NCBI GenBank assembly: GCA_022561335.1 | Contig: JADFRL010000002.1 | Location: forward strand, 1 to 57,898 | Length of the DNA: 57,898 bases | Origin: Patescibacteria group bacterium | GTDB lineage: Bacteria; Patescibacteriota; Minisyncoccia; Phycocordibacterales; JACZSL01 | Direction of reading: 5' to 3' | In this document: piece by piece, positions 1 to 57,898 of the stretch | Position numbering within the stretch: position 1 is the first letter of the stretch | Layout of the letters: each line of letters starts with the position of its first letter | Program-made: the position numbers and the translations under genes | The notes under the pieces: model-generated | Seen by the model: only the letters and a program-made list of their open reading frames with translations | Database searches by the model: none | What the model was told of the DNA's origin: nothing

Positions 1-149
1 CTCTACTATGTCCACAAAAATAAGGAGTGGTTCGATTATATTTTTGTAGGATACTGAGCCAATAGGCGAATGTGTCCATAATTTGACATCTCTATATTTA
101 TAGGATATAATCTGCATTGAAAAGTTTTTGGCTCTGTAGGGAGAAGAAC

Positions 150-329
150 ATGATAGGCAAGGTAACGTTCATCATAGGTGCACTGCTGTGGATTGCCATT
201 TCAATCGATTACCTATTGGGCAAGCCCACAGACGTATCTGAATGGCTAGAGTTTGCGAGCGGCCGTGAGGGCTTCGTAACACTCATGGTTGGGGGCATCG
301 GTTATCACTATTTTTTCGAGCGAGAGTGA
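150..329 (+). CDS. small hypothetical membrane protein
   Basis: ORF MIGKVTFIIGALLWIAISIDYLLGKPTD... with one hydrophobic segment; internal ATG at 150 chosen. Confidence 0.45.
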   Translation: MIGKVTFIIGALLWIAISIDYLLGKPTDVSEWLEFASGREGFVTLMVGGIGYHYFFERE

Positions 330-358
330 ACCGAATGCCACACACTTAGAAAGGAGTA

Positions 359-397
359 AAAAGTGCCGTGCAGGGTTCACCCCAGTGCGGCACTTTT
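359..397. terminator. hairpin terminator
   Basis: AAAAGTGCCG ... CGGCACTTTT 10-bp perfect stem followed by T-rich sequence. Confidence 0.65.
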
Positions 398-961
398 ATT
401 TTCTACTGTTCCATTACCACCCTGTGATAAACAACCAGCCTAAACTAAGACTGTTTTTTCATGTTTAAGCCCAGAAATCGTCTCAGATGCTTCTCCCTCG
501 ACAAGCTCGGGACAAGAAAAACCCATTTATGCTCCCGACTTGTTCAAAAGCGTAGTGATTGAATACAAGTCGCAGTCCAGCGAGCGTAGCGAGTCGGGCT
601 CCCTGTTTGTTCACGCTGACGTGAGTTACAAACAGCAGTCCCGATAGCCTTTGGCTGGGAGGGGTAGACGTTTCTAACTTTGCTCCACTATGTCCACAAC
701 GAAAGAAAAATCTCGCTTCGTGCGAGGTTTTTCTTTTGTCGTTGCGAGACATCGAAAGGAATCGAAAGCCGGAAGAGCGCATGCTGTGCACGAAGAAGCT
801 CTGAGGCCAGACCAAACACACTTAGCGAGCTAGCGAGCTTAGTGATGACTAGGGCATCTTCAGGTATTCATAAACATGGCTGAATACGGCTGTGTACTGC
901 GCTTTTCCGTATTTCACCAATTCCTCATTACAAATGTATATTTTTGTGCTAGGCTTTTTAT

Positions 962-1129
962 ATGGAAGACAAAATTATTGGGTACTGCATGAAGTGCAAG
1001 GAGAAGCGGGAAATGAAGGATGTCGAAAAGACTGAGATCAAGCCGGGACGTCCTGCTGCAAAGGGGAAGTGCACTACGTGTGATACCAAAATGTACAAGA
1101 TACTCAAGACACTCCCCAAGGACGGCTAA
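962..1129 (+). CDS. DUF5679-type small zinc-ribbon protein
   Basis: 55 aa MEDKIIGYCMKCKEKREMKDVEKTEIKPGRPAAKGKCTTCDTKMYKILKTLPKDG; CxxC...CxxC; too short for the supplied ORF track. Confidence 0.8.
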   Translation: MEDKIIGYCMKCKEKREMKDVEKTEIKPGRPAAKGKCTTCDTKMYKILKTLPKDG

Positions 1130-1316
1130 TACACCGCAGAAAAATTTCTTATAGCAAACCTTATTTTTTTGAGGGAGGGTTATTGTGCTTTGAAAAGTTG
1201 CTGTAGGCACGCGACATTACGCGCGGATTGTTTATGGCGAGATGGCGAGTTGTTTTTAGTTCCCTCTGCTTTGAGGTTTGTTCTAAGGAATTTATATTTT
1301 GATATTCTTGTAAAGA

Positions 1317-2654
1317 ATGGAGGAGAGTAAGAAATCAGTGGCAGCGATTATAGTTTCTGTATTGGCTTTCATATTTTTTGGAAGCCTGCTTGCCATTGCA
1401 TGGAACGTTGCACAAGGTTTGTTTGCCGAAGGCGGTCTTGAGATAGTTGCTCTTAAAAATACCAATCTTGAGGAGAGTTTACTTTTTTATCTCTTTCTAG
1501 TAGGAATTGTAGCAGATGTGTTTTTCTCACTCTTTCTTTTTTTACTGTTGACCACCTATAGGCAAGCGGGATTTCTGGCGAGTCGTATGACCAGAGATTT
1601 ACTTGCTTCCCGTGAAATGTTTCTTCAACTCTACAACAACAGCCCTGTCCCGTACCTTTTAATTTCCAAAGATAGTAAAATTAACCTCCCCAACAAAGCC
1701 GCTCTTCGTTTGTTTGGGTTATCTGCGCAGGAACTTGAAGATCAAAATCTTCTGGATTTTTTTCTGGCAGATGATCTAGATCACGTCCAGACACTTCTTT
1801 CGCGTGTAAAAAATGGCGTGCCCTTTCATGAAGAAGAACTTCAAATAGTGCGCTCCGATGGAACGGTCCGTTGGGTTATCTTTTCAATGTTTTCGTTTAA
1901 AAGTGTGCCTGGTAAAAAATATAAAAGCGGACTTGCAACATTTGTGGATATTACCGAGCGTAAGGAAATAGAGAAAGTTAAAACCGAATTTGTGTCACTC
2001 GCGGCACATCAACTTCGCACTCCTCTCTCTGCGATCAAATGGTACACAGAGCTCCTCGCTTCAAAGGATGTGGGAGGGCTGACGCCCGAGCAAGAGAAGT
2101 ATCTTGAGAAAGTGTATGCGGGGAATGAGAGGATGATTGATTTAGTGAACACTTTTCTTAACGTGTCCAGACTTGAACTGGGAACACTCGCCGTTGATAT
2201 CAAACCAACGGATGTCGTTGAGCTTATGGAGAGTGTTTTTGAAGAGCTTGAAGTTCAAATTCAAGAAAAATATTTTAAACTCCATAAGGAGTATGATGAA
2301 AATATTGCTTTGGTGAATACTGATCCAAAACTGCTCCGTATGGTTTTTCAAAATCTGTTATCAAATGCCGTGAAGTATACACCCAAAGGGGGCGAATTGA
2401 GGGTAGAGATCAAAAAAAGAGGCTCTGAATTTCACATTATAGTGGAAGATTCAGGTTTAGGAATTCCTAAGAATCAACAGGATAAGATTTTTACGAAGCT
2501 CTTTCGGGCTGATAATGCACGTGCACTTGAAACAAAAGGCACGGGATTGGGTCTTTATATAGTAAAAATGATAGTAGAGAAATTCGGAGGTTCCATTAGC
2601 TTTACGTCGGAGCCCAACAAAGGGACCACGTTTAAGGCGGTGTTGCCACTTTGA
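1317..2654 (+). CDS. PAS-domain sensor histidine kinase
   Basis: N-terminal TM segments, PAS region, HisKA (AAHQLRTPLSAIKWY), HATPase (NLLSNAVKYTPKGG, DSGLGIP, GTGLGLYIVK). Confidence 0.9.
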   Translation: MEESKKSVAAIIVSVLAFIFFGSLLAIAWNVAQGLFAEGGLEIVALKNTNLEESLLFYLFLVGIVADVFFSLFLFLLLTTYRQAGFLASRMTRDLLASREMFLQLYNNSPVPYLLISKDSKINLPNKAALRLFGLSAQELEDQNLLDFFLADDLDHVQTLLSRVKNGVPFHEEELQIVRSDGTVRWVIFSMFSFKSVPGKKYKSGLATFVDITERKEIEKVKTEFVSLAAHQLRTPLSAIKWYTELLASKDVGGLTPEQEKYLEKVYAGNERMIDLVNTFLNVSRLELGTLAVDIKPTDVVELMESVFEELEVQIQEKYFKLHKEYDENIALVNTDPKLLRMVFQNLLSNAVKYTPKGGELRVEIKKRGSEFHIIVEDSGLGIPKNQQDKIFTKLFRADNARALETKGTGLGLYIVKMIVEKFGGSISFTSEPNKGTTFKAVLPL

Positions 2655-2703
2655 ATACTAAAAGGTATGGTAATATAAGTGCTATAAGTGTATTTAAGGG
2701 ACT

Positions 2704-3087
2704 ATGATTGATAAAAAGTTAATACTCATTATTGACGAAGAGCCGGATATAACTGACGCTCTGAGCCAGAAACTTGAACAAGAAGGATTTAGCACCATTG
2801 CCGCTTATAATGGGGAACAAGGGCTGATGATTATACATGGGGAACCGAAACCGGATCTCATCTTGCTTGATTTGGTCATGCCTACTATGGATGGGTTTAA
2901 AATGCTTGAGGAGCTTCGCAAAGACGAGTGGGGAAGGAAAGTTCCAGTGATATTTCTTACAAATTTGGATGATGAGGAAACAGTTTCGAAGGTGATGAAG
3001 GATAAAGGGTATGAATATCTGGTCAAAACTGAGTGGAAGATTGAAGACGTTGTTTCCAAGGTAAAGGAAAAACTTGAGGGAAAATAA
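2704..3087 (+). CDS. receiver-only response regulator 1
   Basis: CheY-like fold: IIDEEPD, LILLDLVMP, conserved T and K; no output domain. Confidence 0.88.
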   Translation: MIDKKLILIIDEEPDITDALSQKLEQEGFSTIAAYNGEQGLMIIHGEPKPDLILLDLVMPTMDGFKMLEELRKDEWGRKVPVIFLTNLDDEETVSKVMKDKGYEYLVKTEWKIEDVVSKVKEKLEGK

Positions 3088-3097
3088 AAAAAGTCAT

Positions 3098-3514
3098 ATG
3101 GATACGAAGAAAACAATTCTTGTCATAGAAGATGAAAAAGACCTCGCCGAAGTTCTTAAAGTAAAGTTGGAAGATGCAGGCTTTGCAACTCACGTCGCTT
3201 TTGACGGAGAAAGTGGTCTAGAGGTAGCAGTTGCTGAACATCCAGATTTAATACTCCTTGACATAGTTTTGCCCGGGATGAACGGAGTGGAAATGCTAAA
3301 GCAATTGCGAAAAGATGAGTGGGGCAAAAACGCTTTGGTAATGATCCTTACCAATTCAGACGACGTAGAGACGATGTCGCAAGTTATAGAAGATGGAGCT
3401 TATGAATATTTTGTCAAGACTGAATGGAAGATTGAGGATATTATTTCCAAGATAAAAGATAAACTAAATGCTGATCAAAACAGAGCAGTATGGAAGGTGG
3501 AAAGAAAATTTTGA
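3098..3514 (+). CDS. receiver-only response regulator 2
   Basis: VIEDEKD, LILLDIVLPGMNG; paralogous to neighbours; ATG at 3098. Confidence 0.88.
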   Translation: MDTKKTILVIEDEKDLAEVLKVKLEDAGFATHVAFDGESGLEVAVAEHPDLILLDIVLPGMNGVEMLKQLRKDEWGKNALVMILTNSDDVETMSQVIEDGAYEYFVKTEWKIEDIISKIKDKLNADQNRAVWKVERKF

Positions 3515-3870
3515 TTATAGAAGATGAAGAGGATTTGGCAGAAGCCCTTAAAATAAAACTAGAGGGCGCAGGTTTTACTGCAGGAGTTGCTCTTGATGGA
3601 GAAGAGGGTCTCAAGTTTGCCCTAGCTGATCATCCTGATCTCATCCTTCTAGACATAATTCTTCCAGGGATGACTGGGATAGAAGTGTTGGATAGACTGC
3701 GGGAGGATACATGGGGCAAAAACGTTTCGGTTATATTTCTCACTAATATGGATGATGACAAAAGCATTGCTCAAGCCATGGTTCACCAGAGCAGTGGATA
3801 TATTGTTAAGTCAAACACTAAGCTTGAAGAGGTAGTCGAGAAAGTTAAGATGACCCTTGAGGAAGAATAG
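3490..3870 (+). CDS. receiver-only response regulator 3
   Basis: IIEDEED, LILLDIILPGMTG; overlaps the preceding CDS by 25 nt. Confidence 0.88.
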   Translation: MEGGKKILIIEDEEDLAEALKIKLEGAGFTAGVALDGEEGLKFALADHPDLILLDIILPGMTGIEVLDRLREDTWGKNVSVIFLTNMDDDKSIAQAMVHQSSGYIVKSNTKLEEVVEKVKMTLEEE

Positions 3871-3962
3871 GTGTTTCAACATAGCATAATGGCAACCCCC
3901 AAATATACGCCTAAAGCATATGATGGGATAGATGTGTATAGCTTTGAGATAGAACTCTTTCT

Positions 3963-4033
3963 CGGGCTGTAGCATAGTGGTAGTGTGCACGCCTCGGGCG
4001 CGTGTGGCCCGGGTTCGATTCCCGGCAGCCCGA
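3963..4033 (+). tRNA. tRNA-Pro (anticodon CGG)
   Basis: Acceptor CGGGCTG/CAGCCCG; anticodon stem CACGC-CTCGGGC-GCGTG; T arm CCGGG-TTCGATT-CCCGG; CCA not encoded. Confidence 0.88.
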
Positions 4034-4143
4034 GAAAGAGTTCTATCGAACGTTTGGAGAACGTCTATGGCTTCGGAGGAAAGTATAGTCCGAATTTCCT
4101 ACCTGCGCACGCGGGGGTTCTCGGCACTCCGATATATTTAAGT

Positions 4144-4221
4144 ATGTCGTGGAAACAGCATGTAATAATTATTGTTTTACTTTCAGTGTTGTGGTTTATT
4201 GTTTTTTTGATTTTTGATTAG
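4144..4221 (+). CDS. possible single-TM micropeptide
   Basis: MSWKQHVIIIVLLSVLWFIVFLIFD (25 aa), one hydrophobic helix; no other support. Confidence 0.25.
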   Translation: MSWKQHVIIIVLLSVLWFIVFLIFD

Positions 4222-4546
4222 TAGTCTGGTCGCTACATAAAAAAAAAGAGTCGACACGCGCCGACTCATCGACATCATTGCTAGAATAAAGAGCAGGCGG
4301 ATACTGGCGTGCCCATTCTGATTGTCATCACCACCAATCATACTAGGACAGGAGAACTTGAAATAATTCGAGTGCTCCGAGCGCGCATCATCCTGGGAGA
4401 CCCGTCCCAGGAGGCGCAGCTCACACCAGCATCCAATATAATTTATACTTTATTTATCATTATAAGTCGAGATGTAATTAGTCGAATTATCCCCTATATT
4501 AGAATAGCCTTCTTGAAACGGCGTAAAATGAGACTACAATTTTAAT

Positions 4547-5401
4547 ATGAAGGAAACTGACATTCGGCGTTTCCCTGTGTATGGTGGGGGAGGATCAGTG
4601 GGGATTTTTGATTCGGGTTTTGGAGGACTCAGTATCTTGCGTGGTCTGGTTGATGTACTTCCACAGTACGACTATGTTTATTTTGGGGACACAGCTCGTA
4701 CGCCATATGGCACGCGCTCCAGTGAGGCTATATATGCATTTACCGAGCAGGCAATAGATTTTTTGTTTAATAAGGGATGTCACATTATCATTCTTGCGTG
4801 CAATACAGCATCGAGTGAAGCGTTGCGGAGACTTCAGCAGGAATATTTACCCCGTCATTTCCCCGATAGGAAGATACTCGGTGTCATCATCCCGTCCGCA
4901 GAGGAGGCAGTATCTGTTACGAAGAATAAGAAAATAGGAGTTATTGCGACAGCCGGAACCATAGCTTCCGGGGCGTTTGAGCGAGAACTGCAAAAACTCA
5001 ATCCTGAAATAATGGTTGTAGAAAAAGCTTGTCCACTTCTTGTTCCGCTTGTAGAGGCTGGGGAAGACGATCCTATTGTAACACAGCTTATTTTGTCGAA
5101 TTATCTTGATCCGCTGTTAAGTCAGCACATAGACACTCTCATATTAGGATGTACGCACTACGAGTTTTTAGTAAGAGATATTCAGTATATTGTAGGAGAC
5201 AATCTGAACATTATTACTCAGGGGAGAGTGCTTACCAAAAGTTTTAAAGACTATTTGAAGCGGCACTGTGAATTAGAGGGGAAGTTAGGGAAAAAATCAA
5301 AACTTAGTTTTTTTAGTACAGATCTTTCAGATAAGTTTACAGTACTTGGCAGTAAGTTTTTCGGAAGAACCATTATACCGGAGCATGTTCGGCTGGATTA
5401 A
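4547..5401 (+). CDS. murI: glutamate racemase
   Basis: VGIFDSGFGGLSILRGL, YFGDTARTPYG, ACNTASSEALR, ILGCTHYEFL. Confidence 0.93.
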   Translation: MKETDIRRFPVYGGGGSVGIFDSGFGGLSILRGLVDVLPQYDYVYFGDTARTPYGTRSSEAIYAFTEQAIDFLFNKGCHIIILACNTASSEALRRLQQEYLPRHFPDRKILGVIIPSAEEAVSVTKNKKIGVIATAGTIASGAFERELQKLNPEIMVVEKACPLLVPLVEAGEDDPIVTQLILSNYLDPLLSQHIDTLILGCTHYEFLVRDIQYIVGDNLNIITQGRVLTKSFKDYLKRHCELEGKLGKKSKLSFFSTDLSDKFTVLGSKFFGRTIIPEHVRLD

Positions 5402-5454
5402 GTGTTTCTTCGAAACTTATTTCACGGTTGCACTTATATTAAAAATAGTACCAT

Positions 5455-5525
5455 GGGCCTATAGTTTAATGGTAGAACGTATCTATGGCATAGATATGGT
5501 CCGGGTCCGATTCCCGGTAGGTCCA
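5455..5525 (+). tRNA. tRNA-Ala (anticodon GGC)
   Basis: Acceptor GGGCCTA/TAGGTCC (one G-U); anticodon stem TATCT-ATGGCAT-AGATA; T arm CCGGG-TCCGATT-CCCGG with atypical TCC. Confidence 0.82.
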
Positions 5526-5562
5526 CCTAGCATTTGAGTGACGAATTCGTTACAATATCACC

Positions 5563-5811
5563 ATGGGAGTAGAACTAGGTAAAGTTATACATTGGTATGA
5601 CAAAATTAGCGTTGCGGTGGTTAAGCTCAATGCGCCGCTCAAAAAGGGAGACAGGATTGTTGTGAAGCGCGGTGAGGAGGAGTTCGAAGACACGATCACC
5701 TCTATTCAGATCGACCATAAAGATGTTGAGAGCGCAAAGAAGGGTGACGCTGCAGCCGTCAAACTCTCTCAGAAGGCTAAGGAGGGTTCGCTGGTTTGCG
5801 AAGCGGGATAA
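5563..5811 (+). CDS. small EF-Tu domain-2-like beta-barrel protein
   Basis: MGVELGKVIHWYDKISVAVVKLNAPLKKGDRIVVKR... resembles translation-factor domain 2. Confidence 0.6.
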   Translation: MGVELGKVIHWYDKISVAVVKLNAPLKKGDRIVVKRGEEEFEDTITSIQIDHKDVESAKKGDAAAVKLSQKAKEGSLVCEAG

Positions 5812-5993
5812 GGGTTCGTACCAAAGTTTAAATAGGGCAAGCTGGTCTACACTATTCATTTTTTGATTGGTCTGTTGCTTATTTCCATCTTCGCCCGCTA
5901 CGGGGCTTCGATGGTGCGGCTGTATCTTTTCTATATACCATCCGATAAATAAGTATTTACAAACTGGCCTTCGCTTCGTATAGTATTACTATC

Positions 5994-8789
5994 ATGATGC
6001 AAAAACGTCTTGCTTTGTATGGTATCTACGGCCTGATAGCATTGTTTGTTTTTATCGCGCCGCGCTTTTTTCAACTGCTCACTGATTGGTACTGGTTTGG
6101 AGAAATCGGCTTTAGCAATATTTTTACCACCATACTTTTCACGAAAATTCTCTTGGGATTAGGGGTGGGTGCTCTGACCTTTTTTATTATCTACGGCAAT
6201 CTTTGGCTGGCTAGGCGGCTTGTAGCACCAAAGCCGCTGATTGTTCGCCTGCAAAACGGTTTGCAAGAAATAGATTTGGAGAGGTATATTAGTAAATTCT
6301 CCTTGGCCGTCTCGCTGTTTTTTGGATTTTTGACCGGTCTGTTCGGAGCGAGCAAATGGGAGACGGTACTGAAGTATTTTAACGCGGTGCCCTTTAACAC
6401 GGTCGATCCGATTTTTGGCCGTGATATTGGCTTTTACTTTTTTGATTTACCGTTTATTCAGTTTTTGGTCGGGTTTGGGTTTTGGCTCATTATTGTTTCT
6501 TTTATAGGAGCTTTCCTAAGCTACGTTGTACGGGGCGCTATTACTATAAAATCTTTATCCACCCCGTTAGAGGCCCTCTCCTCCTTTGGCAGAGCGGCAG
6601 CCGCCAAGGGCGGCTTGTCTCTAACGGGGTGGATGGAAAAGCCGGCCAAAGTTCACTTGTCAATCCTTGTCGCTTTTTTGTTTGTTTTAACTAGCTTCAA
6701 GATTTATGCCATAAAAATTCCCTCTCTGCTCTATAGCTCTACTGGACCGTTTACAGGTGCCAGCTTTACTGATATTAATGCTGTTTTACCGTTCTTGAAA
6801 ATACTTATTTTTGTTGCCATTATCGCAGCCGTGCTGACTGTGATAAATATTTTTAAAACAAATAACCGACTTCTCATTTTAGCTGTTAGTATTTATGCCG
6901 TAACTTCTATTTTGGGCGGCTCCGTATACCCTTTCTTCCTGCAAAGATTTGTGGTTTTGCCAAATGAGCTGGTTAAAGAAACCCCTTACATAGAGTACAA
7001 TATTGCGGCTACGCGAAAAGCATTTGCCTTGGATCAGGTGCAAGAGCGCGATCTGACAGGTGAGGCCACGCTAACCATATCTGATATCAATAACAACCGC
7101 TCTACCATTAAAAATGTGCGGCTCTGGGACCGCGAACCCTTGCTTGACACATTTGGTCAGCTTCAGGAAATTCGCACATACTATGATTTTATCTCTATTG
7201 ACAACGACCGCTATAACTTGAACGGCGACTACCGCCAGGTTTTGCTTTCTCCCAGAGAGCTTGATTCTGCGAGTCTTCCTCAGCGTACCTTTATCAACGA
7301 GCGTTTGACCTTTACGCATGGTTTCGGGCTTACTCTAAGTCCGGTTAATGAAGTAACGCCAGAGGGTCTGCCGGTGCTATTTTTAAAAGATCTGCCGCCT
7401 TCCTCCAGCATAGACTCGCTTAGAGTGAGCAGGCCGGAAATATACTACGGAGAGTTGGTCAACGATTGGGTTGTGGTCAACACACAAGCCCAAGAGTTCA
7501 ATTATCCATCTGGCGATAAAAATGTCTTTGCAAATTATGAAGGACGGGGGGGTGTTGAAATTAAATCAATTTTCCGCAAAGCGCTGTTTGCCCTGAAATT
7601 TAGGTCATTAAAAATTCTTTTGTCCAATGATATAACAGAAGAGTCAAGAATAATGTATTACCGCAATATTGAGGAGAGAGTCAAGCGGGTGTTGCCTTTT
7701 TTGAGTTTGGATGGTGACCCTTATATAGTTGTTACCAAAGAAGGTGATTTGAAATGGATTTATGACGCCTATACAACCTCAGACCGTTATCCGTATGCTG
7801 AGCGAATGAGAGATATGTTCGATTCCTTATCTAACCGACAGACAAGTTTGCCGGGCAAGAGCCTCAATTATATAAGGAATTCGGTTAAAGTGGTGATTAA
7901 CGCTTATGACGGCAGAATGGTATTTTATATTGCAGATGAAGACGATCCGATTATTAAAACCTACGCCAAGATTTTTGAGGATTCGTTTTTGCCGCTTGAG
8001 CAAATGGATGATGATCTGAAGGCTCATATTAGGTATCCAGAAGATTTATTTGTTTACCAAACGACACTTTACACGGTGTATCACATGGGTGAGGCGCAGA
8101 TTTTCTACAACAGAGAAGATCAGTGGCAGATTCCTGTCATTACAAGCGATGCACGGGCGGACCCCATGATGCGGCATATGATTATGAAACTGCCAGGCGA
8201 AGCCAAGGAAGAGTTTATCCTGATGATCCCGTTTACGCCTCGCGGCAAAGACAATCTCTCGGCATGGATGGTGGCGCGCAATGACGGAGAGTTTTATGGC
8301 CAGTTGGTAGTGTACCGTTTTCCCAAGCAAAAATTGGTCTTTGGACCCAAACAGATTACGAACCGTATCAATCAGGACACAGACATTTCCCAACAGATAT
8401 CTCTCTGGGATCAAAGAGGTTCTGAAGTAATTAGAGGAAGCCTTTTGGTAATTCCGATTGAAGAGTCGCTTATTTACGTTCAACCTATTTATCTGCGGGC
8501 TGAAGGCGGCAGGATTCCTGAACTTAAAAGAGTGATTGTGGCTTATGAAAACCGCATTGCCATGGAAAAAACTCTTGATTTAGCATTAGAGCGAGTGTTT
8601 GGCGGCCAAGTTGCAGTGGACGAAAAAGCGACCACGGCAGTTTTGGGCAAGCAAGCGATTAGCCAAGATTTAATCAAGCAAGCCAGAGATTATTTTGACC
8701 GGGCTATGTCTGCTCAGCGCCGCGGCGACTGGGCTTTGTATGGCGTAGAAATCAGAAAGCTGGGTGAGATATTTGAGAGCGTGAGGTAG
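5994..8789 (+). CDS. UPF0182 family membrane protein
   Basis: 931 aa, multi-TM N-terminus, large soluble domain with family-typical segments (e.g. VVNTQAQEFNYPSGDKN). Confidence 0.9.
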   Translation: MMQKRLALYGIYGLIALFVFIAPRFFQLLTDWYWFGEIGFSNIFTTILFTKILLGLGVGALTFFIIYGNLWLARRLVAPKPLIVRLQNGLQEIDLERYISKFSLAVSLFFGFLTGLFGASKWETVLKYFNAVPFNTVDPIFGRDIGFYFFDLPFIQFLVGFGFWLIIVSFIGAFLSYVVRGAITIKSLSTPLEALSSFGRAAAAKGGLSLTGWMEKPAKVHLSILVAFLFVLTSFKIYAIKIPSLLYSSTGPFTGASFTDINAVLPFLKILIFVAIIAAVLTVINIFKTNNRLLILAVSIYAVTSILGGSVYPFFLQRFVVLPNELVKETPYIEYNIAATRKAFALDQVQERDLTGEATLTISDINNNRSTIKNVRLWDREPLLDTFGQLQEIRTYYDFISIDNDRYNLNGDYRQVLLSPRELDSASLPQRTFINERLTFTHGFGLTLSPVNEVTPEGLPVLFLKDLPPSSSIDSLRVSRPEIYYGELVNDWVVVNTQAQEFNYPSGDKNVFANYEGRGGVEIKSIFRKALFALKFRSLKILLSNDITEESRIMYYRNIEERVKRVLPFLSLDGDPYIVVTKEGDLKWIYDAYTTSDRYPYAERMRDMFDSLSNRQTSLPGKSLNYIRNSVKVVINAYDGRMVFYIADEDDPIIKTYAKIFEDSFLPLEQMDDDLKAHIRYPEDLFVYQTTLYTVYHMGEAQIFYNREDQWQIPVITSDARADPMMRHMIMKLPGEAKEEFILMIPFTPRGKDNLSAWMVARNDGEFYGQLVVYRFPKQKLVFGPKQITNRINQDTDISQQISLWDQRGSEVIRGSLLVIPIEESLIYVQPIYLRAEGGRIPELKRVIVAYENRIAMEKTLDLALERVFGGQVAVDEKATTAVLGKQAISQDLIKQARDYFDRAMSAQRRGDWALYGVEIRKLGEIFESVR
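6557..6634. repeat. palindromic element inside the UPF0182 CDS
   Basis: ATCCACCCCGTTAGAG / CTCTAACGGGGTGGAT 16-bp perfect arms with nested AGCCGCC-AAG-GGCGGCT hairpin. Confidence 0.8.
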
Positions 8790-9145
8790 TATGACTATAA
8801 TTTTAAAAAGGTCAGATGATGAATGTTGTCTGCTGAAAAATTTTTCAGAGGTGTGCGTATAGTGTAAATTTATGTTATATAATCAGTATACATTTGAATC
8901 TTGTTTGCGGGCTTTAGCGGAGGGATTATAAGGAGTGTTGCCGGTTTTATCAAACACCAGTTCAAATTCAAGAATGTGGTGTTTAAACCGCGGTATTTCT
9001 CCGGCACACTGCTCTCGTTCGAATCAGTTGGTCCCTTTACCGCGATTATGGTAAAGGGAGTCGGTATTGGATCCAGCAGTTAATAGAGAAAGGTATCCCA
9101 TGCTTTTTTCTGGGGCTAGATTTAGTTTCCGCGTATAATGAGTTC

Positions 9146-9766
9146 ATGAGATGGGTGTTCATGGCAGTGGGTGCAATTGCGGCAGTGCTGTTGGTGTTTT
9201 ATCTCCTTGAGGATGACCAGCTCAGCTATGTCACCAACTATCCGTCGGAAGGCAATACAATTGTCGCCTTCGGTGATAGTCTCGTCCTAGGAGTTGGGTC
9301 AACAGCGGGAAACGACTTCGTGTCTGTGCTTTCAAGGAACATTGGGCTGCCTATAGAAAATCTTGGCGTGAGCGGCAATACGACTGCGCAGGGACTAGAT
9401 AGAATTAACGATGTCCTTGAAAGGGATCCTGATATAGTACTTCTTCTCTTGGGGGGTAATGATTACTTACGGCAAATTCCGAGAGAGATGATACGGCAGA
9501 ATCTAGGAAGCATAATCATAAAGCTCCATGAGGCCGGATCCATAGTTGTGCTCTTGGGGGTGCGCGGAGGTGTGCTGCGGGATAATCTCAGAGAAGACTT
9601 TGAAAACTTAGCTAGAGAGTACAACACGGCGTATGTACCAAACGTCCTCGACGGATTGATAGGTAAGCCGGAGTTCATGTATGACGGGATTCACCCAAAT
9701 GATAGGGGGTACGCTCTGATTGCGGAGAAAATTGAACCCACTTTGGAGGAATTGCTTGTACAGTAG
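9146..9766 (+). CDS. SGNH/GDSL hydrolase (TesA-like)
   Basis: VAFGDSLVLG, GVSGNTTAQGL, LLGGNDYLR, DGIHPNDRGY (all four SGNH blocks). Confidence 0.9.
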   Translation: MRWVFMAVGAIAAVLLVFYLLEDDQLSYVTNYPSEGNTIVAFGDSLVLGVGSTAGNDFVSVLSRNIGLPIENLGVSGNTTAQGLDRINDVLERDPDIVLLLLGGNDYLRQIPREMIRQNLGSIIIKLHEAGSIVVLLGVRGGVLRDNLREDFENLAREYNTAYVPNVLDGLIGKPEFMYDGIHPNDRGYALIAEKIEPTLEELLVQ

Positions 9767-9792
9767 CCTCAATTGCGGTATTTTATTAACGA

Positions 9793-9810
9793 CCTGCCCG
9801 TGCAGGCAGG
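9793..9810. repeat. intergenic palindromic repeat, copy 1
   Basis: CCTGCCCGTGCAGGCAGG followed by GAGCT; similar to 50446-50463. Confidence 0.6.
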
Positions 9811-9914
9811 GAGCTACTATATACAAGCATATAATTCCACCGCTCGGACATTGTGAAAATGAATTTTCACATGCTCCTCGCTTGAAATTATAAAGGGTGC
9901 GCTGGACCTTCTTT

Positions 9915-9944
9915 CCCCGCCGCACGCGGATGCAAGCGGCGGGG
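9915..9944. repeat. GC-rich intergenic hairpin
   Basis: CCCCGCCGC-N12-GCGGCGGGG, 9-bp perfect stem. Confidence 0.6.
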
Positions 9945-10043
9945 CATACCGGAGAAAGCGAGTTCTGGTATTATCTCGATGAAACAGTGCGTCGCACTAT
10001 TTTATTGTCCCGGGGGCCTATTATAAGTAATAAATTAAGCACT

Positions 10044-10577
10044 ATGCAGGAATTTATAATTAACATCATTAAACAAAACGCAGTGGATATTATCTGGATC
10101 ACTATTTTGTTCTTTTTTGGAAAATTAATTTTGAAATTAATCGTAAAGCGGCTGGCGCGGGTAGTTGACGACGGGGATGGCGCACGTGTTTCTCAAAAAG
10201 GAAAGAGAGCGGAAACTTTGGGCCATATTATTATGTCAATCGGAAATATCGTTATTTACGCCATAATTTTATTTATGGTTCTAAATTTGTTCGGCGTCGA
10301 CATAAGACCGGTTTTGGCAGGCGCGGGCGTTATCGGTCTAGCCATTGGTTTTGGCGCCCAGTCGCTTGTAAAAGATTTTGTTTCGGGGCTGTTTATTTTA
10401 GTTGAAGATCAATATGGCATCGGCGATAAAGTAAAGATAGGCAATTCCGAAGGAAATGTTATTAGAATCACAATGCGTTCTACTGTATTAAAAGACAAGG
10501 AAGGAAAATTATATTACATATCCAATGGATCAATTAAAGATGTGATTAATATGTCCCAACAAAAAAAATCCTCGTAA
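10044..10577 (+). CDS. small-conductance mechanosensitive channel (MscS family)
   Basis: VLAGAGVIGLAIGFGAQSLVKDFVSGLFILVEDQYGIGDKVKIG; internal ATG at 10044 preferred. Confidence 0.9.
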   Translation: MQEFIINIIKQNAVDIIWITILFFFGKLILKLIVKRLARVVDDGDGARVSQKGKRAETLGHIIMSIGNIVIYAIILFMVLNLFGVDIRPVLAGAGVIGLAIGFGAQSLVKDFVSGLFILVEDQYGIGDKVKIGNSEGNVIRITMRSTVLKDKEGKLYYISNGSIKDVINMSQQKKSS

Positions 10578-10756
10578 GAAATTTATATTATTTTAGAGAG
10601 GTTCGGTAAATTCGTCAGTGTGAGTTTACTTGTGATGAGCTTATCGAGCTATAGAGTGGTTTTTTCAGCAGGGGATGACTTAAATATAAAAAACCATGGG
10701 GCCTCACCGTATATCAACGGATATTGGCCACACAGTTAACTGGTGGGGAATGGGTG

Positions 10757-11518
10757 TCATCCTTGTTCCACCTCCCTACGCTCGAGGAAGGCCTTGCCAT
10801 GACCATACTCTGTATTAACCGGGATGCCTTTGAAGCAGAGTCCGTGGTCAGCACAATCTGCTTCAGAATAACTATTCCGGTTCACATCCATGAGAGCCTC
10901 GAGTCGGCGAACACCTAAGTCAGTGGCGGTGACATTACCACCATTGGCTAAAACACCGATGGCGATAAGGTTGCCGCCGACGTCTATGACGGCATGCGCT
11001 GCTCTGCGAGCAGACCCTCCTGTGGTTAAGATATCTTCCACGAGGAGAATGCGCCTGCCGTTGACATCAGCGGCAAAACCTCGTCTTAAAACAAACGCTG
11101 GGTGTTTAATGATGAGCTGGTCGCCTTTTTCAAGTGTCACAGAAACTGTTTTTCTTCCATCGATGATGTCCAATGAAATCGATGCATATTTAGATGCTGT
11201 GATAACATCCTCTTGATGCTCGGCATAGAGTGTCAGGACCTCGGGACGATCTGGTCTGAGACGAGTCAGATGGTGAGCTGTCCACTGCGATAAGGCAATA
11301 CCACCAAGAGCAGGTGAAACAACAGCATCAATGTCTTCGTCAGCAAACCGCTCTGCAATTCCCGAACAGAGCTTGGATGCGACACTCGAGAGGAGAGTAG
11401 CGCGATCTTTTGCCACGTAGGTGTCAAGATGTAAACCACTTGTACCTACGAAATGGCCCTTGAGAATTGCACCCTGTGCTTCTAATAGCTTTCGAGTACG
11501 GTCGGGGGTCATACTCAT
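10757..11518 (-). CDS. pyrE: orotate phosphoribosyltransferase
   Basis: PRPP motif ILLVEDILTTGGSARRAAHAV; adjacent to pyrF. Confidence 0.9.
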   Translation of the reverse strand: MSMTPDRTRKLLEAQGAILKGHFVGTSGLHLDTYVAKDRATLLSSVASKLCSGIAERFADEDIDAVVSPALGGIALSQWTAHHLTRLRPDRPEVLTLYAEHQEDVITASKYASISLDIIDGRKTVSVTLEKGDQLIIKHPAFVLRRGFAADVNGRRILLVEDILTTGGSARRAAHAVIDVGGNLIAIGVLANGGNVTATDLGVRRLEALMDVNRNSYSEADCADHGLCFKGIPVNTEYGHGKAFLERREVEQG

Positions 11519-11548
11519 AGTTTTTCTCCTTTCCCCTTACTTACTCAA

Positions 11549-12274
11549 TCATGTGGCTGTCTGTGATTCGACGAGATTAAGTACCTTTTGCAGGTTCCTT
11601 ATGGGATCCTCTGCTTTCGTGACAGTGCTTCCAAGAACGAGGATGTTGGCACCGTCTCTTGCAGCCTGATCTGGTGAGCCCATACGAACCTGTCCGCGAG
11701 CCTCAGTGTCACCTGGCAATCTAATTCCAGGAACCGCGAAGAGCATACCGTCGAGGGCTGGATTTTGTGAAAGGACACCGACCTCTTTCGCTGAGCAAAC
11801 AACTCCGTGGGCTCCAGCCGATTTAGCCAGTATTGCAAGACGTAGTGCCTCATCCTGTATATTGACACCAGGAGGTAAATCGTCATCGTCAAGGGAGGTA
11901 AGTAAAGTCACGGCGAAGATCCGGGGTGGGCCATACTCAACAGCGGCCTCGATCATTTTGCGCCCTCCCTGAGCGTGGACAGTGGCCGTGTCAATACCGG
12001 CCAGTCTGGCTTGGAGGGCTCGATTAGCAACCGTACCTGGGGTGTCGTGAAATTTCAGGTCGGCCCAGAGATTTAATGCTCTGACACTTCCTTTGGTTTT
12101 AGGGTTTTTATTCCAAGCGTCCCGCAACCCCTTCAATAGGTACGGGTAATTCCATTGGGTATCCCAGAGATCGTTGAGTTTGAGGCCGTCAAGCAAATGC
12201 GCGGTTTTGCGTACGATATTGAAGGCTTTATCAGGACTCATGCCATCAAGGGCTAGGTAAAGTGTGGTTTTCAA
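11549..12274 (-). CDS. pyrF: orotidine 5'-phosphate decarboxylase
   Basis: LYLALDG, LWADLKFHDTPGTV, VPGIRLPGD...Q, LVLGSTVTKAEDP. Confidence 0.92.
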   Translation of the reverse strand: MKTTLYLALDGMSPDKAFNIVRKTAHLLDGLKLNDLWDTQWNYPYLLKGLRDAWNKNPKTKGSVRALNLWADLKFHDTPGTVANRALQARLAGIDTATVHAQGGRKMIEAAVEYGPPRIFAVTLLTSLDDDDLPPGVNIQDEALRLAILAKSAGAHGVVCSAKEVGVLSQNPALDGMLFAVPGIRLPGDTEARGQVRMGSPDQAARDGANILVLGSTVTKAEDPIRNLQKVLNLVESQTAT

Positions 12275-12503
12275 GGCTCTTCTCCTTCTTTAGATATTGA
12301 ACTTTCGATATTAAAGAACTCTCCAGGCAGACTATCAAAGGAATACTGGACGCGCAACAAGCTATAATACTATGACACACACTCGCCTAAATCATAGGCA
12401 TAAAAGAAACCCTCTCTTTCGGGGATAACTTGGTTTTTGGGTTTATAAGTCCCTGATATAATGTAGGCACTGCATTTATATGTAGCGGAATGCTTTATTA
12501 TCT

Positions 12504-12770
12504 ATGAAAGATGTAGCTCTTGAAATGCTCACTTCTCCCGGCTGCCATAACTGTGCGATCTTTGCCGCATTTTGGGAAACTGAAAAGAGAAACTGGCCCA
12601 ATGTGACGTTTAAAGAAGTAAATATTACAGAGCCAGAAGGGCAGGAGTTGGCACAGAAACACATGATCATGGCTTCTCCGGGGATTATCATAAACGGAGA
12701 GCTATTCTCTACAGGCGGTGTCAATCAAAAGGAATTTTTAGAAAAGCTAAAGGAGCTTTCAGCAGAATAG
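12504..12770 (+). CDS. thioredoxin/glutaredoxin-like protein
   Basis: TSPGCHNCAIF CxxC motif, thioredoxin-like size, cis-Pro region ASPGIIING. Confidence 0.8.
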   Translation: MKDVALEMLTSPGCHNCAIFAAFWETEKRNWPNVTFKEVNITEPEGQELAQKHMIMASPGIIINGELFSTGGVNQKEFLEKLKELSAE

Positions 12771-12804
12771 ACTTTTATAGCAAGAGAATAATTAAGTAAT
12801 ACTT

Positions 12805-15333
12805 ATGGAAGAACACGTACATGAAGCGATGGGCACTGAACCAGAAGTAGATACAGGACAGCCAAGTGCCGATGACAAAAAAATTAGATTTCGTTTAGCA
12901 ATGACAGGATTTGTCCTGTTCATTATTTTTGTTATAGGCATCTTTTGGTTCCTATCCAATCCAGAAATGGGTGCTGGGCTCACACTTTCATTTATCGCAG
13001 GGCTTACCATGATATTTTTGCCGTGCACGCTTCCTATGGCGTTTGTCATCGTACCGATGACGCTCGGCAAGGCTCCGATGAAGGGCTTCCTCATGGCGCT
13101 ATTCTTTGGATTAGGACTTGCGATCACACTCTCTTTTTACGGCGTGTTCATTGCATTTATTGGAAAATTCCTGGGTCTAACCGCAGCAACACAGATTATG
13201 CTTATTGTGGGCGGCTCCGCCTCGCTATTTTTTGGAATTTCGGAAATAGGGCTTATTAAATTTCGTCTGCCGTCATATACCGGTAAATTTCCTGATTTTA
13301 TTCAAAAGCAAGGTGACTACATCAAAGTATTCCTTCTCGGACTTTTCTTGGGGAATGCTGGAGTCGGGTGTCCTAATCCTGCGTTTTACGTGCTCATGGG
13401 TTATATTGCTACCGTTGGGGACCTCTTTAATGGCTGGTTCCTAGGATTTGTTCACGGAGTTGGACGGGCAGTTCCGCTTATCTTTCTTGCGATCCTTGGA
13501 ATTCTTGGTATCAATGCGACAAGTAAAGTTGCCGGAAAGCAAGAAATTATTGAAAAATATATGGGGTGGGTACTTATATTTATCGGTGCTTTTATTATGA
13601 CATTCGGACTTTTTGGACACGACTGGTTTATTTCGTCAGGGTTTCATACCACATGGGAAAAGGTAGTTGTTGCGGTTGCAGGTGAACAATTTGGAGAAAA
13701 TATTCTTCAGCATAACCATAGACTGGTAGATATTAAGGGGTTCATCGAGTATGGAAATATGTTTTTCTTGGGGCTCGTAGGACTCATCATTGCATTATTT
13801 GCAAAATTCAATAAACCGAGTAAGAAATTTCTCACGAGGCTTCTCATACTCTATGCGGTTCTCGTACTTTCTATTGGTTATATGACCGGCTGGACGTTTA
13901 AGTTAAGCATCGATGTTACACCTCACGATAGTAGGGCGATCTCAGGGGAAGGGGAAGCTGTAGTGCCTTTTGGTCTTGACGGTGCTTTCGTACAAGATGA
14001 TGGAAAGGTAAGAACCGCAGATGGGGGTAATGCGGACGGCGCACATGTGATGCCTGACGGGACGGTAATGAGTGGAAGTGGAGCAGTGATCTCTGGAGCT
14101 CATGTCATGCCTGATGGCACCGTGATGGTAATGCAAAAGGTGAGTGCGTCTGTTATTTCGTCACTTCCCAAAAGAAGTCCAGCAGATCGAATTTCCGAGC
14201 TACCTTATGTCATGAAAGACGGTGTCAAGGAGTTCCGCCTCACGGTTGATGAAATTCAGTGGGAATACGAGCCGGGGCGGTACATTCATGCGTGGGCATA
14301 TAACGGTCAAATACCGGGCCCAACCATTCGTGCCACAGAAGGAGAAAAAGTGCGTGTCATAGTAAAGAACAACTTGCCTGACGCTACAACCATCCACTGG
14401 CACGGCCAAGCTATTAACTGGGAAGCAGATGGTGTTCCCAATCTTACACAAAAACCGATCGAGCCGGGTGAAGAGTTTGTTTATGAATTTTCACCAAAAC
14501 CAGAAGGAACGAAATGGTATCATTCACACGGGAATAATGAAAAAACAGTAGCACAACAAGTAGACATGGGCCTCTCAGGCGTGTTTATTATAGAGCCAAA
14601 AGTACCGACAGTTGAATATGACAGAGAATATATACTTCTTCTCGACGAATGGAATATTCTTCCCGGAGGTGTCAATCCGGCTATAGGACACGTGCACGGC
14701 GCCGCAACACCGGGAGCCGTTCCAGAATTCAATACCTTTACTATAAATGGACGCATCTTCCCCTACATTGATCCGATCAAAGTTAAAGAGGGAGAAAAAG
14801 TGCTGATTCGAATTGTAAATGGGGGAACCTCTGCATTTCACCCCATGCATACGCATGGCCATGATTTCGAACTCGTAGCACTTGACGGCAATCCGGTGCC
14901 GAAAGCCGCAATACAAAAGCGAAATGTATATACAATACACCCCGGTGAAACTGCCGACTTCTTACTCACTGCAGACAATCCCGGCAATTGGCTTTTCCAC
15001 TGCCACCAGGCACATCATGCAGCAGCCGGTATGGTCATGCTTATTGAATACGAGGGGTTTGATGGTCCAACAACGGATGATCTTCGAAAAATGAAAGCGG
15101 AAGCAGCAGATATTGCGGGGATACATATCATGGCGGATGGAACCGTTATGCTTGGGAGTGGCGAAGCAGTGGAGGGCGCCGAGGTTACAAGCGACGGAAT
15201 GATCAAGCTTCCAGGTGGTAAAATGGTAACTCCGGTCATGGATATGCGTGAGGGTGGATCTATGGATGAAATAAAGATGGAAACTGACGATCATGAACAC
15301 GCGTCCGAAATACCAGATGACCATACACATTGA
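12805..15333 (+). CDS. fusion: CcdA/DsbD-like membrane domain + multicopper oxidase + DGTVM repeat modules
   Basis: N-term FLPCTLPMAF and GVGCPNPAFYVLMGY in multi-TM; C-term HWHGQ, WYHSHG, HPMHTHGHDF, HCHQAHHAAAGM copper motifs; repeats AHVMPDGTVM x2 and IHIMADGTVM. Confidence 0.88.
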   Translation: MEEHVHEAMGTEPEVDTGQPSADDKKIRFRLAMTGFVLFIIFVIGIFWFLSNPEMGAGLTLSFIAGLTMIFLPCTLPMAFVIVPMTLGKAPMKGFLMALFFGLGLAITLSFYGVFIAFIGKFLGLTAATQIMLIVGGSASLFFGISEIGLIKFRLPSYTGKFPDFIQKQGDYIKVFLLGLFLGNAGVGCPNPAFYVLMGYIATVGDLFNGWFLGFVHGVGRAVPLIFLAILGILGINATSKVAGKQEIIEKYMGWVLIFIGAFIMTFGLFGHDWFISSGFHTTWEKVVVAVAGEQFGENILQHNHRLVDIKGFIEYGNMFFLGLVGLIIALFAKFNKPSKKFLTRLLILYAVLVLSIGYMTGWTFKLSIDVTPHDSRAISGEGEAVVPFGLDGAFVQDDGKVRTADGGNADGAHVMPDGTVMSGSGAVISGAHVMPDGTVMVMQKVSASVISSLPKRSPADRISELPYVMKDGVKEFRLTVDEIQWEYEPGRYIHAWAYNGQIPGPTIRATEGEKVRVIVKNNLPDATTIHWHGQAINWEADGVPNLTQKPIEPGEEFVYEFSPKPEGTKWYHSHGNNEKTVAQQVDMGLSGVFIIEPKVPTVEYDREYILLLDEWNILPGGVNPAIGHVHGAATPGAVPEFNTFTINGRIFPYIDPIKVKEGEKVLIRIVNGGTSAFHPMHTHGHDFELVALDGNPVPKAAIQKRNVYTIHPGETADFLLTADNPGNWLFHCHQAHHAAAGMVMLIEYEGFDGPTTDDLRKMKAEAADIAGIHIMADGTVMLGSGEAVEGAEVTSDGMIKLPGGKMVTPVMDMREGGSMDEIKMETDDHEHASEIPDDHTH

Positions 15334-15375
15334 TTATTTTTTTAGAGATGTTAGAAGTATAAACAACTAAAAAAT

Positions 15376-15681
15376 ATGAATAAACGTCTAATCATTGGAA
15401 TTGTAATAGCCCTCATTGTTGTTGTTGGAATACTGATGTTTGGAAATAATGAGACAGAAATGCAATCGTATGAAGGAATACATATTATGGCGAACGGAAC
15501 CGTAATGCTTCCAAATGGCGAAGAGGTGGAAGGTGCTGAGGTTACAGAGGACGGAATGATCAAGCTTCCGAACGGTGCAATCATAGAGCCAGTAATGGAT
15601 TTAAGAAAAGGAGGGTCTATGGGTGAAATGAAGATGGAAAATGATGAGGACATGCCGATGGAAATGGAAGGGGATGGATAA
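15376..15681 (+). CDS. membrane-anchored Met/Asp-rich repeat protein
   Basis: N-terminal TM then GIHIMANGTVMLPNGEEVEGAEVTEDGMIKLPNG; homologous to the C-terminus of the 12805 product. Confidence 0.75.
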   Translation: MNKRLIIGIVIALIVVVGILMFGNNETEMQSYEGIHIMANGTVMLPNGEEVEGAEVTEDGMIKLPNGAIIEPVMDLRKGGSMGEMKMENDEDMPMEMEGDG

Positions 15682-15685
15682 GAGC

Positions 15686-16036
15686 ATGGGTAAAAAGTCA
15701 AAAATCAAAATGACACGTCAAATGCCAAAGCTGTTTTTATTTGGGGTGATTACCGTATTGGTACTGCTCTTTGTACTTGCTGTACCAACTTTAGGGTATG
15801 CTGACGAGGGTCATACAGAAAATGTTCCTCACAACGAAACTTCACAATTACCTGTACTACCTATTGAAGAAGATGATGATTTTGTCGGAGACAGGCATGC
15901 CGACCATACGCATGCAATAACAGTAAAAGAACCTTGGTATCAGGATGGGCAGTGGTGGATATTTTTTATTATATCCCTTTTTCTTATAGCACTTTTTTCG
16001 TTTGGAGTTTATAGATATTTGCAGGTTAAGGATTGA
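15686..16036 (+). CDS. hypothetical His-rich membrane protein
   Basis: Signal/TM, ADEGHTENVPHNE, DRHADHTHAITV, C-terminal TM. Confidence 0.6.
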   Translation: MGKKSKIKMTRQMPKLFLFGVITVLVLLFVLAVPTLGYADEGHTENVPHNETSQLPVLPIEEDDDFVGDRHADHTHAITVKEPWYQDGQWWIFFIISLFLIALFSFGVYRYLQVKD

Positions 16037-16157
16037 CGTATGAATCTCGATAGTAATCACGGACACTTATACTATATATAATGAGAAAGTTGATTATTTA
16101 TAAAAAGTTTAATTATATGGTAAGGATATTATTAGTCCGTACCCTATTACTATCGGG

Positions 16158-16907
16158 ATGAACAAATATATAATAATTGTAATAGTTCTCGTGCTCATAA
16201 TTGCAAGTGGCGCTGTATATCGGGCAAAATTTGTACCAGAAGTAGAAAAGGCAGTGGTTACCGGTATAGAACGTTCTATATCTATTGTGACATTTGAAAA
16301 TACATGGGCGTTTGAACCGGAGTTTATTGAAGCTGATCAAGGTGACAAGATAATCTTTACCATAACCAATCGAGACGATTACGATCACGGGTTTGCCATT
16401 GATGCATTCGGTATTTCACAACGAATGCCGGCAAAAAGCACCATTGTTATTGAATTTGTTGTGACACAAGCAGGTGATTTCCCCTACTACTGCTCTGTGT
16501 CCTGTGGATCCGGTCTTGTCGATGGTGAAAAGAGAGGTCACTTTAATCAAGTCGGACGGCTTCATGTAAAGAGCATAATTAGCGAGACGTCTGATTTTGG
16601 AAAAACAGTTTCCGACGAAGATTTTGCAAAATCTGCACGGCATGCATCCGCTGTTGCACCAGCTAATGAGAAAGCAGAAGAGCTTGGATATGATGTGTCA
16701 AATTTGGAGATTCTCTTTGACGAGGATAATACACTGTGGGGAATCTATGTTGATTCAGAAGACATCGATGTGAAAGAATTAAATCTTTCGGAAGAGCAGC
16801 AGTACCAATCAATTCTCTATCGGGACAACGATTCAAATCCTGTATTGTGGATCTTTATCGATAGTTTTGAGGGGGAGGTAATTAATGTATTTGAAGTAGG
16901 AGAATAA
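16158..16907 (+). CDS. cupredoxin-domain (COX2/CuA-like) protein with extra C-terminal domain
   Basis: N-terminal TM; DDYDHGFAI, YYCSVSCGSG...RGHF. Confidence 0.75.
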   Translation: MNKYIIIVIVLVLIIASGAVYRAKFVPEVEKAVVTGIERSISIVTFENTWAFEPEFIEADQGDKIIFTITNRDDYDHGFAIDAFGISQRMPAKSTIVIEFVVTQAGDFPYYCSVSCGSGLVDGEKRGHFNQVGRLHVKSIISETSDFGKTVSDEDFAKSARHASAVAPANEKAEELGYDVSNLEILFDEDNTLWGIYVDSEDIDVKELNLSEEQQYQSILYRDNDSNPVLWIFIDSFEGEVINVFEVGE

Positions 16908-16982
16908 AAATGAAAAATCAAATTTTAAAAGTAGAAAATGAAACAGGATGTGTATTTCTAAGGTGAATTATTACGCAACTAT

Positions 16983-19421
16983 ATGACTAAACTTGTACTG
17001 AAAGTTAAAGGAATGCACTGCGCTTCTTGCTCGATACTTATTGATAAGTTGCTTTCAAAACAGGAGGGAGTAATAAGCGTAAAGACAAATTATAGTGCTA
17101 GTAAAACGGCACTTGAGTTTGATGAGTCAAAAATAACGCTTGAAGAGATCGATGCGTTTGTAAATAAGCTTGGCTATGATGTCATTCGACCAGATGAAGA
17201 AAAAGGAACCATTGAAGAAGAAGAGGTAATAGAAGAGAAACAAATTAAGCTGGCAAAACGGCGTGTCATTGCGTCATTTGTTATTGCCTCTCCCATCATC
17301 GCTTACTACATGCTCATACACATGTTCAATATTCCCCATGTGCATGAGGTTTTTGCTCTTCTTAAACTCTTTGGAATCAATATAGATACTACGCTCCGAA
17401 TTGATTTGAACTATGTCTATTGGATATTGAGTACTCCCATTCAGTTTATTATCGGGTGGCCTTTTTATCGCAACGCTTACACTGCAGTTCGTGTGGGAGC
17501 GGCGAATATGGATGTACTTGTGGTGCTGGGAACTTCAGCTGCGTACTTTTATAGCATGTTGGGGTTTCTCTGGTTTAATATTGACCATCCTTTCTGGGAA
17601 AGCTCCGCGGCTCTTATTTCATTCATCTTGCTGGGGCGTTATATTGAGGTGCTTGCAAAAGGTCGTGCATCAAGTGCTATTAAAGAGCTCTTAAAATTAG
17701 AGGCTAAAGAAGCTCATGTTGAGCGGGATGGGCATGAGATAACTGTTCCTCTTGATGAGCTTACCGAGGGAGACATTGTCATTGTGAAGCCTGGAGAAAA
17801 GATTCCTGTTGACGGTATTATTATAGAAGGCGTGTCACACATTGATGAAAAAGTGGTAACGGGGGAATCGTTTCCTGTTAAAAAAGAGGTGGGCGCTGAG
17901 GTTATAGGCGCCACGGTTAATCAGGAAGGACGTTTCAAATTCAAAGCGACAAAAGTCGGGAAGGACACCCTCTTGTATCAAATCATTACCATGGTTGAAG
18001 AAGCGCAGGCTAGCCGTGCGCCTGTTCAGGACCTTGTCGACAAGATTAGCGAATACTTTGTTCCAGCTGTTGTTGTTTTATCTGTTTTAGTCTTTGCCGG
18101 CTGGGTATTTGTTGCAGGATTGCCATTTAGAACCGGGCTTTTGAGGATGATTGCCGTACTTGTTATTTCGTGTCCCTGCGCCATGGGACTTGCGACACCG
18201 ACTGCTCTTGTTATCGGTATTGGTCGTGCTGCCAAGTTTGGGATTATTTTAAAGGGTGGAGAGGCACTTGAGAAAGCCTATAGAGTAACCTCAATAATAT
18301 TTGATAAGACAGGGACACTGACCATCGGAAAACCGGTTGTCACCGACTTTGTAATGCTTAGAGAAGATATTTCAAAGGACGACGCTTTATATATGGCCGC
18401 GTCAGCAGAAATGGGATCGGAGCACCCGCTCGCACGTGCTATCATCGAAAAAGGCCAAGAGCAAGGAGATCTTGCAGATCCGAAGGATTTCAAGGCAGTT
18501 CAGGGTATGGGTATTCAGGCAGTTATTAAGCGAGGTAACGATAGAACGGTTGATATCGGCAATCTTACTTACATGGGCAAGCTCAACATAGATGTTACAG
18601 CATACACTGAGCAGCTTGAAAAACTGCAGTATGAGGCAAAGACAGTGGTCTTTATGCTTGTGGATGGTAAGCCAGCAGCCCTCATTGCAATGGCAGATAC
18701 TCTAAAACCGTATGCTAAAGAGGCGATCGACGAATTGAAAAAAATGGGCAAGGAAATCATTATGATTACGGGTGATAATATAAAAACCGCTGAAGCCATT
18801 GGTCGTGAGGTGGGAATTGATAGGGTTCTCGCTGAAGTGCTTCCTCAAGATAAGGCTCTGCAAGTAAAGAAATTACAAGACGAGGGGAAAAAGGTTGCCA
18901 TGGTGGGAGATGGTATAAATGACTCACCCGCACTTGCGCAATCCGATCTCGGTATAGCTATTGGTTCAGGAACTGACGTGGCGATTGAAACAGGAGATGT
19001 TGTTCTTGTGAAGGATGATCTTCGGGATGTGGTCACCGCGCTTCAACTATCTAGGAAGACGATTAAAAAGATATGGCAGAATCTTTTCTGGGCGTTTTTC
19101 TATAACGTTGCCGCAATTCCAATTGCAGGAGGTGCGCATCTTTTGATTACACAATCATCACTGGGTATTGCAGCAGCATGGGTAGTTGCCATTCAATCCA
19201 AATTTGCAGGAGCAGGGCAAATCTTCTTCAATTTATCACAGGCAACACTTCGGCCAGAAATTGCCGGCTTTGCCATGGCATTTAGCTCAGTTTCAGTTGT
19301 TCTCAATTCATTGCTGCTTAAGCGTTATGTACCTCCTATTGAAAAGAAGATTGCCGATAGTGAAGATAAAGGCAAAAGAGGAGGAAGTATGGCTGAATCA
19401 GTAGTAAAACCTGCCACGTAG
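16983..19421 (+). CDS. copA: copper-translocating P-type ATPase with N-terminal HMA domain
   Basis: [43 protein letters not shown]. Confidence 0.93.
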
Positions 19422-19448
19422 GATTACTATAATAAACAACACAAACTT

Positions 19449-19655
19449 ATGGAGACAATAGAGTTAAACATAGAAGGTATGCATTGCGGTGCTTGTGCAA
19501 CAGGCATTCAGATGATCGCATCAGGAATTGATGGGGTGGAATCGGCGTTTGTTGACTACGACGGGAAAAAGGGAAAATTCGAATTAGATTCTTCAAAAGC
19601 AAGTAAGGAGCAGATCATTAAAGCTATAGGAGAACTTGGCTATACAGCGTCCTAA
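19449..19655 (+). CDS. copZ: heavy-metal-associated copper chaperone
   Basis: 68 aa HMA domain, GMHCGACATGI. Confidence 0.85.
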   Translation: METIELNIEGMHCGACATGIQMIASGIDGVESAFVDYDGKKGKFELDSSKASKEQIIKAIGELGYTAS

Positions 19656-19675
19656 AGTAGAATCAATGTATGGAT

Positions 19676-19793
19676 CCCGTTAGAGGCTGCGGTCGCCCAT
19701 TGAGTTTACAAGATTATGTTTCAAGGTCAGATATTGTTATGAATAAATTAGCAAGAAGCAGTTTTTACATGACCGCGACCTGCCTCTAACAGA
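19676..19793. repeat. CCCGTTAGAG / CTCTAAC palindromic element abutting a start codon
   Basis: GTTAGAGGC/GCCTCTAAC plus GCGGTC/GACCGC arms; ATG of the next CDS at 19794. Confidence 0.65.
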
Positions 19794-20294
19794 ATGGACC
19801 CCCTAACGCTATTGATTATCGGGCATCTTATAGGAAGCGTGCTTGGTGTTGGGGGTGCAACCTTTATTGAAATATTTTTAAACAAGGCGTTGCGGGATGG
19901 AGAAGTAAATCCTACAGAAGGAAGTTTCCTTAAGGCGACATTTACGACAGTCCGAGTAGGTCTCCTTATAAGTTTGGTTACTGGCATTGGATTAATATTA
20001 CTGTACCGATTTGAGGACCAATCATTTAGGTTGTATGATCCCACCCTATGGGCGAAGTTCACGATCATAGGGGTGATTGTCGTCAACGCGCTTCTACTCC
20101 AAGCACACAAAATACCTGTTTGGCTTGGCAGTCCGCTGTCGTTTGTTTCATGGTACTCAGTACTTGTGATCGGGGTACTTCTTCGAGGTCCCTCGGTGCC
20201 TTATTTTGAAGTACTATTTTATTACTCTATTGCTCTTGTACTCGGCGGGCTTATTCTTGAAGGTATTAGACGAGGACTTGGCATTAAACTATGA
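19794..20294 (+). CDS. hypothetical integral membrane protein
   Basis: 166 aa, several hydrophobic helices; 4-nt overlap with next CDS. Confidence 0.65.
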   Translation: MDPLTLLIIGHLIGSVLGVGGATFIEIFLNKALRDGEVNPTEGSFLKATFTTVRVGLLISLVTGIGLILLYRFEDQSFRLYDPTLWAKFTIIGVIVVNALLLQAHKIPVWLGSPLSFVSWYSVLVIGVLLRGPSVPYFEVLFYYSIALVLGGLILEGIRRGLGIKL

Positions 20295-20734
20295 ATACCG
20301 AGTTGATATTTTTTTTATCGCTACACGTATACTTTCTGTTTGCCGCGGCAGTGATGTTTTATGGAATGCTGCTCAATCTTTTAGCGAGGCGCGGCACTAC
20401 CAAATATGTGCTTCTATGGAAAGCGCTTGCGGGAATGTTCGCCGTCATCTTTGCCTTACTCATAGAGAAAACATTTCTTGGCGGCTATTTTATTGGAAAA
20501 TTAGGGTTTGTTACTGATCTCAGTGTGACGTCTCTTATTCCTATCTTTGTATTTATCCGCGAAATTGCTTTGGCGGTTCTCATCGTTGTTTCAGTTATCA
20601 TGGCGGCTCTTGTCTACGCTAAGGGAGCAGTCATAAATGAATATACAAAATTAAAAATGACGCTTGTATCGCTAGCGTCACTTTCGTTTGTCATAGCCGC
20701 AGCCCTTGTATTTCTCGGAGTGCTGGTTCCTTAA
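20291..20734 (+). CDS. hypothetical integral membrane protein
   Basis: 147 aa, several hydrophobic helices, translationally coupled. Confidence 0.65.
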   Translation: MNTELIFFLSLHVYFLFAAAVMFYGMLLNLLARRGTTKYVLLWKALAGMFAVIFALLIEKTFLGGYFIGKLGFVTDLSVTSLIPIFVFIREIALAVLIVVSVIMAALVYAKGAVINEYTKLKMTLVSLASLSFVIAAALVFLGVLVP

Positions 20735-20958
20735 AAAAAGACCCTGGGTCCTCTCTCCATCCGAGGATGGTTTGAGGTCCCAGGGCCCGTGTCGGTTTAA
20801 ATCGACGTGGTTTCTGTCTTACGACTTTCACCAGTTCGGCGCGTTTGTAAAATCGGCTAGGTGCAAACCCGTACCCACGTTAAATCGTTCGATCTTGCGA
20901 TAGAACAATTCGCAGTGGGGAGTCGAAATTCTTAGCGTGCCAAACAGCACAGTGCTAA
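20733..20958 (-). ncRNA. unassigned structured ncRNA candidate
   Basis: Minus strand: TTGACA (20992-20987) 16-nt spacer TATCCT (20970-20965); GCAA-capped 12-nt-arm hairpin 20883-20910; GTC-GTAA-GAC hairpin; terminator CCCTGGG...CCCAGGG + T7 at 20785-20733; no convincing ORF. Confidence 0.7.
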
Positions 20959-21137
20959 TAGGGCAGGATACACGAATCACAGAAATTGTCAATAGCAATT
21001 TTCAATTACACATTAAAAAACATCTACTTGTCAATTTTTGCAATAATTACTGTAGTGTTATCGAGAAGTCAGGTTTGTAATAGATTGTCTGAGACGAAAT
21101 CTCTTGTTACACTTATAAATAAGGGGTAATTATATAT

Positions 21138-21362
21138 ATGCTAAAGCGTTTACTACTTAAAAAAATGCTGGGAAAGCAGCTTGCCGGAATGCCGGAAGAA
21201 GAGCAGGAGAAGATGCTTTCCATGATTGAAAAAAATCCAGAGTTATTCCAAAAAATGGCTTTTGAAATTCAGGGAAAAATAAAAGGAGGTAAAGATCAAA
21301 TGACAGCGACGCTTGAGGTGACGCAAAAATATCAAGCCGAACTTAGCGAAACACTGAAGTAG
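21138..21362 (+). CDS. small hypothetical protein
   Basis: 74 aa amphipathic helical ORF directly upstream of 21366 CDS. Confidence 0.55.
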   Translation: MLKRLLLKKMLGKQLAGMPEEEQEKMLSMIEKNPELFQKMAFEIQGKIKGGKDQMTATLEVTQKYQAELSETLK

Positions 21363-21365
21363 AGT

Positions 21366-21941
21366 ATGAAAGTTTATATAGTACTGGGACATTCAGACAA
21401 AGATACCTACTGCGGAGCACTTGCTGATAGTTATGAACAAGGAGCCCGCGAGGGGGGTCACGAGATCAGGCGTACCAATCTTGGAGACATTGTTTTTGAT
21501 CCTATACTGCATAAAGGATACAAAACAATCCAGGAATTAGAACCGGATCTCATAACCATTCAGGAAAATATTACGTGGGCGGATCATTTTGTTATTGTGT
21601 ATCCCAATTGGTGGAATACCATGCCGGCAATCCTGAAAGGAATGTTTGACCGGATGTTTCTTCCCAATTTTGCATTCCACATTGATAAAAAAACCAAGAA
21701 GGTCGATATGCTTCTTGCCGGAAGAAGTGCCCAGGTCATCATTGTTTCAGGCACCTATCATTCTTTTTATATTCGGCTTAAATTCGGAGATTTTACAAAT
21801 GAAATTGAACGCGGCATCTTGAAATTTGCAGGCTTTTCTCCCGTGCGGGTGACAACGTTGGGTCCTATAGAACACTGCTCTGCCGCAAAAAGGGAGAAGG
21901 GAAGAAAACGTGTGTATAATTTAGGCAAGCGAGGGATTTGA
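21366..21941 (+). CDS. NAD(P)H:quinone oxidoreductase / flavodoxin-fold protein
   Basis: KVYIVLGHSDKDTYCGALADSY, VIVYPNWWNTMPAILKGMFDRMFLPNFAF. Confidence 0.88.
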   Translation: MKVYIVLGHSDKDTYCGALADSYEQGAREGGHEIRRTNLGDIVFDPILHKGYKTIQELEPDLITIQENITWADHFVIVYPNWWNTMPAILKGMFDRMFLPNFAFHIDKKTKKVDMLLAGRSAQVIIVSGTYHSFYIRLKFGDFTNEIERGILKFAGFSPVRVTTLGPIEHCSAAKREKGRKRVYNLGKRGI

Positions 21942-21971
21942 CCTCAAGATAAGGCCCACGACGTGCTTAAA

Positions 21972-22003
21972 AGAGGAGGTTAACAGTCATGCTAACCTCC
22001 TCT
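21972..22003. terminator. bidirectional hairpin terminator
   Basis: AGAGGAGGTTA...TAACCTCCTCT 11-bp perfect stem between convergent genes. Confidence 0.75.
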
Positions 22004-22030
22004 AGTGTTTCCATTCGGAATTGAAGACAG

Positions 22031-22687
22031 TCATAATACTTCCTTGATAAAATCGTTGACAGTCTGGATAGGAATAGAGAATCCCACATTAGAAATAGGG
22101 ACCTTGATAGTTATGTCAGGACTGACTGAAACTGGTTGTATCCCTTCCTTAACCACAATTCCCACTAGCTCAAAGTGTTCTTCGTGCCTTCGGTACACCG
22201 CACCTCCTGAATTTCCACCCACTGTTGGAGCGGAAAACTGAATGAGCTTGTGTTTACCGTTTTGAGGATTTGAGATTATCCCCATTGCAGGATATGGAAG
22301 ATAACCACGCCCAGCACCGACAACAAAGATCCTTTCGAAGGTTTTGGTTTTGAGGCTCGCTTTGTTGTGGATATGGGCTACAAAATTGGTGTATATTTCC
22401 ACTCGGAGAATAGAGAGATCAAGCTTCTCACTCTCCTTCACAAGCTCGGCACTGTACAGCTCACCGTTCAAGAAGACTTTAAGCTCCTCTTGTCCCCTGG
22501 TAACGTGATTAGCTGAGATGATGAGCGTATAATCCCGTGAGTAAAAGACCACACCGCTTCCGGAAGTGCCGGATGCCGTAAAGACCTTGGCAACAGGGCG
22601 AACCATCATGTCGTACTTCTGCTCTTGTGTAGGAGGTAAAGTGCATCCAGCCAAGAACAAGAGCAAGGGTAGAAGACTCTTTTTCAT
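22031..22687 (-). CDS. trypsin-like serine protease, putative lipoprotein
   Basis: Lipobox LFLAGC; catalytic blocks SANHV, KLDLSIL, GGNSGGAV. Confidence 0.82.
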   Translation of the reverse strand: MKKSLLPLLLFLAGCTLPPTQEQKYDMMVRPVAKVFTASGTSGSGVVFYSRDYTLIISANHVTRGQEELKVFLNGELYSAELVKESEKLDLSILRVEIYTNFVAHIHNKASLKTKTFERIFVVGAGRGYLPYPAMGIISNPQNGKHKLIQFSAPTVGGNSGGAVYRRHEEHFELVGIVVKEGIQPVSVSPDITIKVPISNVGFSIPIQTVNDFIKEVL

Positions 22688-22697
22688 TACCATCTCC

Positions 22698-22805
22698 TTA
22701 GTTTTCTAATACTTTTAATATGAAGGCAAAGATGCCCATCAAGATAAGCAGGGCGAAGATAAGGCTCACCATTACTTTCAGTAGCAACTGTCTTTTCTCT
22801 GTCAT
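22698..22805 (-). CDS. single-TM small protein
   Basis: MTEKRQLLLKVMVSLIFALLILMGIFAFILKVLEN (35 aa); stop overlaps a GGAG site for the protease CDS. Confidence 0.5.
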   Translation of the reverse strand: MTEKRQLLLKVMVSLIFALLILMGIFAFILKVLEN

Positions 22806-23072
22806 GATTGACTCTTTTCAAAGAGCTGCAGTTTTATGACTTGCTGAGGTCACACTGCATTGAATTAAAACATCTATCGTGCTGAGGTTTTTCCTTTTAT
22901 GAATTAAAGATTATATCTTCTCTGTCCTTGATGTTTTGTGGACATCTCTCTGCACATCTAATAAAAAAGTACTGCATTAAGAAAATAAGTCAATCATGCT
23001 CCACAGGCAGGAATTTTGACCTCTTTTTCACAGATTTCTAATATAGTGTATAGTGGCATATATACCGTTTTC

Positions 23073-23191
23073 TCCCATTAGAGGTCACGAACGCTTCAGT
23101 GAAAAATATTTTATGATAAATAAGGTCAAATTTAGAAATAGGTTAATCGATAATAGAATGCGACCATCATTCGCATTCTATCTCTAACGGG
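23073..23191. repeat. CCCATTAGAG / CTCTAACGGG palindromic element abutting the ychF start
   Basis: TCCCATTAGAG ... CTCTAACGGGA (one mismatch), nested ATAGAATGCGA/TCGCATTCTAT hairpin; ATG at 23192. Confidence 0.6.
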
Positions 23192-24283
23192 ATGAAAATT
23201 GGTATAGTAGGACTACCTAATGTTGGTAAATCAACATTATTTAATGCACTTACGAAAAAAGGAGTGCCGGCTGAGAATTTTCCTTTTTGTACTATAGACC
23301 CTTCTGTAGGCATAGTTGCCGTACCCGACAGGCGTCTAGAACAACTTGGTCAATTTTCACACTCGAAAAAAATCATTCCTGCGATCGTTGAATTTGTTGA
23401 CATTGCGGGGTTGGTCAGGGGTGCGTCACAAGGGGAAGGGTTGGGTAATCAGTTTTTAGGCCATATTCGGGAAGTAGATGTCATAGCCCACGTAGTACGC
23501 TGCTTCGATGATGAAAGCATCGCTCATGTCCACGTTGAGGTAAATCCGTTAAGCGATATCGAAGTTATAAACCTAGAGCTTATAATAGCTGATATAGAAA
23601 CTGTGAAGCGGCGGCTCAGTACGATTGATAAGGATATCAAGAGTGGTAGAAGGGAAGCAGAGGAAGAGAAGAGTGTTCTTCAAAAAATGCTACAGACTCT
23701 CGTGAGCGGGAAACTTGCCTCAACTCTTCTCTATTCTGAAAAGGAGCTCCGTATTGTAAAAGGACTGCACCTTCTCACAGTCAAACCGGTTCTGTATGTC
23801 TTGAACAAAAAAGCTGGAGGGCATAACCTTGATGAACTCAATGACGGGAGGTTTACTGCCTGTAGCGAGTACTTGCGTGAACGAGGCTTACTCTCGGTAC
23901 TCATTGACGCGGGGGTCGAGGACGAGCTGTCTCTAGTCTCACCGGATGACAGGGAGGAATTAAAAAGACAATTAGGAGCAGTGGATGACGGAATAAATAG
24001 TTTAATAACAAAAGGATATGAACTTTTAAATCTTATTACCTTTTTTACAACAGGTGAGGACGAAACGCGAGGTTGGACAGTAGTCAAAGGGGCGACGGCG
24101 CCGAAAGCGGGGGCTGTCATACATACTGACTTCAAGGATACATTTATTCGAGCTGATGTTATTAATTGGAAGACATTACTTGAAGAGGGTTCTTACGCAC
24201 GAGCTCGCGAAAGGGGGCTTGTAAAAACCGCTTCGAAGGACTACGTAGTCAAAGATGGCGATGTTATTGAATTTAAGATATGA
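23192..24283 (+). CDS. ychF: YchF/Obg-like GTPase
   Basis: GLPNVGKSTLFNALT, PFCTIDPSVGIVAVPD, FVDIAGLVRGASQGEGLGNQFL. Confidence 0.95.
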   Translation: MKIGIVGLPNVGKSTLFNALTKKGVPAENFPFCTIDPSVGIVAVPDRRLEQLGQFSHSKKIIPAIVEFVDIAGLVRGASQGEGLGNQFLGHIREVDVIAHVVRCFDDESIAHVHVEVNPLSDIEVINLELIIADIETVKRRLSTIDKDIKSGRREAEEEKSVLQKMLQTLVSGKLASTLLYSEKELRIVKGLHLLTVKPVLYVLNKKAGGHNLDELNDGRFTACSEYLRERGLLSVLIDAGVEDELSLVSPDDREELKRQLGAVDDGINSLITKGYELLNLITFFTTGEDETRGWTVVKGATAPKAGAVIHTDFKDTFIRADVINWKTLLEEGSYARARERGLVKTASKDYVVKDGDVIEFKI

Positions 24284-24326
24284 TTCGGTGTATTATGGGA
24301 ATACGTAGCAAATAATTTTCACTATT

Positions 24327-25274
24327 ATGGAAACTGAAAAAATAGTAAAAATGACTCCAAAAGATTTTTTCTTACATATTGCGGCAATAGCAACGCTTTA
24401 CATAAGTGCTATCAGCCTGCTTATCTTATGGTTTCAGTACATCAATGTTCTTTTCCCCGATCAACTTGAGTTTTATCGCGATCCATTTTCCGGTGCCATA
24501 CGTTTTTCAATAGCGTCTCTAATCATTATTTTTCCGCTTTATCTGTTTCTTACAAGATATCTTAATCAAGATGTCAGAAGAAATCCAGAAAAGAAAAATC
24601 TTAGTATTCGTAAGTGGCTTATCTATATCACACTTTTTGTCGGCGGAGTCACCGTTGTTATTGATCTCATCGTGCTTATAAACACATTTCTTGGGGGGGA
24701 GTTGACTGTCCGTTTTATCCTTAAGGTTTTGTCTATATTAATTGTTATTGGTGGAGGTTTTGGTTACTACTTCTATGATCTCAAGGGAAAGTGGGAGATG
24801 GAACTTAAATTAGCAAAGATAATAGGATGGATAGTTTCTCTCATTGTTGTGGTTAGTGTAGTCGGAGGGTTCTTTATTATCGGTTCCCCTCAGAAGCAGC
24901 GAGATGTTCGCTTAGACCATCAGAGGGTGGGAGATCTCAGCTCCATCCAACGGCAGATTACAAATTTTTGGCAAGACAAAAAACGATTGCCCAACAATCT
25001 CGATGAACTCGAGGATCCTCTCATAGGATTCATCGTGCCAGTTGATCCAGAAACACAAGATGCTTATACGTATCGTGTAACCGGCAATATATCATTTGAA
25101 CTGTGTGCTACTTTTAAGCAAAAAAGCATCTCAGATCCAAAGGTCAAGGCACGTTTAGAGTTTGGATTTACTGATGCAAACTGGACTCATGGTATGGGGG
25201 AAGAATGTTTTGAACGTACCATTGACGAAGAGCGATTTCCTCCACTACTAAGAGAATTACCTATTAGACGCTAG
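24327..25274 (+). CDS. DUF5671-type membrane protein
   Basis: TPKDFFLHIAAIATLYISAISLLILWFQYINVLFPD, multi-TM. Confidence 0.7.
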   Translation: METEKIVKMTPKDFFLHIAAIATLYISAISLLILWFQYINVLFPDQLEFYRDPFSGAIRFSIASLIIIFPLYLFLTRYLNQDVRRNPEKKNLSIRKWLIYITLFVGGVTVVIDLIVLINTFLGGELTVRFILKVLSILIVIGGGFGYYFYDLKGKWEMELKLAKIIGWIVSLIVVVSVVGGFFIIGSPQKQRDVRLDHQRVGDLSSIQRQITNFWQDKKRLPNNLDELEDPLIGFIVPVDPETQDAYTYRVTGNISFELCATFKQKSISDPKVKARLEFGFTDANWTHGMGEECFERTIDEERFPPLLRELPIRR

Positions 25275-25279
25275 TTTGA

Positions 25280-27691
25280 ATGGAGAAATACAATCATACT
25301 AAAATTGAAAAGAAGTGGCAAAAGGAATGGGAAAAACAAGAGCTATACAAAACCGACGAAGAATCAGATAAAAAAAAGTTTTATATTCTCGATATGTATC
25401 CCTATCCTTCAGGGGAAGGGCTTCATGTGGGGCATGTAGTAGGATATACTGCGACAGATATATATACTCGCTTTAAGCGAATGAACGGGTTTAATGTACT
25501 CCATCCCATGGGGTGGGATGCCTTTGGGCTGCCTGCGGAAAATTACGCAATAAAAACAGGTATGCATCCGAAAGATACGACACAAAAAACCACTGACATA
25601 TTTCGAAAGCAAATACAGCATCTTGGACTTTCCTATGACTGGAGTCGAGAAATCAGTACACATAGGCCAGAGTATTACAGATGGACACAGTGGTTCTTTC
25701 TTCTTCTTTATGAAAATGGGTTGGCAGAAAGAAAATTTGCAAAAGTGAATTGGTGTGAATCGTGTAAAACAGTTCTTGCCAACGAGCAAGTTTTAAGCGG
25801 CTTTTGTGAGCGATGCAAAAATGAGATAGTACAAAAGAATCTTGAACAGTGGTTTTTCAAAATTACTGAGTTTGCCGATGCTCTCATTGATGATTTAGAT
25901 GATGTGGACTGGCCGCAGTCTACTGTGATCAACCAGCGTAATTGGATTGGGAAAAGTGAAGGAGCGGAAATAGAATTCAGAATTCAGAATTCAGAATTCA
26001 GAATTTTGGTTTTTACGACGCGAGTCGACACGCTTTTTGGTGTAACCTATATTGTCCTTGCGCCCGAACATCCACTGGTTGCGGGACTGCTTCAAGATAT
26101 TTCAAATAAAAAAGAAGTAGAAGCTTATGTTAAAGAAACCTCTACTAAAACTGAGCTTGAGCGAACGGCAGAATCAAAAGAAAAAAATGGGGTTGAATTA
26201 AGAGGAGTAAAGGCGATCAACCCAGCAAACAAAAAAGAGATACCCATTTTTGTGGCGAACTATGTACTCACACACTATGGAACAGGCGCCATAATGGCTG
26301 TACCGGCACATGATGAGCGCGATTTTGAGTTTGCTAAGAAGGTTAAATTATCAATCGTAGAAGTTGTAAGAGATAAAACTAGAAATTCTAAAGCCGGTGG
26401 TGTGGCCAGAGTATATACAGGGTCTGGCCAGCTAGTCAATTCAGGGAAGTTCGATGGGATGGATAGTGGTGAGGCTCAAGAAAAAATTTTGGCATATGTG
26501 AAGGGAAAAAAGAAGACAACCTATAAACTGCGGGATTGGCTTGTGTCGCGCCAGAGATATTGGGGTGCTCCGATACCTATAGTGTACGACAAACAAGGTA
26601 AACCGCATTCAATTCCCAAGGAGTATCTACCGTGGCTGTTGCCAACCGATGTTGAATTTAAACCAACCGGTATATCACCTCTTGCTGAGTCAAAAGAGCT
26701 TAGAGGTAGAGTTGAAAATATTTTTGGAAAAGGATGGAGGCCCGAAGTAGACACTATGGACACATTTGTGTGCTCCAGCTGGTATTTTTTTCGGTTTGCT
26801 GACCCGAAGAACGAAAAAGAATTTGCTTCACATGAGCAGATAAAAAAGTGGCTCCCCGTAGATCTCTATATGGGTGGAGCTGAGCACACTGTATTGCATT
26901 TAATGTATGCACGCTTTTTTACCAAAGTTTTAGAAAAGCTTAAGTACATTGATTTTAAGGAGCCTTTTTCCAAACTTCGACATCAAGGAATGATTTTGGC
27001 AGAAGATGGAAGGAAAATGTCAAAGTCACTTGGTAATATTACTAATCCCGATGAGATAGTAGAACGCTTTGGCGCTGACACCATGCGTATATATGAAATG
27101 TTTATGGGACCGCTTGCTGATTCCAAGCCATGGAATACGCAAAATATCATGGGTGCACGGCGATTTATTGAGCGTATTTGGCGATTGCAGATAAAAGTTA
27201 AAAATCAAAAATCATCTCTCGATAAAAATAAAGAGTTGGATACATTACTGCATCAGACCATTAAAAAAGTAGGCAGTGACATCGAGAATTTAAAATTTAA
27301 TACAGCAATCAGTCAGATGATGATTTTGGTGAATGCATTGGAAAAAGCGACCGTTGTAAATTTGTCCTCGTATAAAATTCTCGTACAGCTGGTTGCTCCC
27401 TTTGCCCCACACGTAGCTGAAGAGCTTTGGCAAAAAATGGGGGGCACAGACTCTGTCCATAAAAAGGAATGGCCGCAATTTGACGAGAGTCACATTATAG
27501 CTGAGACATATACCATAGTCGTGCAGATAAATGGAAAAGTAAGAGCTAAATTTGAAGCTTCCACGGACTTATCGGAGGCCCAGATAAAAGAAAAAAGCCT
27601 TAGTATGGAACGTATTAGGAAGTGTCTTTCAGGTAAAAAACCGCAGAGGATCATATATGTTTTCGGCAAGATTGTTAATATCGTTGTTTAG
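25280..27691 (+). CDS. leuS: leucyl-tRNA synthetase
   Basis: YPYPSGEGLHVGHVVGYTATDI (HIGH), KMSKSLGN (KMSKS), CP1 editing domain. Confidence 0.95.
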   Translation: MEKYNHTKIEKKWQKEWEKQELYKTDEESDKKKFYILDMYPYPSGEGLHVGHVVGYTATDIYTRFKRMNGFNVLHPMGWDAFGLPAENYAIKTGMHPKDTTQKTTDIFRKQIQHLGLSYDWSREISTHRPEYYRWTQWFFLLLYENGLAERKFAKVNWCESCKTVLANEQVLSGFCERCKNEIVQKNLEQWFFKITEFADALIDDLDDVDWPQSTVINQRNWIGKSEGAEIEFRIQNSEFRILVFTTRVDTLFGVTYIVLAPEHPLVAGLLQDISNKKEVEAYVKETSTKTELERTAESKEKNGVELRGVKAINPANKKEIPIFVANYVLTHYGTGAIMAVPAHDERDFEFAKKVKLSIVEVVRDKTRNSKAGGVARVYTGSGQLVNSGKFDGMDSGEAQEKILAYVKGKKKTTYKLRDWLVSRQRYWGAPIPIVYDKQGKPHSIPKEYLPWLLPTDVEFKPTGISPLAESKELRGRVENIFGKGWRPEVDTMDTFVCSSWYFFRFADPKNEKEFASHEQIKKWLPVDLYMGGAEHTVLHLMYARFFTKVLEKLKYIDFKEPFSKLRHQGMILAEDGRKMSKSLGNITNPDEIVERFGADTMRIYEMFMGPLADSKPWNTQNIMGARRFIERIWRLQIKVKNQKSSLDKNKELDTLLHQTIKKVGSDIENLKFNTAISQMMILVNALEKATVVNLSSYKILVQLVAPFAPHVAEELWQKMGGTDSVHKKEWPQFDESHIIAETYTIVVQINGKVRAKFEASTDLSEAQIKEKSLSMERIRKCLSGKKPQRIIYVFGKIVNIVV
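25972..26005 (+). repeat. heptanucleotide tandem repeat (AGAATTC)4 + AGAATT
   Basis: Direct read; encodes EFRIQNSEFRI inside leuS. Confidence 0.95.
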
Positions 27692-27766
27692 CTTGACGGT
27701 TATATATATATATGCTAAAAATTAGAATACCAAATCACTCATTTGGCTAGAAGAGCTTTGTCGTAT

Positions 27767-28795
27767 ATGGCACCCATCACCTTTAAACCAAAACAAGCAA
27801 CTAAAAGACTTCTTGCGGAGCTTTCCGAGCGCGCACAGGAAATTTTGATTAGACGATACGGGCTTGGCTTTGATGCCAAAAAGATGACTCTGGAATCAAT
27901 AGGACAGAAATATAAGATAACCCGCGAGCGAGTGCGCCAAATTGAAAATTATGCGCTCTCGGCAATCAGGAAATCTGATGCTTTTGGAAATGAACAAGAG
28001 ACTTTTGATGAACTTGAGAGTCTTATTACAACTCTCGGGGGACTTATCTCTGAAGATGAATTTTTGGATTATATAAGCGAAGAGAAGAGTATACAGAATA
28101 ATATACATTTTTTATTGGTGCTCGGCAACGCCTTTAAGCGAGCCAAGGAAGATAGCGAGTTCAAGCATCGCTGGTTTGTAGATGACGAATTGGTTAAACG
28201 TATTCATGCATCACTTCAAACTTTGTATCGTAATCTTACTGATGATGATCTTATTATTGAGTCGGAACTTATTGAATTGTTTTTAAAGGAAATTAAGGAT
28301 TTGAACCAAAAATATAAGAATGAAGAGATTGTCCGCAGATGGTTCAATGTTTCAAAGAAGCTTGGAATAAATCCTCTTGGTGAGTGGGGAAGAGCTGATT
28401 CATCAAATGTGCGTGTAAAGGGAATGCGTGACTATGCGTATCTTACTATTAAACGGCATGGTTCCCCTATGCATTTTACAGAAGTAGCCAAGGCTATATC
28501 GAATATTTTTCATCGGAATGCGCATATAGCTACATGCCATAATGAACTCATAAAGGATGCGCGATTTGTACTCGTAGGACGCGGTCTGTATGCTCTTTCT
28601 GAGTGGGGATATACAACAGGAGTGGTAAAGGATGTCATCATGGATATTCTTAAGGTGAATGGCTCTCTTACGCGTGATGAAATAGTGGACAAAGTGCGCA
28701 ATGAGCGGTATGTAAAGGACAACACCATAATTGTCAACTTGCAGGACTCAACGTGTTTCAGGCGAAATAAGAGCGGGAAATATACTCTTGTCTAA
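27767..28795 (+). CDS. sigma-70 region-4-like HTH fused to HARE-HTH-type domain
   Basis: LTLESIGQ-type helix (MTLESIGQKYKITRERVRQIENYALSAIRK); C-term SPMHFTEVAKAISNIFHRNAHIATCHNELIKD...YALSEWGY. Confidence 0.8.
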   Translation: MAPITFKPKQATKRLLAELSERAQEILIRRYGLGFDAKKMTLESIGQKYKITRERVRQIENYALSAIRKSDAFGNEQETFDELESLITTLGGLISEDEFLDYISEEKSIQNNIHFLLVLGNAFKRAKEDSEFKHRWFVDDELVKRIHASLQTLYRNLTDDDLIIESELIELFLKEIKDLNQKYKNEEIVRRWFNVSKKLGINPLGEWGRADSSNVRVKGMRDYAYLTIKRHGSPMHFTEVAKAISNIFHRNAHIATCHNELIKDARFVLVGRGLYALSEWGYTTGVVKDVIMDILKVNGSLTRDEIVDKVRNERYVKDNTIIVNLQDSTCFRRNKSGKYTLV

Positions 28796-28934
28796 AGTCT
28801 GGACATCTTAGCTCAAAGTAACATACTCAGTCTACATACTGAGTACACCATTTTATACTACGACATCCCCGCAAGTAGCGTGTATTAATGCTCTATACCA
28901 CAGAAGTTGTTTACGGTATGATAGACCGTACAAT

Positions 28935-30191
28935 ATGATAGGCGAGTTAGTTAAGGATTTTTTTACTCTATTTTACTCTGGCCTCTTTGTCAGTTCCGTA
29001 GCAGTCTTTACAAAGACTGCCGTTATTTGGCTGCCCATTTTTTTGGCTGTAACCTTTTGGAAGATTTGGATACGATATATTCAGAAGAAGTTTATACTGA
29101 GCTTTGATTACACTCTTCTTGAAATACGGTTGCCTGTTGAAATTCAAAAATCACCTTTGGCAATGGAGGTCGTATTAAACGGACTGCATATTTCGTTTGG
29201 AGAAACAACGTGGATTGATCGTTACATTCATGGGAAATCGCGTCCATGGCTTTCACTTGAATTAGTCTCAATCGACGGTGAAGTCCATTTTTATATTTGG
29301 GGGCGGTCCAATCAAAAAAACGTTATTGAAGCGCAACTGTATGCTCAATATCCGGAAGTAGAGATTATAGAGGTGGAGGATTATGCTCGGAAAGTGCAAT
29401 TTAAGGTGGGGGAGACAGCATTGTGGGGATGTGATTTCAAATTAACGAAGCCAGACGCGTACCCCATCAAGACCTATGTGGACTACGGACTTGATAAAGA
29501 TCCCAAAGAGGAGTTTAAAGTAGACCCTTTGACCAATGTGATCGAATTTTTGGGGTCGCTTCAGAAAGGAGAGCAGGTATGGTACCAAATTATTATTGAA
29601 AAAGAGCGAGATAGAAAGAAAAAGGGAGTGTTATTCGGCTCTACTGTTTTTCGTCAGACTGATTGGAAGAAAGAGGCAGATGAGCTTATCAAAAAATTAA
29701 GAGCAGAAACCATTCCGGAAATGCCCGGGGAGCACTTTCCTGGGATTCCCAATCCGACTAGAGGCCAAATAGAAACCATGGCGGCAATCGAGAGAAGTAT
29801 TTCAAAACAGGGTTTCAGCTGCGGTATCAGGGGGATCTATTTTGCAGAGAAAGATAAATTTGATCCCTCAAATATAGGACCCCTTTTGAGCTCCTTTAAG
29901 CAGTTTAGCTCTAAGACGTTAAATGGTTTTGTACCTACACGATGGCTTGTTATTTTTGATTACCCGTGGCAGGATTTTCGGGATATCAGAAAAAACAGAA
30001 GACGTGTTAGATTGCTCGATGCTTACCGTAGACGTTCTTGGTTTCATCCCCCGTATAAAACCCCTTCCTATGTTCTCAATACCGAGGAATTGGCGACGCT
30101 TTTTCATTTTCCAGGCCAGACCACGCAGACTCCCACTCTTTCGCGTATTTCCTCAAAAAGGAAAGAGGCGCCCCCTAATTTGCCCAGATAG
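28935..30191 (+). CDS. hypothetical membrane-anchored protein
   Basis: N-terminal TM followed by about 350 aa soluble domain; no family assigned. Confidence 0.6.
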   Translation: MIGELVKDFFTLFYSGLFVSSVAVFTKTAVIWLPIFLAVTFWKIWIRYIQKKFILSFDYTLLEIRLPVEIQKSPLAMEVVLNGLHISFGETTWIDRYIHGKSRPWLSLELVSIDGEVHFYIWGRSNQKNVIEAQLYAQYPEVEIIEVEDYARKVQFKVGETALWGCDFKLTKPDAYPIKTYVDYGLDKDPKEEFKVDPLTNVIEFLGSLQKGEQVWYQIIIEKERDRKKKGVLFGSTVFRQTDWKKEADELIKKLRAETIPEMPGEHFPGIPNPTRGQIETMAAIERSISKQGFSCGIRGIYFAEKDKFDPSNIGPLLSSFKQFSSKTLNGFVPTRWLVIFDYPWQDFRDIRKNRRRVRLLDAYRRRSWFHPPYKTPSYVLNTEELATLFHFPGQTTQTPTLSRISSKRKEAPPNLPR

Positions 30192-30219
30192 TATGAGGTC
30201 GGTATGACTTTAGAGAAGT

Positions 30220-31242
30220 ATGGACAATAGGGTAGTACATATATTAAATGTAGGCTCAGATTTCCTGCTTAGGAAAAGCAAAAATCTAAGCGTCCATAAA
30301 CGTCAAGTAATCATTTCATTAGTGGCTGTGGTTTCAGTACTTGCGGTCTTTTATGTGGTTCTCTATAGAGCGCCCGTAAATTTCCCCGAAGGGGGGACGA
30401 TAACTATTGAAGAAGGGGCTCATTTAAGTGGAATAGCACAGCAGTTTGAACGAGAAGAAGTTGTGAGATCTGCCTTTGCACTGCGAATTCTCATCCTGCT
30501 TTTTAATGGAGAGCGTGAAATATTTGCTGGGGATTACTATTTTAATTCTAAAACCAGCTTGCTGGGAGTTGCTCAAATAATTACCCGTGGGGAGTTTGGT
30601 TTGGTGCCGGTCAAGGTGACTCTTTTTGAGGGGGCAACCGTGGACGAAATGGCTCTAATTTTTGAGAATAATTTTGATCTGTTCGACGTAGAAGAATTTC
30701 TTGAGTTGGCTCTACCGAAGGAGGGGTACCTTTTTCCTGATACCTATTTTTTTCTTCCCACAGTTACCCCTAAAAAAGTGATAAAAGTCATGGAAGAAAA
30801 TTTTACAGCAAAAATTCAGGAAATCAGTGATGACATTGATGAGTTTGGGGAGTCTCTTGAAGATGTTGTTATTATGGCGTCTCTACTTGAAAAAGAGGCA
30901 CGCACCACCAAAACCAGGCGCACGATAGCCGGTATATTATGGAACCGAATAGCTGTGGGTATGCTTCTTCAGGTTGATGCAGTATTTCTCTATATAAATG
31001 GGAAAAATACTTTTGAACTGTCGCTTGAAGATTTACAAATTGATTCGCTTTATAACACATATCTTTATCCAGGTTTGCCCCGTGGTCCCATTGCAAACCC
31101 AGGCCTTGATGCTCTCAAGGCCGCAGTAAACCCAATTGAGACAAGTTATTTCTACTATTTATCTGATCGAGAGGGAATTATGTACTATAGTAAGACATTT
31201 GAGGAGCACAAGTTCAATAAAGAAAGATATTTAAGACAGTAG
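30220..31242 (+). CDS. mltG: endolytic transglycosylase MltG
   Basis: EGYLFPDTYFF, ASLLEKEARTTKTRRTIAGILWNR, NTYLYPGLPRGPIANPG. Confidence 0.93.
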   Translation: MDNRVVHILNVGSDFLLRKSKNLSVHKRQVIISLVAVVSVLAVFYVVLYRAPVNFPEGGTITIEEGAHLSGIAQQFEREEVVRSAFALRILILLFNGEREIFAGDYYFNSKTSLLGVAQIITRGEFGLVPVKVTLFEGATVDEMALIFENNFDLFDVEEFLELALPKEGYLFPDTYFFLPTVTPKKVIKVMEENFTAKIQEISDDIDEFGESLEDVVIMASLLEKEARTTKTRRTIAGILWNRIAVGMLLQVDAVFLYINGKNTFELSLEDLQIDSLYNTYLYPGLPRGPIANPGLDALKAAVNPIETSYFYYLSDREGIMYYSKTFEEHKFNKERYLRQ

Positions 31243-31243
31243 A

Positions 31244-31288
31244 AAACCGCTCATCATTTAACCTTTACAGGTCAGTGATGAGCGGTTT
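31244..31288. terminator. bidirectional hairpin terminator
   Basis: AAACCGCTCATCA ... TGATGAGCGGTTT 13-bp perfect stem. Confidence 0.8.
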
Positions 31289-31303
31289 ATTTAGCCTCAC
31301 TGT

Positions 31304-31588
31304 TCATTTTATAAAGACCTTTTCTACTTGCCATGCTCGGGATGCTTTTCCTTTCCACTGATTGTCTTTTGGATCATGGACTGAGATAAAACGATATTCT
31401 GTCCCATCAAGAGTGAGAATCATTTCGTAACCGCGATAGACTCCCTTCTTGAGACGGTATGCGAAGTTTCGCCTACTTGCTGCAACTTGAATCGGATCGC
31501 CAAGGTTGCTGACTTCTTCCTCTGCAGTTACTGCAACCGGACGAACGATCCGGATATTTTTATGTACAGGGAACATAACTTGATTCAC
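31304..31588 (-). CDS. hypothetical protein with strong SD
   Basis: GAAAGGAGGTGGTC 9 nt before GTG (31588); VNQVMFPVHKNIRIVRPVAV... Confidence 0.6.
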   Translation of the reverse strand: MNQVMFPVHKNIRIVRPVAVTAEEEVSNLGDPIQVAASRRNFAYRLKKGVYRGYEMILTLDGTEYRFISVHDPKDNQWKGKASRAWQVEKVFIK

Positions 31589-31683
31589 AGCAGACCACCT
31601 CCTTTCACGGTAAGAGGGCACTCGATATCTTATATAATTATGGCTTAATTGTAGTTTACTGTCAATAATGGCATAATAAAGCG

Positions 31684-32805
31684 ATGAATAAAGATCCTGC
31701 AGGGAAAAAAGTGTTTGTAGCACTTTCAGGCGGAGTTGATTCCTCAGTATCCGCCGCTTTACTGCAGAGGGAAGGGTATGATGTTACGGGAGTGTTTATT
31801 AAGGTATGGCACCCTGACTTTTTACCGTGTACGTGGAAGGAAGAAAGACTGGATGCCATGAGGGTTTGTGCTTTCCTTAACATTCCTTTCTTAACTTTTG
31901 ACTTAGAATCTGAATACAAGGATCACGTGGTCAATTACATGATCAATGAATATGCTCTCGGCAGAACCCCCAATCCCGATGTAATGTGCAATAGGTATAT
32001 AAAGTTCGGCGCTTTCTTTAAGAAAGCTCGGGAAAAGGGTGCCGATTATATTGCAACGGGGCACTATGCTATTAAGAAAGAATCAAAAAGCAAAAATCAC
32101 CCCTCGGTCTTGAGCTTGGGGTCGAAGAAAAAAATACGTTACCAACTTCATACCGGAATTGATACTGATAAAGATCAGAGTTATTTTCTCTGGACATTAA
32201 ACCAAGAGGTTCTCAGGCGTATTCTCTTTCCTATTGGAGGGTATACGAAGCCAGAGGTTCGGGTATTAGCGCGAAAATTTAAACTTTTAACTTCCGAAAA
32301 AAAGGACAGTCAAGGGTTGTGCTTTATGGGGAACATTGATATAAAAGAATTTCTAGGACGGTACATCCCGATCAGTAAAGGGGTCGTGGTCAATATCAAA
32401 GGGGAAGTAGTTGGCAGCCATAGGGGTGTGTCTTTTTCTACTGTAGGCCAACGACGGGGAGTCGGAGTGACTACTAGAAATCCATTTGAGAAACCGTATT
32501 ATGTAATTCAAAAAAATGCAGTCGCAAATACACTCATTGTGTCCCATGATCCTTTAACGCAAAAAAAAGACTCAAAGGAAGTATATTTGGAGCATGAAAA
32601 TTGGATAGCTGACACATTGCCTGCAGCTGGAGATTATTTGGCTAGATTTCGTCATAGACAGGATCCAGAAGAGTGCGAACTATTTTTTGATTTAGCTGGC
32701 AAACCCACTGTCCGATTTAAAAGACATCAGATAGGTTTATCAAGCGGACAATCACTTGTTCTCTACAACGGGGCTCACTGTATAGGAGGAGGTATAATGA
32801 AGTAG
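31684..32805 (+). CDS. mnmA: tRNA-specific 2-thiouridylase MnmA
   Basis: VALSGGVDSSVSAALL, GRTPNPDVMCNRYIKFG, DKDQSYFLW, DSQGLCFMG. Confidence 0.95.
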   Translation: MNKDPAGKKVFVALSGGVDSSVSAALLQREGYDVTGVFIKVWHPDFLPCTWKEERLDAMRVCAFLNIPFLTFDLESEYKDHVVNYMINEYALGRTPNPDVMCNRYIKFGAFFKKAREKGADYIATGHYAIKKESKSKNHPSVLSLGSKKKIRYQLHTGIDTDKDQSYFLWTLNQEVLRRILFPIGGYTKPEVRVLARKFKLLTSEKKDSQGLCFMGNIDIKEFLGRYIPISKGVVVNIKGEVVGSHRGVSFSTVGQRRGVGVTTRNPFEKPYYVIQKNAVANTLIVSHDPLTQKKDSKEVYLEHENWIADTLPAAGDYLARFRHRQDPEECELFFDLAGKPTVRFKRHQIGLSSGQSLVLYNGAHCIGGGIMK

Positions 32806-32854
32806 CAGTTCGATTGAAGTGTATTCACTTTTTTATGTTATACTGAAAGTTACA

Positions 32855-33292
32855 ATGTATCCAAGGACGTATACGACAGTAGTAGCTTTTTTAATAACAG
32901 GTGTCATTATCGCCGGGTGGATCTATGTTTTAAATACGTCACCAACGTCGCGAGACGAGACAGTTTCTTCACCGCTCCAGACTATTACTGTACGGCATCG
33001 GTATGATGAAGGAGAACATCGTTATTTCGGTTCTATCAATGTACCCACGCCCTGCTACTCACTTATATCGCAAGCTGTCGTACATCTTGAACTAGAACCG
33101 GATGAAGTAATGTTGAATCTTACGGCTTCAGCTGATATGGAGGAATGTGAGCCAGAGGTCACATCAAAAATATTTCTCATAACGTTTAAGGCGGAAAAGA
33201 ATGCATTGATTGCTGCGACATTTAACAGTGAAAAAATTCTTCTTGAGACCATAGAGGTAGAGGAGGAAGAGTCAGTAGTGTTGATTCAATAA
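32855..33292 (+). CDS. hypothetical membrane-anchored protein
   Basis: N-terminal TM, beta-rich remainder. Confidence 0.55.
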   Translation: MYPRTYTTVVAFLITGVIIAGWIYVLNTSPTSRDETVSSPLQTITVRHRYDEGEHRYFGSINVPTPCYSLISQAVVHLELEPDEVMLNLTASADMEECEPEVTSKIFLITFKAEKNALIAATFNSEKILLETIEVEEEESVVLIQ

Positions 33293-33310
33293 GGCCGCTA
33301 CTTATAATGC

Positions 33311-34171
33311 ATGCCATCGTACGAACAGATTTACATCACTAAGGCAAATGGTGATAGGGAGCTTTTCGATGCTAAGAAACTGTCGTTGTCTCTTAAGCAT
33401 TCAGGAGCTTCAGATTTGGCGGTGCAAGAGGTGATAGACCACATAGTCAAAGAGCTAAAGGACGAGATGAGCACCACGTACATCTATCGTCACGCTTTTT
33501 CGCTTTTGCGGAAGATTGAACAGCAGCCCGTTGCAGCCCGCTATTCACTTAGGCGTGCAATTCTAGAGTTGGGTCCGACGGGGTTTCCTTTTGAAGACTA
33601 TATAGCCAAAATATTTTCTGGTCTTGGATATAGCACGGCAACAGAGCAGATGATAGAGGGAAAGTGCGCTACTCATGAAGTCGATATGGTTGCACATAAA
33701 GGGAATAAATGTATCGGAGCAGAAATTAAATTTCACAACAGATTAGGCATCAAGACGGATCTCAAAGTAGCCCTTTATGTTCATGCGCGATTTGAGGATA
33801 TCAAAGGCAATATATGCTCCAAAGGAGACAGGAGTGGCGAAGAGGAGGGATGGCTTATCACCAATACGAAATTTACAAAAAATGCCATTACTTATAGCAG
33901 GTGTGTCGGCCTCACGCTTATAGGATGGAATTATCCACAAAGGGGGAATCTTTCCGATCTCATTCAAGAAACGGCTGTATATCCCATAACCACACTTTCA
34001 ACACTTACGCATACTGAAAAGGCGGCTCTGCTCGGAGTGGGAGTGGTACTGTGCGGAGATTTATCAAGTGACAGAGAGGCCCTTGCCCGGGCCGGGGTCG
34101 CGGCTTCCAAAATAGCTACAGTAATAGAGGAAAGTCAAGCCTTGTGCGGGGCAGGGCATCGTATAGAATAA
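33311..34171 (+). CDS. ATP-cone domain fused to Mrr-like restriction endonuclease domain
   Basis: ITKANGDRELFDAKKLSLSL...YRHAFSLLRK (ATP-cone); GFPFEDYIAKIFSGLGY...HEVDMVAHKGNKCIGAEIKFH (D...ExK). Confidence 0.78.
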   Translation: MPSYEQIYITKANGDRELFDAKKLSLSLKHSGASDLAVQEVIDHIVKELKDEMSTTYIYRHAFSLLRKIEQQPVAARYSLRRAILELGPTGFPFEDYIAKIFSGLGYSTATEQMIEGKCATHEVDMVAHKGNKCIGAEIKFHNRLGIKTDLKVALYVHARFEDIKGNICSKGDRSGEEEGWLITNTKFTKNAITYSRCVGLTLIGWNYPQRGNLSDLIQETAVYPITTLSTLTHTEKAALLGVGVVLCGDLSSDREALARAGVAASKIATVIEESQALCGAGHRIE

Positions 34172-34175
34172 CGGT

Positions 34176-34712
34176 ATGGAATCAGTAGGAAAAGCAGATA
34201 ATAAAATCTATAAAGGAGGGATAAGGCACAGTAGAGTGGTATTGTCTTTAGTTATAGGTTTTGTTTTGGGATCAGTTACCACATGGATTGCTCTTGGAAG
34301 TACTGCCTTTTCGCCGACAATACTTATTGACTCCCCTGAGCTTTTAGGAGATGCGACAATGACGGCTTCGACGTCTCTTGAGTATGTAATTGTGGAGGAT
34401 CAGCTGGCAGGGGACAGAGTTCTCATAAAAGAAATCGCATTGACAGATTCTGGGTGGGCTGTAGTGCATGAAGACGCAGGGGGAGTTCCGGGTAATGCCC
34501 TCGGGGCCCAACGCTTCGATAAGGGAGTACACAGCGGTACGATTCATTTGCTCCGCAACACCGAAGCGGATCAGGGGTACTACATACTTCTGTATCAGGA
34601 CAATGGAGATAGAAAATTTGATCTTGAAACAGCTATTTTAATTACTGATGCAGAAGCCATTCCCATCAAGAGTACATTTCAGGTTATCAGGATTGACAGA
34701 AAAATCAATTAG
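34176..34712 (+). CDS. DUF7282-like secreted/anchored protein
   Basis: TM anchor then VEDQLAGDRVLIKEIALTDSGWAVVHEDAGG. Confidence 0.55.
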   Translation: MESVGKADNKIYKGGIRHSRVVLSLVIGFVLGSVTTWIALGSTAFSPTILIDSPELLGDATMTASTSLEYVIVEDQLAGDRVLIKEIALTDSGWAVVHEDAGGVPGNALGAQRFDKGVHSGTIHLLRNTEADQGYYILLYQDNGDRKFDLETAILITDAEAIPIKSTFQVIRIDRKIN

Positions 34713-34739
34713 CAATAATAGCTGTGTTATACTGCTAAT

Positions 34740-35648
34740 GTGGCAGGGTATAATCCAAATCGTTCAGCAGATTGGAACTATGGAGGCAAAAAATGGCGGC
34801 TCTCTCGCTCAAAGATAGAGCTCTTTATTGAATGCCCCCGTTGTTTTTATCTTAATAATAAGTTAGGAACCTCACGTCCGCGCGGCCCTGCATTTACTAT
34901 TAACATTGCGGTTGACACTTTATTTAAAAAAGAATTTGATGTCTATCGCATTAAAAAAATTCCCCATCCGCTTATGCGAGAGTATCGAATTGATGCAGTG
35001 CCATTTAAACACAAAGATTTAAACACATGGAGGAATAACTTCGAAGGACTTCAATTTAAGCACATTTCCACTGACTTTACTGTTTCTGGCGCCATAGATG
35101 ATGTGTGGCAAAACCCAGAGGGAGAGCTGATAGTGGTTGATTATAAGGCAACTTCAAAAAAGGGGACGATTGCATCACTATCTGATTCATCCTGGGAGGA
35201 GCAATACAAAAGGCAAATAGGGGTGTACCAATGGTTACTCAAGCACAATGGGTTTTCTGTTCATAAGACAGGATATTTTGTGTACGCCAATGCAAGTACT
35301 GACAAGGAAATGTTTGACGGAAAGCTGGAGTTTGAGGTTACGCTTGTGCCGTGCGAGGGGGATACCGACTGGATAGAGCCGATACTCCATGATATTAAAG
35401 AATGTCTTGAACGTGAAAGTGTACCTCCCTCCGGAGAACGTTGTGAATTTTGTCCGTATCGGGAAGCTGCAGGGAAGAAGTTGCAGAAGATACAATTAGC
35501 TCGAAAGAGCTTCAAAGTGGAGGGAGACACGAAAAGAGAGACTTTGGGGCCAAAACGTGCCTTGAAAAAGAGCATGTCGCAGAAAAAGCAGAAGGGAGAA
35601 CCTGTTCAGGGAGAATCTTCCGATATCAAAACAGCTACACTTTTCTAA
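34740..35648 (+). CDS. PD-(D/E)XK (RecB/Cas4-like) nuclease
   Basis: LSRSKIELFIECPRCFYL, ELIVVDYKAT, C-terminal CEFCPYR cysteines. Confidence 0.82.
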   Translation: MAGYNPNRSADWNYGGKKWRLSRSKIELFIECPRCFYLNNKLGTSRPRGPAFTINIAVDTLFKKEFDVYRIKKIPHPLMREYRIDAVPFKHKDLNTWRNNFEGLQFKHISTDFTVSGAIDDVWQNPEGELIVVDYKATSKKGTIASLSDSSWEEQYKRQIGVYQWLLKHNGFSVHKTGYFVYANASTDKEMFDGKLEFEVTLVPCEGDTDWIEPILHDIKECLERESVPPSGERCEFCPYREAAGKKLQKIQLARKSFKVEGDTKRETLGPKRALKKSMSQKKQKGEPVQGESSDIKTATLF

Positions 35649-35649
35649 A

Positions 35650-35904
35650 ATGTTATTTAGCGAAAGAGCAAAGAAAATTGTATCACGTATACCTAAAGGG
35701 AGCGTGCTAACGTACAAAGAGGTTGCACGTCTTGCCGGAAACCCAAAGGCTTCCCGCGCTGTGGGTACTATCATGAGTAACAACCGAGACATAAACGTTC
35801 CATGCCACCGCGTTATTAGGTCAGACGGTCGTGCTGGTGGATACAATAAAGACGGGAGCCGTCAAAAAATTGCGCGACTTAGAGAAGAGGGTGTATTCTT
35901 ATAA
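35650..35904 (+). CDS. MGMT-type alkyltransferase domain protein
   Basis: GSVLTYKEVARLAGNPKASRAVGTIMSNNRDINVPCHRVIRSDGRAGGY. Confidence 0.88.
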   Translation: MLFSERAKKIVSRIPKGSVLTYKEVARLAGNPKASRAVGTIMSNNRDINVPCHRVIRSDGRAGGYNKDGSRQKIARLREEGVFL

Positions 35905-35910
35905 CATATT

Positions 35911-36333
35911 ATGTGGGCTATCTATGCACTTCTTTCAGCACTGGGAGCAGCACTTGTTGCGATTCTTGCAAAGCTTGGGCTGGAGGAGATTGACTCGACT
36001 CTAGCAACTACCATCCGTTCGATTATAATGGCAATTTTTTTGGTGCTGGTAAGTTTATTGTTCCATAAATTCGATGGTTTTACACTTGGGGCTCTGACAT
36101 CACGGTCATGGGTGCTTATTGCACTTGCCGGTATTGCAGGAGCAATGTCGTGGCTCTTCTATTTCCTGGCACTCAAAACAGGCGCTGCCACAGGCGTCGT
36201 TGCCATTGACCGTTTGAGTATAGTGCTCGTTATCATATTGGCGGCGGTCTTTCTCGGAGAGGCATTGACCTGGAAGGCTGCCCTAGGAGCCGTGTTAGTG
36301 GTAACCGGAGCACTTCTTATTTCATTTAAATAA
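35911..36333 (+). CDS. EamA-family half-size transporter
   Basis: 140 aa, five hydrophobic helices, EMR-like pattern. Confidence 0.8.
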   Translation: MWAIYALLSALGAALVAILAKLGLEEIDSTLATTIRSIIMAIFLVLVSLLFHKFDGFTLGALTSRSWVLIALAGIAGAMSWLFYFLALKTGAATGVVAIDRLSIVLVIILAAVFLGEALTWKAALGAVLVVTGALLISFK

Positions 36334-36426
36334 TTTTACCATTCTATGAGAACGGGTTGGAATCTAAAAAGTACTCCCACTCTATAGTGGTGTGGCGTTT
36401 TAACAAGAGAACAGTACTGATACTAA

Positions 36427-38409
36427 CTACCAAATAACAACGCGGTCTTTTGGAGGGCGATACATTTTGTCTTTTTCGGTAACGTCAAATGCCTTATAGA
36501 ACTCCTCCATGTTTGACATGGGACCGTTAATTCTAAATTTAGCAGGAGAGTGTGGGTCAATTTTAATTGAAAATTTTGCAATTTCATTGCGGTAAAGTCC
36601 GCGATCTGCAATTGCGGCACCTATGAAAAAACGCTGCTCGGGAGTAAATCCGTCGATCTTTGAGGTTTTCTTGCCCCTCCGTGCTTTCCGCAGCGCTCTA
36701 AAGGCAATGACTAAACCACCGAGGTCTGCGATGTTTTCCCCGAGTGTCAATTCGCCATTGACGCTTATGCCCCCCATGATCTTAAACGAATTAAATTGAT
36801 TAATGAGTACCTTTGTTTTTGCCTCAAAATTTTTCCTATCCTTTTTTTTCCACCAGTTTTTGTGATTGCCCTTTGCGTCAAATTGAGAACCTTTGTCATC
36901 AAATCCATGAGTTAATTCGTGCCCAATAACTGCACCGATTGCGCCGTAATTGATCGCATCATCTGCATCAGGATTAAAGAAGGGTGGTTGCAAAATACCT
37001 GCAGGAAATGCAATGTTGTTGAGACTTGAACTGTAGTACGCATTTACTGTTGGGGGAGTCATGAACCATTCCTTCCGATCAACGGGTTTCCCAAGCTTTT
37101 TCATGTCTCGCTTAAAGAAGAATCGTGAGAGAGTCATGCAATTCTCTGCATACGAGAGATCAGAATTGATACGCACTCCTTTATAGCTTTTCCACTTTTC
37201 GGGATACCCGATTTTAGAAACGATCGCTTGAAGTTTTTCATGGGCTTTCTTTTTGGTAGCGTTATCCATCCAGTCGAGTTCATCAATCCTCTCTGCGTAT
37301 GCTCTCATGAGATTTTTCACGAGTGACTCCATCTTTTTCTTTGCAGATGGATGAAAGTGCTTCTTTACGTATAATTCTCCAAGAGCTTCTCCAAGCCCCG
37401 CATCAAGTGTAGAAAGACTCCGCTTCCAACGTGGCTGCAGCTTTTTGTTGCCACCAATAACTCTCCCATAAAAATTAAAACTCTCATTAACAATTGGATC
37501 ACTAAGTTTTCCTGTGTATGCACTTATAAGGTGCCATATTAAGTATAGTTTAATCTTTTTAAGCGAAGTAGACTGCAGAATACGGTCCATAGTCTTTAGA
37601 AATTTAGGCTGATCAACAATAACGCTTGATAGTTTGGAAACACCAATGAGTTTTAGGTACGTCTTCCAATCAATGTGTGGTGACATTTTTTGAAGTTCTG
37701 TGATCGTATTCTTGTTATATTGCGCCGAGATATTTCGAAGTTCGACGTGGGTCATCGATGCTTTAGCTAATTTTAACTCAATATTCATTACTGTTTTGAG
37801 TATTTCTGTCCTTTCATTCACGCTGCGACTTGTAAGCTTGAGCATAGTAAGGACATGCTTTTTAAATGCACTTCTTACACGCCTTGAGTCCTTATCAGCT
37901 TTTGTATAGTAGTCACGATCCGGCATACTGAGACCTCCTTGGTGTATTCGCAGTACGATTTTTTCACTATTCTTATCGTCCTGATCTGTGTAGACTTCCC
38001 AAAACACACCCACACCTATTTGGTGAAGATAAGCCAAAAGTGGTATTACCTCGTCCTTTTTCTTAAGAGCCTCAATACGTTCGAGTATTTTTTGAAGAGG
38101 TTTCATTCCATCTTTGTTTCGTCTGGCCCCATCCATCCCCAGAAGGTATAAATCTCGAAGTTTTTGTATGTTGCTGCCTTTAAGCACTCTAGTTGTTTTT
38201 ATAAGATCATTTACAATTGCATGCAGCTTTTTTTTACTGTCGTCATGTAGAACGTAAAAGGAGCCCCACCTATTTTCGGTAGGTGGGATCTTTGTTTTTT
38301 TGAGCCAGCCCCCATTCACAAATTGATAAAAATCATCGGCGGGACGTACGGACTTATCGAAGTCATGTAGACGTACGGGTCTATATTTTTTGTTTATTAT
38401 TTTTACCAT
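36427..38409 (-). CDS. pepO: M13-family metallopeptidase (PepO/neprilysin-like)
   Basis: NAYYSSSLNNIAFPAGILQPPFF, VIGHELTHGFDDKG, ENIADLGG. Confidence 0.93.
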   Translation of the reverse strand: MVKIINKKYRPVRLHDFDKSVRPADDFYQFVNGGWLKKTKIPPTENRWGSFYVLHDDSKKKLHAIVNDLIKTTRVLKGSNIQKLRDLYLLGMDGARRNKDGMKPLQKILERIEALKKKDEVIPLLAYLHQIGVGVFWEVYTDQDDKNSEKIVLRIHQGGLSMPDRDYYTKADKDSRRVRSAFKKHVLTMLKLTSRSVNERTEILKTVMNIELKLAKASMTHVELRNISAQYNKNTITELQKMSPHIDWKTYLKLIGVSKLSSVIVDQPKFLKTMDRILQSTSLKKIKLYLIWHLISAYTGKLSDPIVNESFNFYGRVIGGNKKLQPRWKRSLSTLDAGLGEALGELYVKKHFHPSAKKKMESLVKNLMRAYAERIDELDWMDNATKKKAHEKLQAIVSKIGYPEKWKSYKGVRINSDLSYAENCMTLSRFFFKRDMKKLGKPVDRKEWFMTPPTVNAYYSSSLNNIAFPAGILQPPFFNPDADDAINYGAIGAVIGHELTHGFDDKGSQFDAKGNHKNWWKKKDRKNFEAKTKVLINQFNSFKIMGGISVNGELTLGENIADLGGLVIAFRALRKARRGKKTSKIDGFTPEQRFFIGAAIADRGLYRNEIAKFSIKIDPHSPAKFRINGPMSNMEEFYKAFDVTEKDKMYRPPKDRVVIW

Positions 38410-38457
38410 AGCAGGGTCTATAGTATCTTATATTGAAGCGGCGTTCAATATTAAATT

Positions 38458-38733
38458 ATGGTTGAATTTTATGATTTTTTTGTACATAATAGTCATGTAA
38501 CTATGGAATTTGATTTACTCTTTTGGGGAATAACACTCGGTTTTCTTGGAAAGGTTCTGCTTGGTATTACGGTCATTCGCGTCCACGGACGTATAATTAA
38601 AGAGCATCATATTGATGAGATTGTACTCAAGGAGATGAGAAGTGAGAAACTACTTGCAATAGCAGCTATTATGCTGATAGTAATTGGGTACTTTTTAGAA
38701 ATCACTTATTTTGAATTTCTACCAATCTTTTGA
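38458..38733 (+). CDS. hypothetical membrane protein
   Basis: 91 aa with two hydrophobic helices. Confidence 0.5.
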   Translation: MVEFYDFFVHNSHVTMEFDLLFWGITLGFLGKVLLGITVIRVHGRIIKEHHIDEIVLKEMRSEKLLAIAAIMLIVIGYFLEITYFEFLPIF

Positions 38734-38776
38734 TACTCCTGTGAAAAAATAGTAAAAATATAGTATTGTTGAGCTC

Positions 38777-40594
38777 ATGACAGCTGATGAAGTCCGGAGT
38801 AGGTATTTAACTTTTTTTAAGAAGCGGGGGCACATTATTATTCCCTCCGCTTCTCTTGTTCCGGAAAATGATCCCACGACTCTGTTTACCGGCTCGGGAA
38901 TGCAGCCGTTGCTGCCGTATTTACTGGGGGAAAAGCATCCGCAAGGGGATAGGTTAGTCGATTCGCAGAAATGCCTCCGAGCAGAGGATATAGAAGAAGT
39001 GGGAGATAATCGTCACACCACGTTTTTTGAAATGCTTGGTAATTGGTCTTTAGGGAGTTATTTTAAAAAAGAGCAGCTTTCGTGGCTTCTTGAGTTCCTG
39101 ACAGAGGAAATAAACATTCCTAAGAAGCGCCTTTGGGTAACATGTTTTGAAGGAGATGAGAAGCTGCATCTCCCACGCGATAATCAGTCGGCAGCAATCT
39201 GGAAAGAGCTTGGAATACCAGAAGAACGAATCTGTTTTTACGGCTCAAAAAAAAATTGGTGGAGCAGGGCAGGGGAGCCGGAGAATATGCCGAAGGGAGA
39301 GCCTGGTGGCCCTGATTCGGAAATTTTTTATGATTTTGGGACTGTCCACGATCCAGCGTTTGGAGAGAACTGCAACCCTAATTGCGACTGCGGTCGTTTT
39401 TTGGAGATTGGCAATTCAGTTTTCATGGAATATATCAAGCAGGAGGATAGCTCATTCAAAGAATTACCGCAAAAAAATGTTGACTTTGGCGGAGGGCTGG
39501 AGAGACTTACAGCAGCGGCAAATAATGATCCTGATGTTTTTAATATTGACGTACTCCGTGTTGTGATACAAAAGATCGAACAGCTTTCAAAAAAACAGTA
39601 TACGAACACCACACATCAAAAATCGTTTCGCGTCATTGCTGACCATCTTCGTGGTGCAGTATTTATGATTGGAGACGGTGTATTTCCTTCAAATACTGGT
39701 GAAGGGTATATTCTAAGGCGGTTACTTCGCCGTGCTGTTCGGCATGCCGACGTGCTTGGTATGCCGGGTGATTCCTTGAAATTACTTGTGCAGGGTGTTG
39801 TCACTGTGTATAAAGGTGCTTACCCAAACCTTGTTGCGGTAAAACAATCGTATAAGATTGAAAAGGAAATCTCAGGAGAGGAAGAAGTGTTTCGAATGAA
39901 ACTCCAGTACGGCATGAAAAAGTTTGAAGCAATGGCAATGAATAAAGCTATTTCCGGCGAGGATGCTTTTCAGTTATTTTCAACCCACGGCTTCCCTTTT
40001 GAATTAACACTAGAATTAGCAAAGGAGAAAGGCATTAGTGTTGATGAGAAGGAATTTCGTGCGGCAATGCAAAGGCATCAGGGGGTATCACGCAAGGGAG
40101 CAGAGAAAAAATTCAAGGGGGGTCTTGCTGACCATAGCGCTCTATCGATTAAGTACCACACGGCTACTCATTTACTGCATCAGGCTCTCAGAGACATTTT
40201 GGGAAAACATGTGTTTCAAAAGGGAAGCAACATCACGGGAGAAAGGTTGAGGTTTGATTTTTCACATTCACAAAAAATGACTGACGAGGAAAAAAAGCAA
40301 GTGGAGGATTTAGTTAATCAAAAAATTAGAGATGAGCTTCCAGTTTCATATGAAGACATTCCTGCTGGGGAGGCTGTAAAACTTGGTGCGATAGGTCTCT
40401 TTGAGAAAAAGTATGGTGATAAGGTGCGCGTGTATAAAATAGGCGGCCTCGACGTAGAGTCAGGGAAAGTTTACAGTCTTGAATACTGTGGCGGTCCGCA
40501 TGTTGAAAACACCAAATCACTCGGACATTTTAAAATAAAAAAGGAGGAGGCAGTATCTGCCGGAGTGCGCCGTATAAAGGCTGTTTTAGAGTAA
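38777..40594 (+). CDS. alaS: alanyl-tRNA synthetase (short form)
   Basis: FFKKRGHIIIPSASLVPENDPTTLFTGSGMQPLLPYL; ends after the SAD domain (CGGPHVENTKSLGHFKI...AGVRRIKAV). Confidence 0.93.
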   Translation: MTADEVRSRYLTFFKKRGHIIIPSASLVPENDPTTLFTGSGMQPLLPYLLGEKHPQGDRLVDSQKCLRAEDIEEVGDNRHTTFFEMLGNWSLGSYFKKEQLSWLLEFLTEEINIPKKRLWVTCFEGDEKLHLPRDNQSAAIWKELGIPEERICFYGSKKNWWSRAGEPENMPKGEPGGPDSEIFYDFGTVHDPAFGENCNPNCDCGRFLEIGNSVFMEYIKQEDSSFKELPQKNVDFGGGLERLTAAANNDPDVFNIDVLRVVIQKIEQLSKKQYTNTTHQKSFRVIADHLRGAVFMIGDGVFPSNTGEGYILRRLLRRAVRHADVLGMPGDSLKLLVQGVVTVYKGAYPNLVAVKQSYKIEKEISGEEEVFRMKLQYGMKKFEAMAMNKAISGEDAFQLFSTHGFPFELTLELAKEKGISVDEKEFRAAMQRHQGVSRKGAEKKFKGGLADHSALSIKYHTATHLLHQALRDILGKHVFQKGSNITGERLRFDFSHSQKMTDEEKKQVEDLVNQKIRDELPVSYEDIPAGEAVKLGAIGLFEKKYGDKVRVYKIGGLDVESGKVYSLEYCGGPHVENTKSLGHFKIKKEEAVSAGVRRIKAVLE

Positions 40595-40642
40595 AACGTA
40601 TTGCTTCAGGATTGTCTGGCACATATAATTAAGATTATAACT

Positions 40643-41860
40643 ATGCGTTTATTTCAAATTCTTCACAAAGAGCCAAGAATCAAACAAGCAGCAATTTTTG
40701 ATATCGCAAGTGGCAGTGTTGGAGCGTCACTGGTTGAATTTGATTCAAAGAACGATCACCCGACTATACTGTGGAACGCTCGTAGTACCATGAGTTTTCA
40801 AGAGGTTCCCCATTTTAAGCAGTTGACCAAATCAATGCTCTCCACATTGCTTGATGTCGTGCTGAAGCTTCAGACTGAAGGATTTCAAGTGCTCGCAGAG
40901 TTGTCACGAAAAACCGTTATTGACGATATGATGTTTGTATTTGCATCTCCGTGGCATACCATGCAGACAAAAGTGGTTACACTTGAAAAGGAAAAGCCTT
41001 TTAGTATAAGTAAGTCATTTTTAGATGCCTTAGTCAGTAAAGAAGAGAAGCAATTTACAGACATAGCCGCTAAAAGTATAGGGGATAATACTGAAACAAA
41101 ACCACGATTGATAGAAAAGGAGATTATTCAAATTGTACTTAATGGATATATCACCCAAAATCCCTACAATAAGATGGTGCACAAAGCTAAAATTGATCTT
41201 ATACTGAGTGCCGTCCCCCAAAATGTACATGAAAAAATTTCTGAAATAGCGACACAAATGTTGAATGGAGAAAGTGGAGTATTTCATTCGTTCACACTCG
41301 TCTCATTTTCTGCCGTACGGGATATCTTTCACAACAGAGATGATTTCCTGCTTCTTGATATAAGTGCAGAAATAACTGACGTAACTCTAGTGCATAACGG
41401 AGCAATTCTTGAGACTGCATCGTTTCCCCAAGGAAAACATTTTCTGGTTCGGGAAATTGCGTCAGAATTTAATACCATATCGGAAGAAGCCGCGTCTCTT
41501 GTGCGGGCCTACTTCAGTGGGCACATTGGTGCAGAGCATTATAAAAAAATCACATTAGCACTCACAAAGGCGGCTGAATCCTGGGTGCACGCTCTTGATG
41601 AGACACTTATACAATTGTCTGAAAATGTCTCAATTCCCGGGACGGTATATATGACGGTTGATGATGATTTTAGTATATGGTTTAAAGAAACTATTAAAAA
41701 AAAGGATTTTAGTCATTTAATATTTTCTGAATCATCATTTGACGTTATACTATTAGATGACGCGCTGTTGGCCAATTATGTAGAGCGTGGAAGGGGCGTC
41801 TCTTTCATCGACCCCTTTTTGACGCTGGAGGCCTTATTTTTCAGAAAGATTGTTTTTTAG
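40643..41860 (+). CDS. actin-like ATPase-fold protein (PilM/FtsA-like)
   Basis: IFDIASGSVGASLVEF and DDFLLLDISAEITDVTLVHNG phosphate-loop-like blocks. Confidence 0.55.
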   Translation: MRLFQILHKEPRIKQAAIFDIASGSVGASLVEFDSKNDHPTILWNARSTMSFQEVPHFKQLTKSMLSTLLDVVLKLQTEGFQVLAELSRKTVIDDMMFVFASPWHTMQTKVVTLEKEKPFSISKSFLDALVSKEEKQFTDIAAKSIGDNTETKPRLIEKEIIQIVLNGYITQNPYNKMVHKAKIDLILSAVPQNVHEKISEIATQMLNGESGVFHSFTLVSFSAVRDIFHNRDDFLLLDISAEITDVTLVHNGAILETASFPQGKHFLVREIASEFNTISEEAASLVRAYFSGHIGAEHYKKITLALTKAAESWVHALDETLIQLSENVSIPGTVYMTVDDDFSIWFKETIKKKDFSHLIFSESSFDVILLDDALLANYVERGRGVSFIDPFLTLEALFFRKIVF

Positions 41861-41894
41861 GTTATACTTAATATATATAAACAACGTAATTGAT

Positions 41895-43175
41895 ATGAGT
41901 TCTCGAAGCACCATCCGTGATATCTTGCCTCCTGAGGGGAGACAATCGCGCCGACCGCCGCGGAGATTGCAGGAGACGGATCAAGATATATTCTCAGACA
42001 AGAGGGATCCTCACTTAAAAGGTATTAGCCGAAGGAGAAGAGTACCATGGCTTTATGGATTGGTTCTGATTGGCGCACTTATTATAATTTTATTCTTTCT
42101 TTTTTCCTTTCTCTTCACGGGCGCTCAGGTAGTAACTTTTCCTAAATACGAAAAAGTCGTGGTCAATGGTGATTTCACAGCTTCGACTGATGTAGCGCTA
42201 TCAAGTTTGCCGTATGACATAATGACTTTAGAGCTCACAGAATCTCAATCAGTTGTCGCTACGGGAAGAGAGGAGGTTTCGCTGAAAGCGTCTGGAAAGA
42301 TAGTTATATATAATAATTATAATACAGCAATCCAAAGACTTATCCGGAATACACGGTTTGAGACTCCTCTCGGCTTGATCTACCGTATCAATGAATCGAT
42401 TGTGGTGCCTGGACAAACTTCCGAGGGGGGCAAAGTTACTCCCGGAAGCATAGAAGTAACTGTATATGCAGATGAACCGGGAGAGGCTTACAATGTCGGG
42501 CTGACTGACTTCACTGTTCCTGGTTTTAAGGGGGCTCCTCAATTTGAGTACTTTTATGCCCGTTCAAAGTTCCCTATGACGGGAGGTTTTGTAGGAGAGC
42601 AGTTAGTTGTTGAGGAGTCCGTACAGGAAAGTGCTCGAGAAGAGCTTAGAGTGACACTTAATGAACAACTGCTCCTGGAGGCTTTCTCACAAGTTCCAGA
42701 GGGATTCTTGCTTTTTGAGGATGCCGTTTTCGTTGAATTTGAATCTCAGCCCACTATTGAGCAAGACGGAAGTGTAGTATTGACCGAAAAAGCTATCCTC
42801 TTCGGGGTATTGTTCGAAGAGAAAGCCTTTGCTCGGCACCTAGCACAAAATACACTTGCCGGATTTGATGACAGTCCTGTAGAACTGAAGAGTCTGGAGT
42901 CCCTTTCTTTAACTGTTCTTGACAAGGAAAATATGCGCCCTTGGGAGAAAGATATTTTTACGTTTAGTCTCTCTGGAAATGCTACGCTCGTGTGGCTTTT
43001 CGATGAAGCTAAACTTAAAGATGACCTGGCAGGTCGTGATAAAAGAGCTATTTATACCATTCTTTCTGGATACCCGAGCATAGAAAGAGCTGAAGTTATA
43101 ATCCGGCCATTCTGGCGGCAATCTTTTCCGGATGCTATAGAAGATATTACAATAGAAAGGAATCTGGAGGATTGA
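41895..43175 (+). CDS. membrane-anchored baseplate J-like protein
   Basis: TM then VVATGREEVSLKASGKIVIYNNYNTAIQRLIRNTRFETPLGLIYR...GKVTPGSIEVTVYADEPGEAYNV. Confidence 0.6.
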   Translation: MSSRSTIRDILPPEGRQSRRPPRRLQETDQDIFSDKRDPHLKGISRRRRVPWLYGLVLIGALIIILFFLFSFLFTGAQVVTFPKYEKVVVNGDFTASTDVALSSLPYDIMTLELTESQSVVATGREEVSLKASGKIVIYNNYNTAIQRLIRNTRFETPLGLIYRINESIVVPGQTSEGGKVTPGSIEVTVYADEPGEAYNVGLTDFTVPGFKGAPQFEYFYARSKFPMTGGFVGEQLVVEESVQESAREELRVTLNEQLLLEAFSQVPEGFLLFEDAVFVEFESQPTIEQDGSVVLTEKAILFGVLFEEKAFARHLAQNTLAGFDDSPVELKSLESLSLTVLDKENMRPWEKDIFTFSLSGNATLVWLFDEAKLKDDLAGRDKRAIYTILSGYPSIERAEVIIRPFWRQSFPDAIEDITIERNLED

Positions 43176-43271
43176 TTAACAGTCGATTTTTCTCAAAGGT
43201 GCTTACGCTGCTTGCTTTGGGGAGTTGACCATGCTGCGGTCTTCTGGTAAAATGGTCAGACTGTAACTACA

Positions 43272-43490
43272 GTGATGGTAAGCAACAACGAAAAAGGGAC
43301 AATAAACGGTACAGTTGATGAAGCATTGCCCAATACGCTTTTTAGAGTAACTTTAGAGAATAGCGACCAGATTCTCACGTATCTGTCGGGTAAAATGAGA
43401 AAGTACCGCATCCGTGTCCTCATTGGAGACAAAGTCGTGGTTGAGCTTGATCACTACGGCGGTAAGGGACGAATCATTAAACGGTTGTAA
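43272..43490 (+). CDS. infA: translation initiation factor IF-1
   Basis: [47 protein letters not shown]. Confidence 0.95.
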
Positions 43491-43579
43491 TTGCATTATA
43501 TAACAATAGCTACCATGTTCTGAAGGCGGGTTTGTAGCTTTGTTATCTTTGGTACAGCGTCTTTTATAATATGTGATAA

Positions 43580-43693
43580 ATGAAAGTAAAGGCATCTGTA
43601 AAAAAAATATGTGCTAAATGTAAGACTGTTCGTCGGAGAGGGCGTGTATATATTATTTGTACAAACCCTCGCCATAAACAACGCCAAGGGTAG
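43580..43693 (+). CDS. rpmJ: 50S ribosomal protein L36
   Basis: [37 protein letters not shown] (37 aa; not in ORF track). Confidence 0.97.
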
Positions 43694-43846
43694 GTAAACC
43701 TCAAGATTCTATAAGCTTTGCGAAATAAAATACAGCTTATACAATTTACCCAGTCACCACTTTTTAGATGCGGAAGATACTGCTTCTCAAAAGTGGGGAC
43801 GGGTCTGAGAATACTAAGTCTACTTTGTTTACTAAACTGATCTAAC

Positions 43847-44227
43847 ATGAGAATTTCAGGGATAACCATAAAAGACAACAAGCGGCTAGCCGTCAGCCTC
43901 ACAGGTATTTATGGTATTGGTTTCTCTCGTGCTAAAGATATTTTAGCTCAGGTCGATATCGATCCTGAGAAGCATGCCGGTAATCTGTCCAAGGATGAAG
44001 AGAATTTGATTAGGACGGCTGTAGGCGAACTCAGAATTGAAGGAGATTTAAAACGCGAAATTTCTGAAAATATTAAACGTCTGAAAGATATAAAATCGTA
44101 CAGAGGCAGTCGTCACGACAAACACTTACCGGGACGAGGGCAGCGCACAAAAACAAATTCTCGGACAGTGAGGGGAAATGTTCGCAGGACAATGGGATCG
44201 GGGAAGCGTAAGCTTGAGAAGAAATAA
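43847..44227 (+). CDS. rpsM: 30S ribosomal protein S13
   Basis: LTGIYGIGFSRAKDIL, RGSRHDKHLPGRGQRTKTNSRTVRG. Confidence 0.97.
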   Translation: MRISGITIKDNKRLAVSLTGIYGIGFSRAKDILAQVDIDPEKHAGNLSKDEENLIRTAVGELRIEGDLKREISENIKRLKDIKSYRGSRHDKHLPGRGQRTKTNSRTVRGNVRRTMGSGKRKLEKK

Positions 44228-44263
44228 GTGAGCAATTGTTTATTTACTAAATTAATCTAACCT

Positions 44264-44698
44264 ATGGGCAAAAAGCGTGTTATTAAAAAAAGGGGACAGG
44301 GTATGGATGCCGGCTTAAAGTCACGTGCACTTTCTCGTGTACCGAAGAAAAAAATGGACAAAGGGATACTTTATATTCATGCTACCTATAATAACACTAA
44401 ATTAATGCTCACAGACATGGGAGGAGGCGCGGTCATTTTTTCATCTTGCGGGGCATTGGGTTTTAGCGGGGCTCGAAAGGGCACTCCTTTCGCTGCTGCA
44501 AAGGTAGGAGAGATTATGGGAGAAAAAGCCGCACTTATGGGTGTCAAGGACGTAAGTGTCGTGATAAAGGGAGTGGGTTCAGGGAGAGAATCGTCACTAC
44601 GGGCTTTTGCAGGCAAGGGAATTGGTATTTCTGAAATTAAGGATATGACACCGATACCTTTTAATGGCCCTCGTGCTCGAAAGCCACGACGTGTTTAG
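44264..44698 (+). CDS. rpsK: 30S ribosomal protein S11
   Basis: GILYIHATYNNTKLMLTDMGG, GFSGARKGTPFAA. Confidence 0.97.
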   Translation: MGKKRVIKKRGQGMDAGLKSRALSRVPKKKMDKGILYIHATYNNTKLMLTDMGGGAVIFSSCGALGFSGARKGTPFAAAKVGEIMGEKAALMGVKDVSVVIKGVGSGRESSLRAFAGKGIGISEIKDMTPIPFNGPRARKPRRV

Positions 44699-44848
44699 AA
44701 ATTGTTATGAACGAAGTGAATTACAATTTGTTAACTGACCCCCCAGGATTTTCCAACTTGATTTTTGAATTAGGATAATGTAGAAATGGAGGGGATTAAT
44801 GTAAAGAAATAAGAAAGTTGTTAATTATTAGAAAATTTAGAAAGTCAA

Positions 44849-45469
44849 ATGAAAGTAGGTCCACGTTATAAAATTTGTAAACGTCTAGGAAGCAGTGTAT
44901 TTGAGAAATGTCAAACACAGAAGTTTGTTCTTTCTGAGTCTCGCAGGAATGCAGTACGCAGAACTACTGGAAGACGGCCGCGTGCCGCGTCCGATTATGG
45001 AAAGCAGCTTCTGGAGAAGCAGCGCGTCCGTCTTACCTATGGTCTTACCGAGAAACAGCTGGTACGCTATGTGCGTTCGGCGGGATCTCTCAAGGGAGGT
45101 AATGCCTCCACGGTACTACTCCAGGCACTTGAGACAAGGCTTGATAATGTGGTCTTCCGCCTAGGGCTCGCTCCTACCAGACGGGCAGCTCGGCAAATGG
45201 TTTCGCATGGCCATATTAGAGTGAATACAAAAAGAGCAACTATTCCTTCATATCATATCCAGGAAGGAGACAATATTTCAATTCGAGAAGGAAGTAGGGA
45301 CGGTGTTCTGTTTAGTGAACTTGGCGAATACTTAAAGGAGCACAGTATGCCAGCCTGGCTTTCCTTTGATGAAAATAAGTTGGAGGGATCGATTAAGAAT
45401 CTGCCGACTGAAGAGACCGTCGCTACCCAATTAGATTTGACAGTTATTTTAGAGTTCTACAGTCGTTAA
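44849..45469 (+). CDS. rpsD: 30S ribosomal protein S4
   Basis: DYGKQLLEKQRVRLTYGLTEKQ, LETRLDNVVFRLGLAPTRRAARQMVSHGHI. Confidence 0.97.
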   Translation: MKVGPRYKICKRLGSSVFEKCQTQKFVLSESRRNAVRRTTGRRPRAASDYGKQLLEKQRVRLTYGLTEKQLVRYVRSAGSLKGGNASTVLLQALETRLDNVVFRLGLAPTRRAARQMVSHGHIRVNTKRATIPSYHIQEGDNISIREGSRDGVLFSELGEYLKEHSMPAWLSFDENKLEGSIKNLPTEETVATQLDLTVILEFYSR

Positions 45470-45501
45470 CAGTAGATGTTTTAGCAATAATTATTTTTCG
45501 T

Positions 45502-46482
45502 ATGCCTGATTATAATGTCACACTGCCGTCAAAACCGAGAGTCGTCTCTGAAGAGGAATTCACGGGTGTTTATGAAATTGATAGTCTATATCCCGGCTAT
45601 GGACATACACTAGGAAATTCACTGAGGCGGATTATATTGTCGTCTCTTCCGGGGGCTGCTATTACCTCAGTAAAGATAGACGGCATACAGCATGAATTTT
45701 CAACAATAAAAGGAGTCCGAGAAGATGTAATTACTATTCTGCTTAACCTCAGGAAAGTTCGTATACAGGTGCTCACCGATGAGCCGCAGACACTCACATT
45801 AACAGTGAAGGGAACAAAAAAAATTACGGCGGGCGATATCCAATTACCTGGGCAGGTGACGGTCCTTAATCCAGATTTGAATATTGCAGAATTAACCGAT
45901 AAAAACAGCAGTCTCGACGTTGAACTGGTTGTCGAGCGGGGTTTAGGGTACATGTCCAAAGAAGTACTGCAAAAGGACAAAGTGGACATTGGTATAATTG
46001 CTGTTGATGCTATCTTTACTCCTATTAGGCGTGTAAACTACGAAGTGGAGAATATGCGAGTCGGTGATCGGACAGACTTCAATCGCCTTCGTATCTTCAT
46101 AGAAACGGATGGGACTATTCTTCCGAAAGAGGCTCTGGAAAGAGCTATTGAAATTATGATCAATCAGCTCAAGGCAATTGTCGGATTTAAAGAGGAGGAG
46201 ATTAAGGTAGCTCATACCGAGAGTGAATCAGGTCTTGCAGAGGGCACGGAAGAAATAGTCATACCCAAGGAAGAGATTGATACCGAGTTCTTAAAGAAAC
46301 GTATCGAGTTTCTTGATCTATCGGCACGTACGGTGAACGCTCTTTCAGGCGCAAATATAAGGACGGTGGGAGGACTGGTACGCAAGAGCGAGGAAGATAT
46401 TTTGGCTATTGAAGGACTTGGATTAAAGGGGCTTCAAGAGATTAAACGGGTCTTAAGCAATTTTGGAATTATCTTGAAATAA
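45502..46482 (+). CDS. rpoA: RNA polymerase alpha subunit
   Basis: PGYGHTLGNSLRRIILSSLPGAAI; C-term alphaCTD. Confidence 0.97.
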   Translation: MPDYNVTLPSKPRVVSEEEFTGVYEIDSLYPGYGHTLGNSLRRIILSSLPGAAITSVKIDGIQHEFSTIKGVREDVITILLNLRKVRIQVLTDEPQTLTLTVKGTKKITAGDIQLPGQVTVLNPDLNIAELTDKNSSLDVELVVERGLGYMSKEVLQKDKVDIGIIAVDAIFTPIRRVNYEVENMRVGDRTDFNRLRIFIETDGTILPKEALERAIEIMINQLKAIVGFKEEEIKVAHTESESGLAEGTEEIVIPKEEIDTEFLKKRIEFLDLSARTVNALSGANIRTVGGLVRKSEEDILAIEGLGLKGLQEIKRVLSNFGIILK

Positions 46483-46500
46483 TTCTAAAAAAACCATATC

Positions 46501-46851
46501 ATGCGTCACTCAAAAAGCACAAAAACACTGGGGAGAGTAAAGAGACAGCGGGAGGCGCTACTTCGCTCTTTAGCACGCTCCTTGGTAATGTATGAACACA
46601 TTGATACGACAGAAGCGAAGGCAAAAGCACTTCGTCCTTTTATTGAAAAGTTGATAACAAAAGGGAAAGCCAATTCACTTGCTTCACATCGTATTGTTTT
46701 AACACGTCTGGGGGGACAGCGGGAGGCTAAGAAACTGCTTCAGACGATAGTGCCTAAATATAAGGATAGAGCTGGCGGTTATACTCGAATCATAAAATTA
46801 ACAGACCAAGGGATTAATATACGGAAAAGGGCTCGCATCGAGTTCGTATAA
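46501..46851 (+). CDS. rplQ: 50S ribosomal protein L17
   Basis: RHSKSTKTLGRVKRQREALLRSLARSLV. Confidence 0.96.
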   Translation: MRHSKSTKTLGRVKRQREALLRSLARSLVMYEHIDTTEAKAKALRPFIEKLITKGKANSLASHRIVLTRLGGQREAKKLLQTIVPKYKDRAGGYTRIIKLTDQGINIRKRARIEFV

Positions 46852-46882
46852 AGGGACAAGAATATAATAGTATAGATATAAT

Positions 46883-47233
46883 ATGAAGCACGTACACACC
46901 ATTGACGCACAAGGAAAGCGTATAGGGCGTATCGCCAGTGAGGCGACTGGTTTACTGAGAGGAAAACACCGTCCCGATTTTACCCCTCATAAAACTTTCG
47001 GCCAGCGTGTTCACATTGTAAACACTCAGCATATGAACATTGAAGAGTCTAAACTCAAGAATAAATTTTATACACGATATTCAGGTTATCCGGGCGGCCT
47101 CAAGCATGAGTCTTTGGAAAACGTGATTGCACGGAAAGGATATTCCGAGATAGTCCGAAGGGCCATTTATGGGATGCTTCCCAATAACAAGTTGAGAAAA
47201 AAGATTATGAAGCAGCTTGTAATCACAGATTAG
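46883..47233 (+). CDS. rplM: 50S ribosomal protein L13
   Basis: IDAQGKRIGRIASEATGLLRGK, YSGYPGGLK, YGMLPNNKL. Confidence 0.96.
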   Translation: MKHVHTIDAQGKRIGRIASEATGLLRGKHRPDFTPHKTFGQRVHIVNTQHMNIEESKLKNKFYTRYSGYPGGLKHESLENVIARKGYSEIVRRAIYGMLPNNKLRKKIMKQLVITD

Positions 47234-47240
47234 GAAGCAT

Positions 47241-47678
47241 ATGGCCACAACTATCAAAGCATTAAAAGAAAAAAAAGAGGCCTTAAGGGAGCGGTACATA
47301 GAAACCATTGGCCGCAGGAAGGAGGCCGTGGCTCGGGTGAGGCTTTATAAAAGTGCCCGTGAGTCATTTGTTGTTAATAATAGAGAATTAGCAGAATATT
47401 TTCCCATCAGAGCTCTTCAGTCTATTGTGAAGGATCCTTTTATTAACACAAACTTAACTCAAAAATTTACCGTATCAGCCCGCATTCGGGGAGGAGGGGT
47501 GTCGGCGCAAGCTGAGGCTCTGCGGCACGGCATTGCACGAGCGTTGGCTGTATATGACCTGGAACTTCGAGGTCAGCTCAAAAGGGCGGGGTTTCTCAAG
47601 CGAGATCCACGTGCAAAAGAGAGGAAGAAATTTGGTCTCAAAAAGGCGCGCAAGGCACCTCAATGGTCGAAGCGCTAG
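47241..47678 (+). CDS. rpsI: 30S ribosomal protein S9
   Basis: TIGRRKEAVARVRL, GGGVSAQAEALRHGIARAL, RDPRAKERKKFGLKKARKAPQWSKR. Confidence 0.97.
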   Translation: MATTIKALKEKKEALRERYIETIGRRKEAVARVRLYKSARESFVVNNRELAEYFPIRALQSIVKDPFINTNLTQKFTVSARIRGGGVSAQAEALRHGIARALAVYDLELRGQLKRAGFLKRDPRAKERKKFGLKKARKAPQWSKR

Positions 47679-47758
47679 GAGTGGTTTTCAATGGGTCTGC
47701 TCTTTTTAGTTGATACTACAGCTCCTTTAAATTGGAGAGTAAGAATGGCACACTATTT

Positions 47759-48349
47759 ATGAAATCAAAGAAACATAGCGATAAATCAAAAGTTGACAAG
47801 AAGAATAAAAGAGAGTATAGTTCTGACGAGGAGTTTGATGTTTTGGACATTGATGAGAAGTCAGGTGAGGCCGTAGCTAAGTTGAAGCAGATGCTTAAAG
47901 AGTGCCAGCAAGAACGGAGGGAATTCCTTGATGGATGGCAGCGCAGCAAAGCAGAGCTTATCAATGCCCGAAAGCAGGATGTCGAGCAAAATAAAAAAGC
48001 TTTCCTGCGTATACAGGAAGATTTTATACTTCGACTACTTCCTATACTCGATAGTTTTGACATGGCATTTGCTGATACAAAAGAGGCGGTAAAAGTTGAC
48101 AGCGATTGGGTAGTTGGAGTCCAAAATATTCACTCTCAATTAAAGGCTTTCCTGAGTTCAGTCGGTGTCAGTACTATAGAGCAGATTGGGGAACCGTTTG
48201 ACCCAAAGAAACATGACTCAGCGGAAACCGTTTTGACAAAAAAAAGAGAAGAAGACGGATTGATTGTCGAGGTGCTTCAGAAGGGATATGTTTTTGGTGA
48301 CACTATTGTTCGAGCAGCTCGAGTACGTGTGGCCGAATTTAATGCATAA
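47759..48349 (+). CDS. grpE: nucleotide exchange factor GrpE
   Basis: RLLPILDSFDMAF, GEPFDPKKHDSAETV, VLQKGYVFGDTIVRAARVRV; upstream of dnaK. Confidence 0.93.
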   Translation: MKSKKHSDKSKVDKKNKREYSSDEEFDVLDIDEKSGEAVAKLKQMLKECQQERREFLDGWQRSKAELINARKQDVEQNKKAFLRIQEDFILRLLPILDSFDMAFADTKEAVKVDSDWVVGVQNIHSQLKAFLSSVGVSTIEQIGEPFDPKKHDSAETVLTKKREEDGLIVEVLQKGYVFGDTIVRAARVRVAEFNA

Positions 48350-48393
48350 ATTATAAAGACAGTTGAATAAAGGTAATTAAGTAATATATAAAT

Positions 48394-50325
48394 ATGGGAA
48401 AAATTATCGGAATAGATTTAGGAACCACTAACTCTGCCGTAGCAGTTATCGAAGGTGGTGAGCCAAAAATAATTGAGAATGCCGAAGGAGCGCGAACCAC
48501 GCCTTCAGTAGTGGCGCTTTCGAAAGCCGGAGAAAATCTCTCGGGGCTTATTGCAAAACGACAAGCGGTGACCAATCCACAAAATACCATCTCTGGGATA
48601 AAACGATTTATAGGACATCGTTTCGACGAAAAAGCAGTACAGAAGGAAAAGAAAATTGTGCCGTACGCTGTTAAAAAAGCTTCTGATGGGGGAGTACTCG
48701 TTGTCATGGGAGATAAAGATTATCGTCCGGAAGAAATTTCAGCAATGATTCTACAGAAATTGAAGCGAGATGCCGAGGCAAAAATAGGGGAAACAATTAC
48801 TGAGGCTGTCATTACGGTTCCGGCGTACTTCAACGATGCTCAACGAAAAGCAACTAAAGATGCGGGAAGCATTGCGGGTCTCGATGTCAAGAGAATAATA
48901 AATGAACCTACAGCAGCCGCTCTGGCCTATGGCTTCAACAAGAAAAAGGACGAGAAGATAGTGGTGTTTGATTTTGGCGGCGGAACTTTTGATATCTCTG
49001 TGCTTGAGGTGGGGGATGACGTTATTGAAGTGAAATCGACTGATGGTGATTATCGTATGGGAGGCAAGGATATTGATCAGAATATAATTCGCTGGATTGC
49101 AGATGAATTTAAAAAGGAGTCCGGCATAGATATAACGACTGATCCTTTGGCCCTACAGCGTCTGGATGAAGCAGCGGAAAAAGCTAAACACGAACTCTCT
49201 ACGACTACTGAGACAGAGATAAATATACCGTTTATTACTTCCGACGCCTCTGGTCCTAAACATCTGTTGCTCAAAATGAGCCGGGCAACCCTTGAAGAAC
49301 TGGCACGTGATTATATCGATCGTTCAATTAAAATAACAAAGAGAGCTATGGAGAGTTCTTCATTTAGCATATCCGATATTGATGAAATAATTCTTGTGGG
49401 AGGACAGACGCGAATGCCGGCTATTCAGAAGGCTGTAAAGGATTACTTTGGAAAGGAGCCTAATCAGACAATTAACCCCGACGAAGTGGTAGCTATGGGA
49501 GCAGCCATTCAAGCAGGAATATTCCAGGGAGACGTGAAAGATATTTTGCTTCTCGACGTCATTCCTCTTTCCTTGAGTATAGAAACTCTTGGAAGTGTCT
49601 CTACAAAACTTATTGAACGCAATACTACCATCCCGACTTCAAAGACTCAGACGTTTTCAACTGCAGCCGATAATCAGACATCGGTTGAAATTCATGTTAT
49701 TCAGGGAGAGCGAGCTATGGCGGTTGACAACAAAAGTCTTGGGAGATTCATTCTCGACGGTATTCCCCCATCTGCACGAGGCATGCCTCAGATAGCGGTG
49801 ACCTTTGATATAGATGCAGATGGTATTTTGAGCGTTACAGCAAAAGATAAAGCATCCGGAAAAGAGCAATCAATTCGCATTGAAGCCCAATCCAGTTTAA
49901 CTGAAGAAGAGATCGAGCGCATGAAGAGGGATGCTGAGTCACACGTGGAGGAAGATAAAAAAATAAAGGAAACAACGGAAGCTCGGAATCTTGCTGATCA
50001 GCTTGTCTATACTGCCGAAAAATCTATAAAAGATAATGCAGATAAAATTTCAGGGGAATTAAAGAAAACGGTTCAAGAGAAAATCAAAGCTGTTAAAAGT
50101 GTAAAGGATGGTGAAGATAGGGAAGCCATCAAAGAGGCTACGGAGGCTTTATCTTCGCAGCTTCAGAAGATAGGTGAGGCGGTCTATGAGAAAGCTCAAC
50201 CCCAACCAGGCGCCAAAGGAACAGAAGATTCCAACTCAGATAACAGTATTCGTGATGCTGAATTTAAGGAGAAAGACGGCGAAGGAGACGGCGGAAACTC
50301 TGACAGCAACACTGATAAAAAATAA
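48394..50325 (+). CDS. dnaK: molecular chaperone DnaK
   Basis: [45 protein letters not shown]. Confidence 0.98.
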
Positions 50326-50445
50326 ATAGTATATTGCACAGCTATCGTTGATTTTTTGATAGGGTTTGCAATAATAGCAGTAGGCTTATTAGCGACACAG
50401 AACGAGCGAAATGGAGAAGTTTCACTTTTTCATTTCCGAGCCGAG

Positions 50446-50463
50446 CCTGCCTGCGCAGGCAGG
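50446..50463. repeat. intergenic palindromic repeat, copy 2
   Basis: CCTGCCTGCGCAGGCAGG 18-nt perfect palindrome followed by GAGCT. Confidence 0.65.
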
Positions 50464-50580
50464 GAGCTCATAATAGGTAAATACCCGAGAAAAGGTGCAT
50501 TGCACTTTTCTCTCTAACTACAAGACGGTATAAGCAAGAGGGCTTGCCCTAAGGGACCTTTACTACTCTAATTAATCGCA

Positions 50581-51639
50581 ATGTCAAAAGATTATTATAC
50601 AATTCTTGGGGTGCAAAAAAGTGCCAATGCCGAAGAAATTAAGAAGGCATTTCGAAAGCTTGCACATAAATATCATCCGGATAAAAACAACGGCGACCTG
50701 GTAAAATTCAAAGAAATAAGTGAAGCGTATAGCGTCCTGTCGAATGAGAAACGCCGGGCTGAATATGATTCGTACGGCCGTGTGTTCAATGAAGGAGGAG
50801 GATCTCCATTTGAGGGATTTGATTTTTCAAGTGCAGGGTTCAATGCTCAAGATTTTGCCAACATTGATTTCTCTGATATATTTGGGGATATTTTTGGAGG
50901 TGCGCGAAGTAGAATACGACGTGGACGTGACATTTCGATTGACATCGAGCTTACGTTGAGAGAGGCTATCTTTGGAGGTGAAAAGCGTGTGCTGATTACA
51001 AAGGTTTCCCTTTGCGGCACCTGCAGTGGCAGTGGCGCCAAGATAGAGACCGAACTGGGCACCTGTACCGTCTGCAATGGCAAGGGAAATATCCATGAAA
51101 ATAAACGTTCTCTGCTGGGCACCTTTACTACCATGAGGGCGTGTGGAGCGTGCTATGGGAAAGGTACGGTACCTAAACAGAAGTGTTCAGCATGCAAGGG
51201 GCATGGCGTGCTCAGAAAAGAAGAAGAAATTATTATCGCCGTGCCTGCAAATATAAACGACGGAGAGATGGTCCGCATGAGCGGGGCAGGCGAAGCTGTC
51301 TCTGCAGGAACGCCAGGAGACCTTTATGTTAAGCTTCACGTTGAGAGTGACCCTCGCTTTAGGCGTGAGGGACACAATATAGTAACCAATCTTACCATTA
51401 AACTGACCGACGCAATGCTTGGCAAAGAGTATACCGTTCCGTCTTTTGATGGGGATCTCTCAGTTAAAATTCCATCAGGCGCAACGCCAGGTGAGATGCT
51501 CCGAGTGCGCGGCAAAGGAGCTCCAAAAGGAGGCGGTCAGCGCGGAGATCTTCTTATAAAAGTAAACATAACACTTCCCAAGAAATTATCACGAAAAGCA
51601 AGAAGACTTGTTGAGGAACTGCAAAACGAAGGAATTTAA
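50581..51639 (+). CDS. dnaJ: molecular chaperone DnaJ
   Basis: J domain YKYHPDK-type (AHKYHPDKNNGD) and four CxxCxGxG zinc motifs. Confidence 0.96.
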   Translation: MSKDYYTILGVQKSANAEEIKKAFRKLAHKYHPDKNNGDLVKFKEISEAYSVLSNEKRRAEYDSYGRVFNEGGGSPFEGFDFSSAGFNAQDFANIDFSDIFGDIFGGARSRIRRGRDISIDIELTLREAIFGGEKRVLITKVSLCGTCSGSGAKIETELGTCTVCNGKGNIHENKRSLLGTFTTMRACGACYGKGTVPKQKCSACKGHGVLRKEEEIIIAVPANINDGEMVRMSGAGEAVSAGTPGDLYVKLHVESDPRFRREGHNIVTNLTIKLTDAMLGKEYTVPSFDGDLSVKIPSGATPGEMLRVRGKGAPKGGGQRGDLLIKVNITLPKKLSRKARRLVEELQNEGI

Positions 51640-51671
51640 TCGCTCTTAATTATAAATGCGCATAATGGAAT

Positions 51672-52199
51672 ATGGAATTCGGCTTTTCCACATTAGCACA
51701 GAGCGCACGAGCATATACTGCCACCACTTCAATTGAATTAATGCTGTTTGGTGGGATTTTCCTATTAATGCTTGCCTGGGGACTTGCATATGGAAAGTAT
51801 AGACTCAGCACTTTGATTATTTCTTTATATGCGGGTCTGACGCCATTCTTGCTGTTTCCTTATATCGATTCCGTCCCGTGGAATCCGGGACTACTTTTTA
51901 ATAAAATTGAAGTGCTGCCTGTGGTGTTATTCGCAGTTTTAGTTTTCTTTATATATTTCACACTAGTACCAATAATTGAATGTCAATTTTCTCGTGGGAA
52001 AATAAGAAGGTGGTTTGAAGCGGCAGTCTTAAGCCTTTCTACGACAATAACTCTCACAGCATCTCTTTATTATATTGGCATTTCTCAAACTATCATCGCA
52101 CCGCAATCACTTTTAGACTCTCTTTTCTTGGAGCCAGTCTATCTTTTCTGGTGGTTTTTAATTCCTCTTGTAGGACTGTATATCACAAAAGACTCTTAA
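51672..52199 (+). CDS. hypothetical membrane protein
   Basis: 175 aa, multiple hydrophobic helices. Confidence 0.6.
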   Translation: MEFGFSTLAQSARAYTATTSIELMLFGGIFLLMLAWGLAYGKYRLSTLIISLYAGLTPFLLFPYIDSVPWNPGLLFNKIEVLPVVLFAVLVFFIYFTLVPIIECQFSRGKIRRWFEAAVLSLSTTITLTASLYYIGISQTIIAPQSLLDSLFLEPVYLFWWFLIPLVGLYITKDS

Positions 52200-52205
52200 T
52201 AATAT

Positions 52206-52889
52206 ATGAATAAACTGTATTTTATTTCACCCTTGATCTTACAGACTGCTATTTGGCCGATTACATGGCTTCTTTTTAATTTTTTTCTGCATCTTAAGAT
52301 ACAAGGACTGGAGAACTTCAAGCACCTTCCGCGCGGCGTTATTTTTGCTTCAAATCACTCAAGTGAATGGGATGTTATTTTGATACCCGCAAGTCTTCCT
52401 TTTTTATCTTCCTTTATGCCGATGTTTTACGTAGCAAGTGAAGACAAGGAATTTAAACATCCTAGATTTGGTTGGAAAAAGTATCTATACGGAGGTTTCT
52501 TTTTTAAAGCTTGGGGGGCATATCCAATAACGAAGGGGAAGCAAAACTACGACAGTGCGCTTAAGACTCACATTCGACTCTTACAGCAAAAGCGGAGCCT
52601 GTCAGTTTTTCCAGAAGGCGGAATACGTTCAGATAACATACCGCAAACTGCACATGGAGGGGTTTCGTTTCTCGCTCATAAAACGGGGGTCCCTATAATA
52701 CCTGTTGCAATAAACGGCATATCCAAGATTACATGTACAGAATTTATTTTACGAAAACGAGACGTAACAATTTACTTTGGAAAACCACTATACTCAAAAG
52801 ATATTTTTGATGACTCAAAAAATGTGAATATTCGAGACTATAAAGATGCCGCCAAAAGAGTGATGAAAGGTATATATAATCAAGTGTAA
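52206..52889 (+). CDS. plsC: 1-acyl-sn-glycerol-3-phosphate acyltransferase-like
   Basis: NHSSEWD (HX4D), VFPEGGIRSD. Confidence 0.85.
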   Translation: MNKLYFISPLILQTAIWPITWLLFNFFLHLKIQGLENFKHLPRGVIFASNHSSEWDVILIPASLPFLSSFMPMFYVASEDKEFKHPRFGWKKYLYGGFFFKAWGAYPITKGKQNYDSALKTHIRLLQQKRSLSVFPEGGIRSDNIPQTAHGGVSFLAHKTGVPIIPVAINGISKITCTEFILRKRDVTIYFGKPLYSKDIFDDSKNVNIRDYKDAAKRVMKGIYNQV

Positions 52890-52998
52890 AAGTTCAATCG
52901 GGAGTATATTTTTTAACATAACAACTTTTATCTTGTTCTACAAGGAATAAGTTATAATATTGTTACTACTCAATCGTATGTAGCTAAGTAATCAATAT

Positions 52999-53874
52999 AT
53001 GGAACCTATCGTTGATAAAGATCCACATCTTAATTATGAAGTTAACACTGTATTTAAAAAAGTACTTAATGTTTTTCTTATCCCTGTATTAAATGCTATT
53101 CCGTCTTCTTTTCAAAAATATATAAAAAAAACACATAAATCAGCTGAAGAAATTATTGAACACGCAACAACCCATCAAGCACTTGAAGTGTTATATAGAA
53201 AAGGTGATGAAAAGTATTCCAAGTCACTCTTCCACAGATTTTTCCATACAGTATGGTTCAATACAAATAACTCAAAAGCTGTAAGAAATCGCCTGCGGCT
53301 CACAAAAAGAGAAATAAAACGGTGTATTGATACATTAATAACTCAACGTAAAGATATACATATTTTAAGTATTGCTTCTGGCTCAGCTCGTTCTATAATC
53401 GAAGTACTTGCTGATATTAGGAACTATAATGGTGTCCTCGTGTCAGTTACTTTTTTAGACAAAGACCCTGTTGCACTCGAATACAGTAAGAATCTTGCCA
53501 AAGAACTTGATACAGTATTTGACTTAACATGGACAAACAGTACAGTGAATAATTTTTTTAATAATCTCACTGCAGCGCAGAAATTCAATATTATAGAAAT
53601 GGTGGGGCTAGTAGATTATTTCGACAATAACAAAACTACGTTAATCTTCTCATCCATATTTGATCACCTTGATGTTAACGGATTTTTAGTTACCGCCAAC
53701 ATCAATCATAATAGCGAGCAGAAATTTGTAACTGATGCTGTCGGATGGAAAATGAAATATAGATCTGCAGAATATCTTGCCGTGCTCATCACTAAAGCTG
53801 GATTTAATTCCGACAAGATGGATATATATTATGAACCCTTAAAAATACATTGTGTTATTACAGCATCTAAATAA
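52999..53874 (+). CDS. class I SAM-dependent methyltransferase-like protein
   Basis: HILSIASGSARSIIEVLA (motif I), VTFLDKDPVALEYSKNLA (acidic motif II). Confidence 0.7.
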   Translation: MEPIVDKDPHLNYEVNTVFKKVLNVFLIPVLNAIPSSFQKYIKKTHKSAEEIIEHATTHQALEVLYRKGDEKYSKSLFHRFFHTVWFNTNNSKAVRNRLRLTKREIKRCIDTLITQRKDIHILSIASGSARSIIEVLADIRNYNGVLVSVTFLDKDPVALEYSKNLAKELDTVFDLTWTNSTVNNFFNNLTAAQKFNIIEMVGLVDYFDNNKTTLIFSSIFDHLDVNGFLVTANINHNSEQKFVTDAVGWKMKYRSAEYLAVLITKAGFNSDKMDIYYEPLKIHCVITASK

Positions 53875-53877
53875 TTT

Positions 53878-55482
53878 ATGGAAATATTTGCAATTTCGGG
53901 ACTTATAAATGGAATCGTTGCACTTGGTTTTGGTACTCTAGTCTTTTTTAAAAACAGTAAGGCATTGATAAATGTCTTATTTTTCCTTATGACGTTAGCT
54001 CTTACACTTTGGGCGTTTAGTTATTGGCAGTGGATGTCTAGTGGTGATGCTACAACGGCAATTTTTTGGGTAAGAGTACTATCGATTGGTTCACTTCTTA
54101 TTCCTGTCTTTTTCTTTCATTGGGTATTAGCAGTATTAAAAGAGATACGCGGTGTAAAAAAAATAGTCCTTGTATTTGCATACGTATTCGTATTAGCAAG
54201 TTTATCTTTTTCTTTTTCTCAATATTTTATCATAGACGTAGAACAAAAATTATATTTTCGTTTTTGGCCAAACCCGGGAATTGTTTATACTCTTTATTTC
54301 TTTGTTATATATATTGGTCTTATACTTTACTCTCTGTACTTACTCATAGCTCGCTTTCTTACTTCAGTTGGAGAACATAAAAACCAAATCCTATACATTA
54401 TTTTAGGAGCTATCTTTGGTTTCGGAGGTGGTTTGAGCAACTTTTTTTTGTGGTATGACATTCCCATACCCCCCTATGGCAATTTCTTAGTTGTTTTATT
54501 CCCTTTCTTTCTTAGTTACTCAATAGTTAAATATCGCTTTTTTAATATAAAGACGATTGCTACTGAGATTTTAGTTGTCTTTATCCTTATCACACTTTTT
54601 ATACAAATCTTACTTGCAAACTCATTATTCGAGATGATACTGCGGGGAACTTTTTTTACTCTTGTTGCAATTCTTGGATATCTTCTAATACAAAGCGTAT
54701 ATCGAGAAGTACAGACACGTGAAGAAATTGAAATGCTTGCAGAGGATCTTGAAAAGGCAAATGTGCGTCTGAAAGAGCTTGATCGTCTTAAATCAGAATT
54801 TGTTTCCATTGCTTCCCATCAATTACGGAGCCCTCTCACTTCCATAGGGGGATATGCATCACTTATCCTTGAAGGCTCATTTGGAGAGGTTTCAAAAGCA
54901 GTTAAAGAAGCGGTAAAGAAAATTTTTGACTCAAGCGGCCTCATGATGACTTCTGTTCAGGATTTCCTTGATGTGTCTCGCATTGAACAAGGCAAAATGG
55001 ACTACCATTTTGAAATTTTTGATATAAGGAAATTGACTGAGCTTGTCGTAGAAGAGTTGCGCCCCACAGCTCAAAAAAAGGGTCTTACCCTCTCTTTCAA
55101 CGCAAGTGAAAATGGTAGGTATAATATCAAGGCTGACTACAGCAAAATAAAACAGGTTTTGAACAACTTAATAGATAATGCGATAAAGTACACTGTGAAA
55201 GGCTCCGTAACTGTTGGTGTGTCTAAAAAGGAGGAGAGTAAAAAGGTGCTTATAGCAATTGCAGATACTGGAATGGGAATATCAAAAGAAACATTACCGA
55301 AACTGTTTGATAAATTTGTGCGCGCACGCAATGCCAATACTGTAAATGTTACTGGCACGGGACTTGGCTTGTACGTTGTAAAGGAGATGATCAAAGCCCA
55401 TAAAGGAAAAGTCTGGGCAGAATCAGATGGGGAGGGAAGTGGAGCTACTTTCTATGTAGAACTCAATGCCCATCAAGATTGA
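53878..55482 (+). CDS. sensor histidine kinase with 7TM-type N-terminus
   Basis: Multi-TM N-term; SIASHQLRSPLTSIGGYASL (HisKA); NLIDNAIKYT, ADTGMGIS, GTGLGLYVVKEMI. Confidence 0.9.
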   Translation: MEIFAISGLINGIVALGFGTLVFFKNSKALINVLFFLMTLALTLWAFSYWQWMSSGDATTAIFWVRVLSIGSLLIPVFFFHWVLAVLKEIRGVKKIVLVFAYVFVLASLSFSFSQYFIIDVEQKLYFRFWPNPGIVYTLYFFVIYIGLILYSLYLLIARFLTSVGEHKNQILYIILGAIFGFGGGLSNFFLWYDIPIPPYGNFLVVLFPFFLSYSIVKYRFFNIKTIATEILVVFILITLFIQILLANSLFEMILRGTFFTLVAILGYLLIQSVYREVQTREEIEMLAEDLEKANVRLKELDRLKSEFVSIASHQLRSPLTSIGGYASLILEGSFGEVSKAVKEAVKKIFDSSGLMMTSVQDFLDVSRIEQGKMDYHFEIFDIRKLTELVVEELRPTAQKKGLTLSFNASENGRYNIKADYSKIKQVLNNLIDNAIKYTVKGSVTVGVSKKEESKKVLIAIADTGMGISKETLPKLFDKFVRARNANTVNVTGTGLGLYVVKEMIKAHKGKVWAESDGEGSGATFYVELNAHQD

Positions 55483-55600
55483 CAAAATTAGTTCCTTCTA
55501 TAATGCTTTAAAATAAGTGCCTGAAACATTATTCGTATCACTTGATAAGGAATGAGCAAAGAAAAATGATATTCGAGAAAGTCCGCTCAGGCGCGCGTAT

Positions 55601-56053
55601 TTGCTTCTAAACGTGAATAATCCAACTGAACTTTTCAATACATATTTGATAGAAGATCAGAAAATAGTTACATCTAAAATTTCTGATTATCATGATCCAA
55701 AACTTATTACAAACAAAGTAAGAAGCATATTAGAAAAGGTTGATGCTCGTAAGATAACAAAGGAAGAGCAACACGAACGGCGCTTAATATTATGGCTCTG
55801 GTATCACCACGCGATCAGCTATGCCGTGTGGGGATATAAAGATAAAAGACGAGCTCAGAAATACTCATCATTGGCTCTTAAATACCATCCTACGAATCAT
55901 CCCAATAAAATTACTCGCTTATTATATTTACTCGTACGTGATCGATTTGCAGAGGCAAATACATGGGCAAAAACTATCAAAAAAGAAAATTTAGGGCGTA
56001 CAACTGCATTTAAATTATTGAAATTCTACAAAAAAGGAGGATTTTTTAATTAA
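55601..56053 (+). CDS. hypothetical helical protein, paralog A flanking the RiPP-like precursor
   Basis: WYHHAISYAVWGYKDKRRAQ...HPTNHPNKITRLLYLLVRD; start may be GTG at 55613. Confidence 0.75.
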   Translation: MLLNVNNPTELFNTYLIEDQKIVTSKISDYHDPKLITNKVRSILEKVDARKITKEEQHERRLILWLWYHHAISYAVWGYKDKRRAQKYSSLALKYHPTNHPNKITRLLYLLVRDRFAEANTWAKTIKKENLGRTTAFKLLKFYKKGGFFN

Positions 56054-56098
56054 AAATGCCTAACTTTACTGTATTCAGAGTTTGTAGTATTCTGCAGA

Positions 56099-56119
56099 CA
56101 GAGCTGTAACTTAGCTCTG
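56099..56119 (+). promoter_or_regulatory. leader hairpin upstream of the precursor ORF
   Basis: CAGAGCT-GTAACTT-AGCTCTG, 12 nt before the SD. Confidence 0.45.
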
Positions 56120-56131
56120 CTAATTAACCTG

Positions 56132-56144
56132 AAAGGAGGTGATC
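56132..56144 (+). promoter_or_regulatory. extended Shine-Dalgarno
   Basis: AAAGGAGGTGATC, complementary to the canonical bacterial 16S rRNA 3' end, upstream of ATG at 56150. Confidence 0.8.
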
Positions 56145-56149
56145 TCTTA

Positions 56150-56308
56150 ATGAAAGACATTAAAGAGTTCGAAATAAACGAACGCACACCGCTTATGCTA
56201 CGGCGGATCGAGGAGAAGCCAGCGGTGACTCACCCAACCACGAACAACATGACGGTTGTGACGACTCCAGGTATGGAGCCCGAAATGCATGACCAAAAGG
56301 AAGATTAA
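56150..56308 (+). CDS. putative graspetide (ATP-grasp RiPP) precursor peptide
   Basis: 52 aa MKDIKEFEINERTPLMLRRIEEKPAVTHPTTNNMTVVTTPGMEPEMHDQKED; extended SD, downstream terminator, Thr-rich then Glu/Asp-rich C-terminal half, near an MvdD-like ligase. Confidence 0.6.
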   Translation: MKDIKEFEINERTPLMLRRIEEKPAVTHPTTNNMTVVTTPGMEPEMHDQKED

Positions 56309-56346
56309 CAGCGCGAAGGGTAGTTTTCTCCCTTTGTGCTCCAATA

Positions 56347-56376
56347 AAAGCCGCGATGAGTTTTCATCGCGGCTTT
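56347..56376 (+). terminator. terminator-like hairpin after the precursor ORF
   Basis: AAAGCCGCGATGA-GTTT-TCATCGCGGCTTT, 13-bp perfect stem. Confidence 0.8.
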
Positions 56377-56414
56377 ACTTATCAAATTATATTATGCTCT
56401 GCTATAATCAAAAT

Positions 56415-56915
56415 ATGGGAAGTAAAAAGAAGATTAACATTAAAAAAAGTCCACTTAAAGAAGCATATATATTGCTAGATGCAAAAGATCCCGGGGGACT
56501 CGATACTAAGTATAGAGAGAAAGATCAAATTCTCATGAAATCAGTTTCATGGGATTATAAGAGCCCAACACTTTTAATTCATAAAATAAAAGATATTTTG
56601 GAGCACGCTGAAATAAGTGGACTTTCAGCAGACGAGAAATATTGGCGCCTACACATATTGTGGTCATGGTATCATCACGCGATCAGTTGTGCCGTCTGGC
56701 GCTATCATGACCAAGCAAAAGCGCAGGTGTTTGCAAAGCAGGCCCTTATATATCAACCGGAAAATCATCCGAACAAAATTACGCGCCTTCTGTACTTTCT
56801 TGTGCATGATAAGCTGGCGGAGGCTGAAACATGGCAAAAAGGCATTACTACAGAACCAGAAAAAACTACGGCTATACGTCTGATGGAAGAATACAAAATT
56901 AATGGTCTTTTTTGA
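56415..56915 (+). CDS. hypothetical helical protein, paralog B
   Basis: WYHHAISCAVWRYHDQAKAQ...QPENHPNKITRLLYFLVHD; ATG at 56415, TATAAT at 56403-56408. Confidence 0.78.
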   Translation: MGSKKKINIKKSPLKEAYILLDAKDPGGLDTKYREKDQILMKSVSWDYKSPTLLIHKIKDILEHAEISGLSADEKYWRLHILWSWYHHAISCAVWRYHDQAKAQVFAKQALIYQPENHPNKITRLLYFLVHDKLAEAETWQKGITTEPEKTTAIRLMEEYKINGLF

Positions 56916-56932
56916 CAGCTTTTGGTCGTAAA

Positions 56933-56967
56933 AAAAAGCCGCGATAATGAAATCTCTGCGGCTTTTT
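56933..56967. terminator. bidirectional terminator between convergent genes
   Basis: AAAAAGCCGC ... GCGGCTTTTT. Confidence 0.75.
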
Positions 56968-56970
56968 CCC

Positions 56971-57898
56971 TTATACTTTCTTTCTTTCAAAAAGTGACTC
57001 GAGCATATCTGCTACGGCCTCAGGTATAGGAAGCTTAGCAAAGTCTGCAATCCAACCCCACTGTCCGGTTGGATTGACCTCTAAGAAGACAAAGTCTTCC
57101 TCGGGGGTCTCGATGAGATCTATCGCGCCGTATCGTAATCCAATTTTTTCCATGAAGCGCAGCAATTTCTGCTGAATATTTGCAGGTAGGTGAGATTGAA
57201 CGTGCGCCACATGCTCAAAGTCATAGTGCCGCCAGTCTACCTTTGTTGCTTCACTTGCTTGAGAATCTATTCTGCAAGACAGAACACGATTTCCAATTAC
57301 CATAACCCTGTGCTCGCAGTGTTTCTTTATGTATTATTGAGAGAAAATTGGGCACGCACGAATTGCTATACTTCTTTTAATCAACTCCTTGTGAGAAAAC
57401 CGTTGGGAGTAGAGAAAGTATCTTCCCTTATCGTCCAGACGAACATAACCAATTGACTTCAGCAAAAGTCCGTCGTGGTCATCAGAAAAGATTGTAACAC
57501 TCTCTGGATCGTTGCTTATCAATGTACGTGGTGCGATTAGACCGCACTGTTGTGCAATTAGCTGCTGATAGAGTTTGTTGCTTGCAAGAAAATCGACGGT
57601 CTCTTTCCGATTTACCCAAGAACATTCAAGGGTGGAAAGCAGAGAGCGGACAGCAGTCCGCGACTCGTTCTCAACGAATCGATCTTCAAGAGAGGAGCAC
57701 GTCGCTGTTGAGGAAACAGCACTCCCGCGTACATACCATGCAACATCAATGTCCGAGATAGGCAAGCGGAAACTCTCAGGCTCTCCCGTGTCCAATCTAA
57801 AGACATCGACGAAGCCAACAATATGACCTCCTTCATCCAAAGCTACACTAATCCTTTCTTCACTAGGGAAGCGCGAAGGGTCGAAAACATATATACAT
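56971..57898 (-). pseudogene. MvdC/MvdD-like graspetide ATP-grasp ligase, interrupted by an in-frame TAA and truncated by the window edge
   Basis: One open frame CIYVFDPSRFPSEERISVALDEGGHIVGF...IDVAWYVRGS...SWVNRKETVDFLASNKLYQQLIAQQCGLIAPRTLISNDPE...IFSQ[TAA]YIKKHCEHRVMVIGNRVLSCRIDSQ...DWRHYD...LRYGAIDLIE...FLEVNPTGQWGWIADF; the two track ORFs share one frame (57840-57303=537, divisible by 3). Confidence 0.8.

Follow-up and report, generated by a model that had tools for sequence, protein, structure and literature searches.

The window, by which we mean the whole 57,898-nucleotide stretch analysed here, is an entire contig (G000:C25:1-57898) of a 667-kb genome in 36 contigs, and its right edge is the contig end. 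Four genes make up the locus at this edge, in the order helical A (+), precursor (+), helical B (+) and ligase (-) (Table 1). The ligase is convergent with the precursor and helical B lies in between, so the two do not form one operon. The features on which the first-pass annotation had built its case are all there: the sequence blocks that it called diagnostic of a microviridin-type ligase lie in the minus-strand frame 57897-56971, the 52-aa ORF has the Shine-Dalgarno sequence in front and a hairpin behind it, and the two helical proteins are paralogues, 48% identical. Translation from the ATG at 55552 would yield only MSKEK*, this codon being offset by one base from the open body of helical A; a frameshift at the start is therefore probable, unless a non-ATG codon serves as the start. 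The most likely start of helical B is the ATG at 56415, not 56289. As for its possible promoter, a consensus scan found such sites to be no commoner in the region than in shuffled sequence.

A HisKA_7TM histidine kinase gene lies immediately upstream of helical A (window 53878-55482), and a similar-looking kinase is found about 3 kb from the related locus of GWA1_47_8. Genes for dnaK, dnaJ and a plsC-like protein stand upstream of the locus both here (window 48394-55482) and in Taylorbacteria 45_15b (L035:4354-9026), which points to a shared chromosomal site although the two genomes are of different families.

Table 1. Genes and signals of the locus, in window coordinates
Feature	Position	Strand	Remarks
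Helical paralogue A	55552..56053	+	body open 55556-56053
Shine-Dalgarno sequence	56135..56143	+	GGAGGTGAT, 5' of precursor
Graspetide precursor	56150..56308	+	52 aa
Stable hairpin	56347..56376	+	AAAGCCGCGATGA-GTTT-TCATCGCGGCTTT, 3' of precursor; terminator-like, T tract weak
Possible promoter of helical B	56379..56408	+	TTATCA-18-TATAAT, extended -10; weak
Helical paralogue B	56415..56915	+	166 aa
Hairpin	56930..56967		between convergent helical B and ligase; A / T tracts flank its two sides
Graspetide-type ATP-grasp ligase	56971..57898	-	assigned by families and phylogeny; 5' end lost at contig end
In-frame TAA in ligase	57334..57336	-	residue 188, before the DxR and ExN (Mg-binding) regions

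Family and fold of the ligase

Read through its in-frame stop, the ligase has its best NCBIfam match in TIGR04187 (4e-56), followed by MvdC (8e-52) and MvdD (1e-49). The frame had been proposed to be an MvdC/MvdD-type ligase, and the profile search indeed places it among the graspetide enzymes, with TIGR04187 ahead of these two, and not in a non-peptide ligase family. None of the curated NCBIfam cut-offs is reached (190 of 350 bits for TIGR04187, 176 of 425 for MvdC and 169 of 475 for MvdD); the window copy is truncated, and an intact Taylorbacteria orthologue likewise stays under the TIGR04187 cut-off, with 173 bits. The nearest PDB entries by sequence are AMdnB, MdnB, MdnC and CdnC. The intact orthologue of GWA1_47_8 (L052), 62% identical to the window ligase, gave a model with a mean pLDDT of 82, and the best 32 PDB fold matches of this model are all graspetide ligases (MdnC, CdnC, AMdnB, PruB, MdnB and PsnB), with ArgX, LysX and RimK ranking after them. 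In the tree, the window ligase and six relatives form one clade (support 100/100), and DWR, K136, K176, E302 and N304 (numbering of the first alignment row) are invariant in all seven, the window frame included; a DxR motif ('DFR') has been described as critical for activity (PMC13097080). The ligase thus belongs to the graspetide synthetase family at the level of homology and fold. No relatives of it were confirmed among viral contigs.

The enzyme could instead add amino acids to a peptide or protein in the manner of RimK or LysX, with the 52-aa peptide as its substrate or regulator. There is a weak RimK-family match (1.9e-13), and the RimK and LysX folds come next in the structure list; however, the E-values of the graspetide families are lower than that of RimK by some 40 orders of magnitude, the leading fold matches are graspetide ligases without exception, and the graspetide donor/acceptor pattern of the core is kept in every orthologous peptide (below). 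We consider such an amino-acid adder very improbable, and treat the enzyme as a graspetide synthetase in what follows.

The precursor peptide and its pairing with the ligase

The 52-aa peptide carries the block TPLMLRR at residues 13-19 and, in its C-terminal part, T35-V-V-T38-T39...E45...D48...D52. Aligning the seven orthologues brings out two blocks, [TSA]P[LI][ML]LRR and [NH][MF]T[VI]V[TS]T...PE..D...D, joined by a linker that varies in length, and this pattern supports their assignment as putative leader and core. The donors at 35, 38 (T/S) and 39 and the acids at 45, 48 and 52 are kept in 7/7 orthologues. With its spacing of T-x3-T-x8-D-x3-D the core fits the signature TxxxTx(6-10)Dx(1-4)D, which by alignment all seven peptides share; of the 275 small ORFs in the window that encode 40-100 aa, the precursor alone fits it. 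Compared with Phhx(1,2)h, the leader motif of CPR branch 1 (PMC8939145), PLMLRRI/PLLLRRM has the proline and the hydrophobic residues but is not a strict fit, since the last hydrophobic residue is preceded by three residues where the motif allows one or two. No Pfam or NCBIfam family matched the peptide, and it has no detectable similarity to the one TgmA precursor with which it was compared. Its conservation marks the 52-aa ORF as a true precursor.

Orthologues of the ligase and of the peptide occur together at seven loci, namely the window, five other CPR loci and one in an Alphaproteobacteria MAG. A profile built from the window and Taylorbacteria peptides, run against 398 genomes of the order, found two further precursors (in G346 and G278), each adjoining an orthologous ligase, and one more match, seemingly below threshold, at E 0.005. 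The order-wide scan for the ligase (E <= 1e-60, over 500 bits) returned the same 4/398 genomes as that for the precursor, together with one distant match of 212 bits; by our own arithmetic, the coincidence in the two non-seed genomes alone would arise by chance about once in 78,000. Scanning GTDB contigs for the ligase added Kaiserbacteria, Gw_Eff_129 and the Alphaproteobacteria MAG, and in each of them the peptide adjoins the ligase. In a class-wide draw of 387 genomes the precursor was found in the window genome (G000) alone, and the more distant CPR ligases that were inspected (~25-40% identity) have no peptide of this type nearby. The conservation and co-occurrence that the first-pass annotation had expected of a true precursor are therefore borne out. 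Together these loci form a well-bounded orthologous set: a ligase and a precursor, often with a TPR-like protein beside them, distributed across several lineages of CPR bacteria and one element that is probably mobile. Little is known of the peptide chemistry of these genome-reduced bacteria, and their host interactions are largely unexplored; the set adds to this knowledge.

In the Alphaproteobacteria MAG the stretch L058:2745-9546 holds the ligase, the precursor and genes for integrase-like, AlpA-like, DUF6624-like and VirB4/TraD-like ATPase proteins (names read from the sequence), and the G+C content falls there from ~65% to 46-57%. Judging from its gene content and composition, this locus is probably carried by an integrative element. 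Some other graspetide-type ligases were also seen in CPR genomes. One, in Wolfebacteria and a near relative, is accompanied by candidate precursors (L060:3709-3918 and L061:3666-3893) with leader IPFPVRFAER and core PEIYDD.TTVDTTGQYED. RS_9_47 also encodes a second ligase of graspetide type, a distant one, next to a DUF6624 protein (L053:3763-5261), and a similar pair occurs in G342 (L089).

The interrupted ligase and the helical neighbours

At the position of the in-frame TAA, five of the relatives have Glu and one has Thr. The frame also runs off the contig end, so that ~28 N-terminal residues are missing; the ligase had rightly been sensed as broken at first reading. The ligase genes of all six relatives are intact. 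Apart from the TAA, the window ligase keeps 75/76 of the residues invariant among them, so the lesion either arose recently or reflects an error in the sequence. A protein terminated at the TAA would presumably be inactive, since it would lack both DWR and ExN.

These defects could mean that the locus in this strain is a decaying, non-functional remnant, with a nonsense change in the ligase and a frameshift near the start of helical A, whose sole upstream ATG is out of frame; the two lesions lie within 2.3 kb. However, the ligase is otherwise well conserved, the precursor and helical B look intact, and errors of sequence, which may occur at the contig ends of an assembly, are about equally likely. 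We put the remnant explanation, which bears on function in this genome alone and not on the identity of the locus, at just short of an even chance. The locus is real, with this copy probably silent or mis-sequenced.

Searches of Pfam and NCBIfam gave no match above cut-off for the helical family, and those of PHROGs, PADLOC and, by sequence, the PDB gave none. The model of helical B consists entirely of helices (pLDDT 94). Its fold search gave no PDB match significant by E-value, and the best TM-score among the matches listed is that of the FKBP51 TPR domain (7l7i_C; TM 0.58, probability 1.00). From this model, the helical proteins look TPR-like.

In 5/6 CPR loci a member of the family adjoins the precursor. 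The window and Kaiserbacteria have two copies each, the latter repeating the window order helical-precursor-helical-ligase exactly, and GWA1_47_8, Gw_Eff_129 and RS_9_47 have one, upstream of the precursor (that of RS_9_47 is a contig-end fragment). Taylorbacteria has a TPR_2 protein where helical B would stand, which showed no similarity to the helical family in a profile comparison, and no helical protein was seen at the Alphaproteobacteria locus. Six further genomes (G024, G203, G184, G359, G382 and G023) have stand-alone copies, mostly among housekeeping genes, so the family is not strictly tied to graspetides. The copy in G359 (L087:8320-8805), among translation genes, is likewise interrupted by a TAA.

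The helical proteins could have nothing to do with the genes beside them, or serve immunity or regulation and not biosynthesis; the stand-alone copies, and the Taylorbacteria and Alphaproteobacteria loci that lack a recognizable member, are in keeping with this. Against it, the family is found in 3/4 ligase genomes versus only 6/394 others, and it does stand beside the precursor in most of the CPR loci, flanking it on both sides in two distant genomes. We give this explanation a fair hearing but somewhat less than even weight, slightly below that of the remnant. That the flanking proteins are dedicated partners, which bind the leader or stabilize the ligase, is a more tentative suggestion that we hold to be rather unlikely.

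Proposed pathway and comparison with known systems

We regard it as highly probable that the locus encodes a graspetide pathway of a CPR bacterium, with leader-guided ester cross-linking of the 52-aa peptide. Families, fold, orthology and co-conservation are the observed basis of this reading, and we infer the chemistry, the ring number, export, the target and the part played by the helical proteins. The peptide would be made as leader plus core, and the P[LI][ML]LRR block of the leader would dock on the ATP-grasp ligase. Using ATP, the ligase would phosphorylate Glu/Asp side chains of the core, and the activated residues would be joined as omega-esters to the hydroxyls of core Thr/Ser. The strict conservation of three hydroxyls (35, 38, 39) and three acids (45, 48, 52) suggests up to three cross-links and so makes a clear prediction, a mass change of up to -54 Da. 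Going by their position and co-occurrence, the TPR-like proteins may hold the peptide or the ligase. The interrupted ligase would mean either that this strain has recently lost a working pathway or that the stop is an error in the sequence. A DUF2268 protease, seen beside the locus of one relative (L056), is absent from this genome.

Compared with microviridin MvdC/MvdD (MdnC/MdnB), the ligase has the same fold and ATP-grasp residues, and leader-guided cross-linking is predicted here as well; unlike in that system, the leader lacks PFFARFL, the core is different and the scores lie far under the MvdC/MvdD equivalog cut-offs.

The locus can also be compared with those of CPR bacteria, whose graspetide branches 1 and 2 were described by Makarova et al. 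in 2022 (PMC8939145). Branch 1 comprises ten precursor clusters, most of them with a TxxxTx(6-10)Dx(1-4)D core; its loci often have TPR-repeat proteins of unclear role nearby, and some have metallopeptidases (PMC8939145). Going by that published description, our locus resembles branch 1 in its CPR host, in a precursor near the ligase, in the core signature and in its TPR proteins, and the DUF2268 gene beside L056 parallels the branch 1 metallopeptidases (PMC8939145). In contrast, branch 1 precursors are near-identical within a cluster and without similarity between clusters (PMC8939145), whereas here a single family with 44-56% identity spans several lineages; the Cluster 23 proteins discussed in that study (PMC8939145) were looked for in the window but not identified there. 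Graspetide loci of CPR bacteria that combine TPR proteins with the same core signature have thus been known since 2022 (PMC8939145) and the helical pair looks TPR-like, which weakens the idea of a 'new subclass' put forward in the first-pass annotation. The rest of its interpretation, that is, graspetide identity, the leader/core split and a CPR (Patescibacteria) host, is supported by families, fold, phylogeny and co-conservation.

More recently, Carter et al. (2026) described two graspetide groups with many candidate-phyla members (PMC13097080), and rosaritide, which is made by the TIGR04187 enzyme MirB, has three macrolactones and requires a partner protein (PMC13097080). The window locus shares with TgmB/TIGR04187 synthetases, MirB included, the best NCBIfam model and the combination of three hydroxyl donors with three acidic acceptors (PMC13097080); unlike TgmB-type systems, it has a precursor with no detectable similarity to the TgmA tested, and no O-methyltransferase was seen in it. 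The dedicated partner of the rosaritide system is a precedent for the helical proteins, although that system is actinobacterial and its MirC is SurA-like with an RRE-like domain, whereas the window proteins are TPR-like (PMC13097080). Were the helical proteins indeed such partners, partner-dependent graspetide synthesis would exist in a second form, with a partner of different structure, in genome-reduced CPR bacteria.

Follow-up and report, generated by a model that had tools for sequence, protein, structure and literature searches.

A single in-frame stop codon in a graspetide-type ATP-grasp ligase gene at a contig end of a Patescibacteria genome

Organisation of the locus

The window, i.e. 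the whole stretch of 57,898 nucleotides analysed, is a complete contig (C25) of a 667 kb draft genome (36 contigs, estimated 89.7% completeness and 4.3% contamination), and carries at its end an interrupted ATP-grasp ligase gene, a short precursor gene and two genes of TPR-like proteins (Table 1). Between the contig edge (57897) and its terminal TAA (56973-56971), the ligase frame on the minus strand contains one TAA, between CAA and TAC (TTC TCT CAA TAA TAC ATA AAG AAA CAC TGC GAG CAC AGG GTT ATG), and is otherwise open. The ORFs 57334-57897 (running off the contig edge; 57334-57840 in the TTG-started version) and 56971-57303 belong to this one frame, which gives 308 residues when read through; the first-pass annotation had described the two ORFs in the same way, and this description holds. 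Because the contig ends within the ligase gene, its promoter and about 28 residues of the N-terminus are absent.

Table 1. Features of the cluster at the contig end
Feature	Position	Strand	Basis
TPR-like protein 1, probable one-base frameshift	55556..56053	+	homology to TPR-like protein 2
Graspetide precursor, 52 aa, MKDIKEFEINERTPLMLRRIEEKPAVTHPTTNNMTVVTTPGMEPEMHDQKED, with AAAGGAGGTGATCTCTTA just before	56150..56308	+	homology and core signature
Intrinsic terminator after the precursor	56345..56382	+	z = -7.1
TPR-like protein 2 (YHHAIS family), intact, 166 aa	56415..56915	+	ORF, homology
Intrinsic terminator of the ligase gene, GCCGC...GCGGC followed by 8 T	56925..56972	-	z = -4.5
Graspetide-type ATP-grasp ligase gene, interrupted once, 5' end lost at the contig edge	56974..57897	-	frame and profile matches
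C-terminal part downstream of the stop, 120 residues and terminal TAA	56971..57333	-	ORF and profile match
In-frame TAA at the Glu (QEYI) position of the three nearest relatives	57334..57336	-	sequence, alignment of relatives
N-terminal part upstream of the stop, 187 visible residues	57337..57897	-	ORF and profile match

The precursor gene, which has a strong Shine-Dalgarno sequence, is homologous to small genes adjoining three related ligases (L015, L016 and L003), and its product had no significant match among Pfam and NCBIfam families. A leader motif and a core of Thr/Ser and Asp/Glu residues, as expected for a graspetide cluster, are both present next to the ligase. Compared by eye, the core (T-VVT-T-PGMEPEMH-D-QKE-D) fits the pattern TxxxTx(6-10)Dx(1-4)D of the branch 1 graspetides of CPR bacteria (PMC8939145). 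The leader PLMLRRI resembles PFFARFL of microviridins, with Arg at an expected hydrophobic residue, and only approximates the pattern Phhx(1,2)h. The window precursor has a shorter C-terminal tail, ending in QKED-TAA (56303-56308), while three relatives go on with EDAT(R/A).

The two TPR-like proteins flanking the precursor are paralogues (46% identity), and homologues of them adjoin the L015 and L016 precursors. They were named for the tandem-helix look of their sequences and one weak match; neither had a significant Pfam or NCBIfam family. The homology of protein 1 to protein 2 begins at 55559, ahead of TTG 55601, the earliest start codon in its frame, and 14 residues of it (KKNDIRESPLRRAY) align with KKINIKKSPLKEAY, none of 20,000 shuffles being as good. 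An out-of-frame ATG at 55552 gives MSKEK and then a stop. A one-base change in the run of A at 55562-55566 is probably the simplest account of this gene start, although the frameshift may itself be an error, or the gene may start at TTG 55601. The earlier statement that no other lesion is visible is thus correct for the visible ligase but probably not for its cluster.

The contig end (52000-57898) has a lower and more uneven G+C content (0.33-0.39 versus about 0.42 elsewhere), as in an accessory region, and that of the ligase and precursor genes is 0.45-0.48.

Ligase family and relatives

With X placed at the stop, the ligase frame matched TIGR04187 (4.3e-56), TIGR04185 (7.6e-52) and TIGR04184 (1.2e-49) along its length. 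Each half alone matched the same NCBIfam families at complementary positions (58-197 and 204-312 of TIGR04187, 60-202 and 206-316 of TIGR04185), which bears out the proposal that a single TAA splits one ATP-grasp ligase. The families matched by both halves are graspetide (microviridin-type, MvdC/MvdD/SAV_5884) ATP-grasp maturases, and PDB matches were 7M4S, 5IG8, 5IG9 and 7MGV (AMdnB, the 5IG8/5IG9 ATP-grasp ligases and CdnC). The scores are below the NCBIfam equivalog cut-offs (176 versus 425 bits for MvdC, and 169 versus 475 bits), and those of the intact relatives L015 and L016 lie in the same range. Judged by its sequence, the window ligase is of the graspetide type and outside the named microviridin subfamilies. 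It has the full-length similarity to MvdC/MvdD/SAV_5884-type maturases that marks a graspetide synthetase but lacks the uninterrupted frame of an active ligase, and is a broken relative of these enzymes, not a working member. The ATP-grasp identity had been recognised from the start; the graspetide cluster, its precursor and the probable second lesion had been missed.

The C-terminal half was used to scan 84,980 genomes for relatives, and about 400 genomes of the order and about 400 of the class were scanned in addition; a scan of IMG/VR gave no relatives. The scans yielded two close relatives, L015 of Parcubacteria GW2011_GWA1_47_8 and L016 of Paceibacterota RS_9_47 (the same two genomes as G344 and G276), with 57-61% identity over the visible frame. 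Both are intact frames of 330 aa. At the site of the stop they encode Glu, as does the intact L003 ligase (46% identity); the codons there are GAG, GAA and GAA. The GAA to TAA change proposed by the first-pass annotation agrees with the Glu of these three relatives, although distant family members carry N, Q, K, P or T at this position, so that the ancestral codon is presumed rather than read. In the order and in the class alike, only about 6% of the genomes sampled have a close ligase.

The nearest known systems are the CPR graspetide clusters with TPR-repeat proteins, described as branch 1 by Makarova et al. (2022, PMC8939145), whose loci often encode such proteins; a cluster of this kind has therefore been known since 2022, and what is new here is a broken member. 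The window shares with them a CPR host, a graspetide-type ATP-grasp ligase, a short precursor whose core fits the branch 1 signature and TPR-like genes, and differs in the interruption of the ligase and in the duplication of the TPR-like gene around the precursor. The L015 and L016 loci have a homologous ligase convergent with the precursor, as in the window, and a YHHAIS TPR-like gene; in contrast to the window, their ligases are intact, a single TPR-like gene was seen next to the precursor, and the precursor is extended at its C-terminus by a tail (ATR...). MdnC, MdnB, MvdD, MvdC, AMdnB and CdnC (5IG9, 5IG8, 7M4S, 7MGV) are of the same ATP-grasp family, with motifs on both sides of the stop, but they are intact and act on another core peptide, and the window ligase scores far under their equivalog cut-offs.

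Origin and consequences of the stop codon

The interrupted gene would belong to a small cluster of a Paceibacteria-like CPR genome, comprising the precursor, the two TPR-like proteins and a macrocycle-forming ATP-grasp ligase. By analogy with its family, the intact enzyme would bind the precursor leader (TPLMLRRIEE) and use ATP to join side chains of the core Thr residues to those of Asp and Glu (MTVVTTPGMEPEMHDQKED). The product would end before the second half of the ATP-grasp fold and so would lack this catalytic half entirely, with the conserved active-site residues Arg, Asp, Glu and Asn; no working enzyme would be expected. The C-terminal part of the frame still holds the conserved R, DWR, D, E, N and GQW residues; its earliest ATG (57303), 30 bases past the stop, lacks a good ribosome-binding site. 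A piece begun there would be without the conserved Arg, which, with the poor start, points to loss of function.

The probable explanation is that the ligase acquired a nonsense mutation recently, in a CPR graspetide cluster of a known type that may be decaying; among the options offered earlier, recent pseudogenisation likewise fits best. The window keeps 46 of the 50 residues invariant in three relatives in the N-terminal part and 57 of 63 in the C-terminal part, about as many as intact relatives do, so that any neutral drift would be short. About 4.2% of random substitutions would create a stop, and no second one is present, which limits neutral divergence since the loss to about 0.08 per site; the stop, if real, is therefore recent. 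A young loss is also indicated by the intact state of the precursor, of the terminator after the ligase and of every other ligase codon visible, and the probable frameshift of TPR-like protein 1 suggests that the cluster is starting to decay. Two other MAGs carry broken ligases too. Synonymous sites are saturated against all relatives compared, which makes dN/dS uninformative.

The main rival, possible though distinctly less favoured, holds that the population has an intact ligase and that the TAA arose by faulty sequencing or assembly, or belongs to a minority strain whose allele entered the consensus of the metagenome bin. The data come from a draft assembly in 36 contigs with an estimated contamination of 4.3%, the stop lies 562 bases from a contig end that leaves the gene start outside, and another suspect base change is found 1.8 kb from it. 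As a single assembled consensus at such a site, an assembly error or minority allele would look identical to a real mutation. The intactness of the rest of the visible frame and of the precursor agrees with this as well as with a young loss, and the well-conserved core and leader, as in a working pathway with a mis-called base, tell against pseudogenisation; broken ligases elsewhere also come from draft genomes. On the other hand, the stop is outside any homopolymer, no second copy or strain variant of the ligase was found in the bin, and codon usage and inspection of the ORF list revealed no similar lesion among the other 41 genes of the window. Pairs of frames that codon usage there suggested to be interrupted genes were judged by eye to be neighbours encoded separately or to involve an upstream open frame. 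The genome's long tRNA-synthetase genes each occupy one frame.

A functional meaning of the interruption is much harder to sustain. The TAA might be a standing off-allele: CPR graspetide ligases would be switched off and on repeatedly in populations, the peptide would serve as a weapon or in host interaction and vary between strains, and selection would maintain the precursor and partner genes. This is improbable. Still less credible is that reinitiation after the TAA yields two halves assembling into a working split ligase. Family conservation in both halves and the ATG shortly after the stop would suit it, but that ATG has no good Shine-Dalgarno sequence, the product would lack the YIKKHCEHR stretch together with the conserved Arg, and the break appears to lie within the ATP-grasp part and not at a domain boundary, judging from alignment to 5IG9 and 7M4S. 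Two separately encoded halves among relatives, which the first-pass annotation had named as a refutation of its own reading, occurred in none of about 52 ligases. Readthrough by a suppressor tRNA, recoding or a programmed event, giving a low level of full-length ligase, accords with the open and conserved frame past the stop, but is the least believable reading. TAA is the commonest stop of the 41 window genes (TAA 18, TAG 14, TGA 9), none of the 36 tRNAs found in this incomplete genome has a TAA-reading anticodon, and the stop is absent from all relatives. In bacteria, termination is efficient in its sequence context, TAAT.

The recognisable precursor places the gene in a graspetide cluster, and the damage is accordingly to be seen as that of a peptide pathway, either lost or mis-assembled, rather than of an unusual ligase standing alone. 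Should the loss be real, it would show that such accessory peptide clusters come and go in CPR bacteria, close ligases being present in few of the sampled genomes and a few of these ligases being broken.

Ligases and small genes in other genomes

About 53 ligase genes were considered in the order and class, and three of them are broken in sequence: that of the window, L089 (genome G406) and L059 (G382). L089 has an in-frame TAG at a nearly invariant Trp position near the C-terminus (about 1554, minus strand), and L059, from a genome with three ligase genes, has a frameshift between the N- and C-terminal parts (about 2040-2055, minus strand). Both are damaged at places other than in the window, whose stop is common to no relative. 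With so small a number and uncertain assembly quality, no excess of broken ligases is claimed.

Several other candidates were rejected. The stops flagged in G276 (TAA, L016) and G097 (TGA, L006) lie at the C-terminal end, the gene with a flagged TAG in G344 is the intact L015 frame, and the apparent frameshift of L060 (G299) is an N-filled scaffold gap.

Small genes near other CPR ligases (L017, 2330-2548, L018, 2358-2558, and L019, 4606-5067, on the plus strand; L005, 3122-3286, and L007, 3147-3299, on the minus strand) are candidate graspetide precursors, with microviridin-like leaders (PFPVRFAER, PLGILLSEE, PFLFHFMEA) and C-termini rich in Thr, Asp and Glu.
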